Shown here: positions 1-64,000 of the stretch, piece after piece
Position numbering within the stretch: the first letter of the stretch is position 1
Layout: each line of letters starts with the position of its first letter
From: Chitinophaga pinensis
Lineage (GTDB): Bacteria; Bacteroidota; Bacteroidia; UKL13-3
Direction: 5' to 3'
DNA length: 64,000 bases
Assembly: GCA_945898275.1 (NCBI GenBank)
Contig: CAMDHZ010000001.1
Span: 1-64,000, forward strand
Translations under genes and position numbers: made by a program
The notes under the pieces: model-generated
What the model saw: only the letters and a program-made list of their open reading frames with translations
Database searches by the model: none
What the model was told of the DNA's origin: nothing

Positions 1-1098
1 TTTAGTAACCTAATTGGTGGAGATGACGTTACCTTAGGTGGCACTGTAACTGCTAATTTTGATAATTTTAATATTGGTGTAGCTAAACCAGTTTCGCTTA
101 CAGGTACTTATACAAAATCAGGACCGGATGCTGGTAATTATAACTTAATTCAACCAAGTGGTTTAACTGCTACTATCACTCCAAAAACATTAAACATTAC
201 CGCTGATAATCAGGCCAAATGCCATGGTGCAGGTGTTACCTTAAATGGTTCAGAGTTTGGTGTATCTGGAATTATTTCTCCTGATGAGGTTACTTCTGTT
301 ACTTTAACCACAAGTGGCGCAGCAAGCGGAGCAGCAGCAAGTTCTACTCCATATTCAATTGCACCAAGTGCAGCAGTAGGTTCTGGCTTATCTAATTATG
401 ACATCAATTATATCAATGGTGAATTTCTAGTAAGGTCGAATCCAACTGCGAGTTTCTCTTTTAACGACAATACACAATGCTTTGTTGGACATGGGTTCAA
501 CTTAAGCAATACTTCTTCTAATGGCAGTACTACTGGTTCTGGAACAATCAATTCCTGGAGCTGGACAGCAACTGGTTCTAGCAATGCAGCCTTTACGGGT
601 GTTGGTCCACATGGCCCATTAACCTATGCCAGCCATGGTGATTATACCATTAACTTGACAGTTGCAGATCAACATGGTTGTACCCATAGCACTAACTTCA
701 CTAATAATGTAAGGGTTTACCAACACCCAACAGCATCTTTTACAACTGCTGAAACCAGCGGAACTGCAAACAATGACTACAATATATGTACTGGTGCAAC
801 TGTAACCTTTAATGGTACAAGTTCTAGTTATGGTTTTGGAGCAAGTAGCATCAGCTACCAATGGAGAAAAGATAATACAAATGCAAGTGGAACAGGGTCA
901 ACTGCCTCGATTTATAGTCCAGCCGTTAATGCTGTTAGCAACCCAGACGCAATAACATACTCATTAAGAGTTACAGATAACAATGGTTGTACTAGCAATG
1001 ATTTTGCTACTGAACCTTCACAAGTAATAAATGTTTACCCATTTGCTAGTCCAAGTTTATCAACTCCTGATATGGGAGCACAAGGCCAATTTGGTTAA
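1..1098 (+). CDS. Secreted adhesin-like protein with YDG/MBG and PKD-type domains (5'-truncated by window, ends at in-frame TAA)
   Basis: The frame is open from base 1 to a TAA at 1096-1098, so the start lies upstream of the window. The first ~140 residues look like YDG/MBG-type repeats of secreted Bacteroidota adhesins (a GNYNLIQPSGLTATITPKTL stretch, then an N-A-tail running into NPTASFSF). They are followed by PKD/Ig-like repeats with the DYTINLTVAD pattern. No catalytic motif is visible. The same reading frame continues straight after the TAA into the next entry, with the same composition, so both are probably one original gene and this stop is either a nonsense mutation or a sequencing error. 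The product would be a cell-surface or secreted protein, but without the downstream sorting domain it would not be a T9SS cargo. Confidence 0.7.
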   Translation, partial: FSNLIGGDDVTLGGTVTANFDNFNIGVAKPVSLTGTYTKSGPDAGNYNLIQPSGLTATITPKTLNITADNQAKCHGAGVTLNGSEFGVSGIISPDEVTSVTLTTSGAASGAAASSTPYSIAPSAAVGSGLSNYDINYINGEFLVRSNPTASFSFNDNTQCFVGHGFNLSNTSSNGSTTGSGTINSWSWTATGSSNAAFTGVGPHGPLTYASHGDYTINLTVADQHGCTHSTNFTNNVRVYQHPTASFTTAETSGTANNDYNICTGATVTFNGTSSSYGFGASSISYQWRKDNTNASGTGSTASIYSPAVNAVSNPDAITYSLRVTDNNGCTSNDFATEPSQVINVYPFASPSLSTPDMGAQGQFG

Positions 1099-1125
1099 AT
1101 AGGACTAAATGGAAATGGTGGACAG

Positions 1126-4100
1126 TTGATTTGTAATGGAGCAGCTATTTTTAGTGGTTCTGCAACAATTCCTTCAGGCACAATTGATGCTTACATATTT
1201 AATTATGGCGATGGAAGCTCTTTGGAATCAGTAACAGATCCAAGTTTGATGAAGCACACCTTCCCTACCGTAACAAACGTGCCTTGGGGAACACCAGGAG
1301 AACCAAATGTTAGATACACTATCCAAATGACAGCTGTAACCAACCAAGGATGTTCTACAAGTACTTCAATTTCTAGAGATATTAAAACTGGTCCAGATGC
1401 TAGTGTTGGATTAACTGACCCATCAACACAAAGCGTTACAAACAATAGCTTTGAATTCCTATTTGGAAATGTTGATCAGCATCCATCTTACAAAACAAGC
1501 AACCTTTGGGATTTTGGTGATGGAACTTCAACCACTGCTTCTTACCTAAATATTACCCCAAAAATTTATACTACTGCTGGAAACTTCCGCGCTCATTTGA
1601 TAATTTACACAAATACAGGTTGCACAGATACTGCGCATTACGACGTGGTAGTTACCCCTGCCCCTACCGCTTCATTTAGTGTTACTCCAAATAGTTGTAG
1701 CAACAGAAATGTGACATTTAACAGCGGCGCAAGTGTTGGAGCTGTTACTTACGCATGGAATTTTGGTGATGGTAATACTTCAACCTTAGCAAATCCAATC
1801 CACACTTATGCAGCAGATGGAAACTATACTGTTACACTTACTATTAATACTGGAGCTTCAAGTTCAAATCAATCGGTAGCAGTAGTAACTAATCCTGTGG
1901 CAGGAACTATTAGCACAAATCTTAATACATGCACAAACGAATACACCTTTAGCAGCAATGCAACGGGTACAAACCTTACCTACGCTTGGAGTTTTTCAGG
2001 AGGTAGTGGCAGTGCATCAACTACTTCTTCAGCACAGAGAACTTATAGTACTACCGACCCTACAACTGTAGATTTGACAGTAACAGCAAATGGTGCTTGT
2101 TCAACTGTTGTTGGTCAATTATCCTTAAACCCATTTGCAGCTATTCCTGGACCAAATGCAGGATTATCAGCTTCTTTGGTTAGTGCTTGTTCAACTTCAG
2201 TAACTATAACCAATACTTCTACAAATGCTGATAGCTATGAAATAAAAGTAGATGGTGGAAGTTATTCGGCTCAAACAACCTTCCCTTTCAATATTGATGG
2301 ATTAACACCAGGAATTCATACTATTTATATCAGAGCAACTGATGGCGGACTTTGTCCAGATGAAGCTTCAACAACTGTAACAGTTGCTCCAGCTACTGCT
2401 ACATTCACTGCAACTCCACCAGCTTGTGGCAAAAATGTAAGTTTCCAAAACACATCTTCAGTAAGTTATGGCTCTGCAACCTATGCATGGGATTTCAATA
2501 GTGCAGAAGGGACTTCTAGTTCAGAAAATCCTACATTTACATTTGCAACTGGAGGTTCAAAAGGAGTAAGTTTAAGTGTTATTTCTGTAAGTGGTTGTAC
2601 CTCATCCGTTTCAAATAATGTATCAGTAAGTTCTCTTGTAGGTCCAACAGCTTCATACACCTATACATCAGCTAGTGGTTGTGGTAATGGCAAACAATTT
2701 ACAAATACAACTAGTGGCACAGGGTTAAGCTACCTTTGGAATTTTGGAGACCATTCGGGTACTAGCTTGGAAAATCCAATTAAGTACTTTGGAAGCAGCG
2801 GCAATCATCTAGTGACACTAACTGTTTCGGATGGCGTTTGCTCTAGCAATGCAACTCAAACGATTAATATCTCGTCATTTAGCGGAAGCGCAGCATCCTT
2901 TGTAGAAGGAAATGACGATTACACTCAGGTATTAAGTGGAAATAGTTTTTATTTTGAAAATACAAGTACCCACACCAACGATGGTTGGATACCAAACTAC
3001 TTATGGAATTTTGGTGATGGAACAACTAGCACAAATACACATGTTTTTGGAAAAACTTATGCTTCAGCTGGCACATACACTATTACATTAACTGCAATTT
3101 CTAATTTAGGTTGTTCAACAACATTTACTAGAAATGTTATTGTATCTGCGCCAACCTCTGCAAGTTTTAGTTATACACCTAATGCATGTGGAAGTACTTC
3201 AATTACCTTTAATAGTTCAGCTTCAACTGGAGCTACCTCATACAGTTGGAATTTTGGTGATGGAAACACATCAACAATTGCCAATCCAACACATAATTAT
3301 GCTACTGCTGGAACTTATTCAGTTATATTAACTATCAATGGAAGTATCGCTTCAACACCTCAATCCGTAGTTGTATCTACAGCCCCAACTAGCGTTTCAA
3401 TTACTCCAGCTTTAAATGCTTGTAACACAACTTACACTTTTACAGCGGCAGCAACCGGAAGCAACCTTACTTACCTTTGGAGCTTTTCAAATGTAAATGG
3501 AGGTTCTCCAGTAAGCACTTCTGCAGTGGTAAACAAAAGCTATTCTGCTTCAGGTACAGAAAATGCAACTTTAACTGCATTCTCTGGTTCATGCTCAACT
3601 TCGGTTACTTTAAGTGGTTACTCTGTTTTTGCAACTGGACCATTAGTTACAGCTAACTTAGTAATTACAGCAGCAGACGCATGTTCTGGTACTAGAACAA
3701 TCAATAACACTGGCAGCACAGCAACAAGTTATCAGGTTAGTGTTGATGGTGGAGCCTACGCAAGTCAAAGCACTTTCCCTTATGATATAACTGGTCTAAG
3801 TGCTGGTTCGCATACTATCGCCCTAAAAGCAATTAATGGTAGCTGTGAAGATATTGATGAGGCTACCGTAGAAATCGGAAATGTAACTGCAGGATTTACT
3901 CCAACACCAAGTTCTTGTAACAAAAATGTTTCATTTTTAAACACCACAGTTGCAACTTATGGCACGCCAACCTTCGCTTGGACATTTACTGCAGCTAGTC
4001 CTTCTGCAAGCACAAGCACCAATCCAAGCACAACTTATACAAGTTCTGGCTTAAACAGCGCAACATTGGTTGCAACCTTAGGTAACGGTTGCCAATCAAC

Positions 4101-5037
4101 AGCTACAAATTCAGCTATCAATGTTTCAAGCGGTTCTGGTCCAGTGCCAGCTTTCACAAGTACTTTTGTAAATTCATCTGCTTGTAGCACTGGTTATGTG
4201 TTTAATAGCAGCACCTCAACAGGTGCAACTAGTTATACTTGGAATTTTGGTGATGGTGTTATGAACATCAGTACAGCAGGTACTACAATTTTCCATACTT
4301 ATGCAGCAACAGGAAGTTATACAGTTACTTTAACAGCTAACAATGGTGGATGCTCAAATTCAACAACAAATGCCATCAATGTAACAACCATTGGCAACCA
4401 AGTTCCAGATGCTAATATTTCTTTAGCCTTTGGTACACTTGCTACTCAATGTGTAACTGGAAATACTTTTTACTTTAACAATGAAAGTAGAGTGAACTCT
4501 CCTGAATGGATGCCTTCACATGCTTGGAATTTTGGAGATGGAACTACTGCAACACAAACACATATTCATTTTAAGAAAGAATATGCATCAGCTGGCACCT
4601 ACACTGTAACTTTAACCTCAACTTCTGCAAACGGTTGCACAGGAACAACAAGCATGCTTGTAACGGTTAGTCCAACACCATGCGCTGGTTTAAGTAAGAA
4701 TACAGACCCAGGCTATTATGGTGGAGATGATAATGTAAGAGAAATGCCTTCATCAACAACAGGCATTGGCAGTAACGAAGCTGCAAGTGAAATTAATTTG
4801 TATCCAAATCCAAACAATGGAACCTTCAAGTTGAGTTTAGGAAATATAACTAGCAAAAACGCTCAAATAACTATTGTAGATATGCTAGGAAGAGAAGTGT
4901 ATAGCGATTCAAAAACAATTTCTAATCAGTCAGAAATTACTATTCAGGATTTGAATTTAGCTGCAGGTAAATACAATCTGATATTTCTGGGTAGCGATCA
5001 GCAAATCATTCACAAATCATTTGCGGTTGTAAAATAA
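1126..5037 (+). CDS. Giant PKD-domain protein with T9SS type A C-terminal sorting domain (C-terminal part of an interrupted gene)
   Basis: About 1300 residues of tandem PKD/Ig-like domains. Canonical W-x-F-G-D-G-type motifs are seen near bases 1506, 1756, 2737, 3004, 3247, 4241 and 4524. The last ~85 residues form a T9SS sorting domain (INLYPNPNNGTFKLSLGN ... GREVYS ... LAAGKYNLIF). This predicts export by the type IX system and attachment to, or release from, the surface. The frame is the same as that of 1-1098 and is separated from it only by the TAA at 1096. The start given is a TTG at 1126; an ATG exists at 1249. No signal peptide follows either, so it is unlikely to be a functional independent gene. 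A strong terminator follows at 5053. The function of the domains (adhesion, matrix) is inferred from the family. Confidence 0.75.
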   Translation: MICNGAAIFSGSATIPSGTIDAYIFNYGDGSSLESVTDPSLMKHTFPTVTNVPWGTPGEPNVRYTIQMTAVTNQGCSTSTSISRDIKTGPDASVGLTDPSTQSVTNNSFEFLFGNVDQHPSYKTSNLWDFGDGTSTTASYLNITPKIYTTAGNFRAHLIIYTNTGCTDTAHYDVVVTPAPTASFSVTPNSCSNRNVTFNSGASVGAVTYAWNFGDGNTSTLANPIHTYAADGNYTVTLTINTGASSSNQSVAVVTNPVAGTISTNLNTCTNEYTFSSNATGTNLTYAWSFSGGSGSASTTSSAQRTYSTTDPTTVDLTVTANGACSTVVGQLSLNPFAAIPGPNAGLSASLVSACSTSVTITNTSTNADSYEIKVDGGSYSAQTTFPFNIDGLTPGIHTIYIRATDGGLCPDEASTTVTVAPATATFTATPPACGKNVSFQNTSSVSYGSATYAWDFNSAEGTSSSENPTFTFATGGSKGVSLSVISVSGCTSSVSNNVSVSSLVGPTASYTYTSASGCGNGKQFTNTTSGTGLSYLWNFGDHSGTSLENPIKYFGSSGNHLVTLTVSDGVCSSNATQTINISSFSGSAASFVEGNDDYTQVLSGNSFYFENTSTHTNDGWIPNYLWNFGDGTTSTNTHVFGKTYASAGTYTITLTAISNLGCSTTFTRNVIVSAPTSASFSYTPNACGSTSITFNSSASTGATSYSWNFGDGNTSTIANPTHNYATAGTYSVILTINGSIASTPQSVVVSTAPTSVSITPALNACNTTYTFTAAATGSNLTYLWSFSNVNGGSPVSTSAVVNKSYSASGTENATLTAFSGSCSTSVTLSGYSVFATGPLVTANLVITAADACSGTRTINNTGSTATSYQVSVDGGAYASQSTFPYDITGLSAGSHTIALKAINGSCEDIDEATVEIGNVTAGFTPTPSSCNKNVSFLNTTVATYGTPTFAWTFTAASPSASTSTNPSTTYTSSGLNSATLVATLGNGCQSTATNSAINVSSGSGPVPAFTSTFVNSSACSTGYVFNSSTSTGATSYTWNFGDGVMNISTAGTTIFHTYAATGSYTVTLTANNGGCSNSTTNAINVTTIGNQVPDANISLAFGTLATQCVTGNTFYFNNESRVNSPEWMPSHAWNFGDGTTATQTHIHFKKEYASAGTYTVTLTSTSANGCTGTTSMLVTVSPTPCAGLSKNTDPGYYGGDDNVREMPSSTTGIGSNEAASEINLYPNPNNGTFKLSLGNITSKNAQITIVDMLGREVYSDSKTISNQSEITIQDLNLAAGKYNLIFLGSDQQIIHKSFAVVK
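1661..3150 (+). repeat. PKD super-module copy A (about 1.5 kb)
   Basis: This is a run of about six domains. In order they begin near SFSVTPNSC, NLNTCTNEYTF, SLVSACSTSVTI, ATFTATPPACGKNVSF, SASGCGNG and GNSFYFEN. The same domain order recurs in copy B. Boundaries are judged by eye at the protein level; at the DNA level the copies have diverged. Confidence 0.65.
3151..4675 (+). repeat. PKD super-module copy B (about 1.5 kb)
   Basis: This repeats the domain order of copy A: SFSYTPNACGS, ALNACNTTYTF, TAADACSGTRTI, GFTPTPSSCNKNVSF, FVNSSACSTG and GNTFYFNN. The end of a further copy is recognisable just upstream of copy A (NSFEFLFGN ... LWDFGDGTST, about bases 1440-1660), so at least two and a half modules are present. 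Confidence 0.65.
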
Positions 5038-5052
5038 ACAACGTGATATTCC

Positions 5053-5090
5053 AAAAAAGGAGGCTACAATTAAAAGTAGCCTCCTTTTTT
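5053..5090 (+). terminator. Strong intrinsic terminator after the PKD gene
   Basis: A perfect 15-bp stem (AAAAAAGGAGGCTAC / GTAGCCTCCTTTTTT) with an 8-nt loop, followed by more T. It sits 16 bases after the stop of the PKD protein gene. The A and T flanks make it usable in both directions. Confidence 0.9.
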
Positions 5091-5092
5091 TT

Positions 5093-5102
5093 GGTTTGAA
5101 CC
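5093..5102. repeat. GGTTYRAACC palindrome element (intergenic copy)
   Basis: GGTTTGAACC lies 2 bases after the terminator stem, in a 224-base gene-free gap between the PKD and OmpA genes. It is one of 19 exact copies in the window (see findings). Confidence 0.8.
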
Positions 5103-5261
5103 TAAGTCTATATTAAGAAAGTATTATTTTATTCTGTTTATAGAATTATTTATATAGTAAAGGGAATTTTATGCTTAAAAAATATATGATTAGCAACTAT
5201 ATATGCTGCGCTTTTTCAACAAAAAACCGTAGAAAGAGCATGAAAAACAAAGCATTATAAA

Positions 5262-6800
5262 ATGAAAACAATTATCCTAAGGAAATTAAATTTCGTACTA
5301 TTAACGATTTTGCTCACCCAAGGAGTATTCGCCCAAACCTCAAACCATCCTTGGAGTGTTGGATTGGGTGTTGGAATATTGGATTACAAAGGTGAATTAG
5401 GAAATGGCTTATTTAATTTCCAGTTAAAATCATTTGAAATAAATAGTGTTAAAAGTAACAATAGACCAGGAATTGGGGTGTTAACAGTAGCACGTTACTT
5501 AAATGAAAAATTTGATGTTGCAGTGAACGGACATTGGGGGGAATGGGGATACTATAATACAGATAATAATTCATTTTTCTATCGTAATTCTAGATATTTA
5601 GACGCAAATATTCGTTGGAAGTTTTTAAGTAAAACACCTAAATATTTTGAACCTTTTGCACTAGCAGGGTTGGGTTACAGAAATTTAGAGGCTACTCAAG
5701 TAACATCTGCTCAAAACGAACTTGTTTTACCACTTGGACTTGGCGCTAGAATCCCTTTCAACGATCGATTAGGATTAACATTACAATCTAACCTAGGGTT
5801 AACTACTGGAGACAACGGTGATGCCAACATTGAAGGAGGAAAAGATATTTTTTGGAATCATAGTTTAGTATTAAGCTACTCATTTGGTAAAGTTGATGGC
5901 GATGCTGATAAAGATGGCGTTAAAGATTCAAAAGACAAGTGTCCAAATACACCAGAAGGCGCTAAAGTGGATGAAGATGGCTGCGAAATTGATACAGACA
6001 AAGACGGTATCTCAGACAGATTAGATTCATGCCCTGCTGTTCCTGGTATTCCTGCCTTCAACGGTTGCCCTGATAGAGACAATGATGGCGTTCAAGATAA
6101 ACAAGATGAATGTCCAGATAATGCTGGAGAAATTGGTTTAAAAGGCTGCCCAGATAAAGACAAGGATGGCATTGCAGATAAAGATGATGCCTGTCCAGAA
6201 GTTTTTGGAGTTGCCTTATTCAAAGGTTGCCCAGACACCGATAATGATAGTATTCAAGATGCTAAGGATGATTGCCCAACCATTAAAGGTTTAGCAATAT
6301 TTAACGGTTGCCCTGATAGAGATGAAGACGGAGTGCCAGATAAAGATGATGCGTGCCCTGATGTTAAAGGTTTAAAAGAACTTAAAGGTTGTCCAAAAGA
6401 TAATCCTAACCCCGTTCCACCGATTCCTCCTGTTCCAGTTCCTCCTGCTCCAAAACCCGATACTATTGAAGTTCAAAGCATAAGGTTCAAACTAAATTCT
6501 ACTGAATTAACTGAAGAATCTGTTGAAAGATTAGCAAAAGCTATTGATTACATGAAGACAAATAAAGGATATACTTTATTATTATCTGGACATACTGATA
6601 ATACTGGCTCTGCAGCCTATAATTTGGAGTTGTCTAAGCGTCGTGCCTCTTCGGTAAAAACCTATTTGATTGGTAAAGGTGTTCCAGCTACTAGCATCAG
6701 AACACAAGGTTTTGGTTTGAAATTCCCAATTTCCGACAACGAAACTGAAGAAGGCCGTTTTGAAAATAGAAGAGTAATCCTTCAAGGAATTAAAAAATAA
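5262..6800 (+). CDS. OmpA-family outer membrane protein with thrombospondin type 3 repeats
   Basis: 512 residues: a signal peptide ending near GVFAQ (residue ~25), an N-terminal beta-barrel to about residue 205, then calcium-binding-type TSP3 repeats of the pattern DxDxDGxxDxxDxCP (about residues 210-380), a proline linker (PVPPIPPVPVPPAP) and a C-terminal OmpA domain that would bind peptidoglycan (SGHTDNTGSAAYNLELSKRR). It probably links the outer membrane to the cell wall. Bacteroidota often carry such proteins beside T9SS or gliding genes, and here it follows a T9SS cargo gene. It has its own terminator at 6827. The ATG at 5262 is chosen because the signal peptide follows at once. Confidence 0.9.
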   Translation: MKTIILRKLNFVLLTILLTQGVFAQTSNHPWSVGLGVGILDYKGELGNGLFNFQLKSFEINSVKSNNRPGIGVLTVARYLNEKFDVAVNGHWGEWGYYNTDNNSFFYRNSRYLDANIRWKFLSKTPKYFEPFALAGLGYRNLEATQVTSAQNELVLPLGLGARIPFNDRLGLTLQSNLGLTTGDNGDANIEGGKDIFWNHSLVLSYSFGKVDGDADKDGVKDSKDKCPNTPEGAKVDEDGCEIDTDKDGISDRLDSCPAVPGIPAFNGCPDRDNDGVQDKQDECPDNAGEIGLKGCPDKDKDGIADKDDACPEVFGVALFKGCPDTDNDSIQDAKDDCPTIKGLAIFNGCPDRDEDGVPDKDDACPDVKGLKELKGCPKDNPNPVPPIPPVPVPPAPKPDTIEVQSIRFKLNSTELTEESVERLAKAIDYMKTNKGYTLLLSGHTDNTGSAAYNLELSKRRASSVKTYLIGKGVPATSIRTQGFGLKFPISDNETEEGRFENRRVILQGIKK

Positions 6801-6826
6801 AACAATATAATTATTCAATAGTTTAT

Positions 6827-6866
6827 CTTAAAAGGTCATTGACAAATATGTTAATGACCTTTTAAG
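6827..6866 (+). terminator. Intrinsic terminator after the OmpA-family gene
   Basis: A perfect 14-bp inverted repeat, CTTAAAAGGTCATT / AATGACCTTTTAAG, with a 12-nt loop. It lies 26 bases after the stop codon. The T-run is short (TTTT inside the stem). Confidence 0.75.
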
Positions 6867-6889
6867 CTTAATAAACACTAATAAAACAA

Positions 6890-7207
6890 ATGCGTTATCA
6901 AAATCATATTTTCGTTTGCACCAACCAAAAAGCTGAAGGAAAAGCTTGTTGCGGCGAAACCCGAGGCATGGAATTAGTTGAAAAATTTAGAGATGCCATT
7001 AAAGAAGCGGGTTTAGTTGGAAAAGTTCGAGCCCAAAAATCTGGTTGTCTAGATGCCTGCAAACACGGTCCAGCCGCTGTTATTTACCCAGAAGGAACTT
7101 ATTACGGAAACATTCAACCTGAGGATGTAAAAAGAATTGTTGAAGAACATATTGTTGGCGGTAAAGAACTCACCGAGAAGGTAATCATTTTCGAAAAACT
7201 AGATTAA
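6890..7207 (+). CDS. Thioredoxin-like 2Fe-2S ferredoxin domain protein
   Basis: 105 residues, matching in length and cysteine layout the small (2Fe-2S) ferredoxin domain proteins with a thioredoxin-like fold. Cys10 is in the FVCTNQK strand, Cys20/Cys21 are in GKACCG, and Cys53 and Cys57 are in SGCLDACKHGP. This family binds one 2Fe-2S cluster and is presumed to carry electrons; no partner is visible here. The last 9 bases overlap the convergent DNA ligase gene. The start is the ATG directly after the upstream terminator. Confidence 0.85.
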   Translation: MRYQNHIFVCTNQKAEGKACCGETRGMELVEKFRDAIKEAGLVGKVRAQKSGCLDACKHGPAAVIYPEGTYYGNIQPEDVKRIVEEHIVGGKELTEKVIIFEKLD

Positions 7208-8785
7208 CTTTTTTAACTCTTCTAAAGTATTTGCCTCTTCGGCAGATTTATCTCTTCGCCACCTCAATATTCGCGGAAACCTGAGGGCTACGCCGCATTT
7301 GTGACGGGTACTTTCTTGAAGACCTTCAAAACCAATTTCGAAAACCAATTGAGGGGTAACGGTCCTTACTGGACCAAACTTCTCCAAAGTATTCTTTTTC
7401 ACAAATTGGTCTACTTCAATCATCTCTTTATCTGTTAAACCAGAATAAGCTTTTGTAAAAGTTTGTAATTTCCCTTCGTGCCATAAAGCAAAAGTATAAT
7501 CGGTGTACAAATCTGCCCTACGCCCATGCCCCTTTTGCGCATAAACCAACACAGCATCAATGTGCATTGGATTAACTTTCCATTTCCACCAGTCTCCTCT
7601 TTTGCGACCATTTTGGTAAGGAGAGGATTTTCGCTTCAACATCAATCCTTCTGCTTTTTGCGACTTACTTTCTTCCCTAAGCTTAGCAAGCATTTCCCAA
7701 TTTCCAGAATCCAAAACAGGCGACAATTGGATCAAACCGAAACCATTTTGTGTAATAATTTGCTCTAATACTTTTCTTCTTTCTGATAGCGATTTGCTTC
7801 TTACATCAATTCCATCGAATTCTAATACATCATAGGCAATGATTGCACAAGGGCAGGTTTCTATCATTTTGGCCGATGGCTTTTTGCGTGTTATCCGTTT
7901 TTGCAATAAGTTAAATGGTAGGGCCTCTTGATTTTTATAGGCCAATAATTCTCCATCAATCACGGTGCCATTAGGCAAATGAGTGGCCGAAGCTATCAGC
8001 TCAGGGAAATTTTCACTAATCAATTCCTCACCTCTCGACCATAAAAATGCCTGATTATTACGTTTTATCAACTGAATTCTAATACCATCCCACTTCCATT
8101 CTGCTTGCCAATCTGCTATATCCCCAAGTTCGCTCACATCTGATTCTATGGGATAGGACAAATAAAATGGATAAGGTTTGGCATCCTCTTGATTTGCCAA
8201 ATCTTGCAAAAACAATTCTTCGAAAGTGTGAAGAGTAGGCTGCCAATTGCCCATTAATCGATGTGCAATTTCTGGAGCTGGTTTTTGCAAATGTTTACTT
8301 AAAGCTTGAACCAAAAGCTGTTGAGAAACGCCAATTCTAAAACCACCAGTTAAAAACTTATTATATAAAAAGCATGTATTTTTATCCAACTGAAGCCAAC
8401 GTTCTTGAAGTAAATGCCTCTTTTCATCTTGTGAGAAGCTTGCCATTTGTACAATTTCTTGCATCAATTCAGCCAAACTAAATTGCAGTGTTTCACCTGT
8501 ATTTTTATTTGCAAAAAGTAAGGCAATTGTTTCTGCAATATCTCCTACCACAGCATAACATTCTTCAAAAAGCCAAGGCTCCACGTTTGATGCACTTGCA
8601 GCCCAGGTTCTCATGTCCATTGCCTTGATAGGTTTTTTAGGTTTTCTACCAGTAAACAACGCAATTAACCAAAGTTTATCTTTATCTGAGGCAACATTTA
8701 AATAGGTAAGTAGCGCTGCTACCTTATCGTTTGTTTTGTTGCTAGCATCGAGTTCATCAAATAACTGCGCCCAATCAGCCTGCAT
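7199..8785 (-). CDS. ATP-dependent DNA ligase
   Basis: 528 residues. It has an N-terminal DNA-binding domain (about 1-200), the adenylation motif K231-W-D-G-I-R with Lys231 as the expected AMP-accepting residue, further nucleotidyltransferase motifs (DGELLAYK, EGLMLKRK, DWWKWK) and an OB-fold C-terminus. It would seal nicks using ATP, in addition to the NAD-dependent ligase expected elsewhere. It overlaps the upstream exonuclease gene by 11 bases, so the two are translationally coupled. The pair matches the ligase-associated DNA damage response set (ligase plus SNM1-like nuclease), usually accompanied by an Lhr-like helicase and a phosphoesterase, which are absent here. Confidence 0.93.
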   Translation of the reverse strand: MQADWAQLFDELDASNKTNDKVAALLTYLNVASDKDKLWLIALFTGRKPKKPIKAMDMRTWAASASNVEPWLFEECYAVVGDIAETIALLFANKNTGETLQFSLAELMQEIVQMASFSQDEKRHLLQERWLQLDKNTCFLYNKFLTGGFRIGVSQQLLVQALSKHLQKPAPEIAHRLMGNWQPTLHTFEELFLQDLANQEDAKPYPFYLSYPIESDVSELGDIADWQAEWKWDGIRIQLIKRNNQAFLWSRGEELISENFPELIASATHLPNGTVIDGELLAYKNQEALPFNLLQKRITRKKPSAKMIETCPCAIIAYDVLEFDGIDVRSKSLSERRKVLEQIITQNGFGLIQLSPVLDSGNWEMLAKLREESKSQKAEGLMLKRKSSPYQNGRKRGDWWKWKVNPMHIDAVLVYAQKGHGRRADLYTDYTFALWHEGKLQTFTKAYSGLTDKEMIEVDQFVKKNTLEKFGPVRTVTPQLVFEIGFEGLQESTRHKCGVALRFPRILRWRRDKSAEEANTLEELKKLI

Positions 8786-9803
8786 GGTTATCCTCCAATT
8801 CTAAATTGGCTTTCAAGGATTCTCCTTCAAATAAAGTATCCAATTCTAAGGCATCAAAACCTTGTGTTTGTAAGTATTTTGCATAAACAGATTTGTAGCC
8901 ATGAGTTAAATAAATATGTTCTGCATTGGTTGCTGATATAGCACTGTTTAATTCTTTCCAATCTGCATGGTCAGACAATACAAAACCTCTATCAGCAGCT
9001 TGCCACCTTCTGCTGCCACGCATAGCCATCCAACCGCTGGCAAAAGCGGTTCTGTAGGGTTCGAGTTTTTTCATCCAGGGTGTTCCATTAGCGCCAGGCG
9101 GTGCAATAATTAAAGCACCTTTTAAGGCTTCTTTGGTGGCATTTTGGAGCGATAAGCAAGGGTTAAGATTCACCCCTGCAGCCATTAAGGTTTCGTTCAT
9201 GGCAAGCACTGCGCCATGCCCAAAAATATTTCCAATAGAAGTATCTAATGAATTTAGGACGCGCTGGGCTTTGCCCAGCGCATAGGCAAACACCACAGAT
9301 TGCAAACCCAATGCAGCATTTTGTTTCCACCACAAGTTTAACTCCCCCATTACCTCCGCTTGCGATTTCCAATTGAAAATGGGCAGTCCAAATGTGCATT
9401 CACTGATAAAATGCGTTGCTGCAACAGGTACAAAAGGTTCTGAAATTCCATCGTCATGGCATTTATAATCTCCGGATATTACCCACGTTTCTGCACCTTT
9501 TCTTACCCGCACTTGCGCCGAACCAGGAATATGCCCAGCTGGGAATAAGGTAACTCCTACCCCATTTATCATGCGTTCTTTTTCATAGTCTAAAGTTTCG
9601 GTTTGAACCGAGCCCAAGCGATGCTGAATAACTTTTTCAGTGATAGGATGAGACAAATAAGCGGTTTGACCCAAGCGCGCATGGTCGCTATGTCCATGTG
9701 TAATAATTGCCTTGCCAGCAGGATACCATGGGTCTATATAAAAATCTCCCTCAGCACAATACAATCCTTTTGAGGTGAGTTGGATCAAACCGAAACCTTG
9801 CAT
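8775..9803 (-). CDS. Ligase-associated DNA exonuclease (metallo-beta-lactamase/SNM1-like)
   Basis: 342 residues. The metallo-beta-lactamase motif H36-G-H-S-D-H41 is near the start, and there are further metal ligands in HIPGSAQV, SGDYKCHDD and LSDHADW. This is the beta-CASP-like nuclease that accompanies the bacterial ATP-dependent ligase and is presumed to trim DNA ends before sealing. It is the first gene of the two-gene unit and overlaps the ligase by 11 bases. Only 2 bases separate it from the TonB receptor gene upstream on the same strand, so the receptor promoter may also serve the pair. The opening MQGFGLIQL shares an 18-bp DNA identity with a stretch inside the ligase gene. Confidence 0.92.
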   Translation of the reverse strand: MQGFGLIQLTSKGLYCAEGDFYIDPWYPAGKAIITHGHSDHARLGQTAYLSHPITEKVIQHRLGSVQTETLDYEKERMINGVGVTLFPAGHIPGSAQVRVRKGAETWVISGDYKCHDDGISEPFVPVAATHFISECTFGLPIFNWKSQAEVMGELNLWWKQNAALGLQSVVFAYALGKAQRVLNSLDTSIGNIFGHGAVLAMNETLMAAGVNLNPCLSLQNATKEALKGALIIAPPGANGTPWMKKLEPYRTAFASGWMAMRGSRRWQAADRGFVLSDHADWKELNSAISATNAEHIYLTHGYKSVYAKYLQTQGFDALELDTLFEGESLKANLELEDNHAG

Positions 9804-9805
9804 AG

Positions 9806-11902
9806 TTAAAAAGTATAAGCCAATTGTAACATTGTTAACCTTGGTGGTCGCATGTCTGCAGGCCTTGTCATTAGCTCCACATTGGCAACATTGTTAATAA
9901 TCAATGAAGCCTTTAATTTGTTTGAAATTTGATAGGCAAATCTTACATCAAAAATTGTTTTACCATTGGCTGATAAGGCTCTGCCTTGGTTTATTCCTTC
10001 TACAAATAAAGACAATGGAATATCAATAAATGCCTTATCAATATTTTCCATTGCGCTATTGTACCTAGCACTAACTCCTAGTTGAAACCTTTGATAGGCA
10101 ACCTGAATATCGGCTCTTAGTAAATGTTTGAACCGATACTTAAGCATATTTGTACTGTCACTTCTGGTGGACCTAAAGCTTATGTCGTTTCCTAAGGTAT
10201 CTGTTGCAAAAACCTCATTTATATCTAACATAATTGGTTGGGTATATGTATATCCAATTAAGAAATTCCATTTGAGATTTTCTTGCAAATACTCAGCCCC
10301 ACTGCTTAAATCAAATCCTGCAATTTCTGCCTCCCCGGTATTGATTGTCATAAAACCAAATGAAGGAAATGGATTGAATGGGTCTACAATTGGACGCCAA
10401 ACACCCAAATTAAAGTCAATCATATTTTGGTATCTTGTATAGAACCCAGCCAAATCAATATAACCTTTGAGCGCCTGCCATTGAAATCCTTGTTTAATGC
10501 CTAGCTCCGCATTCCAACCAGTTTCTGCTTGCAAATTAGGGTTAGGGAAAATATTGAGTAATCCCACCGAAGTTTGAATGTAACGCTCTGCAATGGATGG
10601 AAATCGAAATCCTTGTCCAAACGATGCTCGTAAAAAAGTTGCTTTAGCTGCTTCAAAATTTGCACCTGCTCTAAAAACAGGTTTTTGCTCTCCTCTACCG
10701 TTAATGGCATAATGCTCAATTCTAGCCCCACCACTTAGATTTAAAAGCTTTCCAATGGCTTTATCTAATTGTAAAAAGGCAGCAATGTTTCTACTTTCTT
10801 GAAAGCCTTGATACAAAGGAGAATTAGTTCTTGAGTATTGGTAAATGCCACCAGCAGTTAGGGTCATTCTAATTGCACTTAGGTATTGCTGCACTTGATA
10901 CTCTCCAAAAAAGTTATTCGAGGTGTTATCTTGGTTAACTGCTGCAGTATCGGTGTTGGTGATATCATTGTTTACATGATACCATCTCCCTCTGATAGTA
11001 TGTCTTGAAGTTCCTATATAAAAATTATAATAGGGGTCGAGGTAATAATTTTTTGAAAAGGTACTTGTAGTTTGAGAATCTAATGCAGTATAACCCAAAT
11101 CATTGTTTTCCCATAAAAGAAATGAACCGCCATCTGTAAATAATGCACCCGCATTTAGACCATACTTTGAATTTCTTTTACCTTTAAATTCAGAGCGACC
11201 AGTTAATCGAAGTCTATGGTCTGATTCACCCATTCGATAGCCTTGGTCTTTAAAGTAATCCATGGAAAAGGCAAAGGCTTTGTTCTTTTTCTTAAAACTA
11301 TGAAAGCCATTAAAACCATATTGAACTCGGCTTTGCTCTGACCATTTCGCATTGCTTCGACTCGGTTGACTGAAAAAACCGCTGTGTAAATTAAAACGTG
11401 TAATTGGCTTTTCTTTGGCCATTTCAGTCCTAAAATGTATAATTCCACTTAAAGCACTTGAACCATATAAAACTGAAGAGGCTCCTTTAATAATTTCTAT
11501 TTGTTGCACACTTTCGATTGGAATAAAATTCCATTTTACTTGCCCTGCATCACCAGATAGAAAAGGCATGTCATCTACCAAAATCATTACTCTTGAGCCC
11601 ACGCCGTAGGTCCAGCCGCTGCCATTTCTAATGTTTACCTGACCATCTGTTACATGCACAGAAGGTATATTATCGAGCAACTTATCCATCATGGTTGTAT
11701 TGCGATTCCGAATAAGGTAGGGTTTAATCAGTTCTGTGCTTACCATCATGCGTTTTACTGATTGCTCGTATCGTCCTGCGGTAACAACCGTTTGGTTAAG
11801 CAAATTATTTTTATTGGTTATAGTATCTTGTCCGTTGGCAAACAGATAGGCCAATTGAAGAATTGAAAATATCGTATATCTTGCAAAAAATTTAAAATCC
11901 AT
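9806..11902 (-). CDS. TonB-dependent outer membrane receptor
   Basis: 698 residues. It has a signal-like N-terminus (to about residue 24), a plug domain (VVTAGRYEQSVKRM ... LVDDMPF ... IEIIKGASSVLYGSSALSG, about residues 37-160) and a 22-strand-type barrel ending in an aromatic residue (LQLAYTF). It is shorter than SusC proteins and lacks the N-terminal carboxypeptidase-like domain, so it resembles siderophore, cobalamin or metal receptors; the substrate cannot be read. The ATG shares two bases with the ATG of the divergent gene at 11901. The stop lies 2 bases before the exonuclease start on the same strand. Confidence 0.9.
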   Translation of the reverse strand: MDFKFFARYTIFSILQLAYLFANGQDTITNKNNLLNQTVVTAGRYEQSVKRMMVSTELIKPYLIRNRNTTMMDKLLDNIPSVHVTDGQVNIRNGSGWTYGVGSRVMILVDDMPFLSGDAGQVKWNFIPIESVQQIEIIKGASSVLYGSSALSGIIHFRTEMAKEKPITRFNLHSGFFSQPSRSNAKWSEQSRVQYGFNGFHSFKKKNKAFAFSMDYFKDQGYRMGESDHRLRLTGRSEFKGKRNSKYGLNAGALFTDGGSFLLWENNDLGYTALDSQTTSTFSKNYYLDPYYNFYIGTSRHTIRGRWYHVNNDITNTDTAAVNQDNTSNNFFGEYQVQQYLSAIRMTLTAGGIYQYSRTNSPLYQGFQESRNIAAFLQLDKAIGKLLNLSGGARIEHYAINGRGEQKPVFRAGANFEAAKATFLRASFGQGFRFPSIAERYIQTSVGLLNIFPNPNLQAETGWNAELGIKQGFQWQALKGYIDLAGFYTRYQNMIDFNLGVWRPIVDPFNPFPSFGFMTINTGEAEIAGFDLSSGAEYLQENLKWNFLIGYTYTQPIMLDINEVFATDTLGNDISFRSTRSDSTNMLKYRFKHLLRADIQVAYQRFQLGVSARYNSAMENIDKAFIDIPLSLFVEGINQGRALSANGKTIFDVRFAYQISNKLKASLIINNVANVELMTRPADMRPPRLTMLQLAYTF

Positions 11903-12650
11903 GAAAAAAATTTTACTTTCAATGATAGCAATTTGCTTGCTTAGTTTTACGCAAAATGTATTTGCTCAATGTACACCAGATCCAGCGATTAAAAGTTCAG
12001 GTACTTTTCCAGCAGTTTTAGCAGAAGCAAATGTTGGAAAACCCTATTCACAAGTAATTCAATATTTTATTACAAAAGATACCACTGTCTTTGTCCCTCA
12101 ATTGGGTCAAACTGTATCTGCAAAAATTGATACCTTATGGATAGACAATGTGGTTGGGATGCCAGAAGGTTTCACCTATTCTTGTCACAACTCGCAATGT
12201 AAAATTGTGGGTGGAACAGGCGGTTGTGCTAAATTAGTTGGCACTCCAACGTCTGGGCAAGTTGGTATTTATCCTTTAATAGTTTTGATTTCCATAAGAG
12301 CAACAGCTTTCTTAGGTCCATTGCCAATTGGTCAAACCGTGAATGATTCAAATGCGCGTTATTCAATTATCGTCAATCCAGCAAATGGAACTACAGAAAT
12401 AACAAGTGAAGCAAGTTTGTTGGTTTACCCAAATCCTGCAAAAGATGTTTTACAGTTTTATCTTCCTGATTTTAAAGGCAATGCAAATGTTTCTATTTAT
12501 GACATGCAGGGAAGAAAAATGAGCGAAAAACAATTCGAATTGTATAGAAGCACAGGAGAAGTAGAACTTAATGATTTAAAAAACGGTGTTTATAAAATCA
12601 TAATGCAAACCGAAAAAGGCATTTATTCGAAAACCTTTATTAAGGAATAA
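11901..12650 (+). CDS. Secreted protein with T9SS type A sorting domain
   Basis: 249 residues. The signal peptide MKKILLSMIAICLLSFTQ continues to NVFAQ. There is a central ~140-residue region of unknown fold with four cysteines (CTPDPAIKSSG ... CHNSQCK ... GGCAKLVG), and a C-terminal sorting domain from about residue 170 (LLVYPNPAKDVLQFYLPD ... GRKMSEKQ ... LKNGVYKIIM). It is predicted to leave the cell through the type IX system. I do not recognise the central part. It is transcribed away from the TonB receptor with overlapping start codons. It ends 2 bases before the end of the convergent ybaB-like gene. Confidence 0.85.
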   Translation: MKKILLSMIAICLLSFTQNVFAQCTPDPAIKSSGTFPAVLAEANVGKPYSQVIQYFITKDTTVFVPQLGQTVSAKIDTLWIDNVVGMPEGFTYSCHNSQCKIVGGTGGCAKLVGTPTSGQVGIYPLIVLISIRATAFLGPLPIGQTVNDSNARYSIIVNPANGTTEITSEASLLVYPNPAKDVLQFYLPDFKGNANVSIYDMQGRKMSEKQFELYRSTGEVELNDLKNGVYKIIMQTEKGIYSKTFIKE

Positions 12651-12651
12651 T

Positions 12652-12948
12652 TTATTTAAATAAGCCACCTAAACCGGGCATCATACTTCCCATCATACCT
12701 CGCATTTCGGCTTCTGAAACATTTTCAGCAGCAGCTAATGCGCGGTTTATAGCAGCGCACAAAAGATCCTGAACTTCTTCTTTTGAGTTGACAGTAAGTA
12801 GGTTTTCAGGAATATTGACTTCCAAAATTTTCCTATTGCCATTAGCAATAACCTTAATACCTTCGGCTTCTCCAATAACACTAATTGTTTCTAATTTGGC
12901 TTTAATGCCGTCAGCCATTTGTTTGGCTTGGTTTAACTTATCAAACAT
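12652..12948 (-). CDS. YbaB/EbfC family nucleoid-associated protein
   Basis: 98 residues with the family pattern: a predicted N-terminal helix (MFDKLNQAKQMADGIKAKL), a central strand region (GIKVIANGNRKILEVNIP), and a C-terminal helix with MRGMMGSMMPGLGGLFK, the usual Met/Gly-rich tail. The family forms dimers that bind DNA and coat the nucleoid. In many bacteria it sits beside dnaX/recR; here it does not. It lies tail-to-tail with the T9SS substrate gene. Confidence 0.92.
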   Translation of the reverse strand: MFDKLNQAKQMADGIKAKLETISVIGEAEGIKVIANGNRKILEVNIPENLLTVNSKEEVQDLLCAAINRALAAAENVSEAEMRGMMGSMMPGLGGLFK

Positions 12949-13012
12949 GATGCAATATTAAATAAAACTATTAATTTGGCTAAACGTTTTAAACAAGATA
13001 AAAACAAAACAC

Positions 13013-14098
13013 ATGATTAAAAAACTACTTTTTACTTCAATTTTATTTTTAAGCTTTGACCCAATTCGAGCGCAGGTAGATAGCACCCAAGAAGAAATGG
13101 TTGACTTTAGCCAATTTGATGTGGTTGAACCAACTGGAGTTAAACGCTTTTGTACAAGCAAGGTGCTGGGACTTAGTCCGAGTAAACTTATTTCTGTTGG
13201 ATATGATTTTCAAGGAAAACATGAACTAAAAAATTATTTAGGAAATGAAACTTACCCGCTAAATGGCGACAGTAATCAAGCAGCCATTAACAATGTTTCT
13301 GGAATTAGAATTGCAGCAAATTATCCAATTCTATCCAATACAAAATGGCTCATCAATATGGGTGCAACCTATTGGAGAACCAATTACAATATGGGTAGTC
13401 ATGACGGTAGTAATCATGTTATTCACAAATTACATGAAAATGGTTTAACTACAATAGGTTTGAACACCACTATTTTCAAGCCTTTAAATGAAAAGTATTT
13501 TATCTTGGCATTTGCCAGTGCCGATGCCAATGGAGATTATAAATTAAACAGCAGCGATATTGGTTCATACCTTGCAAAACCAAAAATCTCCGCAGCAGTA
13601 TTTTTTGGTAAAAAGCGCAGTGATTACTCCATTTTAGGTTTTGGATTATCTAGAACCTACAGGCCGGGTGCCTTGGGAGCTATTCCATTAATCTTATTTA
13701 ACCATACTTTCCCTAGCAGAAAGTGGGGCATTGAAACTTTGTTTCCTGCACGTTTTGCGCTTAGAAGAACCATCAACACCAGAAATTTGTTGTTTGTAGG
13801 ATATGAATTAGAAGGGACTAGTTATAGTATCGGCAATATGGGTGGAGCCGCCAGCATTCCACGTTATGACAATTTAGAATTAAGACGCTCAGAGTTAAGG
13901 CCGCGTATTACCTACGAATTTTCATTAACTGGCTTTGTTTGGCTCTCGGTTCAAGCCGGATACAGAATAAATTACAGCTTTGATATTGATCAAGGCGATA
14001 AGCTTAGATTAATTGGCTCAGATGAAAAATATCATATGGTAAATACCCTCACCAATCCTTTGTATTTTCAGATCTCTTTGAATTTAGTATCTCCTTAA
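13013..14098 (+). CDS. Outer membrane beta-barrel protein (DUF6268-like)
   Basis: 361 residues with a signal peptide (cut near IRAQ, residue 21). The rest alternates hydrophobic and polar residues as in a barrel, with GMGAT-like turns (WLINMGATYWRTNY, FFGKKRSDYSILGFG, RPRITYEFSLTGFVWLSVQAGYRINY). The pattern resembles the DUF6268 outer membrane barrel proteins of Bacteroidota, recalled by eye only. The function is unknown. It is transcribed divergently from the ybaB-like gene with 64 bases between them. Confidence 0.7.
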   Translation: MIKKLLFTSILFLSFDPIRAQVDSTQEEMVDFSQFDVVEPTGVKRFCTSKVLGLSPSKLISVGYDFQGKHELKNYLGNETYPLNGDSNQAAINNVSGIRIAANYPILSNTKWLINMGATYWRTNYNMGSHDGSNHVIHKLHENGLTTIGLNTTIFKPLNEKYFILAFASADANGDYKLNSSDIGSYLAKPKISAAVFFGKKRSDYSILGFGLSRTYRPGALGAIPLILFNHTFPSRKWGIETLFPARFALRRTINTRNLLFVGYELEGTSYSIGNMGGAASIPRYDNLELRRSELRPRITYEFSLTGFVWLSVQAGYRINYSFDIDQGDKLRLIGSDEKYHMVNTLTNPLYFQISLNLVSP

Positions 14099-14107
14099 TG
14101 GGTGATA

Positions 14108-14572
14108 CTATTTCTTTTTAAGCTCTAAACGCTTCCAAACATCTGTTCTTCCAAAGGCAGAAATACCTATATAACCGCGGATATTCATGGTATTTTTATC
14201 TGTCATATTTATGGTACAGCTATAAGTACTGCCACTCTCAGGGTCATAAATTGTACCATCTTCCCAAAGATTATTTCCTTTAAACTCAAAGCTAGATAAC
14301 ATTCTTAGGCCAAGCAAGGCAACTGTTCTTTTAGTTTCATCTGGGTTATTTTTATCTACTTTGGGCTTACCTTCTTCATTGTTAGGCTCACGCAACCATA
14401 CAATTCTGCCATAGTAATAGTTCCCAGACTTAATAATGTTTACGCGGGCTTTGCCAGTTCCAGTTTCCCATAAACCAACAATTGCGTCACCTTCTTTATC
14501 TTGAGCAAACAGTTTGGTAGAGAACGATGTTAAGATTAGGGCTACAAATAATAGTAATGTGTTTTTCATCAT
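14108..14572 (-). CDS. DUF2147 domain secreted protein
   Basis: About 154 residues. An upstream in-frame ATG at 14638 exists, but the signal peptide MMKNTLLLFVALILTSFSTK starts at 14572 or 14569, so the shorter start is preferred. The mature part has the DUF2147 hallmarks: DAIVGLWETGTGKARVNI, YYGRIVWL and the C-terminal GRTDVWKRL. This small lipocalin-like periplasmic family has no settled role. It ends 9 bases from the end of the convergent barrel gene. Confidence 0.85.
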   Translation of the reverse strand: MMKNTLLLFVALILTSFSTKLFAQDKEGDAIVGLWETGTGKARVNIIKSGNYYYGRIVWLREPNNEEGKPKVDKNNPDETKRTVALLGLRMLSSFEFKGNNLWEDGTIYDPESGSTYSCTINMTDKNTMNIRGYIGISAFGRTDVWKRLELKKK

Positions 14573-14647
14573 TTGATAATTTTTAGTTTGAACAATAATA
14601 ATAAAAATAGGTTTTAAACCACTTATAAACAGTTGCAAAATATTTTC

Positions 14648-14676
14648 TTGTCAGCTAAAGAAAATAAATAAATTTG
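14648..14676 (+). promoter_or_regulatory. Predicted Bacteroidota promoter of gcvP
   Basis: A -7 element TAAATTTG at 14669-14676 matches TAnnTTTG, and TTG lies at 14648-14650, 18 bases upstream. The predicted start of transcription is about 30 bases before the gcvP ATG. Only 139 bases separate gcvP from the divergent gene, and no glycine riboswitch fold is evident. Confidence 0.55.
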
Positions 14677-14711
14677 CACTCCCTAACAGGCATTAGATAA
14701 AAATTCAACAT

Positions 14712-17567
14712 ATGCAAATCAAAGCAAATCACTCGGATGAATTTATTCATCGTCACATTTCGCCAATGGCCAATGACACAGCGGCTATGCTAAAAACAAT
14801 AGGCATAGAAAGCCTAGACCAACTAATTGACGAAACTATCCCTTCTCATATTAGGCTGAAAGAAAGAATGAAGCTTCCAGAAGCATTGTCTGAACAGGAG
14901 TTAATTCAAATGCTACAATCATATGCCAATGAAAATATTCTGCATAAAAACTACTTGGGTCAAGGTTATTATGGCACACATACTCCCAACGTGATTTTAA
15001 GAAATATCATGGAAAACCCAGGTTGGTACACTGCCTACACGCCTTACCAAGCTGAAATTGCACAAGGAAGATTGGAGGCTTTGTTGAATTTCCAAACCAT
15101 GATCATAGACCTTACTGGAATGGAAATTGCCAATGCATCTTTGTTAGATGAAGGCACCGCAGCTGCAGAAGCTATGCACATGTTACATGCCGAAACAAAA
15201 AATGCAAATGCCACTAAATTTTTCGTGTCAGAGTTGTGTTTCCCTCAAACCATTGATATATTAAAAACACGTACCGAACCAATTGGTGTTGAATTAATCA
15301 TCGGAAACCATGAAACCATTCAATTTGATAATACCTACTTCGGTGCATTACTTCAATATCCTGCTGGCAATGGCGAAATAATTGATTATAGTGAATTCAT
15401 GGCCAAAGCCATTGAAAGCAATGTAATGGTTGCTGTTGCTGCCGATTTACTTTCTTTAACTTTATTAACCCCTCCAGGCGAATGGGGTGCTGATGTTGTA
15501 TTAGGTTCTTCACAACGTTTTGGTGTGCCAATGGGTTATGGTGGACCGCACGCTGGTTTCTTTGCCACAAAAGATGCTTACAAGCGTCAAATGCCTGGCA
15601 GAATCATTGGTGTTTCTGTAGATAGCCAAGGTAACTCAGCATTGCGTATGGCACTGCAAACCCGCGAACAACATATCCGCAGAGAAAAAGCAACTTCTAA
15701 TATTTGTACCGCGCAAGTTTTGCTTTCTATCATGGCAAGCATGTATGGCGTTTACCACGGACCAAAAGGCCTAAAAGGTATAGCAGGTAGGGTTCATGGT
15801 TTGACCCAAACGCTTGCTGATGCAGTAAATGCAAATGGTGCATCTGTAGTAAACTCAACCTATTTTGACACCCTAACAATTGCAGTTGAAAATGCAAATA
15901 CCATTCAAGCAAATGCAAATGCTAAAGGTATAAACATTGCTAAGGTATCCGACAAACATATTCGTATTTCAATAGATGAAACACATACCATCTATGACAT
16001 TAGTGAGTTAGCTAGCATCATTTGCGGAAAATCAATAAGCCTAAAACAAGCGGCTAGTGTTGAATTAAAAGCAGGTGCTAGGTATGCTAGAACTTCAACT
16101 TACATGACGCATCCGGTGTTTAACACTTATCATAGTGAACACGAAATGTTGCGTTATATTAAGCACCTTGAATCAAAAGACTTGTCTTTATGTCATTCGA
16201 TGATTGCCTTAGGTTCATGCACAATGAAATTAAATGCAACAGCAGAAATGATCCCGGTAACAATGCCAGGATTTGGTCAGTTGCATCCTTTTATTCCGCG
16301 TAACCAAGCTAACGGCTATACAAAAATATTCAATGAACTAACAGATTATCTAAAACAGGTTACAGGTTTTGCTGGCATTAGTTTACAACCCAATGCTGGT
16401 GCCCAAGGCGAATATGCTGGCTTAATGGTTATTCGTGAATACTTTAAAAGTATTGGTCAGTCCCATAGAAATATCGCCTTAATTCCTTCTTCTGCACATG
16501 GTACAAACCCTGCTAGTGCGGTAATGGCTGGAATGAAAGTGGTAGTTACAAAAACCTTAGAAAATGGGTACGTAGACATAGAAGATTTAAGAGCCAAAGC
16601 CATTGAACATAAAGATAACTTAGCATGCTTAATGGTGACTTATCCTTCTACTTATGGCGTATTTGAAGAGCAAATCACAGAAGTATGTGAGCTAATTCAC
16701 CAAAATGGCGGACAAGTTTATATGGATGGTGCAAACATGAATGCACAAGTTGGCTTAACCTCACCTGCAAATATTGGGGCAGACGTTTGCCACTTAAACT
16801 TGCACAAAACATTTTGTATCCCTCATGGTGGTGGTGGCCCTGGCATGGGACCAATTGGAGTTGCTGCGCATCTTGTACCATTTTTACCAGGACATGCTGT
16901 AGTTGATATGGGTGCAGATAAACATGCCATGAATGCTGTATCTGCAGCTCCTTGGGGAAGTGCTTCTATCCTATTGATTTCTTATGCTTACATCCGTATG
17001 ATGGGAACTGAAGGCTTAGAAAATGCAACCAAGTATGCTATTTTAAATGCTAATTATATCAAGGCTAGATTAGAAGCCGATTACCAAATTTTATATGTTG
17101 GCTCAAAAGGAAGATGTGCTCATGAAATGATTTTAGATACACGTGTGTTTAAAGGAGCAAGTGGCATAGAAGCTGAAGATATTGCAAAGCGTTTAATGGA
17201 TTATGGTTTCCATGCACCAACCATGAGTTTCCCAGTTGCAGGTACCATTATGATTGAACCAACGGAAAGTGAACCTAAATCTGAATTAGACCGTTTTTGT
17301 GATGCAATGATTGCTATCAGAAATGAAGTAAGAGCCATTGAAAATGGAACCGCAGATAAGTTGGATAATGTGCTTAAAAATGCACCACATACAGCCTCAA
17401 TGGTTATCGCGGATGAATGGAATCATACTTACACTCGTAACCAAGCTGCTTATCCATTATCCTATGTAAGGGCTGCTAAGTTTTGGCCAACTGTTGGTAG
17501 AGTAAATAACACATACGGAGATAGAAATTTAGTTTGTGCATGTTTGCCTACAGAGGCTTACGCATAA
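14712..17567 (+). CDS. gcvP: Glycine dehydrogenase (decarboxylating), P protein of the glycine cleavage system
   Basis: 951 residues, the usual length for the single-chain P protein with both halves fused. It decarboxylates glycine and passes the aminomethyl group to the lipoyl H protein. N-terminal half: [26 protein letters not shown] and [21 protein letters not shown]-terminal half: [13 protein letters not shown], the [10 protein letters not shown] loop, and the PLP-binding N-L-H-K699[12 protein letters not shown]. The glycine-rich loop is complete. gcvT and gcvH are not in the window. It has its own promoter and faces the MOSC gene tail-to-tail, 9 bases apart. Confidence 0.97.
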
Positions 17568-17576
17568 GCAATTAAA

Positions 17577-18374
17577 TTACTTATAAGTTAATGGCAGCAC
17601 AGCATCTCCAATGCTGATGCTGCCATTTTCGTTTAAGGCAATAACATTGGCGCCAAACATAACTTTATTGTTTACTGTTCTGTATTTTGCTAAAGTAGCC
17701 AAAGGCTCTTTGCTTTGTACAGCAGTCTCTTGGTTAATAGTGGTAACATTACACCGTGCACAAGGTTTGGCCATTTTAAATCGGTTTGAACCAATCAAAA
17801 ATTCGTTGAAGGTATCTTCCACAAATGCCTCTCCCCTACTAAACACAATATTTGGTCTGAACCTATTCATTGAAATCGCTTCAGGCAGTCTTTGGTTCAA
17901 ATCTACCAATGAACTTTCACCAATTAACAAATAAGGAAAGCCATCGGCAAGGCTGAGGTTATAAGTTTTCTCTATATATCCTTTTGGGATTTCTCTGCTT
18001 CCTTGAACAATTTTTACAAGACTTAACTCTCTTTCAAACCATTGAGAAATTTGCTCATCAATAGCTTCATTTACCCTTAAAGCCAAAGGAAAATCATCCC
18101 AAACTTTCACAGCCATAGGAGCCCCAATTGCTTCTTGAACTCCAAATGTCAGTTGATCATTTTTATATGAAACTTGGACTTCATCCCCTTGGATTTTAAC
18201 CTTAACCAAAGCCATTTCTGGAAGATTCCTTTGAGAGATAAACTCCAAATGTTTATCAACAAGCATCCAATTTCTATCAAATAAAAAGCCACTTGGGGAA
18301 ATATGCGCTTCATTTAAAGCAATTCCTGACATTCCTTTAATTGGATAAATATTTAATTGGGTAATAATATACAT
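17577..18374 (-). CDS. MOSC domain-containing protein
   Basis: About 265 residues. It has an N-terminal MOSC_N beta-barrel (MYIITQLNIYPIKGMSG ... FDRNWMLVD) and a C-terminal MOSC domain with FRPNIVFSRG and the conserved Cys in KPCARCNVTTIN. The family moves sulfur onto, or binds, molybdenum cofactors (YcbX, mARC type). An in-frame ATG at 18386 also exists, but the next upstream bases are the A-run of the SusCD terminator and the family starts at MYIITQ, so 18374 is chosen. It carries one GGTTYRAACC element at 17783, encoding GSNR. Confidence 0.88.
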   Translation of the reverse strand: MYIITQLNIYPIKGMSGIALNEAHISPSGFLFDRNWMLVDKHLEFISQRNLPEMALVKVKIQGDEVQVSYKNDQLTFGVQEAIGAPMAVKVWDDFPLALRVNEAIDEQISQWFERELSLVKIVQGSREIPKGYIEKTYNLSLADGFPYLLIGESSLVDLNQRLPEAISMNRFRPNIVFSRGEAFVEDTFNEFLIGSNRFKMAKPCARCNVTTINQETAVQSKEPLATLAKYRTVNNKVMFGANVIALNENGSISIGDAVLPLTYK

Positions 18375-18386
18375 GGGTTCAAACAT

Positions 18387-18419
18387 AAAAAAAACGAGTC
18401 ACCAAAGGTGACCCGTTTT
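18387..18419 (-). terminator. Intrinsic terminator of the SusC-SusD unit
   Basis: Stem GGTGACCCGTTTT / AAAACGAGTCACC with one mismatch and a 3-nt loop. Read on the minus strand it is followed by 8 T. It lies 38 bases after the susD-like stop, directly before the MOSC gene. Confidence 0.85.
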
Positions 18420-18456
18420 CAAAATTTTGCGGGGTAACAAAAATTTTACACAACTA

Positions 18457-19851
18457 TTAATTATCCCACCAAACAGTGGTGCGTATATCTGTAATTTTAG
18501 GAGCCTTAGTGTTATACAAACGCTCATCTAAAACAGTTGGCAATCTGCGAGGAACAATTGGATCATTTGCATTTGAATTAACTTTCAGTTTAGGAAAGCC
18601 CGTTCTTCTCCAATCGTTGTAAACTTCAATCTGACCAAATAGCGAAAGATATTTTTGCCAAATGATCTTTTCTAAACTAATAGAAGCACCAGTTTCACTG
18701 GCATACGCAGTAATATAAGTTGCATTTGCAGCTGTTCCAGATACCTGTTCTACACTTGCTTTAACAGCATCGTTAAATGCTGAAGCCGCACCTGCTGCAT
18801 CAGATTTTCTTAACTTAGCTTCGGCTTCAATAAATTTAGCTTCTGCATAAGAAACAAGTGGAAAAGCAGCGTTTTGCGTGGCCAAATATTCACCAATATC
18901 AGAAACAGTTGTGTTACCTTCATCTACATCTGTTCCGGTATAATCACCACTGTCGTCTGGTTGAGCATAGAAACTTAAACGAGGGTCGTTCATTACATTT
19001 AAAGTATCTGTAACCATGCTTCCCATTCTGATATAACCTCTACGGTCAACCTGCGTGTAAGCAAACCATTGGTTATACTCATTACTATTGGTACCAAAGT
19101 TGGCATTACAATTTGCAGCATTGCTAGAGAAACCAGCAGCATAGGCAGCAGTTAAGGCGGTTAAGGCATCATCAGCAGAACCAGCAGCATCACGTTTGCT
19201 GAGGCGGTTGTAATAGCGCGCCTTTAAAACGCTTGCAGTAGCTTTCCATGCAGCGATATCACCTGCAAAAATCAAATCATCATCACCGGGAATTAGACTG
19301 TTTTCAGCCTCAGCTTTTTCAAAAAGTGTAATTGCTTCACTTAAATATAACTGAATATCCTTCAACACATCTTCTTGCTTATCGTAAGCCGGATTTACTA
19401 TACCATCAAATCCATTAACCGCTTCTTTATTCGGCACATCGCCCCATAAATCAGAGGCAGTACCTAAAAACATTGCTGTTAATACCCTAGAAAGTCCTTG
19501 GTAATATGGGTTTTTTGAACCTGCTTGGTTATACAATTGCTTAAGATTTACTAAGCCATTGGTATAAATAACAGCCCATTCATTCCCATTTGTATTTTCA
19601 TCAATTTGGTAATCATTGACATCCTTTGCCTGAAATTCTAACCCAACAACTTGTTGTGTTATAATGGCAGACTGCCGAGACAATTGACCATTCATTGTAG
19701 AGAAATACGCCACTTGTGCATTAGACAATAATAATTGTGGCGTTACAGCAGAAGGGCTATTTGGACTTTCATCATAGCCTTCTACAAACTTCTTACATCC
19801 AGTTGAGGCAAGAAGCGATATTAATATTAATACTGATACTATTTTTTTCAT
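18457..19851 (-). CDS. SusD/RagB-family nutrient-binding outer membrane lipoprotein
   Basis: 464 residues. The lipoprotein signal peptide has lipobox L-A-S-T-G-C19. After it come YDESPNSPSAVTPQLLLSNAQ and TPR-like helices, typical of the SusD-like_2 group. It is the surface lid that captures an oligomeric nutrient and hands it to its SusC partner, encoded just upstream (18 bases apart, same operon). No glycoside hydrolase, peptidase, sigma/anti-sigma pair or hybrid sensor is adjacent, so the substrate is unknown; this subtype often goes with peptide or small-glycan uptake. The terminator follows. Confidence 0.93.
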   Translation of the reverse strand: MKKIVSVLILISLLASTGCKKFVEGYDESPNSPSAVTPQLLLSNAQVAYFSTMNGQLSRQSAIITQQVVGLEFQAKDVNDYQIDENTNGNEWAVIYTNGLVNLKQLYNQAGSKNPYYQGLSRVLTAMFLGTASDLWGDVPNKEAVNGFDGIVNPAYDKQEDVLKDIQLYLSEAITLFEKAEAENSLIPGDDDLIFAGDIAAWKATASVLKARYYNRLSKRDAAGSADDALTALTAAYAAGFSSNAANCNANFGTNSNEYNQWFAYTQVDRRGYIRMGSMVTDTLNVMNDPRLSFYAQPDDSGDYTGTDVDEGNTTVSDIGEYLATQNAAFPLVSYAEAKFIEAEAKLRKSDAAGAASAFNDAVKASVEQVSGTAANATYITAYASETGASISLEKIIWQKYLSLFGQIEVYNDWRRTGFPKLKVNSNANDPIVPRRLPTVLDERLYNTKAPKITDIRTTVWWDN

Positions 19852-19869
19852 AATACTTTCCTTTAAAAA

Positions 19870-22800
19870 TTAAAATGATGCTCTTACAGAGAATGTGTAT
19901 GATTTTGTGCCTGGGTTGTTGAAATAATCCCATCCGCCAATGTTAGAACCAGCACCTGTTAAACTAGTTTCTGGATCTACACCTTTGTATGGCGTTTTCA
20001 ACCAAACGTTTCTTCCAACCACACCTACAGTTAAGCCTTTAATAACATTCTTGGCTTTAGCGTTAAAATTAAAAGTATAATTAATACCAATATCACGAAG
20101 CCTTATCCAGCTACCATCCTGAATTGCATTTTCTGCTGCATAACTCCCTCCATCACCTTTAAAAGTTCTGAAGTAGTTAAATGCAGAAACATACTTGGTA
20201 TTGTCTGCATAAACTGCAGAACCATCTGGGTTAGTGCCAGTAATAACTTTACCTTCAATTAAGTAAGCCTTTTCTCTACCTTCACCAGACTCATCAGTTT
20301 GTCCAATTTGGTTCAAACGAGCCCAAGTACCGTTCCAAATTTTACCACCACTGCGTCTGTCGAATAAGAAGGTGAATGATAAATTTTTGTAGGTAAAGGT
20401 ATTTCTTAAGCCACCAAACCAATTAGGGTAAGGGCTTCCAAGGTTACCATTGGTACCTCCACCTTCAAGTGTTGGAAGACCATTAGCTGCATTGATGATT
20501 AACTCACCATTAGCAGTTCTAGCCCAACGTGTGCCGTAAAATACGCCATAAGGTTGTCCTTTAATTGCATAATTTCCAATAGCTGCAAAACCAGATTCAA
20601 GGTTAATTTCTTCAACACCAGGTGCCAAAGCTAATACCTCATTACGAACACGGGTCCAGTTTAAGTTTACATCCCAAGTAAAGTTTTTCTTTTGAATAGG
20701 GATTAGGGTCAACACTAATTCATGGCCTTTGTTAACCATTTCCCCTAAATTCTCGTAGCTGAAGCTAAATCCAGAAGAAGGAGCAATTGGTCTAAATACT
20801 AACAAATCTGTAGAAGTTTGATTGAAATAGGTGTAATCAATTCCGATTCTGTTTTCGAAAAAGCGTAAATCTAAACCAAATTCTTTACCTGTATTTCTTT
20901 CAGGTTTAAGATTCTTATTACCCAACGTAGATGAATATCCATATCCATTAATTCCTAAGTAAGGAAATGATAAACCATCTGTGAAACCATCCGTGTAAGT
21001 TGATCTTGTGAAATAAGTTCTTGAACCATATGGATCTGGGTTAATACCAGCTTGTGCATAGGCCACTCTAATTTTACCAAATGACAAAGTAGGAATTGAA
21101 ATCAATTCTGAGAATACAAATGATAAACTTGTAGATGGGTAAAAGAAATTATTTTTAGCAGCTCCAAATGTTGAAGCCCACTCGTTTCTGCCTGAAACTC
21201 CTAAAAATAAATAATTCTTATAAGATAGGTTCAAATCAAAAAACAAGGCAGCAGTTCTAACTGTTGCGTTTCCTTCACTTGCATATAAATTAGCAGCATT
21301 TGCTAAGTTATAATTGTTAGGAACACCTAAGTCGCGACCTCTACTGTAAGAATCTTTGTTGAAACGGTGATTTAAATTGTTACCTATCAATAAGGATGAT
21401 TTAATGTCTTTGGTTAAATCCTTTTTAAAGGTTACCAATAAATCTGAATAATACTCTTGATAAGTTAAAATATTTTCATTGATTTCACCTCCTGGTGCAT
21501 TACTAGGTTGGTTTGAACCAACCGCAAAGATAGACTTACGTGTATCTGTGTAAACGTCTGTACCCACGCGGTATGTTACAGACATCCACTCAACTGGATC
21601 GATGGTTGTATAAACATTTCCTAAAACCCTGTTTACATTGTCTACTGCAGGATTTTCATAAACCGACCAATATGGATTATCATAAGGTGCAAAATAGGTA
21701 CGTTGCGTGCCATCCGGATTTTTCCAACCTGGTGCGTCTAAATTATCAAAAGCTCCAATGCTGTTATCATTTAACTTATATGAATTTGGTGTGCGCAACA
21801 AAGCCAACATTACACCTGATAAGTTACTTCCATTTTGAGCACGGATACCTCCTGAATTAATGTAGTTAACCGTTCCACCCATGGTAACTTTATTATTAAG
21901 ACGGGTATCCGCTGTTAAACGAACCGTAGTACGCTTAAAATCTGTATTTGGAACAACCCCATTTTGATCTAAGCGACCTACTGAAAACCTAACAGAACTA
22001 TTTTCGCTATTGTTGGTGATTGAAATGTTATTGTTGAAAGAATAAGCATTTTGGAAAAACTCATCCATATTATTAGTTGGGTCGATACCAGCAGATTCTT
22101 TGGTTAATGAACCCCAACTTTGTGGTGTAATGTCTTGCTCATATTTGCCTTCTGCAATAGAGTAATAAAATTTACCTATAGAATCATAGGCAAGACGACC
22201 TCCACCTGTTGCAGTAGCCCCGCGACCTTGGCTGTATTTGTATTGAAGCTTTGGCAATTTATTAACCTGGCTTATTTCAACGGATGAGCTAAAGTCAACA
22301 CCAAAACTTTTAACACCTTTTTTACCCTTTTTAGTGGTAATAATAATTGCACCAGCTCCTGCACGAACGCCATAAAGCGCAGCAGCGGCAGGTCCTTTCA
22401 AGATATTCACGCTTTCAATATCTTCTGGATTGATATCAATACCACGATTTGAATTGTTTACACCTTGAAGATTTGAATTAAATGGATAATCACCGGGTGT
22501 AGTTTGTGTTGTGCTATTATCAATAGGCACACCATCTACTACCATTAAAGGTTGATTGTTTCCTGTAAAGGTTGCATTTCCTCTAAGTAATACCTTTGAA
22601 GAGGCACCTGGTGTACCTCCAGAACCTTGCACAAACACACCAGCCGCTTTACCTGATAAAGATTGTACCAAGTTTTGCTCGCCTGATTTACGCATTTCAT
22701 CCCCTGAAACTTTTTGTTGAGAGTAACCTAGCGTTTTTCTTTCTCGCTCGATACCAAAGGCTGTAACAACCATCTCACCTAAATTGACATTGTCTAAATC

Positions 22801-23088
22801 AAGTTTTACATTAATCTCAGACAAGCCCGCAATGCTCACTTCACGGGTTTTTAAACCCACTGCTTTAATAATAACGGCAGTAGCATCTGCTGGTACATTT
22901 AAAACATACCTGCCATTTGCATCCGTTACAGCTCCCATTGAGCTTCCTTTTAATTGCACTGATGCGCCAATTACTGGCTCTTTTCCATCTGTCACAAGCC
23001 CGGTAATTTGCCGCGTTTGCGCCCACAATGCCGACATGGAAACCGTCCATGCCAACAACAAAGTTAGTAGCTTTTTTTTCATTTGCAT
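19870..23088 (-). CDS. SusC/RagA-family TonB-linked outer membrane transporter
   Basis: 1072 residues. It has a signal peptide ending near LWAQ, an N-terminal carboxypeptidase-regulatory-like domain (ITGLVTDGKEPVIGASVQLKG), a plug (MVVTAFGIERERKTLGYSQQ ... PLMVVDGVPIDN ... VNILKGPAAAALYG) and a large barrel ending in F (TFSVRASF). It pairs with the SusD lipoprotein downstream to import a nutrient through the outer membrane, powered by TonB. The ATG at 23088 is followed by a second at 23082 (MKKKLL), which may be the true start. It carries a GGTTYRAACC element at 21510 inside an 18-base near-palindrome. Confidence 0.95.
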   Translation of the reverse strand: MQMKKKLLTLLLAWTVSMSALWAQTRQITGLVTDGKEPVIGASVQLKGSSMGAVTDANGRYVLNVPADATAVIIKAVGLKTREVSIAGLSEINVKLDLDNVNLGEMVVTAFGIERERKTLGYSQQKVSGDEMRKSGEQNLVQSLSGKAAGVFVQGSGGTPGASSKVLLRGNATFTGNNQPLMVVDGVPIDNSTTQTTPGDYPFNSNLQGVNNSNRGIDINPEDIESVNILKGPAAAALYGVRAGAGAIIITTKKGKKGVKSFGVDFSSSVEISQVNKLPKLQYKYSQGRGATATGGGRLAYDSIGKFYYSIAEGKYEQDITPQSWGSLTKESAGIDPTNNMDEFFQNAYSFNNNISITNNSENSSVRFSVGRLDQNGVVPNTDFKRTTVRLTADTRLNNKVTMGGTVNYINSGGIRAQNGSNLSGVMLALLRTPNSYKLNDNSIGAFDNLDAPGWKNPDGTQRTYFAPYDNPYWSVYENPAVDNVNRVLGNVYTTIDPVEWMSVTYRVGTDVYTDTRKSIFAVGSNQPSNAPGGEINENILTYQEYYSDLLVTFKKDLTKDIKSSLLIGNNLNHRFNKDSYSRGRDLGVPNNYNLANAANLYASEGNATVRTAALFFDLNLSYKNYLFLGVSGRNEWASTFGAAKNNFFYPSTSLSFVFSELISIPTLSFGKIRVAYAQAGINPDPYGSRTYFTRSTYTDGFTDGLSFPYLGINGYGYSSTLGNKNLKPERNTGKEFGLDLRFFENRIGIDYTYFNQTSTDLLVFRPIAPSSGFSFSYENLGEMVNKGHELVLTLIPIQKKNFTWDVNLNWTRVRNEVLALAPGVEEINLESGFAAIGNYAIKGQPYGVFYGTRWARTANGELIINAANGLPTLEGGGTNGNLGSPYPNWFGGLRNTFTYKNLSFTFLFDRRSGGKIWNGTWARLNQIGQTDESGEGREKAYLIEGKVITGTNPDGSAVYADNTKYVSAFNYFRTFKGDGGSYAAENAIQDGSWIRLRDIGINYTFNFNAKAKNVIKGLTVGVVGRNVWLKTPYKGVDPETSLTGAGSNIGGWDYFNNPGTKSYTFSVRASF

Positions 23089-23165
23089 TTTACATTTACA
23101 ATACCAAATTAATTTTCAGTTAAGTAAAATGCAAGTTTTATTTTACACAGTTATTACAATTAATG

Positions 23166-24179
23166 CTAATTTAATGTTGGTTTATAACTACTTTTCTTGA
23201 GTATTTCATCCCATTTATTGTTGTCCATCAACTCTTTAAGTGAATCGACTCCTTCTTCCTCTACAAATTTTTCAATGATTTTATACCCACTGTAAATAGC
23301 AATAGAAGGCGCAGATTCTTGAGGTACACTTTCGGCAATGGTAAAAGGACCATCGTTGATGTAACGCATGAATTGGGCTCCATCTTTACTGAACAACAAA
23401 TTTGTTGAAGCCAAATGTTTCCAAATCATGCTTTCATTTTCTTCGCACCATTTCAATTGTTGAGTGGTATATCCAAATAAAATAGAATCAGGCAAGTTTG
23501 GCGCAAGTGTTTTAATGAAGTATTTTATTTTACCTTCAAATAACATCAAAGCTAATAAACGTTTATCGGTGAGTTGACTTTCAAACTTTCCAATGGCAAA
23601 AGCTTTTAACGTATTAGTCAACATATATTCTCTGCGCAATTTTCTAACCATAAAATCAGGAAATTCTATTGACGGAGCTTTGTACAATGCGTAATTTTCA
23701 CCTAAATAAAAATCCAATCCAATGCCAACTAGGCTGTCATAAGTAACATGGGCATAACTAAACTCTGAAATATAACTCACAAATTGAGGGATGGGTTCAG
23801 ACCGAAACTCCTTTTTATATACCTGCATGGCCTTACCAAGTTCCAGTTCAAAGGCATTTAAGTTTGGAAACACACTATCCACTTCATGCTTTAACAAAAC
23901 TGTTCCAGGATATTGAATAAACCCCGATAAAGGTCTGATAAAATTTGTTGCACCCTCATTTGGGTCTAAACCTAACATATCCTTGCAATAGCTCTCGAAA
24001 AACAAAGGATATTTAGCTCTTAAACTTTGATAATGAACAGGGCTATTTGCTAAATTAGGATTTAATAAATCTTGTTCAAATCGTAAGACTTTTATTGGTA
24101 ATTCTTCTTCCTTGCAAGTAGTAAAGAATAGCAATAGGCTTGAACCAAAAAGAAAGATTAACAGATTTTTAAATTTCAT
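23166..24179 (-). CDS. gldB: Gliding motility lipoprotein GldB
   Basis: 337 residues. An N-terminal hydrophobic segment ends in F-F-T-T-C20, a rather loose lipobox. The body resembles GldB, with IKVLRFEQDL near the start, the YPLFFESYCKDMLG stretch, and GFIQYPGTVLLK. GldB is required for gliding in Flavobacterium and belongs to the Gld/T9SS-associated set. The linkage to nadE, divergent here, is also known in flavobacteria, which supports the call. gldC is not present beside it. It is upstream of susC on the same strand, 77 bases apart, probably separately expressed. Confidence 0.88.
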   Translation of the reverse strand: MKFKNLLIFLFGSSLLLFFTTCKEEELPIKVLRFEQDLLNPNLANSPVHYQSLRAKYPLFFESYCKDMLGLDPNEGATNFIRPLSGFIQYPGTVLLKHEVDSVFPNLNAFELELGKAMQVYKKEFRSEPIPQFVSYISEFSYAHVTYDSLVGIGLDFYLGENYALYKAPSIEFPDFMVRKLRREYMLTNTLKAFAIGKFESQLTDKRLLALMLFEGKIKYFIKTLAPNLPDSILFGYTTQQLKWCEENESMIWKHLASTNLLFSKDGAQFMRYINDGPFTIAESVPQESAPSIAIYSGYKIIEKFVEEEGVDSLKELMDNNKWDEILKKSSYKPTLN

Positions 24180-24203
24180 AATGAAAGTAGCTTAAGCAAA
24201 TAT

Positions 24204-24234
24204 TTTGCAATATCTGTAATTGCTTCTACATTTG
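24204..24234 (+). promoter_or_regulatory. Predicted Bacteroidota promoter of nadE
   Basis: TTTG at 24204-24207, a 19-base spacer, then TACATTTG at 24227-24234 (consensus TAnnTTTG). Transcription would begin near 24241, leaving a leader of about 38 bases before the TTG start of nadE. Confidence 0.7.
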
Positions 24235-24278
24235 AATAAATTACGTAATGGTAATACTTAACAGTTAATCAGAATTAC

Positions 24279-25925
24279 TTGAAAATAACATTAGCACAAT
24301 TAAGTTTTCATACTGGAAACTTTGAAGGCAATACACAAAAAATGCTGGATGCATTGCAACTGGCAAAGCAAGAAGGTTCGGATTTAATTGTATTTTCTGA
24401 GTTGGCAACCTGCGGGTATCCTGCAAGAGACTTTTTAGAATTTGAAGACTTCATCATAAAATCAAAAAAGTGTGTGGCAGACTTGGCAGCGCAATGTTTT
24501 GGAATCGCAGCAATTGTTGGTTCGCCTGAACCAAACCTTAAAGTTGAAGGGAAAGATTTATTTAATGCAGCATTCTTTTTAGAAGAGGGTTTAGTCAAAA
24601 AAGTTGTCAAAAAGACCTTATTACCTAACTATGATATTTTTGATGAGTATAGGTATTTTGAACCTAATGATGAGTTTTCATTAATAGAGTACAAAGGACA
24701 AAAAATTGCATTAACTATTTGTGAGGACTTATGGAACCTAGATGAAAATCCAATGTATGTAACTACGCCAATGGATAAATTAATTGGGTTTGACCCAAGT
24801 GTGATTATCAATATAGCCGCTTCACCTTATTCAAAAACACAAATTGCAAATAGACAAAACATTTTAAAAAAGAATGCAATTAAATATAAGCTACCTGTTT
24901 TCTATGTGAATCATATTGGCGCGCAAACACATTTGGTTTTTGATGGAGGCAGTTGTGTGATTGAACCTAACGGGGTTATTTTTGATGAATTGGCTTATTT
25001 TGAGGAGGACCAAAAAACCTATTTAATTGAAAATGGTAATATTGAACTTATCAATAAACTCAATACAGCAATTGGAAATAGAAATAAACTTGCCGATTTA
25101 GAGCAAGCCATGGTACTTGGCATTAAGCAGTATTTTCAAAAATTAAACTTTAAAAAAGCAATTCTTGGATTATCAGGTGGAATTGATTCTGCTTTAGTAA
25201 CATATTTAGCCGTTAAAGCTTTAGGTAAAGAAAATGTTTTACCAGTTATGATGCCCTCCGAGTACAGCAGTTCACATTCTATTACAGATAGCATAGACTT
25301 ATGCAATAATCTTGGCTTAGCATATGAGACAATCTCTATTGAGGCTGTTTTTAACACCTTCATAGATTCTTTAGCTCCTCATTTTAAAGACAGCAGTTTT
25401 GGATTAGCAGAGGAAAATTTACAATCTAGAAGTAGAGGTGTCTTATTAATGGGTTTAGCCAATAAACATGGTTATATCCTTTTGAACACAAGCAATAAAA
25501 GTGAGTTAGCGGTTGGCTATGGTACTTTATATGGCGATATGTGTGGAGGATTATCTGTAATTGGGGATTTATACAAAACCGAGATTTTTGAATTATGTCA
25601 TTATATAAACAGAGACATTGAAATTATCCCAGAAAATATCCTTACCAAAGAACCCTCGGCAGAACTTAGGCCGAACCAAAAAGACAGTGATAGCCTGCCA
25701 GCTTATGATGTACTAGACAAAATCCTGTATTATTACATCGAAGAACATTTAGGTCCACAACAAATTATCCAAAAGGGATTTGAGGAAGATTTGGTTAAGC
25801 GCATTTTGAGAATGGTAAATATGAATGAATGGAAAAGATGGCAGGCTCCTCCCGTTATAAGGCTCTCTAAAAAAGCTTTTGGACCAGGCAGAAGAGTGCC
25901 CATCTCCGGTAAATATCTAGGTTAG
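24279..25925 (+). CDS. nadE: Glutamine-dependent NAD+ synthetase
   Basis: 548 residues. The N-terminal carbon-nitrogen hydrolase (glutaminase) domain has the Glu of FSELATCGYP, the Lys of KKTLLPNYDIFDE and the Cys of LTICEDLW. The C-terminal amide-transfer domain has the ATP loop L-S-G-G-I-D-S (about residues 298-304), NKSELAVGYGTLYGDMCGG and KEPSAELRPNQKD. It makes NAD from deamido-NAD. The start is TTG at 24279: the family begins with MKITLAQL, and an in-frame stop lies at 24252 with no ATG between. It is divergent from gldB. Confidence 0.96.
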   Translation: MKITLAQLSFHTGNFEGNTQKMLDALQLAKQEGSDLIVFSELATCGYPARDFLEFEDFIIKSKKCVADLAAQCFGIAAIVGSPEPNLKVEGKDLFNAAFFLEEGLVKKVVKKTLLPNYDIFDEYRYFEPNDEFSLIEYKGQKIALTICEDLWNLDENPMYVTTPMDKLIGFDPSVIINIAASPYSKTQIANRQNILKKNAIKYKLPVFYVNHIGAQTHLVFDGGSCVIEPNGVIFDELAYFEEDQKTYLIENGNIELINKLNTAIGNRNKLADLEQAMVLGIKQYFQKLNFKKAILGLSGGIDSALVTYLAVKALGKENVLPVMMPSEYSSSHSITDSIDLCNNLGLAYETISIEAVFNTFIDSLAPHFKDSSFGLAEENLQSRSRGVLLMGLANKHGYILLNTSNKSELAVGYGTLYGDMCGGLSVIGDLYKTEIFELCHYINRDIEIIPENILTKEPSAELRPNQKDSDSLPAYDVLDKILYYYIEEHLGPQQIIQKGFEEDLVKRILRMVNMNEWKRWQAPPVIRLSKKAFGPGRRVPISGKYLG

Positions 25926-25926
25926 T

Positions 25927-27231
25927 CTAAGCGGTTCTATTCAAAGTAAACACCGTAATCTCAGGTAGAATTCCTACGCGTCCTGGATAACCTAAAAATC
26001 CAAACCCTCTATTTACATATAGCATTTGTTTCTCTAAAAGGTACAAATCGGCCCAATGCTTATAAATATATTGCGATGGACTCCAGCGAATAGGGCCCAT
26101 TTCAACACCAAATTGAAAGCCATGCGTATGGCCAGAAAGCGTTAAGTCGATATCTTTGTGATTGGGTTGAATGATAGTATCAAAATGACTTGGGTCATGA
26201 GACAATAAAATTTTCACAGGAACATCGGGCATACCCTTTTTAGCTTTATCAATGTCACCAAACTTCTGAAAACGACCGCGGTCTCCCCAATTCTCCACAC
26301 CAAGAATGGCCAATCGCTTATTTTCCCTTTCTAAAATAACGTGTTCGTTTCTAAGGAGCTTCCATCCCATGTTTTTATGTAGCGCGTAAATGTCTTCCAA
26401 ATTCTGTTGTTTCTCTTCTGGGCTTTTCCAATCACTTACATAATCTCCATAATCATGATTGCCTAAAATAGAAAACACACCCATGGGAGCTTTGATTTCC
26501 GAAAACATATCAGCCCAATCGTTTGCCTCATTGGTTCTATTATTAACAAAATCCCCAGTGAAAGTTACAATATGCGCTTTTTGTTCTTTGATCATTCGTA
26601 TGCCGCGATAAACGGCATCTCTATCATAGAAACTACCACAATGCACATCAGAAATTTGAAGCATCTTTATTCCATCAAAAGCTTCAGGTAGATTGGGTAA
26701 CACTAAATTTACCCTTCTAACTTGGTATTTATAAGCACCGCTTGAAATTCCTCGGGTGAGCAAAATAAAAGGCGCTGCACCTGCCACAAGTCCGGCTCTG
26801 GCTATAAACTCTGATCTCGATATTTTTTTTACATCTGTCTCAATGGCTTCCTCCAATTCCTCTTCCGCTGCCTCCTTTTTCATGGATAATAAGTTTCGCT
26901 CTATCCAATGCCAAATTAACTTAAATAGCCTCTTAATATCATCCAACAGTACAAAGATAGCAGTCACAAATTTTGAAACATAGACCACAAAAAACATAGC
27001 CATAAACCACGTTCTGGCCAGTTTGTTATTTTCAAAATAATGCCAAATATTTTCTCCAAATAAAATGGCTAAAAATAAAAAAGGGATGCTCCAATAAAAC
27101 CAATAAATTATTTTTTGATATGGCTTAGATTTATTCTTGGTAAGTGTCTTAACAGCTTGCCAAACATAAATATCAGATAACAAAACAAAAGTGGCAATGC
27201 CCAAAAACATTTTTATCCTAAAAACTTCCAT
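25927..27231 (-). CDS. Membrane-anchored metallophosphoesterase
   Basis: 434 residues. There are three or four N-terminal transmembrane helices (to about residue 120), an acidic linker (EEAAEEELEEAIE), another hydrophobic segment (GLVAGAAPFILL), then a calcineurin-like domain with all metal motifs: DVHCGSFYD, GDFVNN, GNHDYGDY, LLSHDPSHF and SGHTHGFQF. It resembles the YkoQ/YaeI type of membrane phosphoesterases, some of which act on UDP-diacylglucosamine or other lipid pyrophosphates; the substrate here is not known. It is tail-to-tail with nadE, 1 base apart. Confidence 0.9.
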   Translation of the reverse strand: MEVFRIKMFLGIATFVLLSDIYVWQAVKTLTKNKSKPYQKIIYWFYWSIPFLFLAILFGENIWHYFENNKLARTWFMAMFFVVYVSKFVTAIFVLLDDIKRLFKLIWHWIERNLLSMKKEAAEEELEEAIETDVKKISRSEFIARAGLVAGAAPFILLTRGISSGAYKYQVRRVNLVLPNLPEAFDGIKMLQISDVHCGSFYDRDAVYRGIRMIKEQKAHIVTFTGDFVNNRTNEANDWADMFSEIKAPMGVFSILGNHDYGDYVSDWKSPEEKQQNLEDIYALHKNMGWKLLRNEHVILERENKRLAILGVENWGDRGRFQKFGDIDKAKKGMPDVPVKILLSHDPSHFDTIIQPNHKDIDLTLSGHTHGFQFGVEMGPIRWSPSQYIYKHWADLYLLEKQMLYVNRGFGFLGYPGRVGILPEITVFTLNRTA

Positions 27232-27331
27232 TATTGATGATTATTATTCAAAGAAAAAAGAAAAAGTTGAATCATTCAGAATTAAAAGATGAACCACATG
27301 CAGTTTGTAGTCAAAGTTTACTAAAATTGCG

Positions 27332-28096
27332 ATGAATCGTATGGGAAAAACAATTAAAGCATTAGGTAAAAAATTAAACCAATTAAAAAATTGGTTATTG
27401 AGATTGCTCCTTTTGAGTTTTCAAGTTAGTTTATTTTTTATTATAATATATAGGATAATTCCTGTGTTTATAACACCACTACCTGTGGTAAGGTTATTTG
27501 ACCAAGCCTTTGGGGAGGACCCAATTAGACTTAAAAAGGATTGGGAAAAAATAGAAAACTTAGGGCAAAATATTGCCTTAGCCACACTTACCTCCGAGGA
27601 TCCAAAATTCTTTAAACATTATGGATTTGATTTTGAACAGATATATGAATCCATTAGTAAAAATTTAGAAAAAGGGAAAAAACTTAGAGGAGCTAGCACT
27701 ATAAGCCAGCAAACAGCAAAAAACCTGTTTTTCACGCCAAAGAGAAGTTATATCAGAAAGGTTGCAGAAATTTATGTTACTATAGCTATAGAACTCTTAT
27801 GGACCAAAAAGCGAATTTTAGAAGTTTACCTAAACATCATAGAAATGGGAAAAGGCGTTTACGGTGCCGAAGCTGCTGCCCAATTTCACTTTCACAAATC
27901 TGCAATTAAGCTAACAGCAAATGAGGCAGCAGCAATTGTTGCATGCTATCCAAATCCAAGGCGTTGGACTGCAAGCAAACCTTCAAGATATATTACCAAG
28001 AAACAGACCTTAATAGCAAGGTATATGTATCGGATTGGACCATTACCTTGGAAAAAGGAAAATACAAATACTAAGAAAAAGCCTAAGAAAAATTAA
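27332..28096 (+). CDS. mtgA: Monofunctional biosynthetic peptidoglycan transglycosylase
   Basis: 254 residues. One transmembrane helix (about residues 25-47) is followed by a GT51 domain with the catalytic Glu in LTSEDPKFFKHYGFD, the GASTISQQTAKNLFF motif, KRILEVYLNIIEMG and GVYGAEAAA. There is no transpeptidase domain. It polymerises glycan strands from lipid II at the inner membrane. The Lys-rich tail (KKENTNTKKKPKKN) is cytoplasm-like in charge but must lie in the periplasm. It overlaps the end of the convergent OmpA-family gene by 4 bases. Confidence 0.93.
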   Translation: MNRMGKTIKALGKKLNQLKNWLLRLLLLSFQVSLFFIIIYRIIPVFITPLPVVRLFDQAFGEDPIRLKKDWEKIENLGQNIALATLTSEDPKFFKHYGFDFEQIYESISKNLEKGKKLRGASTISQQTAKNLFFTPKRSYIRKVAEIYVTIAIELLWTKKRILEVYLNIIEMGKGVYGAEAAAQFHFHKSAIKLTANEAAAIVACYPNPRRWTASKPSRYITKKQTLIARYMYRIGPLPWKKENTNTKKKPKKN

Positions 28097-29625
28097 TCTT
28101 TTAAATCCAATGATTTAGCTGGTCTCAAATCTTCTTGATCCACCCTAGGCTGTCTTTTCACGACAGGTCTAATAATTCTAAATTCAACCTTTCTATCTAG
28201 GCCTTCAGAAGCCATTTGAAATTTTTGCACATATGGGTCCTTTTCTGAGAACACTAGCATTCTTTGTTCTGGAATTTCATATACTTTATATAACCTACGT
28301 TTCACCTCCAAAGCTCTTTTCTCAGCCAAAGTGAATTGAGTCATATTAGGTTTATTATTATCGGCATGACCAATGATTACTAAAGAAGCCGAAGTATCTA
28401 TCATAAGAATTCTAGCGATTTGTTGTAGCACATTATATTGTTCTACATGCACCGTAAAATGGTTTGGTGGAAAGGTTAAAGTTGGCAATCCCATACCACT
28501 TTGAGAAATGGTCACAAAATCTGTCATCGGAATAGAGTCATTGATTTTCAAAATGCCTCCGTCTGTTGTTTTACCAGCATTACCTTCTGGAAAATACTGT
28601 CCTAAAGCTTGACTAAATCCAAATGGGTCACTGTCTTCAGAATCAGGAATACCATCTCCATCGCTGTCTAATGTTACCCCTTTGCTATCAACTTTATAAC
28701 CTTCTTTAGTATCTAATTCTTTGTCAAGGTTGTTAGGAATACCATCTTTATCATCATCTAATTTCATTGCCTCAATAGCTTCCTTTGAGTTTTCCAAATC
28801 GCGATAAATTTTATCAATAGGATTATACCAATCAATATGCTTTGGACGATTTGCGCTTGTTAGATTATAAACAATGGTGGCAACTACATAACCATTGCCA
28901 TCTGGTGAAGATCCATATCCATCTAATAAGTCAAGGTTATCTGCCGTATTAATTTGATAATTTAATTCCAAACCAATGTCAAAATTCTTTGTAACTTTTC
29001 TCTTGTAACCCATTGAAACAGGAATAGAAAATGCCCTCCCACTCGCTTCAAGAAAAAATGGAACCAGTGGGTTTCCAGTATCTTGTGGATTATCTCTTTT
29101 AGCATTATAAAATTGAAAGCTAGCACCTGCACCAAAGTAAAAATTATCTCTAGGAAAGCTCTTCCTAAAATCAACGCTACCCATGTTAAAAATCATTTGG
29201 AAGTTTAAAGTATTGATTTTAGTGGTGAACCAAGCATTCTTGTAATCTTCTGTTTCTTTGCCTGAGAATTTACCATGCAGATACTGAGCTCTGAAACCAA
29301 GGATATGACTAAAAGAATATTTAACATATCCCCCAAAACCTGGATAAAGCGCATCTGCCGGAACATCGCCCAAATAAAAAGATGCACCATAGTTTGCACC
29401 AAAAGAAAATTTGCTATAATCGGCTTTAGGAATAATATTCATGGTATCCTTAGCCTTTTCTTTTTCTGCAGCCTCTGTGGTTGTGCCGCCGTATATCGGC
29501 GTCATATCTGGCGACTTCAATTTTTCCATGCTCTTCTGTTCACCAGATTTCAAAGGTTTATTCTGAGCAATTGTAAGGTTAACAAATGATGTTAAACAAA
29601 TTGTTATTAAAAGAAAAGTTCTCAT
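28093..29625 (-). CDS. OmpA-family outer membrane protein
   Basis: 510 residues: signal peptide (to about residue 20), an N-terminal barrel (FGANYGASFYLGDV ... to about residue 255) ending in the motif RPKHIDWYNPIDKIYRDLE, a short Ca-type repeat segment (LDDDKDGIPNNLDKE, DSDGDGIPDSEDSDP), and a C-terminal OmpA-like domain (ASLVIIGHADNN ... AEKRALEVKRRLYK ... RKVEFRII). It is expected in the outer membrane, bound to peptidoglycan. The barrel end resembles both barrel repeats of the next protein (29710-31638), so the two neighbouring genes probably share an ancestral barrel. Confidence 0.88.
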   Translation of the reverse strand: MRTFLLITICLTSFVNLTIAQNKPLKSGEQKSMEKLKSPDMTPIYGGTTTEAAEKEKAKDTMNIIPKADYSKFSFGANYGASFYLGDVPADALYPGFGGYVKYSFSHILGFRAQYLHGKFSGKETEDYKNAWFTTKINTLNFQMIFNMGSVDFRKSFPRDNFYFGAGASFQFYNAKRDNPQDTGNPLVPFFLEASGRAFSIPVSMGYKRKVTKNFDIGLELNYQINTADNLDLLDGYGSSPDGNGYVVATIVYNLTSANRPKHIDWYNPIDKIYRDLENSKEAIEAMKLDDDKDGIPNNLDKELDTKEGYKVDSKGVTLDSDGDGIPDSEDSDPFGFSQALGQYFPEGNAGKTTDGGILKINDSIPMTDFVTISQSGMGLPTLTFPPNHFTVHVEQYNVLQQIARILMIDTSASLVIIGHADNNKPNMTQFTLAEKRALEVKRRLYKVYEIPEQRMLVFSEKDPYVQKFQMASEGLDRKVEFRIIRPVVKRQPRVDQEDLRPAKSLDLKD

Positions 29626-29709
29626 ACGATGGGTCTTAGCCTAATTATTTTGCTAATTTAACCCAAAGCATGAGAACTTAGTTAAAAAAATATGTTAGTT
29701 ATCTACAAC

Positions 29710-31638
29710 TTACTGTTTATTATAGATATATATCCAACTATAAGGGTCAATTTCTTTGCGAGCTTTACGTGCAATCTTTAATGCCTCTTGTTTGTCATCA
29801 GTAGAAATTATTGATAATCTTAATAATTGAGACTTCATAGAAGTTCTGAAAATATTGGTATTGTATCCTCTATTCTCCAATTTCTTCTGATTGAGTTTTG
29901 CTATATTTAATTTATTGACACTGTAACAAGCCACAACCACATTGTATTTATACAATGGAGGTGTAACTTCACCTGAAGTTTGTTTTTCAGGTTGCTTAAC
30001 AATAATTGGTTTTGGTTCAACAACTGGTGCAGGTTTTGGCTCAACCACAGGTGCTGGTTTTGGTTCAACTACCGGTGCAGGTTTTGGCTCAACTACTGGT
30101 GCAGGTTTTGGCTCAACCACTGGTTCTGGTTTTGGTTCTGGTGCTACAACTGGTTCTGGTGTTGGTTCAACAACAGGCTCAGGCGCTTTAACAACAGAAT
30201 CCATTACTACAGGCTTTTCTAACACAGGAAGCTTTGGTGTAATCTTCTTTCTGTCTTTGAAATTATTGTATGTGCTATGTGTCCAATCAATATGTTGTTT
30301 AGTTTTTGAAGCACCAATTTTATAAGTTAAACCTGTGTGAATATATAAATGACTATTTAAATTTGGTTTGTCAAAGGATTGGTCTAAATATTTTGTTTGA
30401 TTGTAACTAAAATCCATTCCAACGATTAAATCAAATGCATTGGTAAGGTACCTTCTTGCCTCATAACCTAAAACAATATTTTGAATTCCAGGTGTCAAGT
30501 ATAGTTTAACATCTTCGACTTTTTTATCATAAGAAAAGCTACCATCTCCTGTGGCAAGAATATAACCAATTCCAATTGTACCAAAGTGATTCCAATCTCT
30601 TCTTCCAAAGGGCTCTTTTACTAAATTCCTAAGGTTAAAATGAATTCTTCCAGTAATTTGCTTAATTGAAGTTTCATAGGATAAAACTGAAGCTGGTGAT
30701 CCGTAGACAATTCCTGCCGCATTATCATTACCTCCTGAAAATTTGCCAAAATTGTAATTAAGAGATAAGCCAATTGCTTTAGTAAATGATCTTCTTAATC
30801 CAAAACCCATCATTCCAGTTAGCTTGTAACCACCTACAGGTGAAAACAAATAAGGTGCACCTACTGTAACATCCAAAGCCCATTTTGCATAATTAGGAAT
30901 TGGATCAGTTGGTTCTTCCATATTTTTCTTACTCCAATCGATAAGGTTATTCCAAGGTTTAGCTCCAATTTTAACAGATACACCTGCATAAAAATTCAAG
31001 TATTGGTCTAAACTTGGATTACTTGCCTCTTTTAAACCATCTAAATAATATGTTTCTGCAATGTGGTATTCCGCCCCACCATACAAATCTAAATTTGCAT
31101 TTAAATAATATCTTGCACCTAACCCAACCTGCCAATCTCTGTAAGGTTTGCCAAATTTCTTGAAATCCCACCCCGTGCCGTTTACGTATTTAACAGTTGG
31201 TTTGTAGTAGTTTATACCAGCTCCAAAATTTGCATAGGGCATCCAACGATTTTCAGATTTGCCAGCTAGACCAAATAATTTTTGGAAATTATAGTAGGCA
31301 ATCCCATTAAATCCGTATACCTGCGAACGGTAACTTAATACATCTGAAATTGTTCCATCTAAGGTAGTTTTTGAAGGATTACCGGTGCTATTATAAAAAG
31401 TATTAGAGGTTAGCTTGGCTTCAATTGACCAACTTTTATTTAGGGAGTACCTCACAGCTCCAGTATAAAGTCCAACAAATTTAGACTTTACAGAGAAAAA
31501 TGTAACTGGTACGCCCAAAGCAATACTGGCTGATAAACGTTTTGGGGATCCCTGTCCAAAAGTAGAATTGCCAATGGCGATGGCAATTATTAAAAGTATC
31601 ACCTGATTGAGTCTCTTGAAATTGTGAAATAGCTTCAT
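29710..31638 (-). CDS. Twin-barrel outer membrane protein with Pro-rich repeat and SPOR-like C-terminus
   Basis: About 642 residues when started at the ATG at 31638 (an ATG at 31683 gives 15 extra, non-signal residues). The signal peptide ends near STFGQ. Two barrel-like halves follow, each closing with YLD-x(n)-N-x-L ... G-x(3)-KIGA ... IDW (YAGVSVKIGAKPWNNLIDWS and TGLTYKIGASKTKQHIDWT). Then come a PKPAPVVE octapeptide repeat and a ~80-residue SPOR-like end (YNVVVACYSVNKLNIAKLN ... GYNTNIFRTS) that could bind denuded septal glycan. It lies 84 bases from the OmpA-family gene on the same strand. The function is unknown. Confidence 0.75.
   Translation of the reverse strand: MKLFHNFKRLNQVILLIIAIAIGNSTFGQGSPKRLSASIALGVPVTFFSVKSKFVGLYTGAVRYSLNKSWSIEAKLTSNTFYNSTGNPSKTTLDGTISDVLSYRSQVYGFNGIAYYNFQKLFGLAGKSENRWMPYANFGAGINYYKPTVKYVNGTGWDFKKFGKPYRDWQVGLGARYYLNANLDLYGGAEYHIAETYYLDGLKEASNPSLDQYLNFYAGVSVKIGAKPWNNLIDWSKKNMEEPTDPIPNYAKWALDVTVGAPYLFSPVGGYKLTGMMGFGLRRSFTKAIGLSLNYNFGKFSGGNDNAAGIVYGSPASVLSYETSIKQITGRIHFNLRNLVKEPFGRRDWNHFGTIGIGYILATGDGSFSYDKKVEDVKLYLTPGIQNIVLGYEARRYLTNAFDLIVGMDFSYNQTKYLDQSFDKPNLNSHLYIHTGLTYKIGASKTKQHIDWTHSTYNNFKDRKKITPKLPVLEKPVVMDSVVKAPEPVVEPTPEPVVAPEPKPEPVVEPKPAPVVEPKPAPVVEPKPAPVVEPKPAPVVEPKPIIVKQPEKQTSGEVTPPLYKYNVVVACYSVNKLNIAKLNQKKLENRGYNTNIFRTSMKSQLLRLSIISTDDKQEALKIARKARKEIDPYSWIYIYNKQ
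30008..30127. repeat. 24-bp tandem repeat (five units) encoding PKPAPVVE
   Basis: Five direct units of 24 bases, each beginning GGTTTTGGYTCAAC on the plus strand, at 30008, 30032, 30056, 30080 and 30104, with degenerate continuation to about 30180. It lies in frame in the SPOR protein gene, so unit changes would lengthen or shorten the periplasmic linker without a frameshift. Confidence 0.9.
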
Positions 31639-31756
31639 AATCTTTATTTTGCAGCAAATATAATTTAAAATCATTATTGGCAAAGTAAATAAAAAGTTAA
31701 CCTATTTTTCCTACCATTTAATAACTGAAACCACCCATTCAAACTAGATTTTTTTA

Positions 31757-32308
31757 ATGAGCAACCCAAAACAATCCTTGCAGTCACTCAATCGCTTGAG
31801 CAAGACTGATTTTCACCAAGCTGAAAAAAATAAAATTTTTATAATTATTGACCAGGTTCGCAGCGGACTCAACATTGGCTCTATTTTTAGAAGCGCTGAC
31901 GCATTTAGAATTGAAAAAATTTATCTTACTGGATTTTCCCCTTTACCGCCAAACAAGGAAATTTTGAAAACCGCTCTTGGAGCAACAGATACTGTTGCAT
32001 GGGAACATCATCCAGATGCGCTAAACTTGGTTCAAACCTTAAAGTCAGAAAACATTAAGGTTTTTGCAGTGGAACAAACTGCCCATGGCATTCCCTTAAA
32101 TAATTTCAACATTGATTCAAATGCCTCAATTGCAATAATTTTAGGAAATGAGGTAGATGGTGTTCAACAATCTATCATAGATATTTGTGATGGTACTATA
32201 GAAATCCCTCAATTTGGCACCAAACATTCTTTAAATGTTGCTGTTTGTGGTGGCATTGTTCTTTGGCACCTTACCTATTTAAAACTTAATGCTGGCGCTC
32301 AGCTTTAA
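31757..32308 (+). CDS. TrmH/SpoU-family RNA 2'-O-methyltransferase
   Basis: 183 residues with the three SpoU motifs: NIGSIFRSADAF, IILGNEVDGV and HSLNVAVCGGIVLW, forming the trefoil-knot SAM site. It methylates a ribose in tRNA or rRNA; the exact target cannot be read. It lacks the N-terminal substrate-binding domain seen in RlmB, so it is the short TrmL/TrmH-like type. A GGTTYRAACC element lies at 32029. The 3' end overlaps the convergent bshC by 23 bases. Confidence 0.88.
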   Translation: MSNPKQSLQSLNRLSKTDFHQAEKNKIFIIIDQVRSGLNIGSIFRSADAFRIEKIYLTGFSPLPPNKEILKTALGATDTVAWEHHPDALNLVQTLKSENIKVFAVEQTAHGIPLNNFNIDSNASIAIILGNEVDGVQQSIIDICDGTIEIPQFGTKHSLNVAVCGGIVLWHLTYLKLNAGAQL

Positions 32309-33899
32309 GCAGGCAAAATTCAGCCCCAAATGGAGAAATAACTTCTAATAACTCTCTGTTTAGGTTCAAACCAACCTTTAATTGTAAACTTAAAAAGGTT
32401 TCAATTCTTTCTTGCAATATCCCATTAGGATACAAGCTTGTTCTTATTTTCAATAAACGGGCAATCGATTCTTCTTTCCCTTTTCTAGTGGCCTTTTTGT
32501 AATCAGAACGCTTCGATTTAAATGATCTCTTTGCCTCAAGCTTCATCGCTAAAAAGGCCTTGGCTAACATTGGGTCTTTCTTATTAATACTTTCTATAAT
32601 GCTTTGATACTGCTCAAGTATAGTTTCTGTTACCAATGAATAATCAAAAGGGTTAATCTTTCCAAGATATCGCTCTGTAACCACCTTTTCATTGCCCAAA
32701 GCAGAACTAATTGGCAATTTAAACTTAGCTAATTTTTTATCCATTCCATCCGGAATCACAGCACCCATAAATCTTAACGCCAAGGCAGGAAACTTAACCT
32801 CATTTAAATCAAAAATTGGCTTTAATTGCAACCAATAAGCAATCTCTGCAGGTCCGCCAATATAAGCGAGGTTGGGCAAAATCAACTCTTGGTAAATGGG
32901 TCTCAAATTAACATTCGGACTAAACCTTTCTGGGTAATTTTCAATTTCGGCCTTCATTTCTTCTAAACTAAATTGAACATCCGTTTCTGCTAACTTAAAT
33001 CCCTTTTTTTGCTTTTTAATCATTCTCCTGCCATGGGTTTCATGCAGGTAAAAGATATTTCCATTCCGAGCCTTTATTTGTAACTTGTATCTTTTAGATA
33101 ACTTTCTGTCACTATTCAATTGGCCCAAATAATTGTCTTCTGTAAATATATCCCTCTCAATGACTGGCTTTAAGGCCTCTTTAAATATTTTTTGGTTTGC
33201 ATCTATAACTATCAAGCCCTCCTCAGCAAAAAGACTATGATAATAGCTTATTGAGGCCTCCCCTAAAGTATGATTTCCGTGATAAGCACTTTTAATCCAT
33301 TGTTTTAGGGTTGAACCAATCCCCCCCATTGCTTCTAAAGAAACAAGTAATTCTTCCAAAACGGGTTGTAAGGTCTCAACTGAAAGTTCTCCAGTAGGCT
33401 TTTCAAAGCTTTGCGCATCCCAAGTAAGGTATTTTTCTTGCCACCAAGTAGCCTTAATCTCTTCAAAATCGTGGTCCTCTGATGCAAGCCAAAGAATTGG
33501 AACAAAATTATTATCAGGGAATTGCAATTTTAACTCTCTAGCCAGTTTTATGGTTTTTAAAATCTTAAAAGCCATAAAAAATGTCCCCCCAAATAAACTC
33601 AATTGATGCCCAGTAGTTATGGTAAAGGTTTCATCACTTGCTAAACTTTCAATTTGTTGTTTTGCCTTTTTATGTGAAATTAATTTTAAACTTGTATATT
33701 TATCTGTTAAAGTTTGAACCAATATTTGACGCTGAAAATTCGAAAAATTTCTTGATTTTATTAAGCTTTCAAAACTTTTTGGTTCAAACCAACCCTGAAC
33801 CTGTGATGCTAGAAAATCATCTTTCTTGAGATAATCTGCAACAATGGGTGGAATTAACCCAGCATAAGGCAACTGAACTGTTTCGTGAAGCTTAAGCAT
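32286..33899 (-). CDS. bshC: Putative cysteine ligase BshC (bacillithiol synthesis)
   Basis: 537 residues, the family length. It has TITTGHQLSLFGG near residue 95, LWLASEDHDFEE (about residue 135) and NLAYIGGPAEIAYWLQLK in the C-terminal half, all typical of BshC. It adds cysteine to glucosaminyl-malate in the last step of bacillithiol synthesis. bshA and bshB are not in the window, as is common since the genes are unlinked. It follows rimO by 4 bases in an ftsY-rimO-bshC unit. Two GGTTYRAACC elements (32363, 33781) lie inside, both followed by AACC. Confidence 0.92.
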   Translation of the reverse strand: MLKLHETVQLPYAGLIPPIVADYLKKDDFLASQVQGWFEPKSFESLIKSRNFSNFQRQILVQTLTDKYTSLKLISHKKAKQQIESLASDETFTITTGHQLSLFGGTFFMAFKILKTIKLARELKLQFPDNNFVPILWLASEDHDFEEIKATWWQEKYLTWDAQSFEKPTGELSVETLQPVLEELLVSLEAMGGIGSTLKQWIKSAYHGNHTLGEASISYYHSLFAEEGLIVIDANQKIFKEALKPVIERDIFTEDNYLGQLNSDRKLSKRYKLQIKARNGNIFYLHETHGRRMIKKQKKGFKLAETDVQFSLEEMKAEIENYPERFSPNVNLRPIYQELILPNLAYIGGPAEIAYWLQLKPIFDLNEVKFPALALRFMGAVIPDGMDKKLAKFKLPISSALGNEKVVTERYLGKINPFDYSLVTETILEQYQSIIESINKKDPMLAKAFLAMKLEAKRSFKSKRSDYKKATRKGKEESIARLLKIRTSLYPNGILQERIETFLSLQLKVGLNLNRELLEVISPFGAEFCLLKAERQH

Positions 33900-33903
33900 T
33901 ATT

Positions 33904-35217
33904 TTATTTTACGATATTCCCATACAAATCAAAATCTTCTGCCGACTCTATTAATACTTCTGCAAAATCTCCAATTCGAATATAAGTATCTTTTGCACTT
34001 ACCAATACTTCATTATCAACTTCTGGACTGTCAAACTGGGTTCTTCCAATATAATATCCGCCTTCTTTCCTATCAAAAAGGACTTTAAAGGTTTTTCCTA
34101 CTTTCTCTTTGTTAATTTCAGCACTTATCCCTTGCTGGATTTCCATAATAATGGCAGCTCTTTCTTCTTTCACCTCGGCAGGTACATCATCTTGCAAAGT
34201 ACCAGCATGGGTTCCTTCTTCATGACTGTAGGTGAAAATTCCAAGTCGTTCAAAGCGATTTTTCTTTACAAATTCACACAAATCTTCAAAATCTTGCTGT
34301 GTTTCTCCAGGGTGTCCAGCAATTAGGGTGGTTCTTATGGCTATGCCAGGTACTTTTTCTCTAATGGTTTGAACCAAATCCTCTGTTCGCTGACGAGTAA
34401 TACCACGACGCATGATTTTTAGCATGTTATCACTCACATGCTGTAAAGGAATATCAATATATTTGCAGATATTATCTCTTTCTGCCATTACCTCTAAAGC
34501 ATCTAATGGAAATTGAGAAGGATAGGCATAATGTAGTCTAATCCATTCAACACCTGGAATATCAGATATTCGTCTAAGCAATTCGGCTAATTTCCTTTCA
34601 CCATATAAATCTAGGCCATAAAAAGTACTGTCTTGCGCAATTAATAAAAGTTCTTTTGTACCGTTTTTAACCAAACCTTTTACTTCCGTTTCAATTTGTT
34701 CAAAACTCTTACTTACATGTTTGCCGCGCATAATCGGAATCGCACAAAACGAACAAGGTCTATCACAACCTTCCGAAATTTTCAAATATGCATAATGCGC
34801 TGGCGTGGTAATAAGTCGCTCACCCACAAGTTCATACTTATAATCAGCCCCAACGGTTTTTAACAATTGTGGCAAATGTGTTGTTCCAAAATATTGGTCA
34901 ACTTCTGGAATTTCCTTTTCTAGATCTGGTTTATAACGCTGAGAAAGACAGCCAGTAACATATAATTTTTCAATCTCACCAGCCTGCTTGGCTTCGGCCC
35001 AACGAATAATGGTATTGATACTTTCTTCCTTGGCATTGTCAATAAACCCACAAGTATTAATGATTACAATGTTTGCATCATCTTCCTCCGACTCATGTTC
35101 TACGTCAAAATCATTGGCTTTAAGCTGAGAATATAACTCTTCGCTGTCAACAATATTTTTTGAACAACCTAGGGTTATAATGTTTACCTTATCTTTTTTA
35201 AGGGTTTTAGTTTTCAT
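33904..35217 (-). CDS. rimO: Ribosomal protein S12 methylthiotransferase
   Basis: 437 residues. The N-terminal methylthiotransferase domain has Cys18, Cys56 and Cys90 for one 4Fe-4S cluster. The radical SAM motif C151-x3-C155-x2-C158 (SEGCDRPCSFCAIP) binds the other, and a TRAM domain ends the protein. It methylthiolates an Asp of S12; the RimO family is favoured over MiaB by KISEGCDRPCSFCAIP and the lack of a MiaB-type N-terminus. It lies between ftsY and bshC in a tight operon (2 and 4 bases). One GGTTYRAACC element is at 34366. Confidence 0.94.
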   Translation of the reverse strand: MKTKTLKKDKVNIITLGCSKNIVDSEELYSQLKANDFDVEHESEEDDANIVIINTCGFIDNAKEESINTIIRWAEAKQAGEIEKLYVTGCLSQRYKPDLEKEIPEVDQYFGTTHLPQLLKTVGADYKYELVGERLITTPAHYAYLKISEGCDRPCSFCAIPIMRGKHVSKSFEQIETEVKGLVKNGTKELLLIAQDSTFYGLDLYGERKLAELLRRISDIPGVEWIRLHYAYPSQFPLDALEVMAERDNICKYIDIPLQHVSDNMLKIMRRGITRQRTEDLVQTIREKVPGIAIRTTLIAGHPGETQQDFEDLCEFVKKNRFERLGIFTYSHEEGTHAGTLQDDVPAEVKEERAAIIMEIQQGISAEINKEKVGKTFKVLFDRKEGGYYIGRTQFDSPEVDNEVLVSAKDTYIRIGDFAEVLIESAEDFDLYGNIVK

Positions 35218-35219
35218 TA

Positions 35220-36173
35220 CTAGCTTTTAAAAAGTGAATCTACAAATTCTTGTTTGTTAAACAGTTGAAGGTCTTCTATTCCTTCTCCAACGCCAATGTA
35301 TTTTACTGGAATTTTGAACTGATCAGCCACACCAATTACAACGCCACCTTTTGCAGTGCCATCTAATTTTGTAAGCGCCAAAGCATTAACTTCTGTAGCA
35401 GCTGTAAAATGTTTGGCTTGCTCAAAAGCATTTTGACCAGTACTTGCATCTAAAACAAGCAGTATTTCATGAGGAGCATCGGGTGTTACTTTTTGCATAA
35501 CACGTTTAATTTTCGTAAGCTCGTTCATGAGGCCGATTTTATTATGCAATCTCCCAGCAGTATCAATAATGGCAACATCTGCACCTGTTTCAACAGCATG
35601 TTTAACGGTATCAAAGGCAACTGAAGCTGGATCTGTATTCATGCCATGAGCAATAACAGGGACATCATTTCTACTTCCCCAAATTTTAAGTTGCTCAACA
35701 GCTGCCGCTCTAAAAGTATCTCCAGCACCTAAAACAACTTTTTTTCCGGCTTTTTTATATTGGTTTGCCATTTTGCCTATAGTGGTAGTTTTTCCAACGC
35801 CATTTACACCAACCACCATCACCACATAAGGCTTAACTCCCTTCAAATCAGAAAAATCAGTTGGAATATCAGATTTATTTTCATCCAATAGTTTCCCAAT
35901 TTCTTCCTTCAAAAGGGTATTGAGTTCACTAACACCAAGGAACTTATCTTTTGCAACTCTGGCTTGAAGTCGATCAATTATACGCAAGGTGGTTTCTATA
36001 CCTACATCGCTGCTTACCAGAATTTCTTCTAGGTTATCCAGAAATTCATCATCAAGGGAGCTTTTTCCAACCAGCGCCTTGCTAATTTTATCAAATAAGC
36101 TAGTCTTTGTTTTTTCGAGGCCTTGATCGAGCTTCTCTTTTTTCTCTTTACTGAAGAAACTAAAAATTCCCAT
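35220..36173 (-). CDS. ftsY: Signal recognition particle receptor FtsY
   Basis: 317 residues. It has a short charged N-terminus, the helical N domain and the GTPase G domain: G1 G122-x-N-G-V-G-K-T-T130, DTFRAAAVEQLK, DTAGRLHNK, TKLDGTAKGG and the closing GEGIEDLQLFN. It docks the SRP-ribosome complex at the inner membrane. The acidic A domain is almost absent, as usual in this phylum. It is separated from the DUF4295 gene by a terminator-like hairpin at 36194 and starts a unit with rimO and bshC. Confidence 0.96.
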   Translation of the reverse strand: MGIFSFFSKEKKEKLDQGLEKTKTSLFDKISKALVGKSSLDDEFLDNLEEILVSSDVGIETTLRIIDRLQARVAKDKFLGVSELNTLLKEEIGKLLDENKSDIPTDFSDLKGVKPYVVMVVGVNGVGKTTTIGKMANQYKKAGKKVVLGAGDTFRAAAVEQLKIWGSRNDVPVIAHGMNTDPASVAFDTVKHAVETGADVAIIDTAGRLHNKIGLMNELTKIKRVMQKVTPDAPHEILLVLDASTGQNAFEQAKHFTAATEVNALALTKLDGTAKGGVVIGVADQFKIPVKYIGVGEGIEDLQLFNKQEFVDSLFKS

Positions 36174-36193
36174 AATTTGAGTGCATTATAAAC

Positions 36194-36225
36194 AAAAAAA
36201 GCACTCTGCAGAACAGAATGCTTTT
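36194..36225 (-). terminator. Intrinsic terminator between DUF4295 and ftsY
   Basis: Stem AAAAGCATTCTG / CAGAGTGCTTTT (minus strand) with one mismatch and a 5-nt loop, followed by a run of T on the minus strand. It separates the ribosomal-protein unit from ftsY, though read-through is possible because ftsY begins only 20 bases later. Confidence 0.75.
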
Positions 36226-36245
36226 ATATACCTTAGAATTAAAGA

Positions 36246-36395
36246 TTATTTCTTAAAATAATCCTTTACTTTATCGTTTGGAACGATTTCAGATTTAAAT
36301 GAATAAGAACCTTTTGCGTTCTTAACCGCTTTGAACACCTTTGCAAAGTCTTTACCTGCGCCGGTTTTTAATGTAGCAACTACCTTCTTAGCCAT
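36246..36395 (-). CDS. DUF4295 family small basic protein
   Basis: 49 residues, MAKKVVATLKTGAGKDFAKV at the start and VPNDKVKDYFKK at the end. It matches the DUF4295 family, which in Bacteroidota follows rpmB and rpmG and precedes ftsY, exactly the order seen here. It is lysine-rich and probably ribosome-associated, but the role is unproven. The start ATG is 6 bases after the rpmG stop. Confidence 0.9.
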   Translation of the reverse strand: MAKKVVATLKTGAGKDFAKVFKAVKNAKGSYSFKSEIVPNDKVKDYFKK

Positions 36396-36401
36396 GACTT
36401 A

Positions 36402-36584
36402 TTATTTAATTTCTTTGTGAACAGTTACTTTTTTCATAATAGGATTGTACTTTTTAAGCTCTAAACGCTCAGTAGTATTTTTCCTATTTTTGGTTGTAAT
36501 GTACCTAGATGTACCAGCTAAACCACTGTTTTTGTGCTCTGTGCACTCCATTATAACTTGGATTCTATTACCTTTCTTAGCCAT
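36402..36584 (-). CDS. rpmG: 50S ribosomal protein L33
   Basis: 60 residues with the L33 pattern: [30 protein letters not shown] and [18 protein letters not shown]. It is the zinc-free form: one Cys is left and the CxxC pairs are missing. It is 13 bases downstream of rpmB. Confidence 0.95.
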
Positions 36585-36597
36585 TTCTTATTCCTCC

Positions 36598-36828
36598 TTA
36601 AATTTTGCCGTTACGAATATAATCATTCAAAACAGCGGTTATTCCCTTTTTATTTATGGTTTTAATGGCTTTACCTGAAACTTTCAGAGTAATCCAACGA
36701 TTTTCTTCAGGGATAAAGAATTTCTTTTCCTGCAAATTTGGGTAAAATCTGCGTTTGGTCTTACGATTAGAGTGAGACACATTATTACCCACCATCGGGC
36801 GCTTACCAGTTAAATCACAAACTCTCAT
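36598..36828 (-). CDS. rpmB: 50S ribosomal protein L28
   Basis: 76 residues, starting [20 protein letters not shown], then [11 protein letters not shown] and [18 protein letters not shown], the conserved L28 features. It is the first gene of rpmB-rpmG-DUF4295. Confidence 0.96.
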
Positions 36829-36852
36829 GACATTATTTTCTCAAAAGGAGTG

Positions 36853-36882
36853 CAAATATCGAGCTTTTTTATTCAAATGCAA
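36853..36882 (-). promoter_or_regulatory. Possible promoter of the rpmB operon
   Basis: Minus strand: TTG at 36882-36880, a 19-base spacer, then GATATTTG at 36860-36853, one mismatch from TAnnTTTG. It lies 25 bases upstream of the rpmB ATG. Confidence 0.4.
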
Positions 36883-37003
36883 CTCTTTTTATAAAGATTG
36901 AAGAAATAGTTTCATTTTTCTATAAAACTTTCCCCAAAACCATTGGGTTCATAGGTAATTATCAATTTTTAATTTTTTTTGCTGAACCAAACACAAAACT
37001 AAC

Positions 37004-37783
37004 ATGAATTTTGAATTTATCCTTGTAGAAAACCAATATGCCCCCCAAATAGCGCTTGTTCGGCTAAACAGACCAAAAGAACTTAACGCTTTGAACCTAC
37101 AATTGATGTTGGAATTGAAAAAAGCGCTTCAAGATTTGGATGAGGATGAAGAAGTTCGTTGTATTATTATAACTGGCAACCAACAGGCTTTTGCTGCTGG
37201 GGCAGATATTAAGCAAATGGAAAACAAAACAGCCATTGACTTATTAAAAATAGACCAATTTGAAACTTGGGATCAAATAAGGAAAACTAAAAAGCCAATT
37301 ATTGCGGCAGTTTCTGGATTTGCCCTAGGTGGCGGCTGCGAATTAGCCATGACCTGCGATATGATTGTGGCTTCTGAAACCGCAAAATTTGGACAACCCG
37401 AAATTAAAATTGGTATTATGCCTGGCGCAGGTGGCACGCAAAGGCTAACTAGGGCAGTTGGAAAAGCACTAGCAATGGAAATGGTGCTAACAGGTAAATT
37501 TATTTCTGCTGAAGAAGCTTTAAAAGCTGGCTTAATCAACAAAGTGGTGCCAGAAGAACTGTATTTAAATGAGGCAGTAAAATTGGCAACTGAAGTGTGT
37601 GCAATGAGTCCAATCGCTACAAGACTTGCAAAAGAAAGTGTAAACAAAGCTTTTGAAACCGGTTTGCAAGAAGGTTTGTTTTTTGAACGCAAAAACTTCT
37701 ACATGAGTTTTACCTCAGAGGATCAAAAAGAAGGAATGTCTGCATTTGTTGAAAAAAGAAAGCCGGACTTTAAAGGCAAATAA
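37004..37783 (+). CDS. Enoyl-CoA hydratase/isomerase family protein
   Basis: 259 residues of crotonase fold. It has VRLNRPKELNALN near the N-terminus, the oxyanion-hole segment QAFAAGADIKQMEN, the second one VSGFALGGGCELAMTCDM, and the catalytic Glu regions GQPEIKIGIMPGAGGTQRLTR. Both catalytic Glu positions of hydratases (PEIKIG and PGAGGT context) appear to be kept. It probably hydrates 2-enoyl-CoA in beta-oxidation or amino acid breakdown. It ends 7 bases before queA. Confidence 0.93.
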   Translation: MNFEFILVENQYAPQIALVRLNRPKELNALNLQLMLELKKALQDLDEDEEVRCIIITGNQQAFAAGADIKQMENKTAIDLLKIDQFETWDQIRKTKKPIIAAVSGFALGGGCELAMTCDMIVASETAKFGQPEIKIGIMPGAGGTQRLTRAVGKALAMEMVLTGKFISAEEALKAGLINKVVPEELYLNEAVKLATEVCAMSPIATRLAKESVNKAFETGLQEGLFFERKNFYMSFTSEDQKEGMSAFVEKRKPDFKGK

Positions 37784-37790
37784 ACAAGAA

Positions 37791-39023
37791 ATGAATCCAA
37801 AAGACATTTCAATAGACAATTTTTCATATGAATTACCTAATGAAAAAATAGCCAAATACCCTTTATCTCAAAGAGACAAAAGCAAATTACTGGTTTATCA
37901 AAATGGTGGAATTCGAGACCATGATTTTTCAGAAATAGGGGAACTTATTCCGAACGAAAGCCTTTTACTAATAAATAACACAAAGGTTATTCATGCTCGA
38001 ATACTTTTTAATAAAAGTTCGGGCTCAAAGATTGAAATCTTTTGCTTGCAGCCAGCCAATGGGAACTTTGAATCAATTTTTAACAGCAAAGGTTCTTGTG
38101 AATGGATTTGTATGGTGGGTAATGCCAAGCGTTGGAAAAACGAAGTTTTGATAAAGGAATTAACCTTAGCTGGCAGCAAAATTACAATTGAGGCCAAACA
38201 AATTGACCAAATACCCGATGGATTTATCATTCAGTTCAACTGGAATTCACCTAGTTTAACATTTGGTAAGTTACTTGAATATGCTGGAATCCTTCCAATC
38301 CCACCCTATTTAAATAGAGATGTTGAGGAAAAGGATGAGGCCCAGTACCAAACTACCTATTCGAAAGTTGAAGGCTCTGTGGCTGCACCAACTGCAGGTT
38401 TGCACTTTACTGAAAAGGTTTTTGAAAAACTAAAAACAAAAGGTGTTACCATTAGTGAACTTACATTACATGTAGGGGCAGGAACTTTTAGACCAGTAAA
38501 AGCTGCTAAATTGGAAAACCATGAAATGCATAGCGAGGCCATATTTGTTTCGCTAAAGGTATTAAGACAAATGCATACATTTTTGGAAGAAGAAAAACCC
38601 ATCATTGCTGTAGGAACAACTTCTTTAAGGACCATTGAAAGTTTGTATTGGTTTGGGGTAAAATTATTGTTTAAGAAAACAAGCTTTTCCGAAATTGAAG
38701 TTTCACAATGGGACCCCTACGAATTACCTAGTCATGTGAGTCCTGCTAAAGCCATAGAAGCGGTGATTTTGCATGCCGTGGAACATAACCAACAAGAAAT
38801 TAGCGGTACCACACAATTATTAATTGCACCAGGTTACAAAATCAAAATAGCCAATGCGCTTGTTACTAATTTCCACCAACCTGGCAGCACGTTATTGCTA
38901 TTGGTTGCGGCATTTGTAGGAAATGATTGGATAAAAGTTTATAACCATGCCCTTACCTATGATTACAGATTTTTGAGCTTTGGTGATGCTAGTTTATTAT
39001 TCAGAGATTCGATTAAACCTTAA
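37791..39023 (+). CDS. queA: S-adenosylmethionine:tRNA ribosyltransferase-isomerase
   Basis: 410 residues from the ATG at 37791; an in-frame start inside the preceding gene (37746) is rejected because the family begins near NFSYELPNEKIAKYPL. Motifs: LLINNTKVIHARI, GILPIPPYLNRD, YQTTYSKVEGSVAAPTAGLH and VTNFHQPGSTLLLLVAAF. It makes epoxyqueuosine on tRNA from 7-aminomethyl-7-deazaguanine. It is probably cotranscribed with the crotonase gene. The last 4 bases overlap the convergent K+ channel gene. Confidence 0.94.
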   Translation: MNPKDISIDNFSYELPNEKIAKYPLSQRDKSKLLVYQNGGIRDHDFSEIGELIPNESLLLINNTKVIHARILFNKSSGSKIEIFCLQPANGNFESIFNSKGSCEWICMVGNAKRWKNEVLIKELTLAGSKITIEAKQIDQIPDGFIIQFNWNSPSLTFGKLLEYAGILPIPPYLNRDVEEKDEAQYQTTYSKVEGSVAAPTAGLHFTEKVFEKLKTKGVTISELTLHVGAGTFRPVKAAKLENHEMHSEAIFVSLKVLRQMHTFLEEEKPIIAVGTTSLRTIESLYWFGVKLLFKKTSFSEIEVSQWDPYELPSHVSPAKAIEAVILHAVEHNQQEISGTTQLLIAPGYKIKIANALVTNFHQPGSTLLLLVAAFVGNDWIKVYNHALTYDYRFLSFGDASLLFRDSIKP

Positions 39024-40030
39024 ACCAACATTTTTTTAAGCGTGTTCATTTGCTCAGTATTTCCAAGTATAATCAACTTCATCCCAGCTTGCAATGGTAG
39101 ATTAATATTTGGATTAACTATATAAGAGCCATCCGCTTGTTTCAATCCTATAACATTAGCTCCAGTTACTTTTCTTATATTAAGGTCGACAATGTTTAAA
39201 CCATTCAATCTTTCCGTGAGTTTTTCTATTGGAAATTCTTCTAATTGAACGTCTGCACCAGCTTGACCAGACAATATATCCACAAACTCTTTTACATCAG
39301 GTCGCAAAATTAACGAAGCCATATGCGCTCCACCAATTTTATCTGGCATGATTACGTTTGAGGCCCCAGCCCGTTTTAACTTGCTGAAGGACGAACTGTC
39401 AGAGGCCCTGCTAATTATTAAAAGGTTTGGATTTAATCCTTTGGCTGTTAACGTTACAAAAACATTATCTGCGTCAGTGGGTAAAGTAGTAATGAGCGCT
39501 CGAGCGCGTTCAATACCAGCAGTTAAAAGAGCTTCATCTTTGGTTGCATCATCATTTAAATAATAAGGATGAGTTAGGTCAATTTCAGTTTCCAAAAGTT
39601 CTTTGCTATTTTCTAATATAACGTAAGGTAAACCATGAGATTTTAAGGTTTCACATGCCGCTTGACCGTTTCTTCCAAATCCACAAACGATAACATGGTC
39701 ATTTATGGCTGCAATTTTTGTTTTCATTCGTTTGATTTTTAGTTGGTAAAAAAAGTTTCCTTCTATCAGAAACCTGCTAATTAAGGTAATTGCATAGGCA
39801 AAAATCCCCAAATTTCCGATGATAAGAAAAATTGTAAAAACCCTCCCAGCATCAGATAAGGGGAAAATTTCACCATATCCAATTGTAGAAACGGTGATGA
39901 TAGTCATGTATAAGGCGTCCAAAAATCTAACCTCTTCAATCAAAATATATCCCAACACCCCAATGCTTATCGGAATCATAATCAATCCAAAGGCAAGAAT
40001 TATTTTCGAACGTAAACTTAAAGCATCCAT
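39020..40030 (-). CDS. Two-TM potassium channel with TrkA-N (RCK) regulatory domain
   Basis: About 336 residues from ATG 40030 (ATG 40039 adds three). There are two transmembrane helices flanking the pore with selectivity sequence TVSTIGYGEIFPL. A Rossmann RCK domain follows (HVIVCGFGRNGQAACETL), then a TrkA-C domain (LNGLNIVDLNIRKVTGANVIGL). This is the MthK/Kch architecture: K+ flow gated by a ligand such as Ca2+ or a nucleotide. It is convergent with queA and divergent from the Fur-family gene. Confidence 0.92.
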   Translation of the reverse strand: MDALSLRSKIILAFGLIMIPISIGVLGYILIEEVRFLDALYMTIITVSTIGYGEIFPLSDAGRVFTIFLIIGNLGIFAYAITLISRFLIEGNFFYQLKIKRMKTKIAAINDHVIVCGFGRNGQAACETLKSHGLPYVILENSKELLETEIDLTHPYYLNDDATKDEALLTAGIERARALITTLPTDADNVFVTLTAKGLNPNLLIISRASDSSSFSKLKRAGASNVIMPDKIGGAHMASLILRPDVKEFVDILSGQAGADVQLEEFPIEKLTERLNGLNIVDLNIRKVTGANVIGLKQADGSYIVNPNINLPLQAGMKLIILGNTEQMNTLKKMLV

Positions 40031-40085
40031 CGACTGCAAGTTATTTAATTTAGCCTTGAAATAATCAGATTTTTGTCAGTGTTTT

Positions 40086-40095
40086 GGTTTGAACC
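40086..40095. repeat. GGTTYRAACC palindrome element upstream of the Fur-family gene
   Basis: TTTTGGTTTGAACCAAAATT, the most symmetrical flank of all copies. It lies 10 bases upstream of the TTTG -33 element of the Fur-family promoter, in the 139-base divergent gap with the K+ channel gene. Confidence 0.8.
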
Positions 40096-40105
40096 AAAAT
40101 TTAAT

Positions 40106-40137
40106 TTTGAACTGATAATAATATGTCTTTACATTTG
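40106..40137 (+). promoter_or_regulatory. Predicted promoter of the Fur-family/peroxiredoxin operon
   Basis: TTTG at 40106-40109, a 20-base spacer and TACATTTG at 40130-40137 (TAnnTTTG). Transcription would start near 40144, inside the inverted repeat at 40145. Confidence 0.75.
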
Positions 40138-40144
40138 CAGAATA

Positions 40145-40160
40145 ATTCTTAACAAAGAAT
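40145..40160. promoter_or_regulatory. Candidate operator: ATTCTT-N4-AAGAAT
   Basis: A perfect 6-bp inverted repeat with a 4-base spacer. It overlaps the predicted transcription start and ends 9 bases before the ATG of the Fur-family regulator. AT-rich inverted repeats in this position are typical of Fur/PerR autoregulation; the binding protein is inferred. Confidence 0.5.
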
Positions 40161-40169
40161 AATTATTAA

Positions 40170-40607
40170 ATGATTTCAAGTTTAACCAAGATAAAGACTT
40201 CCCTTCAAGAATGCGGTATAAAAGTTACCCTTCCTAGGGTATATATTTATCAAACTTTGCTTGGTTTCAAACAACATCCTAGTGCAGAAGAGTTGTTCAG
40301 TAAGGTAAATAAAAAACACCCGGGAATTTCTCTAGCCACAATTTATAAAACACTAGAAGTATTGGTTCAAAACAAATTGATTTCTAAAGTAGTTACAGAT
40401 GAAGACAAGGTTAGATATGATCATCGAACCGATCAACACATTCACTTGTATTGCGAAAAAACCAAACAAATTTTAGACCATGAAGATCCTACGCTTGAAG
40501 CTATGGTACTAAGCTATTTCCAGAAAAATGGTATACCATCATTTGACATCCACCAAATTCAAATAAATATCAAAGGCGAATTACATATTCAAAATCAAAA
40601 AAAATAA
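40170..40607 (+). CDS. Fur-family transcriptional regulator, PerR-like, without CxxC zinc motifs
   Basis: 145 residues. It has a winged-helix DNA-binding half (VTLPRVYIYQTLL, AEELFSKVNKKHPGISLATIYKTLEVL) and a dimerisation half with YDHRTDQHIHLYCEK, where Asp and His residues could form the regulatory metal site. Only two Cys (15 and 94) are present, so both CxxC pairs that hold structural zinc in most PerR/Fur proteins are missing. It is 3 bases upstream of a peroxiredoxin gene in the same operon, which supports a peroxide-sensing role. Promoter and candidate operator are just upstream. PerR rather than Fur is an inference. Confidence 0.88.
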   Translation: MISSLTKIKTSLQECGIKVTLPRVYIYQTLLGFKQHPSAEELFSKVNKKHPGISLATIYKTLEVLVQNKLISKVVTDEDKVRYDHRTDQHIHLYCEKTKQILDHEDPTLEAMVLSYFQKNGIPSFDIHQIQINIKGELHIQNQKK

Positions 40608-40610
40608 ATT

Positions 40611-41255
40611 ATGACAATGTTAGTAGGAAAAAAGGCACCTCATTTTAGTGCCGATGCCGTTGTAAACGGCGGAGAGTTTGAAGAAAACTTCTCATTGAGT
40701 CAGTATGTTGGAAAGAAGCATGTTGTATTCTTCTTTTACCCATTAGATTTCACTTTTGTATGTCCAACAGAAATCATTGCATTTCAGGACAAAATTGCAG
40801 AATTTGAAAAGCGTGGCGTTCAAGTGGTTGGTTGCTCAATTGACAGCAAATTTTCTCATTGGGCTTGGTTAAATACCCCTAAAAACAACGGTGGTATTCA
40901 AGGGGTAGCCTATCCTTTGGTGGCAGACGTTAATAAAACTATTGCTACTAATTATGGTGTTTTGGCTGGTCGCTATACTTACAATGACAACGAAGAATTA
41001 GAATGGGTTGGCGATAATGGTGAAAATGCAGTTGCATACCGTGGCTTATTCTTAATCGACAAAAATGGTGTAGTTCGTCATCAAGTGGTAAACGATATGC
41101 CTTTAGGTAGAAATATTGATGAGGCATTACGCATGATTGATGCGCTTCAATACTTTGAGGAAAAAGGTGAAGTTTGCCCTGCTAATTGGGAGCAAGGCAA
41201 AGACGCAATGAATGCTACAGCCGAAGGTGTTGCTAAATATTTAGGCTCACACTAA
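40611..41255 (+). CDS. Typical 2-Cys peroxiredoxin (AhpC/TSA family)
   Basis: 214 residues. The peroxidatic Cys51 is in FTFVCPTEI and the resolving Cys189 is in EVCPANW near the C-terminus, the Prx1/AhpC layout. GVLAGRYTYNDNEE and RGLFLIDKNGVVRH are standard. It reduces hydrogen peroxide and organic peroxides in the cytoplasm with thioredoxin or AhpF. It is in one operon with the Fur-family gene (3-base gap) and closed by the terminator at 41273. Confidence 0.95.
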   Translation: MTMLVGKKAPHFSADAVVNGGEFEENFSLSQYVGKKHVVFFFYPLDFTFVCPTEIIAFQDKIAEFEKRGVQVVGCSIDSKFSHWAWLNTPKNNGGIQGVAYPLVADVNKTIATNYGVLAGRYTYNDNEELEWVGDNGENAVAYRGLFLIDKNGVVRHQVVNDMPLGRNIDEALRMIDALQYFEEKGEVCPANWEQGKDAMNATAEGVAKYLGSH

Positions 41256-41272
41256 TACACTTTTAATTTTCA

Positions 41273-41306
41273 AAAGACCTGTCAAGCTTTGGCTTGACAG
41301 GTCTTT
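41273..41306 (+). terminator. Intrinsic terminator after the peroxiredoxin gene
   Basis: Perfect 15-bp stem AAAGACCTGTCAAGC / GCTTGACAGGTCTTT with loop TTTG, followed by ATTTTTA. It lies 17 bases after the stop codon. Confidence 0.92.
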
Positions 41307-41313
41307 ATTTTTA

Positions 41314-41323
41314 GGTTCAAACC
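41314..41323. repeat. GGTTYRAACC palindrome element (intergenic copy)
   Basis: AGGTTCAAACCGAAA, 7 bases after the terminator stem and 23 bases before the next ATG, where a -33 element would be expected. Confidence 0.8.
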
Positions 41324-41346
41324 GAAATAATTATATTTTTGACCCA

Positions 41347-42636
41347 ATGAAACACTTGAATGTTTTGCTTTCTCTGGCTCTTTTTGCGAGCAAATTATTG
41401 GGTCAAACCGATACTGGAACCATTCACATTCCCTTAACCCAATATGCCAAAGATGAGCGTTTTGATAAATTCCAAATCACACTTGCTTTGTTTATTTGCA
41501 AAGGAGATACCATTGAAAGTTTGGATTATGAGGGCACACGCAAGTCTGAGGTTGTAATCATTAAAAAACCAAATGGATTTAAGGATTACGCCTATGGTTA
41601 TTTGTTCTTTAATGGCATTGTAAATAAGCTAAACCCAGGATATGTTACAGCCTTGGTTTGTAATCCCTATCACAAAAATCCAAGCTTGTTTTTAGACTTG
41701 AACCAAAACAACGATTTTACAGATGATAGCAGTTACATACTTCCCTATTTTGATGAAAAACCATTGGGTTTTGAAATTGCAAACGCCTCCTATCCCGAAG
41801 GAAAAATTAGGGTTGAATTAACGCGCAACAAACTCTTTGGACAGAAATATGAATTTAAAAAGCAACTCGATGAATACTATTCTTTGGCCTATGCCGGAAA
41901 GAAATTTATTGGGATGGAGTTTACCTACCGTGAGCAAAAGTACATTGCCCGAGTGGGTCAGGTTAAACTTGCCAAAGAATCCTTTAAAATTGCTTTGTTA
42001 GACGCTAATACCAATGGAATTTACAACGAACCCGGACTAGATAAAATCGTATTTGTAAATTCTAATGACACTGTTTTAGACGCTACTAATCCCTTGAATT
42101 ATGTGGTGTTTGCAAAATTGGGTCAACCCAATTATTTTGAAAAAAATGGTAGACTTTACAAAATACTGGAAGCAGATCCTGCCGGCAAGTTCATTCGGTT
42201 CAAACCTAGCAATGATACGGTTGAATTTAACCGAATAGCAGCGGGTAAAAAAGTTCCTAAGATTAAGTTTACCCTAGCGAAAGGAGAGAAACTTAACCTC
42301 AGAAAATTAAGAAGGAAATCAGTATATATATATTTTGGCAACAGAAATAGTAAGAATTTCAGGTCGGACACCATGATGTTACGCACCATTGCGGCATTAG
42401 ACACTAATAACCTAAAGGTGATAATGGTGTTGTACGTGAACAAAAGTTATGAGTTGCGCATATACAATACAGATGCAAAACCAAACTATTATTTGGCTTA
42501 TGGAAACAAAGAATTAAGCAGAAAATTGGGAATTGGAAGTGTTCCGCAAACACTGTTTTTGGGCAAACGAAGAAGGGTTAAACAATATGGATTAAAACCC
42601 GAAGAGTTTATTAGGAATTATCTTCCGCAAAAATAA
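41347..42636 (+). CDS. Exported protein of unknown function with thioredoxin-fold-like C-terminus lacking CxxC
   Basis: 429 residues, signal peptide ending near LLGQ (residue 20). Residues ~80-260 contain Ca-type asparagine/aspartate loops (LDLNQNNDFTDDSS, LLDANTNGIYNEPGLDKI). The last ~130 residues (LNLRKLRRKSVYIYFGNRNS ... LAYGNKELSRKLGIGSVPQTLFLGKRRRV) have the order of a thioredoxin fold, including a cis-Pro-like SVPQTLFL, but no CxxC. I do not recognise the family. It stands alone between a terminator and the convergent TPM gene. A GGTTYRAACC element is at 42197. Confidence 0.6.
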   Translation: MKHLNVLLSLALFASKLLGQTDTGTIHIPLTQYAKDERFDKFQITLALFICKGDTIESLDYEGTRKSEVVIIKKPNGFKDYAYGYLFFNGIVNKLNPGYVTALVCNPYHKNPSLFLDLNQNNDFTDDSSYILPYFDEKPLGFEIANASYPEGKIRVELTRNKLFGQKYEFKKQLDEYYSLAYAGKKFIGMEFTYREQKYIARVGQVKLAKESFKIALLDANTNGIYNEPGLDKIVFVNSNDTVLDATNPLNYVVFAKLGQPNYFEKNGRLYKILEADPAGKFIRFKPSNDTVEFNRIAAGKKVPKIKFTLAKGEKLNLRKLRRKSVYIYFGNRNSKNFRSDTMMLRTIAALDTNNLKVIMVLYVNKSYELRIYNTDAKPNYYLAYGNKELSRKLGIGSVPQTLFLGKRRRVKQYGLKPEEFIRNYLPQK

Positions 42637-42638
42637 GC

Positions 42639-43385
42639 TTACCAAGAGCCACCTGCGCCACCGCCACCAAAGCTTCCACCGCCAAAACCTCCAAAGCCTC
42701 CCCCACCGCTTCCGCCACCACCACTAAAGCCGCCGCCGCTAAAAGTTCCACCAAATGGAATGCCACCTAAAAATGGTCCACCAAAGCCTCTGTTTCTTCT
42801 TCCACCACCGCCTTTTCCAAAGAAGGAAATAAGGATAATGATAACTATAATGATGAGTACTAAAGGGAAATCATTCTTGCCCTTTGACTTCTTTTTGGCG
42901 TCTGCTTTGTATTCTCCAGCAGCAGCCTTCATTAAGTCATCGGTAGCAGTATCAAAACCTTCAAAGAAAGCATTTGCTTTAAAAGCTGGCTTGATGCGCG
43001 TTTCGATGATTCGCCTAGCAATAGCATCGGGTATGGCACCTTCTAAACCATAGCCAACTTGAATTCTAATTTTGCGCTCTTTTAGGGCAATAAAAATCAG
43101 AACCCCATTTCTTTTTTCTTTAGTACCAATTGCCCACTCATCCGCTATTCGATGGCTATACTCAAAATCGTCTTCGCCTTCTAAGGAATTTTCTATGACA
43201 ATGGCGAATTGGTTGGAAGTACTGTCTTCGTAGCGTAATAACTTTCTTTCTAATTGATTGATTTCTTCACTATTTAAAACCCCAGCAAAATCGTTTACCA
43301 ACCTTGGGGGATTGCTTTGCTTAGGAATTTCCTTTGCATTAATAAACAAAGGAAACAACAAGAACCAAAAAAATAGTTTATGCAT
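42639..43385 (-). CDS. TPM-domain protein with signal peptide and Gly-rich tail
   Basis: About 248 residues from ATG 43385 (a longer in-frame start at 43424 lies inside the upstream gene). It has a signal peptide (HKLFFWFLLFPLFINAK), a TPM (DUF477) domain (LVNDFAGVLNSEEINQLERK ... GVLIFIALKERKIRIQVGYG), a transmembrane helix (PLVLIIIVIIILISFF) and a Gly/Ser-rich C-terminus (GGGSGGGGFGGFGGGSF). It resembles YgcG. TPM proteins cluster with LemA; the role is uncertain (envelope stress or photosystem repair in relatives). It overlaps the next TPM gene upstream by 8 bases. Confidence 0.9.
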   Translation of the reverse strand: MHKLFFWFLLFPLFINAKEIPKQSNPPRLVNDFAGVLNSEEINQLERKLLRYEDSTSNQFAIVIENSLEGEDDFEYSHRIADEWAIGTKEKRNGVLIFIALKERKIRIQVGYGLEGAIPDAIARRIIETRIKPAFKANAFFEGFDTATDDLMKAAAGEYKADAKKKSKGKNDFPLVLIIIVIIILISFFGKGGGGRRNRGFGGPFLGGIPFGGTFSGGGFSGGGGSGGGGFGGFGGGSFGGGGAGGSW

Positions 43386-43824
43386 CTGGTTTCCCTCCAA
43401 ACGAAATCTCGTTGCTAAGTTCATTGGTATCGTCTTTATGGTAAGGAAAATTTACTTTTAATTTCTCACCAACTTTTTCAATGGCTCGAACCAAACCTTC
43501 TGTGTACTCAGATTTTACAAAGTGTGATTTCATGAGGTCTTTTTCTGCCTGCCAAAAGCTGTCATGCACAATGTCATGGATGCCTTTATCTCCAACAATG
43601 GCAAACTTTTTATCGAGTAAGGCTACGTAAATGAGCACCCCATTTTGTTGTTCCGTTTCATTCATTTTTAAAGAGAAGAACATCTCCTTGGCGCGGTCAA
43701 TTGGGTCGCCCGGACAATGTTCTTCTATATGAACGCGAATCTCGCCAGAGGTTGCTAATTCTGCCTGATGAATAGCCTCAACAATCTGGTTTTGTTCAGT
43801 AACACTAAAAAAATTCTTAGACAT
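43378..43824 (-). CDS. Cytoplasmic-type TPM-domain protein
   Basis: 148 residues, a second TPM domain (SGEIRVHIEEHCPGDPIDRA, GVLIYVALLDKKFAIVGDKGIH) without signal peptide or Gly-rich tail. It lies between lemA (5-base gap) and the exported TPM gene (8-base overlap), giving a lemA-TPM-TPM unit as in many Bacteroidota. The function is unknown. Confidence 0.88.
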   Translation of the reverse strand: MSKNFFSVTEQNQIVEAIHQAELATSGEIRVHIEEHCPGDPIDRAKEMFFSLKMNETEQQNGVLIYVALLDKKFAIVGDKGIHDIVHDSFWQAEKDLMKSHFVKSEYTEGLVRAIEKVGEKLKVNFPYHKDDTNELSNEISFGGKPDA

Positions 43825-43829
43825 TCTTG

Positions 43830-44423
43830 TTATTCAAATTTTACTTCAGGAGCTTTCTCTGCGCCTTTATCAGCTTCAAAATAACCTTTTTTGTCAAAGC
43901 CTAACATTCCAGCAAATAACACTTGCGGAAATGTGCGGATGTAAGTATTGTATGCTTTGGCCTCATTATTAAAATCTCCTCGCGCTACTGTAATTCGATT
44001 TTGAGTACTTTCTAATTGGGATTGCAATTCTTTGAAACTTTCAGTAGCACGCAGCTGCGGGTAGTTTTCAGTAATCATCATCAAACGGCCTAGCGCCTGA
44101 GATAACTCTCCTTGAGAAGCTTGAAACTTGCCAATTTGTTCTGGAGATAAGTTTGAAGCGTCAACTTTAATTGAAGTAGCTTTTGACCTAGCCTCAATCA
44201 CATCTGTCAGGGTTTTCTGCTCAAAATTGGCAACTCCCTTTACAGTACTCACCAAATTTGGAATTAGGTCTGCCTGTCTTTGGTATTGATTTTCTACATT
44301 CGACCAAGCACCCGAAACGGATTCTTGCTTAGTTACCATGTTATTGTAGCTGCCGCAGCCGCTCATAAACAATAACACAATTGCCGCACCAATGGCTAAT
44401 AGGATAATGGTTCCTCTGTTCAT
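43830..44423 (-). CDS. lemA: LemA family protein
   Basis: 197 residues from ATG 44423 (ATG 44471 is upstream and less likely). The N-terminal hydrophobic segment ends in M-S-G-C, a lipobox-like site. Then come YNNMVTKQESVSGAWSNVENQYQRQADLIPNLVSTVKG and long amphipathic helices of a coiled bundle, and FPQVLFAGMLGFDKKGYFEA near the end. It is membrane-anchored with the helices outside; the biological role is unclear. It is the first gene of the lemA-TPM-TPM operon. Confidence 0.93.
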   Translation of the reverse strand: MNRGTIILLAIGAAIVLLFMSGCGSYNNMVTKQESVSGAWSNVENQYQRQADLIPNLVSTVKGVANFEQKTLTDVIEARSKATSIKVDASNLSPEQIGKFQASQGELSQALGRLMMITENYPQLRATESFKELQSQLESTQNRITVARGDFNNEAKAYNTYIRTFPQVLFAGMLGFDKKGYFEADKGAEKAPEVKFE

Positions 44424-44548
44424 TTTAGTAATATTTACTCTTGGCAAGTTACAAATTATTAACCAAAACACCTTAAACCTGACAAATTGTACGCAAACTT
44501 GTATAAGCGGTAAAAATTCACAGATATTGCAGCCGAAAGTTTTACGAC

Positions 44549-45619
44549 ATGAGTTACAAGGCAGATTGTTTACATTTTAAAGGTCATATTCCATGCAAAC
44601 CGCATAAGCAGCATGGGTATCATTGCGATAACTGTGTGGCCTACACGCAGGTTTCGAAAAGAATTCTCATCATCAAATTGGGCGCAATTGGCGATGTTAT
44701 ACGCACTACTCCTTTGGTGTTAAAGTTTAAATCTCTTTACCCAAATTGCAAAATAACTTGGTTAACTTGGACACCAGACATTCTGCCTTCATCGCAAATT
44801 GATGAAATTTTGAAATGGGATTATAACAGCATTCTTTACACCCAACACAGTTCTTGGGATATTGCCATTAATCTTGACAAAGAAAAGGAAGCTGGTGCCT
44901 TGTTGAAAGTGCTTGACGCCAAAGAAAAATACGGATTTGTGCTAAAAGACAATGAGATTCAACCCATCAATGCCTTAGCACAACACAAGTTTGATACTGG
45001 CATGTTTGACGATGTGAGCAAGGCCAATACTAAAAGCTATTTAAAAGAGATTTTTGAGATATGTGGGTTTGAACACAAAGGTGAGCCTTATTTAATGGAT
45101 ACCCATGCCGAAAAAGGGTATAAATGGGATTTACCAAAAGATAAAAAAATCATTGGTTTAAACACAGGTTGTGGCGGCCGTTGGACAACCCGCTTGTGGA
45201 CCATAGACAAATGGGTAGAATTGGTAGGACAATTAAAGCAGCAACATCCAGATGCACATATTTTATTGTTAGGAGGAGAGGCAGAAGATGCCCGTAACAA
45301 AGAGATTCAGGCCCGCTCTGGTGCACATTACTTAGGCTACTTTAGCTTGTTTGAATTTATCAACCTAGTAAATCATTGCCATTTGGTAATCACGCAGGTT
45401 ACAATGGGCATGCACATCACTTTGGCCTTAGGAAAGAAGATTATTTTGATGAATAATATTTTCAATCCGAACGAATTTGATTTGTTTGGCAAAGGAGAAA
45501 TTGTAATGCCAGACAAAGCCTGTAAATGTTTTTACAGAGGCAGTTGTTTGGATGGAACCTCTTGTATGGAGGAACTACCGGCGGCTAAGATTGCCGCAGC
45601 GGTAGAGAGGCATTATTAA
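44549..45619 (+). CDS. Family 9 glycosyltransferase (heptosyltransferase-like) with N-terminal Cys/His motif
   Basis: 356 residues. A Cys/His-rich N-terminus (C7 ... C16-KPHKQHGYH-C26-DNC29) could hold a metal. The GT9 core starts at residue ~37 with RILIIKLGAIGDVIRTTP and contains GLNTGCGGRWTTRLWT and LITQVTMGMHITLALGKK. The C-terminus has a further Cys set (CKCFYRGSCLDGTSCMEE). GT9 enzymes add heptose or related sugars to lipopolysaccharide; the sugar here is unknown. The gene stands alone, facing bcp tail-to-tail at 3 bases. The ATG at 44549 is the first in the frame. Confidence 0.88.
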   Translation: MSYKADCLHFKGHIPCKPHKQHGYHCDNCVAYTQVSKRILIIKLGAIGDVIRTTPLVLKFKSLYPNCKITWLTWTPDILPSSQIDEILKWDYNSILYTQHSSWDIAINLDKEKEAGALLKVLDAKEKYGFVLKDNEIQPINALAQHKFDTGMFDDVSKANTKSYLKEIFEICGFEHKGEPYLMDTHAEKGYKWDLPKDKKIIGLNTGCGGRWTTRLWTIDKWVELVGQLKQQHPDAHILLLGGEAEDARNKEIQARSGAHYLGYFSLFEFINLVNHCHLVITQVTMGMHITLALGKKIILMNNIFNPNEFDLFGKGEIVMPDKACKCFYRGSCLDGTSCMEELPAAKIAAAVERHY

Positions 45620-45622
45620 ATA

Positions 45623-46075
45623 TTAAAGCAACTGAGTAGTATGCATTTTGGTATCTACTTTCTCAATTACCTTTTCAATTTTCCCTTTTTCATCTATCAC
45701 AAAAGTGGTGCGCAAAATGCCCATGTATTTTTTGCCATACATGCTTTTCTCACCCCAAGTGCCGTAGGCTATTGCAACAGCATTATCAGTATCTGCCAAC
45801 AATGAAAAGGGCAATTCGTGCTTAGCTATAAATTTTTGGTGTTTGGCTTCTGCATCCGGACTAACACCTAATATCTCATAGCCTTGGCTTTGAAAAGATT
45901 GGTAGTTATCCCTTAAATCGCAAGCCTCTGCAGTGCAGCCTGGGGTATCATCTTTTGGATAAAAATACAATACTAGTTTCTTTCCTTTATAATCTGCCAA
46001 TGATACGGTTTCACCTTTTTCGTTTTTAGCTTTAAATGCTGGTGCTTTATCACCAACTTGTAATGTAATTGCCAT
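45623..46075 (-). CDS. bcp: Thioredoxin-dependent thiol peroxidase (Bcp/PrxQ)
   Basis: 150 residues. Peroxidatic Cys47 and resolving Cys52 lie in DDTPGCTAEACDLRD, the PrxQ pattern. YFYPKDDTPG and FVIDEKGKIEKVIEKV also fit. It removes organic hydroperoxides using thioredoxin. The C-terminus (KMHTTQLL) is slightly short but in the normal range. Confidence 0.95.
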   Translation of the reverse strand: MAITLQVGDKAPAFKAKNEKGETVSLADYKGKKLVLYFYPKDDTPGCTAEACDLRDNYQSFQSQGYEILGVSPDAEAKHQKFIAKHELPFSLLADTDNAVAIAYGTWGEKSMYGKKYMGILRTTFVIDEKGKIEKVIEKVDTKMHTTQLL

Positions 46076-46123
46076 AATATTTTGAATTTATTTATTTAAC
46101 TCTTAATGCCCTATTTTGGTTTT

Positions 46124-46133
46124 GGTTCGAACC
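46124..46133. repeat. GGTTCGAACC: fully palindromic copy of the repeated element
   Basis: This is the only copy with a perfectly palindromic centre (TTCGAA). It lies in the 57-base gap after the M23 peptidase gene and touches its stop codon. Confidence 0.75.
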
Positions 46134-47944
46134 TAAAAAAATGGGATAGAAAAAAATTTCTCTGCTAGATTACCTTTGTTATCTGCAACTTTTAACTGTA
46201 CATCAAAGCACAACTCTTCGTTGGTGGTTAATCTTAATTGCTGGTAAAATGCTTTTCGTTTTTCATACACTTGGTCGAAACGATAAGTGAGCAAGTTATT
46301 CTTTGCATCAAAGTCCAATAAAATCCATTCGCCATTTAGGTACGCATGGAAAGTACTTATCCCACTTAGATTATCTTTGGTTATAAAATTCCAAGTTAGG
46401 GTATCTGTTTGATCCGAAGGCGTATTGATGAGCACTTGTTGCAAGCTAGGTGGAATTGTATCTGCCAAAATGGTGTAATACCCAAAGTTAGCAGCCTTAC
46501 CCCTCACCCAGCCTTCTTCAAATTTGCCGCCCATTGCTCTAAAATTCTCTGGTTTTTCTGGTGCGTATCCCAATAATAATTTGCTTTGCAATGCACTTAA
46601 AACTGTATCTGATTTTATGCCAATATCTATACTTTTATGCAATGGTGTTTTGTAATGATGAAATTGGTAAATGTTTGCCAAAGTATATGGCTTAGGATCC
46701 AACATTTGAGCATCATAAAAAATGGTATCATAAATATCATTTGGTTCAACCCGAGCCTGAAACCCTAACATATTGACCTTATTACTTTGCAAAGGCAGCA
46801 ACTTCCTTTTGTTGGCAATATTGGCTTTGTACTTTAGCAACTCTGTCTGATTTGGATTAGCCGCAATTGCCCTAAATGGAAATGCATACACACTACAATT
46901 TCCATTTACATCCCAAACCTTTATTGTCCAATTGCTGGTATCGCCAAACTTTAATTCACATTTCCCCTTAGTGACATTATAGGTATAGGAAGAAAAGAAA
47001 TTGCCATCATCAAGAAAACATTTTTGGATGCGTTTATCTTCAATTTTAAAGTAGGGAAAATCTATGTGCGTGTTAATGTATTTTCCTTCATCAAAAGCAA
47101 AGGAGTTTAGGGTATGGTTAAACACTTCCTTTTGTTGAAAGCTTAAAGCATAAGCATAAACATGTTTGGCGTCTTTTGTATTGTGAATATAGTCAACTGC
47201 TTCAATGCCTAAGCCATAGGTATTGGCTGGTAATACTAAAGTATCTTTATACACCCATACCGAATCGTATTGAGAAAACTGCTTGGGATTAAGTACCAAT
47301 TTCTTGTGCAACAACAATCCATCGGTAACAAAATTATATAGGTGTAACTGGTTAATCTGAGGTTTCAAAGTATCAAAAGGCAAAACACCAAAGAAGGCAG
47401 GATTAATGATTTTTTCTGTTTTTGCATCTCTAATTTCATAATGCACATGTGGACCAGTACTACTGCCGCTGTTGCCAGAAAAACCAAGTGTATCACCCTT
47501 TTTGAGCCAAAGCGTTTTCTTGTCAAATATTAAATCAAACTCAAAGGTTTTATTTTGGTATTGGTAGTTGTGAATGAAGGTTGCTAGCGGTCCATAAAAC
47601 TTTTGCAAATGTCCATAAACAGTGGAATACCCATTAGGATGGGTTAAGTAAACAGCTTTACCATATCCATTTCTTTGTATTTTTATTCGGCTTACATAAG
47701 CATCAGCAGCAGCGTACACAACCAAGCCTTCTCTTCCATTGGTTCGCAAATCTGAGCCACTATGGAAATGATTATCTCTTAAAGAGCCAAAGGGTGAAAC
47801 CAAATTAACTGCAGAGTCAAGTGGATACCGAAAGTAATTCTGAGGATACTTTGTTGGGTCAAACTTTACCTGTTGTGCAAATAGGTTCAAACCGAAACCT
47901 AAAAAAGCAAAAACAACTAAAACAATGTGCCTACAAAAATACAT
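46133..47944 (-). CDS. M23 family metallopeptidase (LytM-type, large)
   Basis: 603 residues from ATG 47944, which overlaps the stop of the upstream FAH gene as TAATG; an in-frame start 15 bases upstream is less likely. The signal peptide ends near LNLFAQ. The M23 domain is at the N-terminal side: HFHSGSDLRTNG gives the first metal His and Asp, and GPHVHYEI gives the last. A long C-terminal region of Ig-like beta domains follows (DTLTWNFITKDNLSGIS). It would cleave peptidoglycan peptide cross-links or other Gly-containing peptides in the periplasm. The upstream neighbour reads in the same direction. Confidence 0.9.
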   Translation of the reverse strand: MYFCRHIVLVVFAFLGFGLNLFAQQVKFDPTKYPQNYFRYPLDSAVNLVSPFGSLRDNHFHSGSDLRTNGREGLVVYAAADAYVSRIKIQRNGYGKAVYLTHPNGYSTVYGHLQKFYGPLATFIHNYQYQNKTFEFDLIFDKKTLWLKKGDTLGFSGNSGSSTGPHVHYEIRDAKTEKIINPAFFGVLPFDTLKPQINQLHLYNFVTDGLLLHKKLVLNPKQFSQYDSVWVYKDTLVLPANTYGLGIEAVDYIHNTKDAKHVYAYALSFQQKEVFNHTLNSFAFDEGKYINTHIDFPYFKIEDKRIQKCFLDDGNFFSSYTYNVTKGKCELKFGDTSNWTIKVWDVNGNCSVYAFPFRAIAANPNQTELLKYKANIANKRKLLPLQSNKVNMLGFQARVEPNDIYDTIFYDAQMLDPKPYTLANIYQFHHYKTPLHKSIDIGIKSDTVLSALQSKLLLGYAPEKPENFRAMGGKFEEGWVRGKAANFGYYTILADTIPPSLQQVLINTPSDQTDTLTWNFITKDNLSGISTFHAYLNGEWILLDFDAKNNLLTYRFDQVYEKRKAFYQQLRLTTNEELCFDVQLKVADNKGNLAEKFFSIPFF

Positions 47945-48555
47945 TACTTTACTTCGCAAGTTAAGGCAAGCTCATTTTCTAAATAGGCCTCCAAAGTATC
48001 TCCAATGGCAACAGGACCGACCCCTGCGGGCGTACCTGTATAAATTAAATCGCCTACTTTTAAGGTAAAATAGGAAGACACAAAGGCGATAATTTTCTCA
48101 AAAGAAAAAATCATGTCGTTGCTATTTCCTTGTTGCACCCAAGCCTTGTTTTTTTGAAGTCCGAAAGTAATATCCTGCAAGCTTTCTCTTTGCGAAACAT
48201 CGATAAAATTTCCAAGTGGTGCGGCGCCGTCAAAACCTTTAGCTAAATCCCAAGGAAGGCCTTTGGCTTTGAGTTTTGCTTGCACATCACGGGCGGTAAA
48301 ATCTATGCCCATGCCTATTTCTGAGAAATAATTGCGGGCAAATTTCTCTTGAATGTTCTTACCTACCTTGTTAATTTTTATGACCAATTCAACTTCATGG
48401 TGCACGTCTGAGCTAAAATCGGGCAAGTAAAAAGGTTCACCATTTTTGAGCAAAGCTGTATCAGGTTTAGTGAAGACCACTGGATCTTCTGGCACAGCGT
48501 TGCCTAGTTCTTTTGCATGTTCGCTATAGTTTCTTCCAATACAAAATATCTTCAT
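47944..48555 (-). CDS. Fumarylacetoacetate hydrolase family protein
   Basis: 203 residues, the short FAH form. It has MKIFCIGRNYSEHAKELGN, VFTKPDTALL, the metal-ligand region HHEVELVIKI, GMGIDFTARDVQ and IYTGTPAGVGPV. Members cleave carbon-carbon bonds of 3-oxo acids or decarboxylate oxaloacetate; the substrate here is unknown. It sits between the M3 peptidase gene (1-base gap) and the M23 peptidase gene (TAATG overlap). Confidence 0.93.
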   Translation of the reverse strand: MKIFCIGRNYSEHAKELGNAVPEDPVVFTKPDTALLKNGEPFYLPDFSSDVHHEVELVIKINKVGKNIQEKFARNYFSEIGMGIDFTARDVQAKLKAKGLPWDLAKGFDGAAPLGNFIDVSQRESLQDITFGLQKNKAWVQQGNSNDMIFSFEKIIAFVSSYFTLKVGDLIYTGTPAGVGPVAIGDTLEAYLENELALTCEVK

Positions 48556-48556
48556 A

Positions 48557-50254
48557 TTAATCAGCTAGTTGTTGTTTCACAAAGGTCATTAATTCTTTGA
48601 TATAAGCAGCAGAGAAATCAAACTTTACACCGGCAGTTTCATAGATTTCTCCAATGGTTTTGGTATACCCTAAGGCCAAAGCAGCTTTATATTCTTGAAT
48701 GGCCTTGCTTGGGTTTTCCAAGTAATTCTTCCAAACAGAAATGGCACCTAATTGCGCCATTCCGTATTCAATATAATAAAAAGGCACTTCAAACAAATGC
48801 AATTGTTTTTGCCAAGCATAAGCGCGATACATTTCATATCCATCCCAATTTACCATGCCAGTACCAAACTCATCACTTAATTGCAACCAATAGGCCTTAC
48901 GTTCTGCTGCGGTTTGGGTTGGGTGGGTATAAATCCAGTGTTGAAACTTATCAATGGTAGCAATCCAAGGCAATATTTTAATGATGCCTTCAAGGTGTTC
49001 CTCTTTGGCACGTTTAAAATCTTGTGGGTTAGGATAAAATTCATCCTGCCCAGAATAGCTAATCAACTCCATGCTCATAGAGGCAAGTTCTGCCACCTCG
49101 CTAGGGCAACTTTTAAAGGCTGCCAATTCAAGGTCTTTACTTAAGAAAGAATGAACGGCATGACCACCTTCATGCACCATCGTTTCAACATCGCGGGTGC
49201 TGCTAGCGGCATTCATAAAAATAAAAGGCACACCTGTTTCTGCCATAGGATAATTATATCCACCTGGGGCTTTTCCTTTTCTGCTTTCAAGGTCTAGACG
49301 CTCCATATTGTCCATGGTTTCTATGCACCAAGCAAAATATTCATCTACTTTTCTAAAGCATCTAACAGTTTTTTCAAGCAAATCGGCTCCACTAGTAAAG
49401 GGCTCTAATGCTGGACGGTTTTGGGTATCTACTTCTAAATCCCAAGGCTTTAGTTCATGCCCAAGTTCTGCTTTTCTTTTTTCGTTAAATGCTTTCACCA
49501 AAGGCATTACCTCGGTCTGAATAGCTTCATGAAAATTAAAACAATCTTGTGGGGTATAATCAAACCTACCCATGGCAGCAAACATAAAATCTCGGTAATT
49601 GTCGAAGCCTGCATTAACGGCCACTTGATGGCGAAGGGCAATCAGTTTATCGAAAAGTTCATCTAATTCATCGGCTTTGCCCAAACGCTTCTCTCCTATT
49701 ACCTTAAAGGCATTTTCGCGCACTGTTCTATCTGGATTTTTAAGGTAATTGGCTGCTTGTTGCAAGGTTAATTCTTTGCCCTCAATTTCTACACTTAAGC
49801 TACCAATGGAGGTTCCATACTTTTGAGATTCCGCTGCAATTTGAGCAAACAAAGGCACATTGGCTTCGCGGTAGATTTCAATTTCCTTTTCAATGCCGCG
49901 CAGGTAAATAAAATATTTGTCTTTGCTTATATCTTTTAAAAACGCACAAGCCATTAACTTCTTGTTAAGTGCATCAGAATAAGGTGCAATTTTGGGTTCT
50001 ATTTCTTCCACAAAAAACAAGTAGGCTTGTTCTAAATCTTTGTTGGTGGTATCGCAAGTCATGCGCACATAGCGCCACGCGAGGTCTTCACTTAAAAAAG
50101 CATCCAGCTCACTTCTATCTTTAAGCCAATCTTCAAGGGCTTCTACGGATTGCAGATTTCTAGTAGATAAATCTTCAAAGTAAGGAGCGATTACGTCCCA
50201 ATCTGTTACCTTAATTTTGTTAGGTAAGAACCTACGTTTTACTATTGTAATCAT
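48557..50254 (-). CDS. M3 family oligoendopeptidase (PepF type)
   Basis: 565 residues with the zinc-binding H-E-x-x-H in METMVHEGGHAVHSFLSK and a second ligand region CPSEVAELASMSMELIS (Glu). The rest is helical as in thimet/PepF peptidases. There is no signal peptide, so it is cytoplasmic and would trim short peptides. It is the first gene of a three-gene minus-strand unit with the FAH and M23 genes. Confidence 0.94.
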   Translation of the reverse strand: MITIVKRRFLPNKIKVTDWDVIAPYFEDLSTRNLQSVEALEDWLKDRSELDAFLSEDLAWRYVRMTCDTTNKDLEQAYLFFVEEIEPKIAPYSDALNKKLMACAFLKDISKDKYFIYLRGIEKEIEIYREANVPLFAQIAAESQKYGTSIGSLSVEIEGKELTLQQAANYLKNPDRTVRENAFKVIGEKRLGKADELDELFDKLIALRHQVAVNAGFDNYRDFMFAAMGRFDYTPQDCFNFHEAIQTEVMPLVKAFNEKRKAELGHELKPWDLEVDTQNRPALEPFTSGADLLEKTVRCFRKVDEYFAWCIETMDNMERLDLESRKGKAPGGYNYPMAETGVPFIFMNAASSTRDVETMVHEGGHAVHSFLSKDLELAAFKSCPSEVAELASMSMELISYSGQDEFYPNPQDFKRAKEEHLEGIIKILPWIATIDKFQHWIYTHPTQTAAERKAYWLQLSDEFGTGMVNWDGYEMYRAYAWQKQLHLFEVPFYYIEYGMAQLGAISVWKNYLENPSKAIQEYKAALALGYTKTIGEIYETAGVKFDFSAAYIKELMTFVKQQLAD

Positions 50255-50322
50255 ACTAATTTAGTTTATGGCAAAGAATTGCCTGCGTTGTGAAGCGAAG
50301 AAGGATTAAAATGCGGTTTATT

Positions 50323-50430
50323 TTACATTACAATTTCAGTTTCATTTTCTAAAACAGTTCGATAATTAGGTTTTAAGTTTGGGTCATTGCTAACTAGCCA
50401 AATAAAAATATGAGTATCAATTAAAATCAT
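50323..50430 (-). pseudogene. Truncated PIN-domain toxin remnant
   Basis: 35 residues, starting MILIDTHIFIWLVSNDPNLK and stopping at a TAA at 50325-50323. The N-terminus is a clear VapC/PIN start with the first acidic residue (D5) in the usual DTHxxIW setting, but intact PIN domains have about 130 residues and three more acidic sites. The ATG overlaps the upstream stop as ATGA, as in normal antitoxin-toxin pairs. It is probably dead as a nuclease. Confidence 0.65.
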
Positions 50431-50630
50431 ACAATAACATCCCAATCCTTTAAGTCGGTTGCTGCTTCATAAGGATTATTATATTTTATCAAAGAGCCAG
50501 TTAAAGGATAATCCTTACTCATTTTTTTTGTTCTTGTTTTGTTTGGCAATATGTCAATTCCCATTGTTGTTAACAATCTTAAAAGTGCATTGTAAAGCAA
50601 TTTGTTATTGGTGTGGATTCTGATTTCCAT
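50427..50630 (-). CDS. Putative antitoxin of a decayed PIN toxin
   Basis: 67 residues: MEIRIHTNNKLLYNALLRLL, a charged middle (PNKTRTKKMSKD) and a tail (YPLTGSLIKYNNPYEAATDL) resembling the tails of antitoxins that precede PIN toxins. The last bases overlap the ATG of the PIN remnant. The antitoxin call rests mainly on position. Confidence 0.5.
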   Translation of the reverse strand: MEIRIHTNNKLLYNALLRLLTTMGIDILPNKTRTKKMSKDYPLTGSLIKYNNPYEAATDLKDWDVIV

Positions 50631-50674
50631 TCAATTATATTTTACACAAGTTTAGTCGTTTTTTATAAAACAAA

Positions 50675-50697
50675 AAAGCTGCCTATTAAGCAGCTTT
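50675..50697 (-). terminator. Intrinsic terminator after the DUF433 gene
   Basis: Stem AAAGCTGC / GCAGCTTT with a 7-nt loop, followed on the minus strand by further T. It lies 58 bases downstream of the DUF433 stop. Confidence 0.75.
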
Positions 50698-50755
50698 CTT
50701 TGTTTTGATGGGTAAAAAACGTTTCCAAGTTGTCAAGGCAAAAACAGTGAACCAG

Positions 50756-50977
50756 CTAGGCCGTTTTTATTCGATGCTCTCTATCGGCTGCAAACGACAA
50801 TACAGCAATTAAATCGGCTTTAGTTAATTCAGGAAAATCATTTAATATCTCGGTTTCACTCATACCCGAAGCATACCAACTCAAAACATCATAAACGGTA
50901 ATTCGCATTCCTCTAATACAAGGTTTCCCAAAACGTATATTGGAGTTAATAGTAATTATTTCTGAATAATTTTTCAT
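50756..50977 (-). CDS. DUF433 domain protein, orphan antitoxin-like
   Basis: 73 residues, nearly all one DUF433 domain: ITINSNIRFGKPCIRGMRITVYDVLSWYASGMSETEILNDFPELTKADLIAVLSFA. DUF433 proteins are winged-helix antitoxins usually followed by a DUF5615 PIN-like toxin. No such gene or remnant is seen in the 125 bases downstream, where a terminator follows. It is an orphan or a solitary regulator. Confidence 0.85.
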   Translation of the reverse strand: MKNYSEIITINSNIRFGKPCIRGMRITVYDVLSWYASGMSETEILNDFPELTKADLIAVLSFAADREHRIKTA

Positions 50978-51258
50978 TCCACAAATCTATTTTTTTTATT
51001 ATTAATATGTGAGTGCAAATGTTGTTGTTTTTATCATTATTTCTTGATGCTGACTTAACATATTTCAAATCTAGTAGAAATTCACATAACACTTAATCAT
51101 CCTTGAGTCTGCAACAAAATATAACCAAGTACAAATTATTTTCTTTTACTAACAACTTCCCTCCGTCAGATTTTCAAAACATGGATAAAAGTCATTTTTT
51201 AGACTTTTAGGCTTTTGTTTTTTTGGGTCGCTTAAACTCAAACAAAAACTCACTCAGC

Positions 51259-52683
51259 ATGAAGACTATTATCGAGCCATTCCGAATTAAATCTGTAGAA
51301 CCTATTCGCATGACCAACCGCGCAGAAAGACAGGTTTATTTAGAAAATGCCCATTACAATTTATTTGCCTTAGAATCCGAGCATGTTATCATTGATTTGC
51401 TCACAGACAGTGGCACCAGCAGCATGAGCGCCAACCAATGGGCAGCCATCATGCGCGGCGACGAATCTTATGCAGGAAGTCCTTCTTACGATAAGTTTAA
51501 AAAGGCTGTCAATCATTTAATGCCTTTTACGCATATTATTCCAACACACCAAGGCAGAGCAGCCGAAAAAATACTATTTACTATTATTGGTGGCAAAGGT
51601 AAATACATCCTCAACAATACACACTTTGACACTACGCGAGCCAATATAGAATATACGGGTGCCACGGCTGTTGATTTGGTGATTGAAGAAGGAAAAAATC
51701 CTTCCTTGTATCATCCTTTCAAAGGCAATATGGACATTGCCAAACTAGAGGCCTTTATTCAAGAAAAGGGAGTGGAAAATATCCCCATGGTAATGCTAAC
51801 CATCACTAATAATTCGGGAGGCGGACAACCCGTTTCTATGCAGAACATTCAAGAAACAAAGTACATCTGCATGAAGTATGGCATTCCATTGTTTTTAGAT
51901 GCCTGCAGGTTTGCAGAGAATGCTTGGTTCATAAAAATCCGCGAGCCGGGTTATGCCGAAGTACCAGTAGAAACCATCGTGCAAGAAATGTTTTCATATG
52001 CCGATGGTTGTACCATGAGTGCAAAAAAAGACGCTTTGGTTAACATTGGGGGTTGGTTGGCCATGAACGACTCTACTTGGGCCGAAGCCGCCAGAAACTT
52101 ATTAATTTTAACAGAAGGCTTTCCTACCTATGGCGGTTTAGCAGGAAGAGATTTAGAAGCCATGGCAGTTGGATTAGAAGAGGTGGTGCAAGAAGATTAC
52201 CTGCATTACCGCATTAGTTCTACGCAATACTTAGGAGAACATTTAACCAAGGCTGGTATTCCTATTGTAACACCAGCAGGTGGACATGCCATTTATATCG
52301 ATGCCAGAAACATGTTGCCCCATATTGAACCTTTAAATTACCCTGGACAATCCTTGGCCGTTGAAATGTATTTGCATGCTGGCATTAGGGCTTGTGAAAT
52401 TGGTACTGTGATGTTTGGTGCACAAGCAGATGGAACAGAAAAAGCCGCACCTATGGATTTGGTTCGACTTGCCATTCCAAGAAGGGTTTACACACAAAGT
52501 CATATCGATTATGTAATTGAAGCCCTCACAGAAATCAATGCAAACAAAGCGCAATTAAGCGGCTATCAAATTAGTTGGCAGCCAAAGCAATTAAGGCATT
52601 TTAGCGCTCGGTTTGAACCTATAAAGAATGAAGCAAAAAGGAAGGAAGCCTTTAAGAACGCCTTTGTGGAAGTGGAGAAATAG
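51259..52683 (+). CDS. tnaA: Tryptophanase (beta-eliminating lyase)
   Basis: 474 residues from ATG 51259; a TTG further upstream at 51223 is rejected because the family begins near EPFRIKSVEP. It has DLLTDSGTSSMS, PTHQGRAAEKIL, GGQPVSM, LDACRFAENAWFIK and SAKKDALVN with the PLP Lys257. Much of the sequence reads like tyrosine phenol-lyase (SYADGCTMSAKKD, YGGLAGRDLEAMA). But at residue 381, the Arg that recognises phenol in tyrosine phenol-lyases, it has Ile in RACEIGT as in tryptophanases. It would split tryptophan into indole, pyruvate and ammonia. It is flanked on both sides by decayed toxin-antitoxin genes. Confidence 0.85.
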   Translation: MKTIIEPFRIKSVEPIRMTNRAERQVYLENAHYNLFALESEHVIIDLLTDSGTSSMSANQWAAIMRGDESYAGSPSYDKFKKAVNHLMPFTHIIPTHQGRAAEKILFTIIGGKGKYILNNTHFDTTRANIEYTGATAVDLVIEEGKNPSLYHPFKGNMDIAKLEAFIQEKGVENIPMVMLTITNNSGGGQPVSMQNIQETKYICMKYGIPLFLDACRFAENAWFIKIREPGYAEVPVETIVQEMFSYADGCTMSAKKDALVNIGGWLAMNDSTWAEAARNLLILTEGFPTYGGLAGRDLEAMAVGLEEVVQEDYLHYRISSTQYLGEHLTKAGIPIVTPAGGHAIYIDARNMLPHIEPLNYPGQSLAVEMYLHAGIRACEIGTVMFGAQADGTEKAAPMDLVRLAIPRRVYTQSHIDYVIEALTEINANKAQLSGYQISWQPKQLRHFSARFEPIKNEAKRKEAFKNAFVEVEK

Positions 52684-52759
52684 GTGACTCATTTATTATA
52701 AAGTCAGTTATTTCGTCTACCCTGTTATTTACTTTTTGTTTTATAAGTAATTCTATCAT
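52652..52759 (-). pseudogene. Short ORF coupled to a putative antitoxin, likely a truncated toxin
   Basis: 35 residues, MIELLIKQKVNNRVDEITDF at the start. The ATG overlaps the upstream stop as ATGA. The reading frame runs into the antisense of the tnaA 3' end and stops there, so it looks like a gene cut by the tnaA junction. I cannot assign a family. Confidence 0.3.
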
Positions 52760-52947
52760 TTATTCTTCAACTTTTCTTCCAATACACCAAGTAAGTTTTT
52801 TGAGAAAGTATCAAATGGAATGGTATCTGATAAATCTTCATCATTTATCACATCTATACTTGTAGTAGTTTTCGACAAGGCCTTTAACAACTCAAACATG
52901 CTTTTGCCTGTTTCTGTGGTATCATCTATTTCAACTAAATGTTTCAT
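52756..52947 (-). CDS. Small acidic protein, putative antitoxin
   Basis: 63 residues from ATG 52947 (an in-frame ATG 30 bases upstream is less likely): MKHLVEIDDTTETGKSMFEL, then a serine/threonine and acid-rich middle (DVINDEDLSDTIPFDT) and a Lys-rich end. Short proteins of this kind recur in Bacteroidota beside RelE/ParE-type toxins, but no intact toxin is next to it; the coupled ORF downstream is cut off. The antitoxin role is inferred. Confidence 0.5.
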   Translation of the reverse strand: MKHLVEIDDTTETGKSMFELLKALSKTTTSIDVINDEDLSDTIPFDTFSKNLLGVLEEKLKNK

Positions 52948-53175
52948 GAATAATTTATTTAATACAAAAATATTCAATTATAGTTGTTTGTAAAACCTAA
53001 AAGTAATATAAATATCACAGTTTCGGGATTTCTTTGTTTGAATGCGCTAGTCAAAGGGAGTTATTGCCTTTGTTAAATATCGCAATTCTTTCATGCATTT
53101 TCTTTATTAATACATAAACCCTAATTATACGGGAACTAAAAAAGACTGTAGTGTTATAAGTTATTTTTTGAATTG

Positions 53176-53634
53176 TTATTCTTCACAAAGTTCTTTCAGC
53201 TTATCGAGTGCTTTTGGGTAGGTTTGGTTCATATAATCTAAAAAATCTTCAGTGGTGTCTAAGTCAACCGTAACGGTTGTAGATCCATTGTTTTCTTCGA
53301 AGGAATAGTTTTCAAATCCGTTTGCCCATTTTTCCACTTCTGGTCCTTCGGTAACTTCCTCGTCAGCCTTAAAAAGACCATAATGTTGAATCGAAACAAA
53401 TTGGTTGGGAATGTTTTCAACTATCTTGGAAACCATACCTCCCTTTTCTCCCTTCTCATCTACGCCAACAAATAGAATTTTACTTCCCTTGTCCCAGCTT
53501 CCTTCATAGGTAGATGTGGGGTTAAACAAAAAAGTCCATTGCTCGTAAGTTGATTTATTGTTGATGCCAAGCATAATATCATAAATCTTGGTCGCAGATG
53601 CATTGATGCTTACTTTGAATTGTAGTTTTTTCAT
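53176..53634 (-). CDS. SRPBCC (START/AHSA1-like) domain protein
   Basis: 152 residues of a single SRPBCC fold: KLQFKVSINASATKIYDIML (strand, helix), WTFLFNPTSTYEGSWDKGSKILFVG, IVENIPNQFVSIQHYG and a C-terminal helix (FLDYMNQTYPKALDKLKELCEE). It is a soluble hydrophobic-ligand-binding fold with no known role here. It stands alone with about 200 and 160 bases of non-coding DNA on its sides, in which I see no gene. Confidence 0.88.
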   Translation of the reverse strand: MKKLQFKVSINASATKIYDIMLGINNKSTYEQWTFLFNPTSTYEGSWDKGSKILFVGVDEKGEKGGMVSKIVENIPNQFVSIQHYGLFKADEEVTEGPEVEKWANGFENYSFEENNGSTTVTVDLDTTEDFLDYMNQTYPKALDKLKELCEE

Positions 53635-53795
53635 AGTGTTAATAGCTTTTTAAATTAATCTTTGGAGTTGTTATGTTCATTCTATACTTGGAAGTCGTTC
53701 AACATAGCCTAAAACATTTTTAAGCGCTGCATACTTTTTCTAATTTTCTTCTGTATGTCGTTTTCAACGATTTTGAAACAATATTTATCAAAGTT

Positions 53796-54002
53796 CTATA
53801 TCATCTTTCCCAGGCGCGACTTATTTTTTTTTTGATACCTATTTCTAAAAACAATAGTTAAAGAGGAAAAGAGAAAAAAGAAAAATACAATAATAGTAGT
53901 TGTGGTTTGATGCCCACTAATTAAAGTCTGAATAAAAACTCCCATCATAAGCAGTCCAACACTCAGAAGAATCAATTCGAATACATTGAGTCTAATTTCC
54001 AT
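53796..54002 (-). CDS. Small two-helix membrane protein
   Basis: 68 residues from ATG 54002 (MEIRLNVFELILLSVGLLMM); an in-frame ATG at 54029 adds nine residues. There are two hydrophobic segments (LILLSVGLLMMGVFIQTLI and TIIVFFFFLFSSLTIVF), then a basic tail (RNRYQKKNKSRLGKMI). I do not recognise it. The base composition is very A+T-rich, as around it. Confidence 0.55.
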   Translation of the reverse strand: MEIRLNVFELILLSVGLLMMGVFIQTLISGHQTTTTIIVFFFFLFSSLTIVFRNRYQKKNKSRLGKMI

Positions 54003-54114
54003 TTTATTTAGATTTAAATATATTATCAAATATCAGTAGTCTTACTTTGAGGCAAAACACCCCCGCTTTTGGGTTAATAATGTTGGCGGATGGCCTACAA
54101 CCAGTGCATTTTTT

Positions 54115-54465
54115 TTAACATTCGTTTTTTATAACTTCTAAAATGTCTAGTAGGTTTTGTGGTAAATGTTTGGTAGCAATATCCCAAAGGATTTCATAGT
54201 CAATCCCAAAGTACTCATGCGAAATTCTATTCAGCAAACGATACATTTCTTCCCAAGGAATATTGGCGTATTTTTCCTTAACTCGTCCTGGCACATTTTT
54301 ACTAGCTTCGCCAATAATTTCAAAGTTCCTAATCACAGCATCAACTGTTTTGTAATCCCGTTTGAAATGTTGAAAATCGAGACCTTGAATATATTCTTGA
54401 ACCCTCATCATAGACAAGGATATATCTTCCAAATATAGAATTGGATCTCTATCGCTCGGTTTCAA
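54115..54465 (-). CDS. hepT: HepT-like (DUF86, HEPN) toxin of a MntA/HepT pair
   Basis: 116 residues with HEPN helices: ILYLEDISLSMMRVQEYIQG, TVDAVIRNFEIIGEASKNVP and the catalytic segment LLNRISHEYFGID. In HepT toxins the RNase motif is R-x4-H-x-Y. Here H83 and Y85 are kept, but position 78, expected Arg, is Leu, with Arg at 76 and 80. It overlaps the MntA gene by 4 bases (ATGA). MntA disarms HepT by adding AMP to the motif Tyr. Activity is doubtful if the Arg is essential. Confidence 0.88.
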   Translation of the reverse strand: MKPSDRDPILYLEDISLSMMRVQEYIQGLDFQHFKRDYKTVDAVIRNFEIIGEASKNVPGRVKEKYANIPWEEMYRLLNRISHEYFGIDYEILWDIATKHLPQNLLDILEVIKNEC

Positions 54466-54752
54466 ATGTAATTGACTTGGTTTAAGATAGGTTCCTTAAT
54501 TCGTTCCTTTAGCGCATTCTTTGTTACAAGATCTACTGGCATTCCAAACGTATGTTCAAGAAAGCGTTCAAGTGTGAAGAATTTCCAACCAATTGGTTCA
54601 GAAAACTCAACGAGCAAATCGATGTCGCTATTTACATTTTGTATGTCAGAAGCATAAGAGCCAAAATATCCAATACGACTTACGTGAAACTTTTCCGCGA
54701 GTTCTGGTTTAATTTGTTTTAGCTTATTCTCTATATCTGCTCTTGTTAACAT
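54462..54752 (-). CDS. mntA: MntA-like nucleotidyltransferase antitoxin
   Basis: 96 residues with the minimal nucleotidyltransferase motif G31-S32-x10-D43-x-D45 in FGSYASDIQNVNSDIDLLVEF's core and a third acidic residue D74 in MPVDLVT. All catalytic positions are present. It is the AMP-transferring antitoxin of the HEPN partner encoded directly downstream with an ATGA overlap. Confidence 0.9.
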   Translation of the reverse strand: MLTRADIENKLKQIKPELAEKFHVSRIGYFGSYASDIQNVNSDIDLLVEFSEPIGWKFFTLERFLEHTFGMPVDLVTKNALKERIKEPILNQVNYI

Positions 54753-54910
54753 ATTCGCAATTTAATAAATTTTCCTAATTATTTATGTCTCTATCGCATT
54801 TGTGGTAACGCTTAAACAACCGAAACACTTTCTCTTCTTCTGTCTTGTAAATTTGCAATGTTTATGTGTTTCAGCAAAAAAAGTTGTTATAAGCCGTTTT
54901 TTTTATTTTC

Positions 54911-55390
54911 TCATTTTATTCTATTGCCAGCTACAATATAATTCAACCCTCCTCCTAATCCTCCTAATCCACCAATATAGACCTTTATTGAATCTAAATT
55001 TACAAACCTTCCTTCATGAACATAATGATAACCAGATTTTGAAATTAACTCTCCATCCTTTTTTATTAAAGTTGTTATTTTTGAACTGTGGCTGAATTCA
55101 ATTGTTATCTTATCATTTATATTCTCGGTACTATCTTCATTACCACTATATAAATCATCATTTTTATCTATCAATTCAAATTTACGTATTACTCCATTGT
55201 AAAAGGACGTATCATAAAGATTCGATTGCCCAAGCCTCCAAGATTCAGTAATAAGCACAAATCTAAAACTTCCTAAATATTTAGTTCTAAAATCATTTTC
55301 CTCACTTTTTTTTTCCTTTTTACAACTCAGAGAAAAAAATAATATTAAAATATATATAACTCCAACAGAATAAGATTTATTAAAGTTCAT
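54911..55390 (-). CDS. Hypothetical lipoprotein
   Basis: 159 residues. The signal peptide ends at L-F-F-S-L-S-C23 followed by a Lys/Glu stretch (KKEKKSEEN). The body is beta-rich with no motif I know, and the end has a glycine run (GGLGGLGGGL). The 5' end overlaps the truncated hepT copy by 11 bases, and the gene sits where the rest of that hepT would have been. Base composition is A+T-rich. Confidence 0.65.
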   Translation of the reverse strand: MNFNKSYSVGVIYILILFFSLSCKKEKKSEENDFRTKYLGSFRFVLITESWRLGQSNLYDTSFYNGVIRKFELIDKNDDLYSGNEDSTENINDKITIEFSHSSKITTLIKKDGELISKSGYHYVHEGRFVNLDSIKVYIGGLGGLGGGLNYIVAGNRIK

Positions 55391-55556
55391 TGCTTGTTTT
55401 TATGGCTTCGCCTATAATTTCAAAATTTCTTATTACCGCATCTTGAATCAACAAATTGTCCAAAAATTCTTTCTCACCTAAACCTTCTGTGTAACTTTGT
55501 ATTCGATTAATACATTCCTGAATATGCAAAAGGTATACGATGGAATTCTTCTTCAT
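55380..55556 (-). pseudogene. Truncated second HepT (DUF86) copy
   Basis: 58 residues starting MKKNSIVYLLHIQECINRIQ. It keeps the first HEPN helices and the diagnostic DAVIRNFEIIGEA, then ends with IKTSNEL and a TAA. The second half with the R-x4-H-x-Y motif is missing; intact relatives have about 115 residues. The ATG overlaps the MntA stop as TAATG. The start of the lipoprotein gene lies across its end, suggesting that a rearrangement removed the rest. Confidence 0.75.
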
Positions 55557-55837
55557 TACATTATCCTTATAAGGTCCTTTTCAATGTAAGATTTCAAATT
55601 ATGATTAACAGATTTTAACGTAACCAAATCAACTTTAATTCCTAACAATTCGGTTAATTCTTGTTCTAAACCAATCAACTCTATAAGATTAATATTATTT
55701 TCAAAATCAATGAGTATATCTAAATCACTCATACGGTTATCTTCATTTCTTGCAAAAGAACCAAAAACCCCTACCATCGTTGGTTTGTACTTTTTTACAG
55801 CATTTTTTATTACTATTTCTTGTTGCAAACTAATCAT
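55556..55837 (-). CDS. MntA-like nucleotidyltransferase antitoxin (second copy)
   Basis: 93 residues. G26-S27-x10-D38-x-D40 is intact and the third acidic residue is in IKVDLVTLK. It is similar in layout to the copy at 54462 but clearly diverged (different N-terminus, MISLQQEIVIKNAVKKYK), so the two pairs are probably separate acquisitions. Its toxin partner is truncated. Confidence 0.88.
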   Translation of the reverse strand: MISLQQEIVIKNAVKKYKPTMVGVFGSFARNEDNRMSDLDILIDFENNINLIELIGLEQELTELLGIKVDLVTLKSVNHNLKSYIEKDLIRIM

Positions 55838-55953
55838 ACCTCAAATATAACAGATTTTCTAATTATCACCTTGGCATACATTATTTTAGGGATAAATGCC
55901 CTTTGGGGGTGAATGCTTGGTTCATAAACAAGCCTTATCTTGCACCCCTAATC

Positions 55954-56415
55954 ATGAAGATAGTTATTTATACCGATGGCTCCAGCAGAGGCAACCCCGG
56001 CCCGGGTGGCTTTGGCATTGTGTTGCAAAGTGGCAAACACCACAAAGAAATAAGTGGCGGCTTTAGGCTCACCACCAATAACCGCATGGAGTTATTGGCG
56101 GTTATCATAGGACTTGAATCCCTGAAAATTCCACAATCGGAAGTTCATATTTATACAGACAGCAAATATGTATGCGAAGCTGTAGACAAGAAATGGGTGT
56201 TTGGCTGGGCTAAAAAAGGCTTTGCGGGTAAAAAGAACCCCGACCTATGGCAAAGATTTTTAAACATTTACCCACAACATCAAATTCACTTTCATTGGGT
56301 TAAAGGCCATGCCGGTAACCCCTTAAATGAGCGTTGCGACCAACTGGCAACGGCTGCCGCAGATGGCAAAAATCTAGATACCGACCATTATTTTGAAGCA
56401 AACCCATCAAGTTAA
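55954..56415 (+). CDS. rnhA: Ribonuclease HI
   Basis: 153 residues from ATG 55954; an upstream in-frame ATG at 55903 is rejected since RNase HI begins at the first strand MKIVIYTDGS. The DEDD residues appear in YTDGSSRGNPGPGG, TTNNRMELLAV, IYTDSKYVCEA and NERCDQLA. It cuts RNA in RNA-DNA hybrids. It marks the return to housekeeping genes after the accessory region; about 116 bases before it are gene-free. Confidence 0.95.
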   Translation: MKIVIYTDGSSRGNPGPGGFGIVLQSGKHHKEISGGFRLTTNNRMELLAVIIGLESLKIPQSEVHIYTDSKYVCEAVDKKWVFGWAKKGFAGKKNPDLWQRFLNIYPQHQIHFHWVKGHAGNPLNERCDQLATAAADGKNLDTDHYFEANPSS

Positions 56416-56457
56416 TCAATAATTTTATCTATATCTTCGAAACATAATATTGCTGCT

Positions 56458-57306
56458 ATGCTAAAAATATTAGTTCCTACCGACTTCTCACCAGAGGCTA
56501 AAAACGCTTGCCTTTATGCTTATGAATTTGCAAGGTATACCAATAGTGCTATTCTGCTTTACCATGCCATTCCACTCCCTATAGCTGTTACAGATATTCC
56601 TTTTGAGAATTATTATTTAGACGAGCAACAAGAAATTGACTTGCTACACGATAGTTTTAAAAAGACAATTTTAGAAAATAACCTCGACCCCTTAATGGTA
56701 GAGGTTAGTGCGGCTGTTTCATCTAACAATAATATTTCTGATGGCATACAAGATATTTTCAAAAATCATGGTTGCGACATGGTCATCATGGGTACGCACG
56801 GAGCCAGTGGTTTGAGTGAGGTTATATTAGGAAGCAACACTGCCCAACTTATCTCACAAGCAAAAATTCCAATTATTGCCATCCCAGCCAGTTATCGGTT
56901 TGAACCTATTTACCATTTGGTATATGCTTCCGACTTAAAAAACTTAAGCGATGAACTAGCCGTAATCATTCCGTTTTCTAAGGTGTTTCAGGCGGTGTTA
57001 GAAATTTTCTACTTTGATTATGTAGGTCCAGAAAGTGAGCAATTGATGTTTGATGCTGAAAAATATATTGATGAGCTAGCGTATAAAAATGTTTCCCTAA
57101 GGGTAAAAAAAGGCAATCTCCAAATGTCTGTAGCAGAAAACATCAAACAGCAAATAGACCCTAGTAACACGCAAATGCTAATTCTTTACAGGGCAGAACA
57201 CAGTTGGTTAGATAATTTGTTATTGGGAAGCAATACCAGAAAATTGGTGATGGAACCTAGTATTCCAATTATGGTATTGCCAAAAAATCCTGTATTCGCA
57301 GATTAA
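56458..57306 (+). CDS. Universal stress protein (tandem UspA domains)
   Basis: 282 residues, two UspA folds. The first has ILVPTDFSPEAKNACLYAYE and the ATP loop GTHGASGLSEVILGSNT. The second has a weaker start (HLVYASDLKNLSDELAV) and ends LGSNTRKLVMEPSIPIMVLP. The gene is 42 bases after rnhA. It carries a GGTTYRAACC element at 56897 (encoding RFEP). The 3' end overlaps the convergent hydrolase gene by 38 bases. Confidence 0.92.
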   Translation: MLKILVPTDFSPEAKNACLYAYEFARYTNSAILLYHAIPLPIAVTDIPFENYYLDEQQEIDLLHDSFKKTILENNLDPLMVEVSAAVSSNNNISDGIQDIFKNHGCDMVIMGTHGASGLSEVILGSNTAQLISQAKIPIIAIPASYRFEPIYHLVYASDLKNLSDELAVIIPFSKVFQAVLEIFYFDYVGPESEQLMFDAEKYIDELAYKNVSLRVKKGNLQMSVAENIKQQIDPSNTQMLILYRAEHSWLDNLLLGSNTRKLVMEPSIPIMVLPKNPVFAD

Positions 57307-58132
57307 CCGCATTTGCTTCTTCTATCTGCACAAAATGTCCGCATTTTGGATAGACTTCTAGGGTACAATTTTGCATGACAGTAGCAGCGCGCGCGCCAAT
57401 CTTTGCAGCCGTGTCGGTTAAATGAATCAGGCGGTTGGGAATTAACAAATCCTGCTCTCCCATCAGCAACAAAACCTTTACCTGTAGCTCTCCTAAAAAT
57501 GGAAATACAGGTTCATCCAACATGGCTTCTATATTGGTCTTAACCATCTTTCGCCAATACTTTCCTTTCTCTCCTGTCATCAATAATTTTAGGTCGTGTA
57601 TAATAGCTTCCGACCCCGTTTTTTGATTATGGTAATAGCTTTGTTTGATAACCGTTTCAAGACTCATGGCATCGCTATATACAAATGAACCCAAATGCAA
57701 TAAACCTTTAAACCAATTTTTCTCAACGTCTGTAAATACCTCTAATCCACTTGGGGCAAATAACACCAAATGACTTACCAATTCTGGGTAGCGTAAAGAT
57801 ACCATCAAACTCACATGCCCACCCATGCTATGGCCAATTAACACAACCTTCTTTAGGCCTTTCTGTTGAATAAACCTCGCCACAGATTCTGCATAAAAAT
57901 GCATGGTAAAGGGATAGTCCTCCCGAGAGGAAAGCCCGTTTCCCGGCAAATCAATGGCTATGCAACGAAACTTTTCGCTAAGCGGTTTGATATTGTATTT
58001 AAAAACTGGAATATAATTGGCTAGTCCGTGTATAAAGAGTAAGGTGGTTTCTCCCTGACCTTCCTCGCAATACGCCATTTTAATCTTAGGGTCAATTTCA
58101 AGATAATGAACTGGGAATGGATATTTAATCAT
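57269..58132 (-). CDS. Alpha/beta hydrolase
   Basis: 287 residues. It has the oxyanion region LLFIHGLANYIPVF, the nucleophile elbow G-H-S-M-G-G with the catalytic Ser, an acid in LLMGEQDLLIP and the His in YPKCGHFVQIEE. The substrate is not predictable. There is no signal peptide. It overlaps the universal stress gene tail-to-tail by 38 bases and is divergent from the glycosyltransferase. Confidence 0.92.
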   Translation of the reverse strand: MIKYPFPVHYLEIDPKIKMAYCEEGQGETTLLFIHGLANYIPVFKYNIKPLSEKFRCIAIDLPGNGLSSREDYPFTMHFYAESVARFIQQKGLKKVVLIGHSMGGHVSLMVSLRYPELVSHLVLFAPSGLEVFTDVEKNWFKGLLHLGSFVYSDAMSLETVIKQSYYHNQKTGSEAIIHDLKLLMTGEKGKYWRKMVKTNIEAMLDEPVFPFLGELQVKVLLLMGEQDLLIPNRLIHLTDTAAKIGARAATVMQNCTLEVYPKCGHFVQIEEANAVNLRIQDFLAIP

Positions 58133-58149
58133 GCAGCTACGATATTACG

Positions 58150-58157
58150 TATATTTG
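58150..58157 (+). promoter_or_regulatory. Possible -7 element of the second family-9 glycosyltransferase gene
   Basis: TATATTTG fits TAnnTTTG; the -33 region has only TTTA (58124) at 22 bases. If used, the transcript starts near 58164, downstream of the ATG at 58106, favouring the TTG at 58178 as start. Confidence 0.4.
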
Positions 58158-58177
58158 AACAAAAATTAAGTTTCGGT

Positions 58178-59140
58178 TTGAACCTAAAAATATTAATTAT
58201 CCGATTTAGCTCCATTGGGGATATTGTGCTAACCACACCTGCAGTTAGGTGCATTAAAATGCAAATTCCAAATGTTAGCCTGCATTACCTTACCAAACCG
58301 CAATTTGCTGCTATCCTTGCCGATAATCCATACATTGATAAATTACAGGTATTAGACAAATCTCCGCTTCAAAAAGGCCTTGATTTGCAAGCAGAAGGAT
58401 ATGATTATGTCATCGACTTACACCATAACCTTAGGACTTTAATTTTAAAGAAAGCATTGGGTGTTCCATCCTTTGCCTTTAATAAACTTAATGTAGAAAA
58501 ATTTCTTGCCGTAAACTTCAAGCGAAACAGCTTGCCAAACATTCATATTGTTCAAAGGTATTTGGCTGCAGCAGCTCCTTTAGGGGTAGTAGACGATGGC
58601 CATGGCTTAGACTACTTTTTATCTGCGTCGGTTCAAACCGAAACCGTAATAAATTTTAACGTATTTGAAACCCCATACCTAGCTTGGGCAGTGGGTGCGC
58701 AACATTTTACCAAACGATTACCTGCTAAAAACATCATTGCTAAAATAAAGGAACAGTCGCTAAAAGTTGTATTGCTTGGCGGCAAAGAAGACATAGCAAC
58801 TGCCAAAGAAATTGCTGCTGCCTGTGGGGAACAAGTCATAGATTTTTGCGGCAAAATTAGTTTGGCGCAAAGCGCATGGTTAGTTAAAAACGCAGCTTTG
58901 GTTCAAACCAACGATACAGGATTAATGCACATTGCAGCAGCTTTTCACAAGCCTATCATCAGTTATTGGGGAAATACCCTTCCAGCCTTTGGCATGACGC
59001 CCTATTATGGCAAATTAGCCAAGGATGAGATATATCCAGCACAGCTCATCGAAAACAAAAATTTGTCTTGCAGACCTTGTTCCAAAATTGGATTTAAGGC
59101 TTGCCCAAAAGGACATTTTAAATGCATGGATACCTTATAG
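58178..59140 (+). CDS. Family 9 glycosyltransferase (heptosyltransferase-like)
   Basis: 320 residues from TTG 58178. The family core starts with KILIIRFSSIGDIVLTTPA, immediately after this TTG; the in-frame ATG at 58106 would add 24 non-conserved residues and overlap the divergent hydrolase gene. It has DYVIDLHHNLRT, VLLGGKEDIATAKEI and the UDP/ADP-site region ALVQTNDTGLMHIAAAFHKP. It probably adds a heptose-like sugar to lipopolysaccharide. It holds three GGTTYRAACC elements (58175, 58630, 58900); the first contains the start codon. Confidence 0.88.
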   Translation: MNLKILIIRFSSIGDIVLTTPAVRCIKMQIPNVSLHYLTKPQFAAILADNPYIDKLQVLDKSPLQKGLDLQAEGYDYVIDLHHNLRTLILKKALGVPSFAFNKLNVEKFLAVNFKRNSLPNIHIVQRYLAAAAPLGVVDDGHGLDYFLSASVQTETVINFNVFETPYLAWAVGAQHFTKRLPAKNIIAKIKEQSLKVVLLGGKEDIATAKEIAAACGEQVIDFCGKISLAQSAWLVKNAALVQTNDTGLMHIAAAFHKPIISYWGNTLPAFGMTPYYGKLAKDEIYPAQLIENKNLSCRPCSKIGFKACPKGHFKCMDTL

Positions 59141-59142
59141 GC

Positions 59143-60345
59143 TTAGTCTACAAAATCTTGCAAGTAATGGTACTTGTCTGTGAGTTGTCCTGCTTGGGTT
59201 AGCGTAGCATTTTTGATAATATCATCTTTATCGCCCATAAACAATAAAGGCAATACATGTCGTTTTAATTGCTCTCCAAATTCAATAGAAGCATCTACAG
59301 GAAGCTCGCATGGTAGATTACCAACCGCTTGTATATCGATTACATTGGACAAAAAGGGCGTTACTTCACTTTCAGAAAAAACATTGTAACCAAAGAAGGG
59401 CTCTGCAATGGTAGAACTGCGAAGGGTGCTAGGAACAGGACCAGGAATATCACAGGTAATATCAGAGATAATCTTGATCCTAAAATCGCTGCCTTTCATT
59501 TCTTCATGGGTAAAAAAGGGAGCAATCCCCTCCTTCCAAAACACGGCATTGATAAAAATATCTGCCTTTTGGTAGTAAGGTTTAAAGGTACTTAGGTAGT
59601 CTTCTGGATGTTTATAGAAATCTGGCTTATCCCAAGGGCGACCGTCTTTGTGGGCATAGTAATCCTCACTACGCAAATGCACATAAATGGGCATGTTATA
59701 ATCATCTTCTAAAAACTCTTCCTGACTTACATGGTGTATCTTGAGCTTTTTCATCAACTCTAAGGCACCATGCGCTACCCTACCATCACCACAAACCACT
59801 ATTCTAACAGGTGGAATTTCAAGTCCTTTATACTGCTCTAATAAAGCTTCGTAATCCTTAAGTTGATTAGCAGGTTTAAGGCTATAATAGCCATATTTTT
59901 TGCCCAACATTAAAAAGGCATAGTGTGTACCTACAATACCTGCAAACCTACCAAACCCAATTATGCGATTGCCGGCATCCCAAGTAAGGGTTTCGTAATC
60001 TATGAGGCGAATATTCTGTTTTAATATCTCGCGCAAGAGCTTACGGTTGTGCAGCTGTTTTTTGATGGTATGTGAGAAAAATAAATAGGTCTTATTGGGG
60101 ATTAAGGCTTCTATGGCCACCTCTTTCACACCCAATAAAATATCAGCTTCAGAGAGGTCATGGGTTACTTTTGCGCCAGCCTCGGTATAGGCCTCATCAG
60201 AGAAACATCTTTCTGTGCAGGTTTGAACCAAGATCGTAAGACCCGGAAAAGAGTTAAGCAACTCCGAACAATGAACCGGCGTAAGCGGCGTGCGATGATC
60301 TACCGGAATTTTAGTTTCTTTAATGATGCCTATTGTAATGTTCAT
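59143..60345 (-). CDS. NAD(P)-dependent dehydrogenase of the alanine dehydrogenase/saccharopine dehydrogenase (LYS1-like) family
   Basis: 400 residues. The N-terminal substrate domain (ITIGIIKETKIPVDHRTPLTP, with the Lys and Arg typical of this family) and the Rossmann segment VRIVVCGDGRVAHGALELM are clear; ISDITCDIPGPVPST follows. It resembles lysine-forming saccharopine dehydrogenases by motif, but the lysine pathway genes are not nearby and the true substrate is unknown. It lies 2 bases after the glycosyltransferase gene end (convergent) and 5 bases downstream of dnaG on the same strand. Confidence 0.82.
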   Translation of the reverse strand: MNITIGIIKETKIPVDHRTPLTPVHCSELLNSFPGLTILVQTCTERCFSDEAYTEAGAKVTHDLSEADILLGVKEVAIEALIPNKTYLFFSHTIKKQLHNRKLLREILKQNIRLIDYETLTWDAGNRIIGFGRFAGIVGTHYAFLMLGKKYGYYSLKPANQLKDYEALLEQYKGLEIPPVRIVVCGDGRVAHGALELMKKLKIHHVSQEEFLEDDYNMPIYVHLRSEDYYAHKDGRPWDKPDFYKHPEDYLSTFKPYYQKADIFINAVFWKEGIAPFFTHEEMKGSDFRIKIISDITCDIPGPVPSTLRSSTIAEPFFGYNVFSESEVTPFLSNVIDIQAVGNLPCELPVDASIEFGEQLKRHVLPLLFMGDKDDIIKNATLTQAGQLTDKYHYLQDFVD

Positions 60346-60350
60346 GTGTA

Positions 60351-62279
60351 TTAATGTAAGATAACAATACCTGCTTTATTGCTTAATTCTTTTTGTTTCT
60401 CTTTTAAGAGTTTAATGAGTTCTAAAGAAAAATTCACCTCTTCTTCACTTCCCTTTTCTATGGCAATTTTTAGTTCTTCTGTGGCAAGCTTCTCCATTTT
60501 TTCGAGTTGCTTTTTTTCCAGATAAATCAGGTTTGAGGCAATGTCTTCTAAGTAATTATCTTCAGGCGAAATCAGGGGTACATTGTATTTTTCTGTCCAC
60601 TTTTTACTGGCTTCATTTTGCTGAGCCAAGATACTGGCCGTGCTTGCAGAAATAAGTGGATTGCTATGGTTGATGAAGGCAGCCGCAGAAAGTGGCAAAT
60701 TCTCTTGCAACATAAATTTGATTTCATCTACCAACAGGCGCATCGCTTCTTGTTCAAACTCTAATTCAAGTGCTTGCATGGTAGTTAAAATATAATGAGC
60801 CGTATTTATATAACCTTCCTTCTCTTTATGGCCATGTAAAATCATCATTTTAACCATGTATCGCTCTTGCTCAAAAATAGGTTCATCCTTTAGTAACTCT
60901 TTGAGCTCATCCTGCAAGGAGACCTTAGGAGTTTCGGTAGGCACCCACTCTTTTTCTTTTTGGGTAAGGAAATCATTACGTGTTTTGTTTAATTCTGTAA
61001 TGAGCAATCCTTCATTCATATCTAGAAGCACAGCGCATTCTTTGATAAAGGCCATGCGCTTAATGCCATCCGGAATTTTACCAATGCTTTCTACAATATC
61101 ACGGGTTACTTGTGCTTTTTTCAAAGGGTCGTTTGCCACATCGCTAAGCAGCAACTTCACCTTAAACAAGATAAAATCCCGACTCTCTTTTTTGAGGTAA
61201 GTCCCAAAGTCTTCCGCACCCACTTTACGTGAGTAGGAATCTGGGTCTTCGCCATCAGGAAAAGGAACCACCTTAACATTTAATCCTTGTTCTAGCAGCA
61301 TGTCAATACCACGCATACTGGCTTTAATACCCGCAGCATCGCCATCATACAAAACAGTCACATTTTCTGTATGCCGTTTAATGAGTTTAATCTGGTTTTC
61401 GGTAAGCGAAGTTCCACTAGAAGCCACCACATTTTCTATTCCCGCTTGATGCATAGAAATGACGTCGGTATATCCTTCAACGAGGTATACAAAATCATTT
61501 TGTCGAATGGCATTTTTGGCGTAGAAAAGTCCGTATAACTCATTGCTTTTATGGTACAATAAAGTTTCTGGCGAGTTAACATACTTGGCACTTTTATCGT
61601 CTTTCTTAAGTTGCCTGCCTGCAAAGGCAATTACTTTTCCAGTATGCCCGTGAATGGTAAACATTACCCTGCCGCGGTAGGCATCATAGGTTTTGCCTTG
61701 TTCGTTTTTCTTAACCAAACCTGCTTTTACCAGCACTTCTTCGTTGTAGCTTGCGGCAATTGCGGTTTCGTGTAAATGGTTCCACCCTTCTAAACTATAG
61801 CCTAGTTTAAACTTTTTTATGATATCCTGTCTGAACCCACGCTCCTCAAAATAGGAAAGTCCGATGGTTTTGCCTTCTTCAGCTTCCCACAATTGCGTTT
61901 CGAAGTATTCAGCAGCCCAGTTGTTAAGGATTTGAAGGCTTTCCTTTTCAGACCGAAGCGCCTTTTCTTGGTCTATGTTTACGTTCTCTTGCTGCGGCCA
62001 TTCGATGCGGTATTTATCGGCAAGGCTTTTAAGTGCTTCGATGTAACCAAGCCCATCGTGTTCCATTACAAAATTAACGGAGTTACCTGCCTTGCCACAG
62101 CCAAAGCATTTGTAAATTCCTTTGGCCGGCGACACAGAAAAACTAGGTGTCTTTTCATTATGAAAGGGGCATAACCCCGTAAGGTTAGCCCCTCTCCTTT
62201 TTAACCTTACATAATCGCCAACCACATCTTCAATCGTGGCCGCTTGTAAGATTTCATCTATTTTACTTTGAGGAATCAA
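60351..62279 (-). CDS. dnaG: DNA primase
   Basis: 642 residues. The CHC2 zinc ribbon uses C37, H40, C58 and C61 (LCPFHNEKTPSFSVSP ... YKCFGCG). The catalytic core has the TOPRIM motifs LVEGYTDVISMHQAG and LYDGDAAGIKASMRG. A C-terminal helicase-binding region follows. It makes RNA primers for replication with DnaB. rpoD and rpsU, neighbours in proteobacteria, are not here. The downstream dehydrogenase is 5 bases away. Confidence 0.97.
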   Translation of the reverse strand: MIPQSKIDEILQAATIEDVVGDYVRLKRRGANLTGLCPFHNEKTPSFSVSPAKGIYKCFGCGKAGNSVNFVMEHDGLGYIEALKSLADKYRIEWPQQENVNIDQEKALRSEKESLQILNNWAAEYFETQLWEAEEGKTIGLSYFEERGFRQDIIKKFKLGYSLEGWNHLHETAIAASYNEEVLVKAGLVKKNEQGKTYDAYRGRVMFTIHGHTGKVIAFAGRQLKKDDKSAKYVNSPETLLYHKSNELYGLFYAKNAIRQNDFVYLVEGYTDVISMHQAGIENVVASSGTSLTENQIKLIKRHTENVTVLYDGDAAGIKASMRGIDMLLEQGLNVKVVPFPDGEDPDSYSRKVGAEDFGTYLKKESRDFILFKVKLLLSDVANDPLKKAQVTRDIVESIGKIPDGIKRMAFIKECAVLLDMNEGLLITELNKTRNDFLTQKEKEWVPTETPKVSLQDELKELLKDEPIFEQERYMVKMMILHGHKEKEGYINTAHYILTTMQALELEFEQEAMRLLVDEIKFMLQENLPLSAAAFINHSNPLISASTASILAQQNEASKKWTEKYNVPLISPEDNYLEDIASNLIYLEKKQLEKMEKLATEELKIAIEKGSEEEVNFSLELIKLLKEKQKELSNKAGIVILH

Positions 62280-62312
62280 AGGTTAATTTGAACACTTGAA
62301 GTGTTGTCCTTA

Positions 62313-63194
62313 CTAGAAGTTAAACTCACTCTTGTAGGTATCAAAATTTGGGTTCACACAAAAAATTGGCACATTACCAGAGTCGTTTACAATTTGTTGC
62401 GCATACGTTTCAATGATATATTCTCTGATAGATTTATCATCTTCTTGTTGCGTCATAATCATAATTAAATCTGCCAATTTAATTTCAGCAAACTCAAGTG
62501 TTTTACGTGCGAAATCGTCGTTATCCTCAAGAATGGTAACTTCACTCGCTACACCTACCTCATTAAACAAACCTTGTATTTGGCGCAAATTGGCCATCAG
62601 TTTATTGTTTAAGAACTCGTCTGAAACTTTGTAAGTTAAAATATGGATGGTTGATTTGTAAGATTTACCTAAGTGAATAGCCCATTTAACTTTTTGCTTA
62701 GATTCTGCAGAAAGGTCTAATGGAAACACGATATTTTTATAGGCATTAGGATTTTTATCCGTTTTAACCACAATCACAGGCATAGTTGAATAACTGATGG
62801 TACGGCTAGCATTTGAGCCCAATACACGCTCAACACCACTTGCACCATGGGTTCCCATGATTACGCAATCGCAACCAAATTCTTCTGCAGTTTCGATGAT
62901 GGTTTTATAAATCTTGCCAGATTTAACGATGGTATGACAAGTAATTCCAAACTTATCTTTTATGTCTTTGGCTCTGTCGTTTAGGCGAGTTAACATGGCC
63001 TCTTTGGCCAAATTGTCTTTTATATCACTTTTGCTAAAACTGAAAATATTGCTTAAAAAATCTTCTTCTAAAATACTTAATAATACTAGGTCATTGTCAA
63101 AATGTTTAGCAACTTGTGCTGCATGACCAAGTGCATTGAGGGAGATTTCAGAGAAATCAACCGGAACGAGCATAATGTTTTTTTTCTTTTCCAT
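62313..63194 (-). CDS. Universal stress protein (tandem UspA domains)
   Basis: 293 residues. Domain 1 has MLVPVDFSEISLNALGHAAQ and the ATP loop GTHGASGVERVLGSNAS. Domain 2 begins NIVFPLDLSAESKQKVKWAI and lacks a clear ATP loop. It is similar in layout to the protein at 56458. It ends 33 bases before the dnaG start on the same strand. Confidence 0.92.
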   Translation of the reverse strand: MEKKKNIMLVPVDFSEISLNALGHAAQVAKHFDNDLVLLSILEEDFLSNIFSFSKSDIKDNLAKEAMLTRLNDRAKDIKDKFGITCHTIVKSGKIYKTIIETAEEFGCDCVIMGTHGASGVERVLGSNASRTISYSTMPVIVVKTDKNPNAYKNIVFPLDLSAESKQKVKWAIHLGKSYKSTIHILTYKVSDEFLNNKLMANLRQIQGLFNEVGVASEVTILEDNDDFARKTLEFAEIKLADLIMIMTQQEDDKSIREYIIETYAQQIVNDSGNVPIFCVNPNFDTYKSEFNF

Positions 63195-63260
63195 TTTTAG
63201 TTTCTATTTTCATTGCAAATGTAAATTTTTTAATTAGGATGCAACGATTAAAATTCGATT

Positions 63261-64000
63261 ATGAAAATTGAGGAAAGTGAATTGATTTTAAACTCAGATG
63301 GTTCTGTTTACCACCTTCATTTATTGCCAGAAGACATCGGGGATACTATTATTTTGGTGGGCGATCAAGACCGTGTGCCTGAGGTTTCTAAGCATTTCGA
63401 CCAAATCTATCTAAAAAAACAGCACCGAGAATTTATTACCCACACAGGAAGGATTGGTTCAAACCGAATTAGTGTTATTTCTACGGGCATTGGCACAGAT
63501 AACATTGATATTGTGCTCAATGAACTTGACCAATTATGCAATATTGATTTGCAGACAAGGGCGCTTAAATCCAACAAACACGATTTAACTATCATTCGTG
63601 TGGGCACTAGTGGGGCGCTGCAAACAGACATTTCGGTAGATAGTATTTTGGTGTCTACACATGGGTTGGGCTTGGATGGCTTATTATGGTATTATTCGCA
63701 TTCCCCTAAATTTGAGTTAGGAAACTTACAAGAACAATTGGGTATTCCATTTGTGAAACCCTACCTTTTTGAAGCCAATCCTGAGCTGCTAGCCAAGTTC
63801 GACAATCGCTCCTTAAGAGGCATTACGGCTACCTGCCAAGGCTTTTACGCCCCGCAAGGTAGAAGCTTAAGAAAACCTATTGTTGAACCAAACTTGCCGC
63901 AAAAACTAAGTGAAATTAGAATTGACAACCAAAGAATAACCAATTTTGAAATGGAAACTGCCGCCATATTAGGCTTAAGTGAGATATTTGGCTTTAAAGC
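63261..64000 (+). CDS. Nucleoside phosphorylase (3'-truncated by the window)
   Basis: At least 246 residues from ATG 63261, open to the window end. It has the phosphorylase signatures: ILVGDQDRVPEVSKHFD (phosphate and ribose region), VISTGIGTDNIDIVLNEL, IIRVGTSGALQ and FEMETAAILGLSEIFG, where the Glu-Met-Glu segment binds the ribose. It resembles uridine phosphorylase-type enzymes, which split nucleosides with phosphate to give a base and ribose-1-phosphate. It is divergent from the universal stress gene. A GGTTYRAACC element at 63457 encodes GSNR. Confidence 0.88.
   Translation, partial: MKIEESELILNSDGSVYHLHLLPEDIGDTIILVGDQDRVPEVSKHFDQIYLKKQHREFITHTGRIGSNRISVISTGIGTDNIDIVLNELDQLCNIDLQTRALKSNKHDLTIIRVGTSGALQTDISVDSILVSTHGLGLDGLLWYYSHSPKFELGNLQEQLGIPFVKPYLFEANPELLAKFDNRSLRGITATCQGFYAPQGRSLRKPIVEPNLPQKLSEIRIDNQRITNFEMETAAILGLSEIFGFK

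Follow-up and report, generated by a model that had tools for sequence, protein, structure and literature searches.

The closest described counterparts of the locus examined here are the T9SS cargo adhesins that combine PKD repeats with a PF18962 tail. Recent nonsense alleles and young pseudogenes of large bacterial surface proteins are also a known class. The window (the whole stretch of DNA that was analysed, 64,000 nucleotides) begins with a giant gene whose domains are those of a T9SS adhesin and whose frame is interrupted once. In a sequence-only reading, a single TAA was claimed to split the gene, and sequencing error, recent nonsense mutation, phase-like loss of a surface antigen and read-through were offered as explanations. 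The split T9SS gene has held up, and recent nonsense mutation is the best of the four options, with intact orthologues and a sense codon at the position in 9/9 other copies; phase-like loss is not supported. The TAA is probably a nonsense allele, of very recent origin, in a single dispensable giant T9SS adhesin gene, and the loss of a single large surface protein is an ordinary kind of event. The features of the gene and its neighbour are as follows:

1..1095, plus strand: upstream open part of the adhesin gene, with YDG and PKD domains, its 5' end lost at the contig edge
1096..1098, plus strand: in-frame TAA, a sense codon in 9/9 other genus copies found
1099..5037, plus strand: downstream open part, 1312 codons and terminator, with PKD domains and the T9SS sorting domain
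4798..5016, plus strand: Por_Secre_tail (PF18962, E 8.9e-10), the sorting domain at the C-terminus, covering residues 1234-1306 of the downstream part
5262..6800, plus strand: next gene, an OmpA-family protein with TSP3 repeats, directly 3' of the adhesin in the congener G008 too

Frame 1 is free of stops from 1 to 1095, carries TAA at 1096-1098, is again free of stops from 1099 to 5034 and terminates with TAA at 5035-5037. Over this length, ~107 stops are expected from base composition; frames 2 and 3 contain 106 and 138, and frame 1 contains 2 (one internal and one terminal). Both sides of the TAA are therefore coding rather than open by chance, and the frame and stop counts confirm that a single TAA interrupts the gene. 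The window opens at the first base of contig C1 in a 106-contig, 3.52 Mb draft assembly, and since the contig begins inside the adhesin gene, the 5' end of the gene is missing. Neither this contig end nor the strong divergence around the stop, described below, figured in the sequence-only reading. In G008, ~759 codons of the gene precede the point at which C1 starts. The end of another contig, C91, matches the stretch upstream of the adhesin gene in G008, and the part of the locus missing between C91 and C1 amounts to ~4.1 kb by G008 coordinates. Using the 5' parts of the G008 gene and of the gene in a second congener, G005, as queries, no orthologous copy was found elsewhere in the assembly.

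The domains on both sides of the stop have been assigned with Pfam, and the sorting domain lies after the TAA, as the sequence-only reading had claimed. That reading also gave the downstream part no signal peptide, and none is visible by eye after the candidate starts at 1126-1327. The N-termini of the intact G008 and G005 genes look signal-like by eye; the corresponding end of this gene lies outside the window because C1 starts inside the gene. Matches to a Bacteroidota-type promoter pattern number 6 in the window against 7.05 expected, with none near 1096. Rfam gives no match in the window. The product is predicted to be an adhesin from its PKD/YDG repeats only, and what is said here of signal peptides and adhesin function draws on inspection and general knowledge of T9SS.

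In the proposed mechanism, the intact gene in relatives would encode a Sec-type N-terminus, YDG/PKD repeats and a T9SS sorting tail. The truncated product would end after a PKD repeat without the sorting tail and would reach the periplasm without being placed on the surface, while the downstream remainder would have no signal peptide. Because the truncated part has no tail and the remainder no signal peptide, the allele is expected to be null. The presence of this base in living cells, the null effect of the allele and the adhesin role of the intact protein are inferences.

The comparison with relatives recommended by the earlier reading bears out a break in this genome. With the 132 residues preceding the TAA as query, matches have been found in 8/18 other genomes of the genus and none in the other 10. 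The gene is whole in G008 and in G005, with stop-free frames of 2437 and 2429 codons and homologous sorting tails. After the TAA, the amino-acid identity is 94.9% to G008, with 0 gap columns in the alignment, and 77.7% to G005. The position of the TAA is occupied by a sense codon in all nine copies from the 8 congener genomes. The residues at this position vary among the copies, and one (G013:C33) has an eight-residue insertion exactly there. As is expected of a pseudogene, the orthologues are intact in relatives and the stop is private to this genome.

Selective constraint has been compared between the window branch and the G008 branch, with changes polarised using G005 as the outgroup; 79 codons after the TAA and 35 before it are unassigned. 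After the TAA, the nonsynonymous/synonymous changes are 20/82 on the window branch and 21/88 on the G008 branch (Fisher p = 1.0). Before the TAA, the synonymous/nonsynonymous changes are 34/11 and 40/6 (p = 0.19). A simple flat-prior model limits the unconstrained share of the window branch to at most ~6.5%. The further marks of a pseudogene are absent, as there is no relaxed constraint, additional stop or frame change after the TAA. If the stop destroys function, it must therefore be very young. Unrelaxed constraint is equally expected from an artefact or from a tolerated stop.

It is possible, although we consider it unlikely, that co-assembly of several strains into one consensus, or an erroneous base, has made a stop that is carried by no cell. 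The unrelaxed constraint fits such an artefact, as does the position at a contig edge in a 106-contig draft with ~4 kb upstream missing. The sequence divergence around the TAA fits it too, and concerns two further features:

1087..1107, plus strand: seven-codon linker around the TAA, the 21 bases of the gene that differ most from G008
1045..1288, plus strand: tract of raised synonymous divergence from G008 (0.69, against 0.22 downstream of it), its protein still conserved outside the linker, probably recombined

In the linker, 13/21 bases differ from G008, the gene maximum being 14, one base off, and the mean 1.9. Its synonymous and nonsynonymous divergences are similar (0.68 and 0.58, over six codons), so the linker is nearly unconstrained. 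The 240-base window with the most differences begins at 1046 and has 63, against a mean of 21.6. Under the nonsense reading, the stop would have fallen in a short, nearly unconstrained inter-domain linker within a recombined-looking tract. When the linker is left out, 38/54.8 synonymous and 12/170 nonsynonymous sites of the tract have changed, compared with 208/940 and 61/2804 in bases 1289-5034. The synonymous contrast between the tract and the rest (p ~1e-12) is flattering, since the tract was picked for its divergence. Bases 1-1044 also have raised synonymous divergence (92.5/256.5, p ~1e-5). By these counts, the tract outside the linker appears to be real coding sequence under purifying selection rather than junk, which weighs against an artefact, and the likeliest origin of the tract is recombination with an unsampled lineage. 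Bases 1-1288 are more diverged synonymously from G008 than the rest of the gene, and bases 1-1044 are less diverged from G005. The adhesin gene may be of mosaic ancestry.

Other observations also speak against an artefact. The length is codon-exact, with no indel at the TAA site. The window codon is two bases away from the G008 codon and likewise from the G005 codon, so one wrong base on either codon would not yield TAA, although the linker is diverged anyway. The frequency of comparable interruptions has been assessed by scanning 884 kb of the genome (a quarter of it) for same-frame pairs of open segments, both 100 codons or longer, separated by one stop. The scan gave 56 pairs, and the list of the best 40 of 56 by coding score is headed by the stop at 1096. 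Among the 39 others listed, six have the first ATG at least 14 codons after the stop. Three of these, with the ATG at least 72 codons after it (C11:35046, C11:59271 and C6:30012), are neighbouring genes by reading of their translations. On the best 40 of 56 pairs and the three translations read, no other in-frame interruption with both parts of 100 codons or more has been recognised in the 884 kb.

A second comparison covered the first 84 kb of C1, with ORFs matched to G008:C37 at >=60%. It flagged 4/43 matched ORFs in one direction and 4/44 in the other, and the adhesin is the sole gene truly broken among the 43. Six other flagged ORFs sit inside longer opposite-strand ORFs, and in the remaining one (14111-14638) the stop lies ahead of where an intact DUF2147 gene probably starts. 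In this gene (14108-14638, minus strand), the longest ORF begins upstream of the likely true start, and the G008 stop falls in the extra stretch. As no comparable interruption has been recognised in either comparison, the TAA lies outside any general error pattern. A local mixed-strain consensus at a diverged, gap-flanked locus is nevertheless possible: the site is 1.1 kb from the contig end, in a diverged tract and beside ~4 kb of missing sequence, which is where such an error is likeliest. A literature search returned nothing on stops produced by mixed-strain assembly.

It is improbable that the stop is tolerated, that is, that read-through or two separate parts keep the adhesin working and a residue at the domain boundary is harmless. 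The intact constraint after the TAA agrees with tolerance, and two other interrupted adhesins mildly favour it over a nonsense allele. The first, at L152:5872-5874 (G002:C143), is a giant PKD/NHL adhesin in which a single in-frame TGA separates stretches of 1801 and 845 codons. The second, at L058:7533-7535 (Bacteroidales MAG CSSed10_229R1), is a giant PKD/IgGFc-binding-domain protein divided by one in-frame TAA into stretches of 1496 and 1120 codons. Both have PKD domains on either side of the stop and a long open part after it that bears a tail, Por_Secre_tail in the first and CHU_C in the second. They resemble the window gene in having a single stop close to where a PKD domain begins, with a T9SS-type tail after it, and differ in being other genes, in the position of the stop in the protein and, for the first, in the use of TGA. 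The three stops sit 12, 5 and 2 codons ahead of a PKD-type cysteine, a zone (codons within 12 before such a cysteine) that makes up 4.3%, 4.1% and 6.4% of the codons of the three genes. Over the four sequences measured, its share is 3-6%. This coincidence has to be read with the cysteine motif having been chosen post hoc, after the three cases had been seen, and with n=3. None of the starts after the TAA leads into a visible signal peptide, and all nine other genus copies lack a stop at that position, so the codon is not a conserved recoding site. To our knowledge, TAA is not a selenocysteine or pyrrolysine codon.

The search for further cases has added none. Among public homologue loci, 1/80 has an in-frame stop; five others have two homologous frames at least 109 bases apart and have been read as neighbouring genes. 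The families of G031 and G025 (1 and 13 genomes) show no stop among the matches listed. Since the motif is post hoc and the two further searches gave no new case, the pattern is a lead only. We consider it very doubtful that single stops in giant T9SS PKD adhesins are non-random, fall before the PKD-type cysteine at a domain start and are tolerated, by read-through or expression in two parts, to hold back or diversify surface display. Literature searches returned nothing on a premature stop in a T9SS adhesin, nor on a T9SS pseudogene or nonsense mutation.

Phase variation or reversible antigen switching is a highly unlikely cause. Surface adhesins are common targets of switching, and the locus looks recombined. 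However, 1096 lies in neither a homopolymer nor a short tandem repeat, the direct repeats are PKD repeats located elsewhere, and the inverted arms are weak, at 70-72%, and lie kilobases from each other, so the phase-like loss that had been proposed finds no support as slippage or as inversion. No further copy of the 29 bases around the TAA turns up in this genome or among the 18 congeners at <=3 mismatches, so neither a donor cassette nor a congener donor of the recombined-looking tract is seen. A changed genetic code is not supported either: this gene uses TAA as its own terminator, and so do more of the pairs listed in the scan than use any other stop.

A recent nonsense allele, if real, would add an example of how large exported surface proteins come and go among close strains. 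It would also call for caution in annotation, where the broken gene will come out as two, including a "T9SS sorting domain protein" that lacks an export signal. More widely, there is a weak hint that stops in adhesins fall at the starts of PKD domains. Unlike the T9SS cargo adhesins, the copy in the window is interrupted and its 5' end is absent from the assembly; its domain content and tail agree with theirs, and the intact congener copies also begin with a signal-like segment. Unlike the recent nonsense alleles and young pseudogenes of large bacterial surface proteins, the locus has no relaxed constraint detectable as yet, and its TAA is known from the assembly; with that class it shares a single stop, intact orthologues and no further decay.
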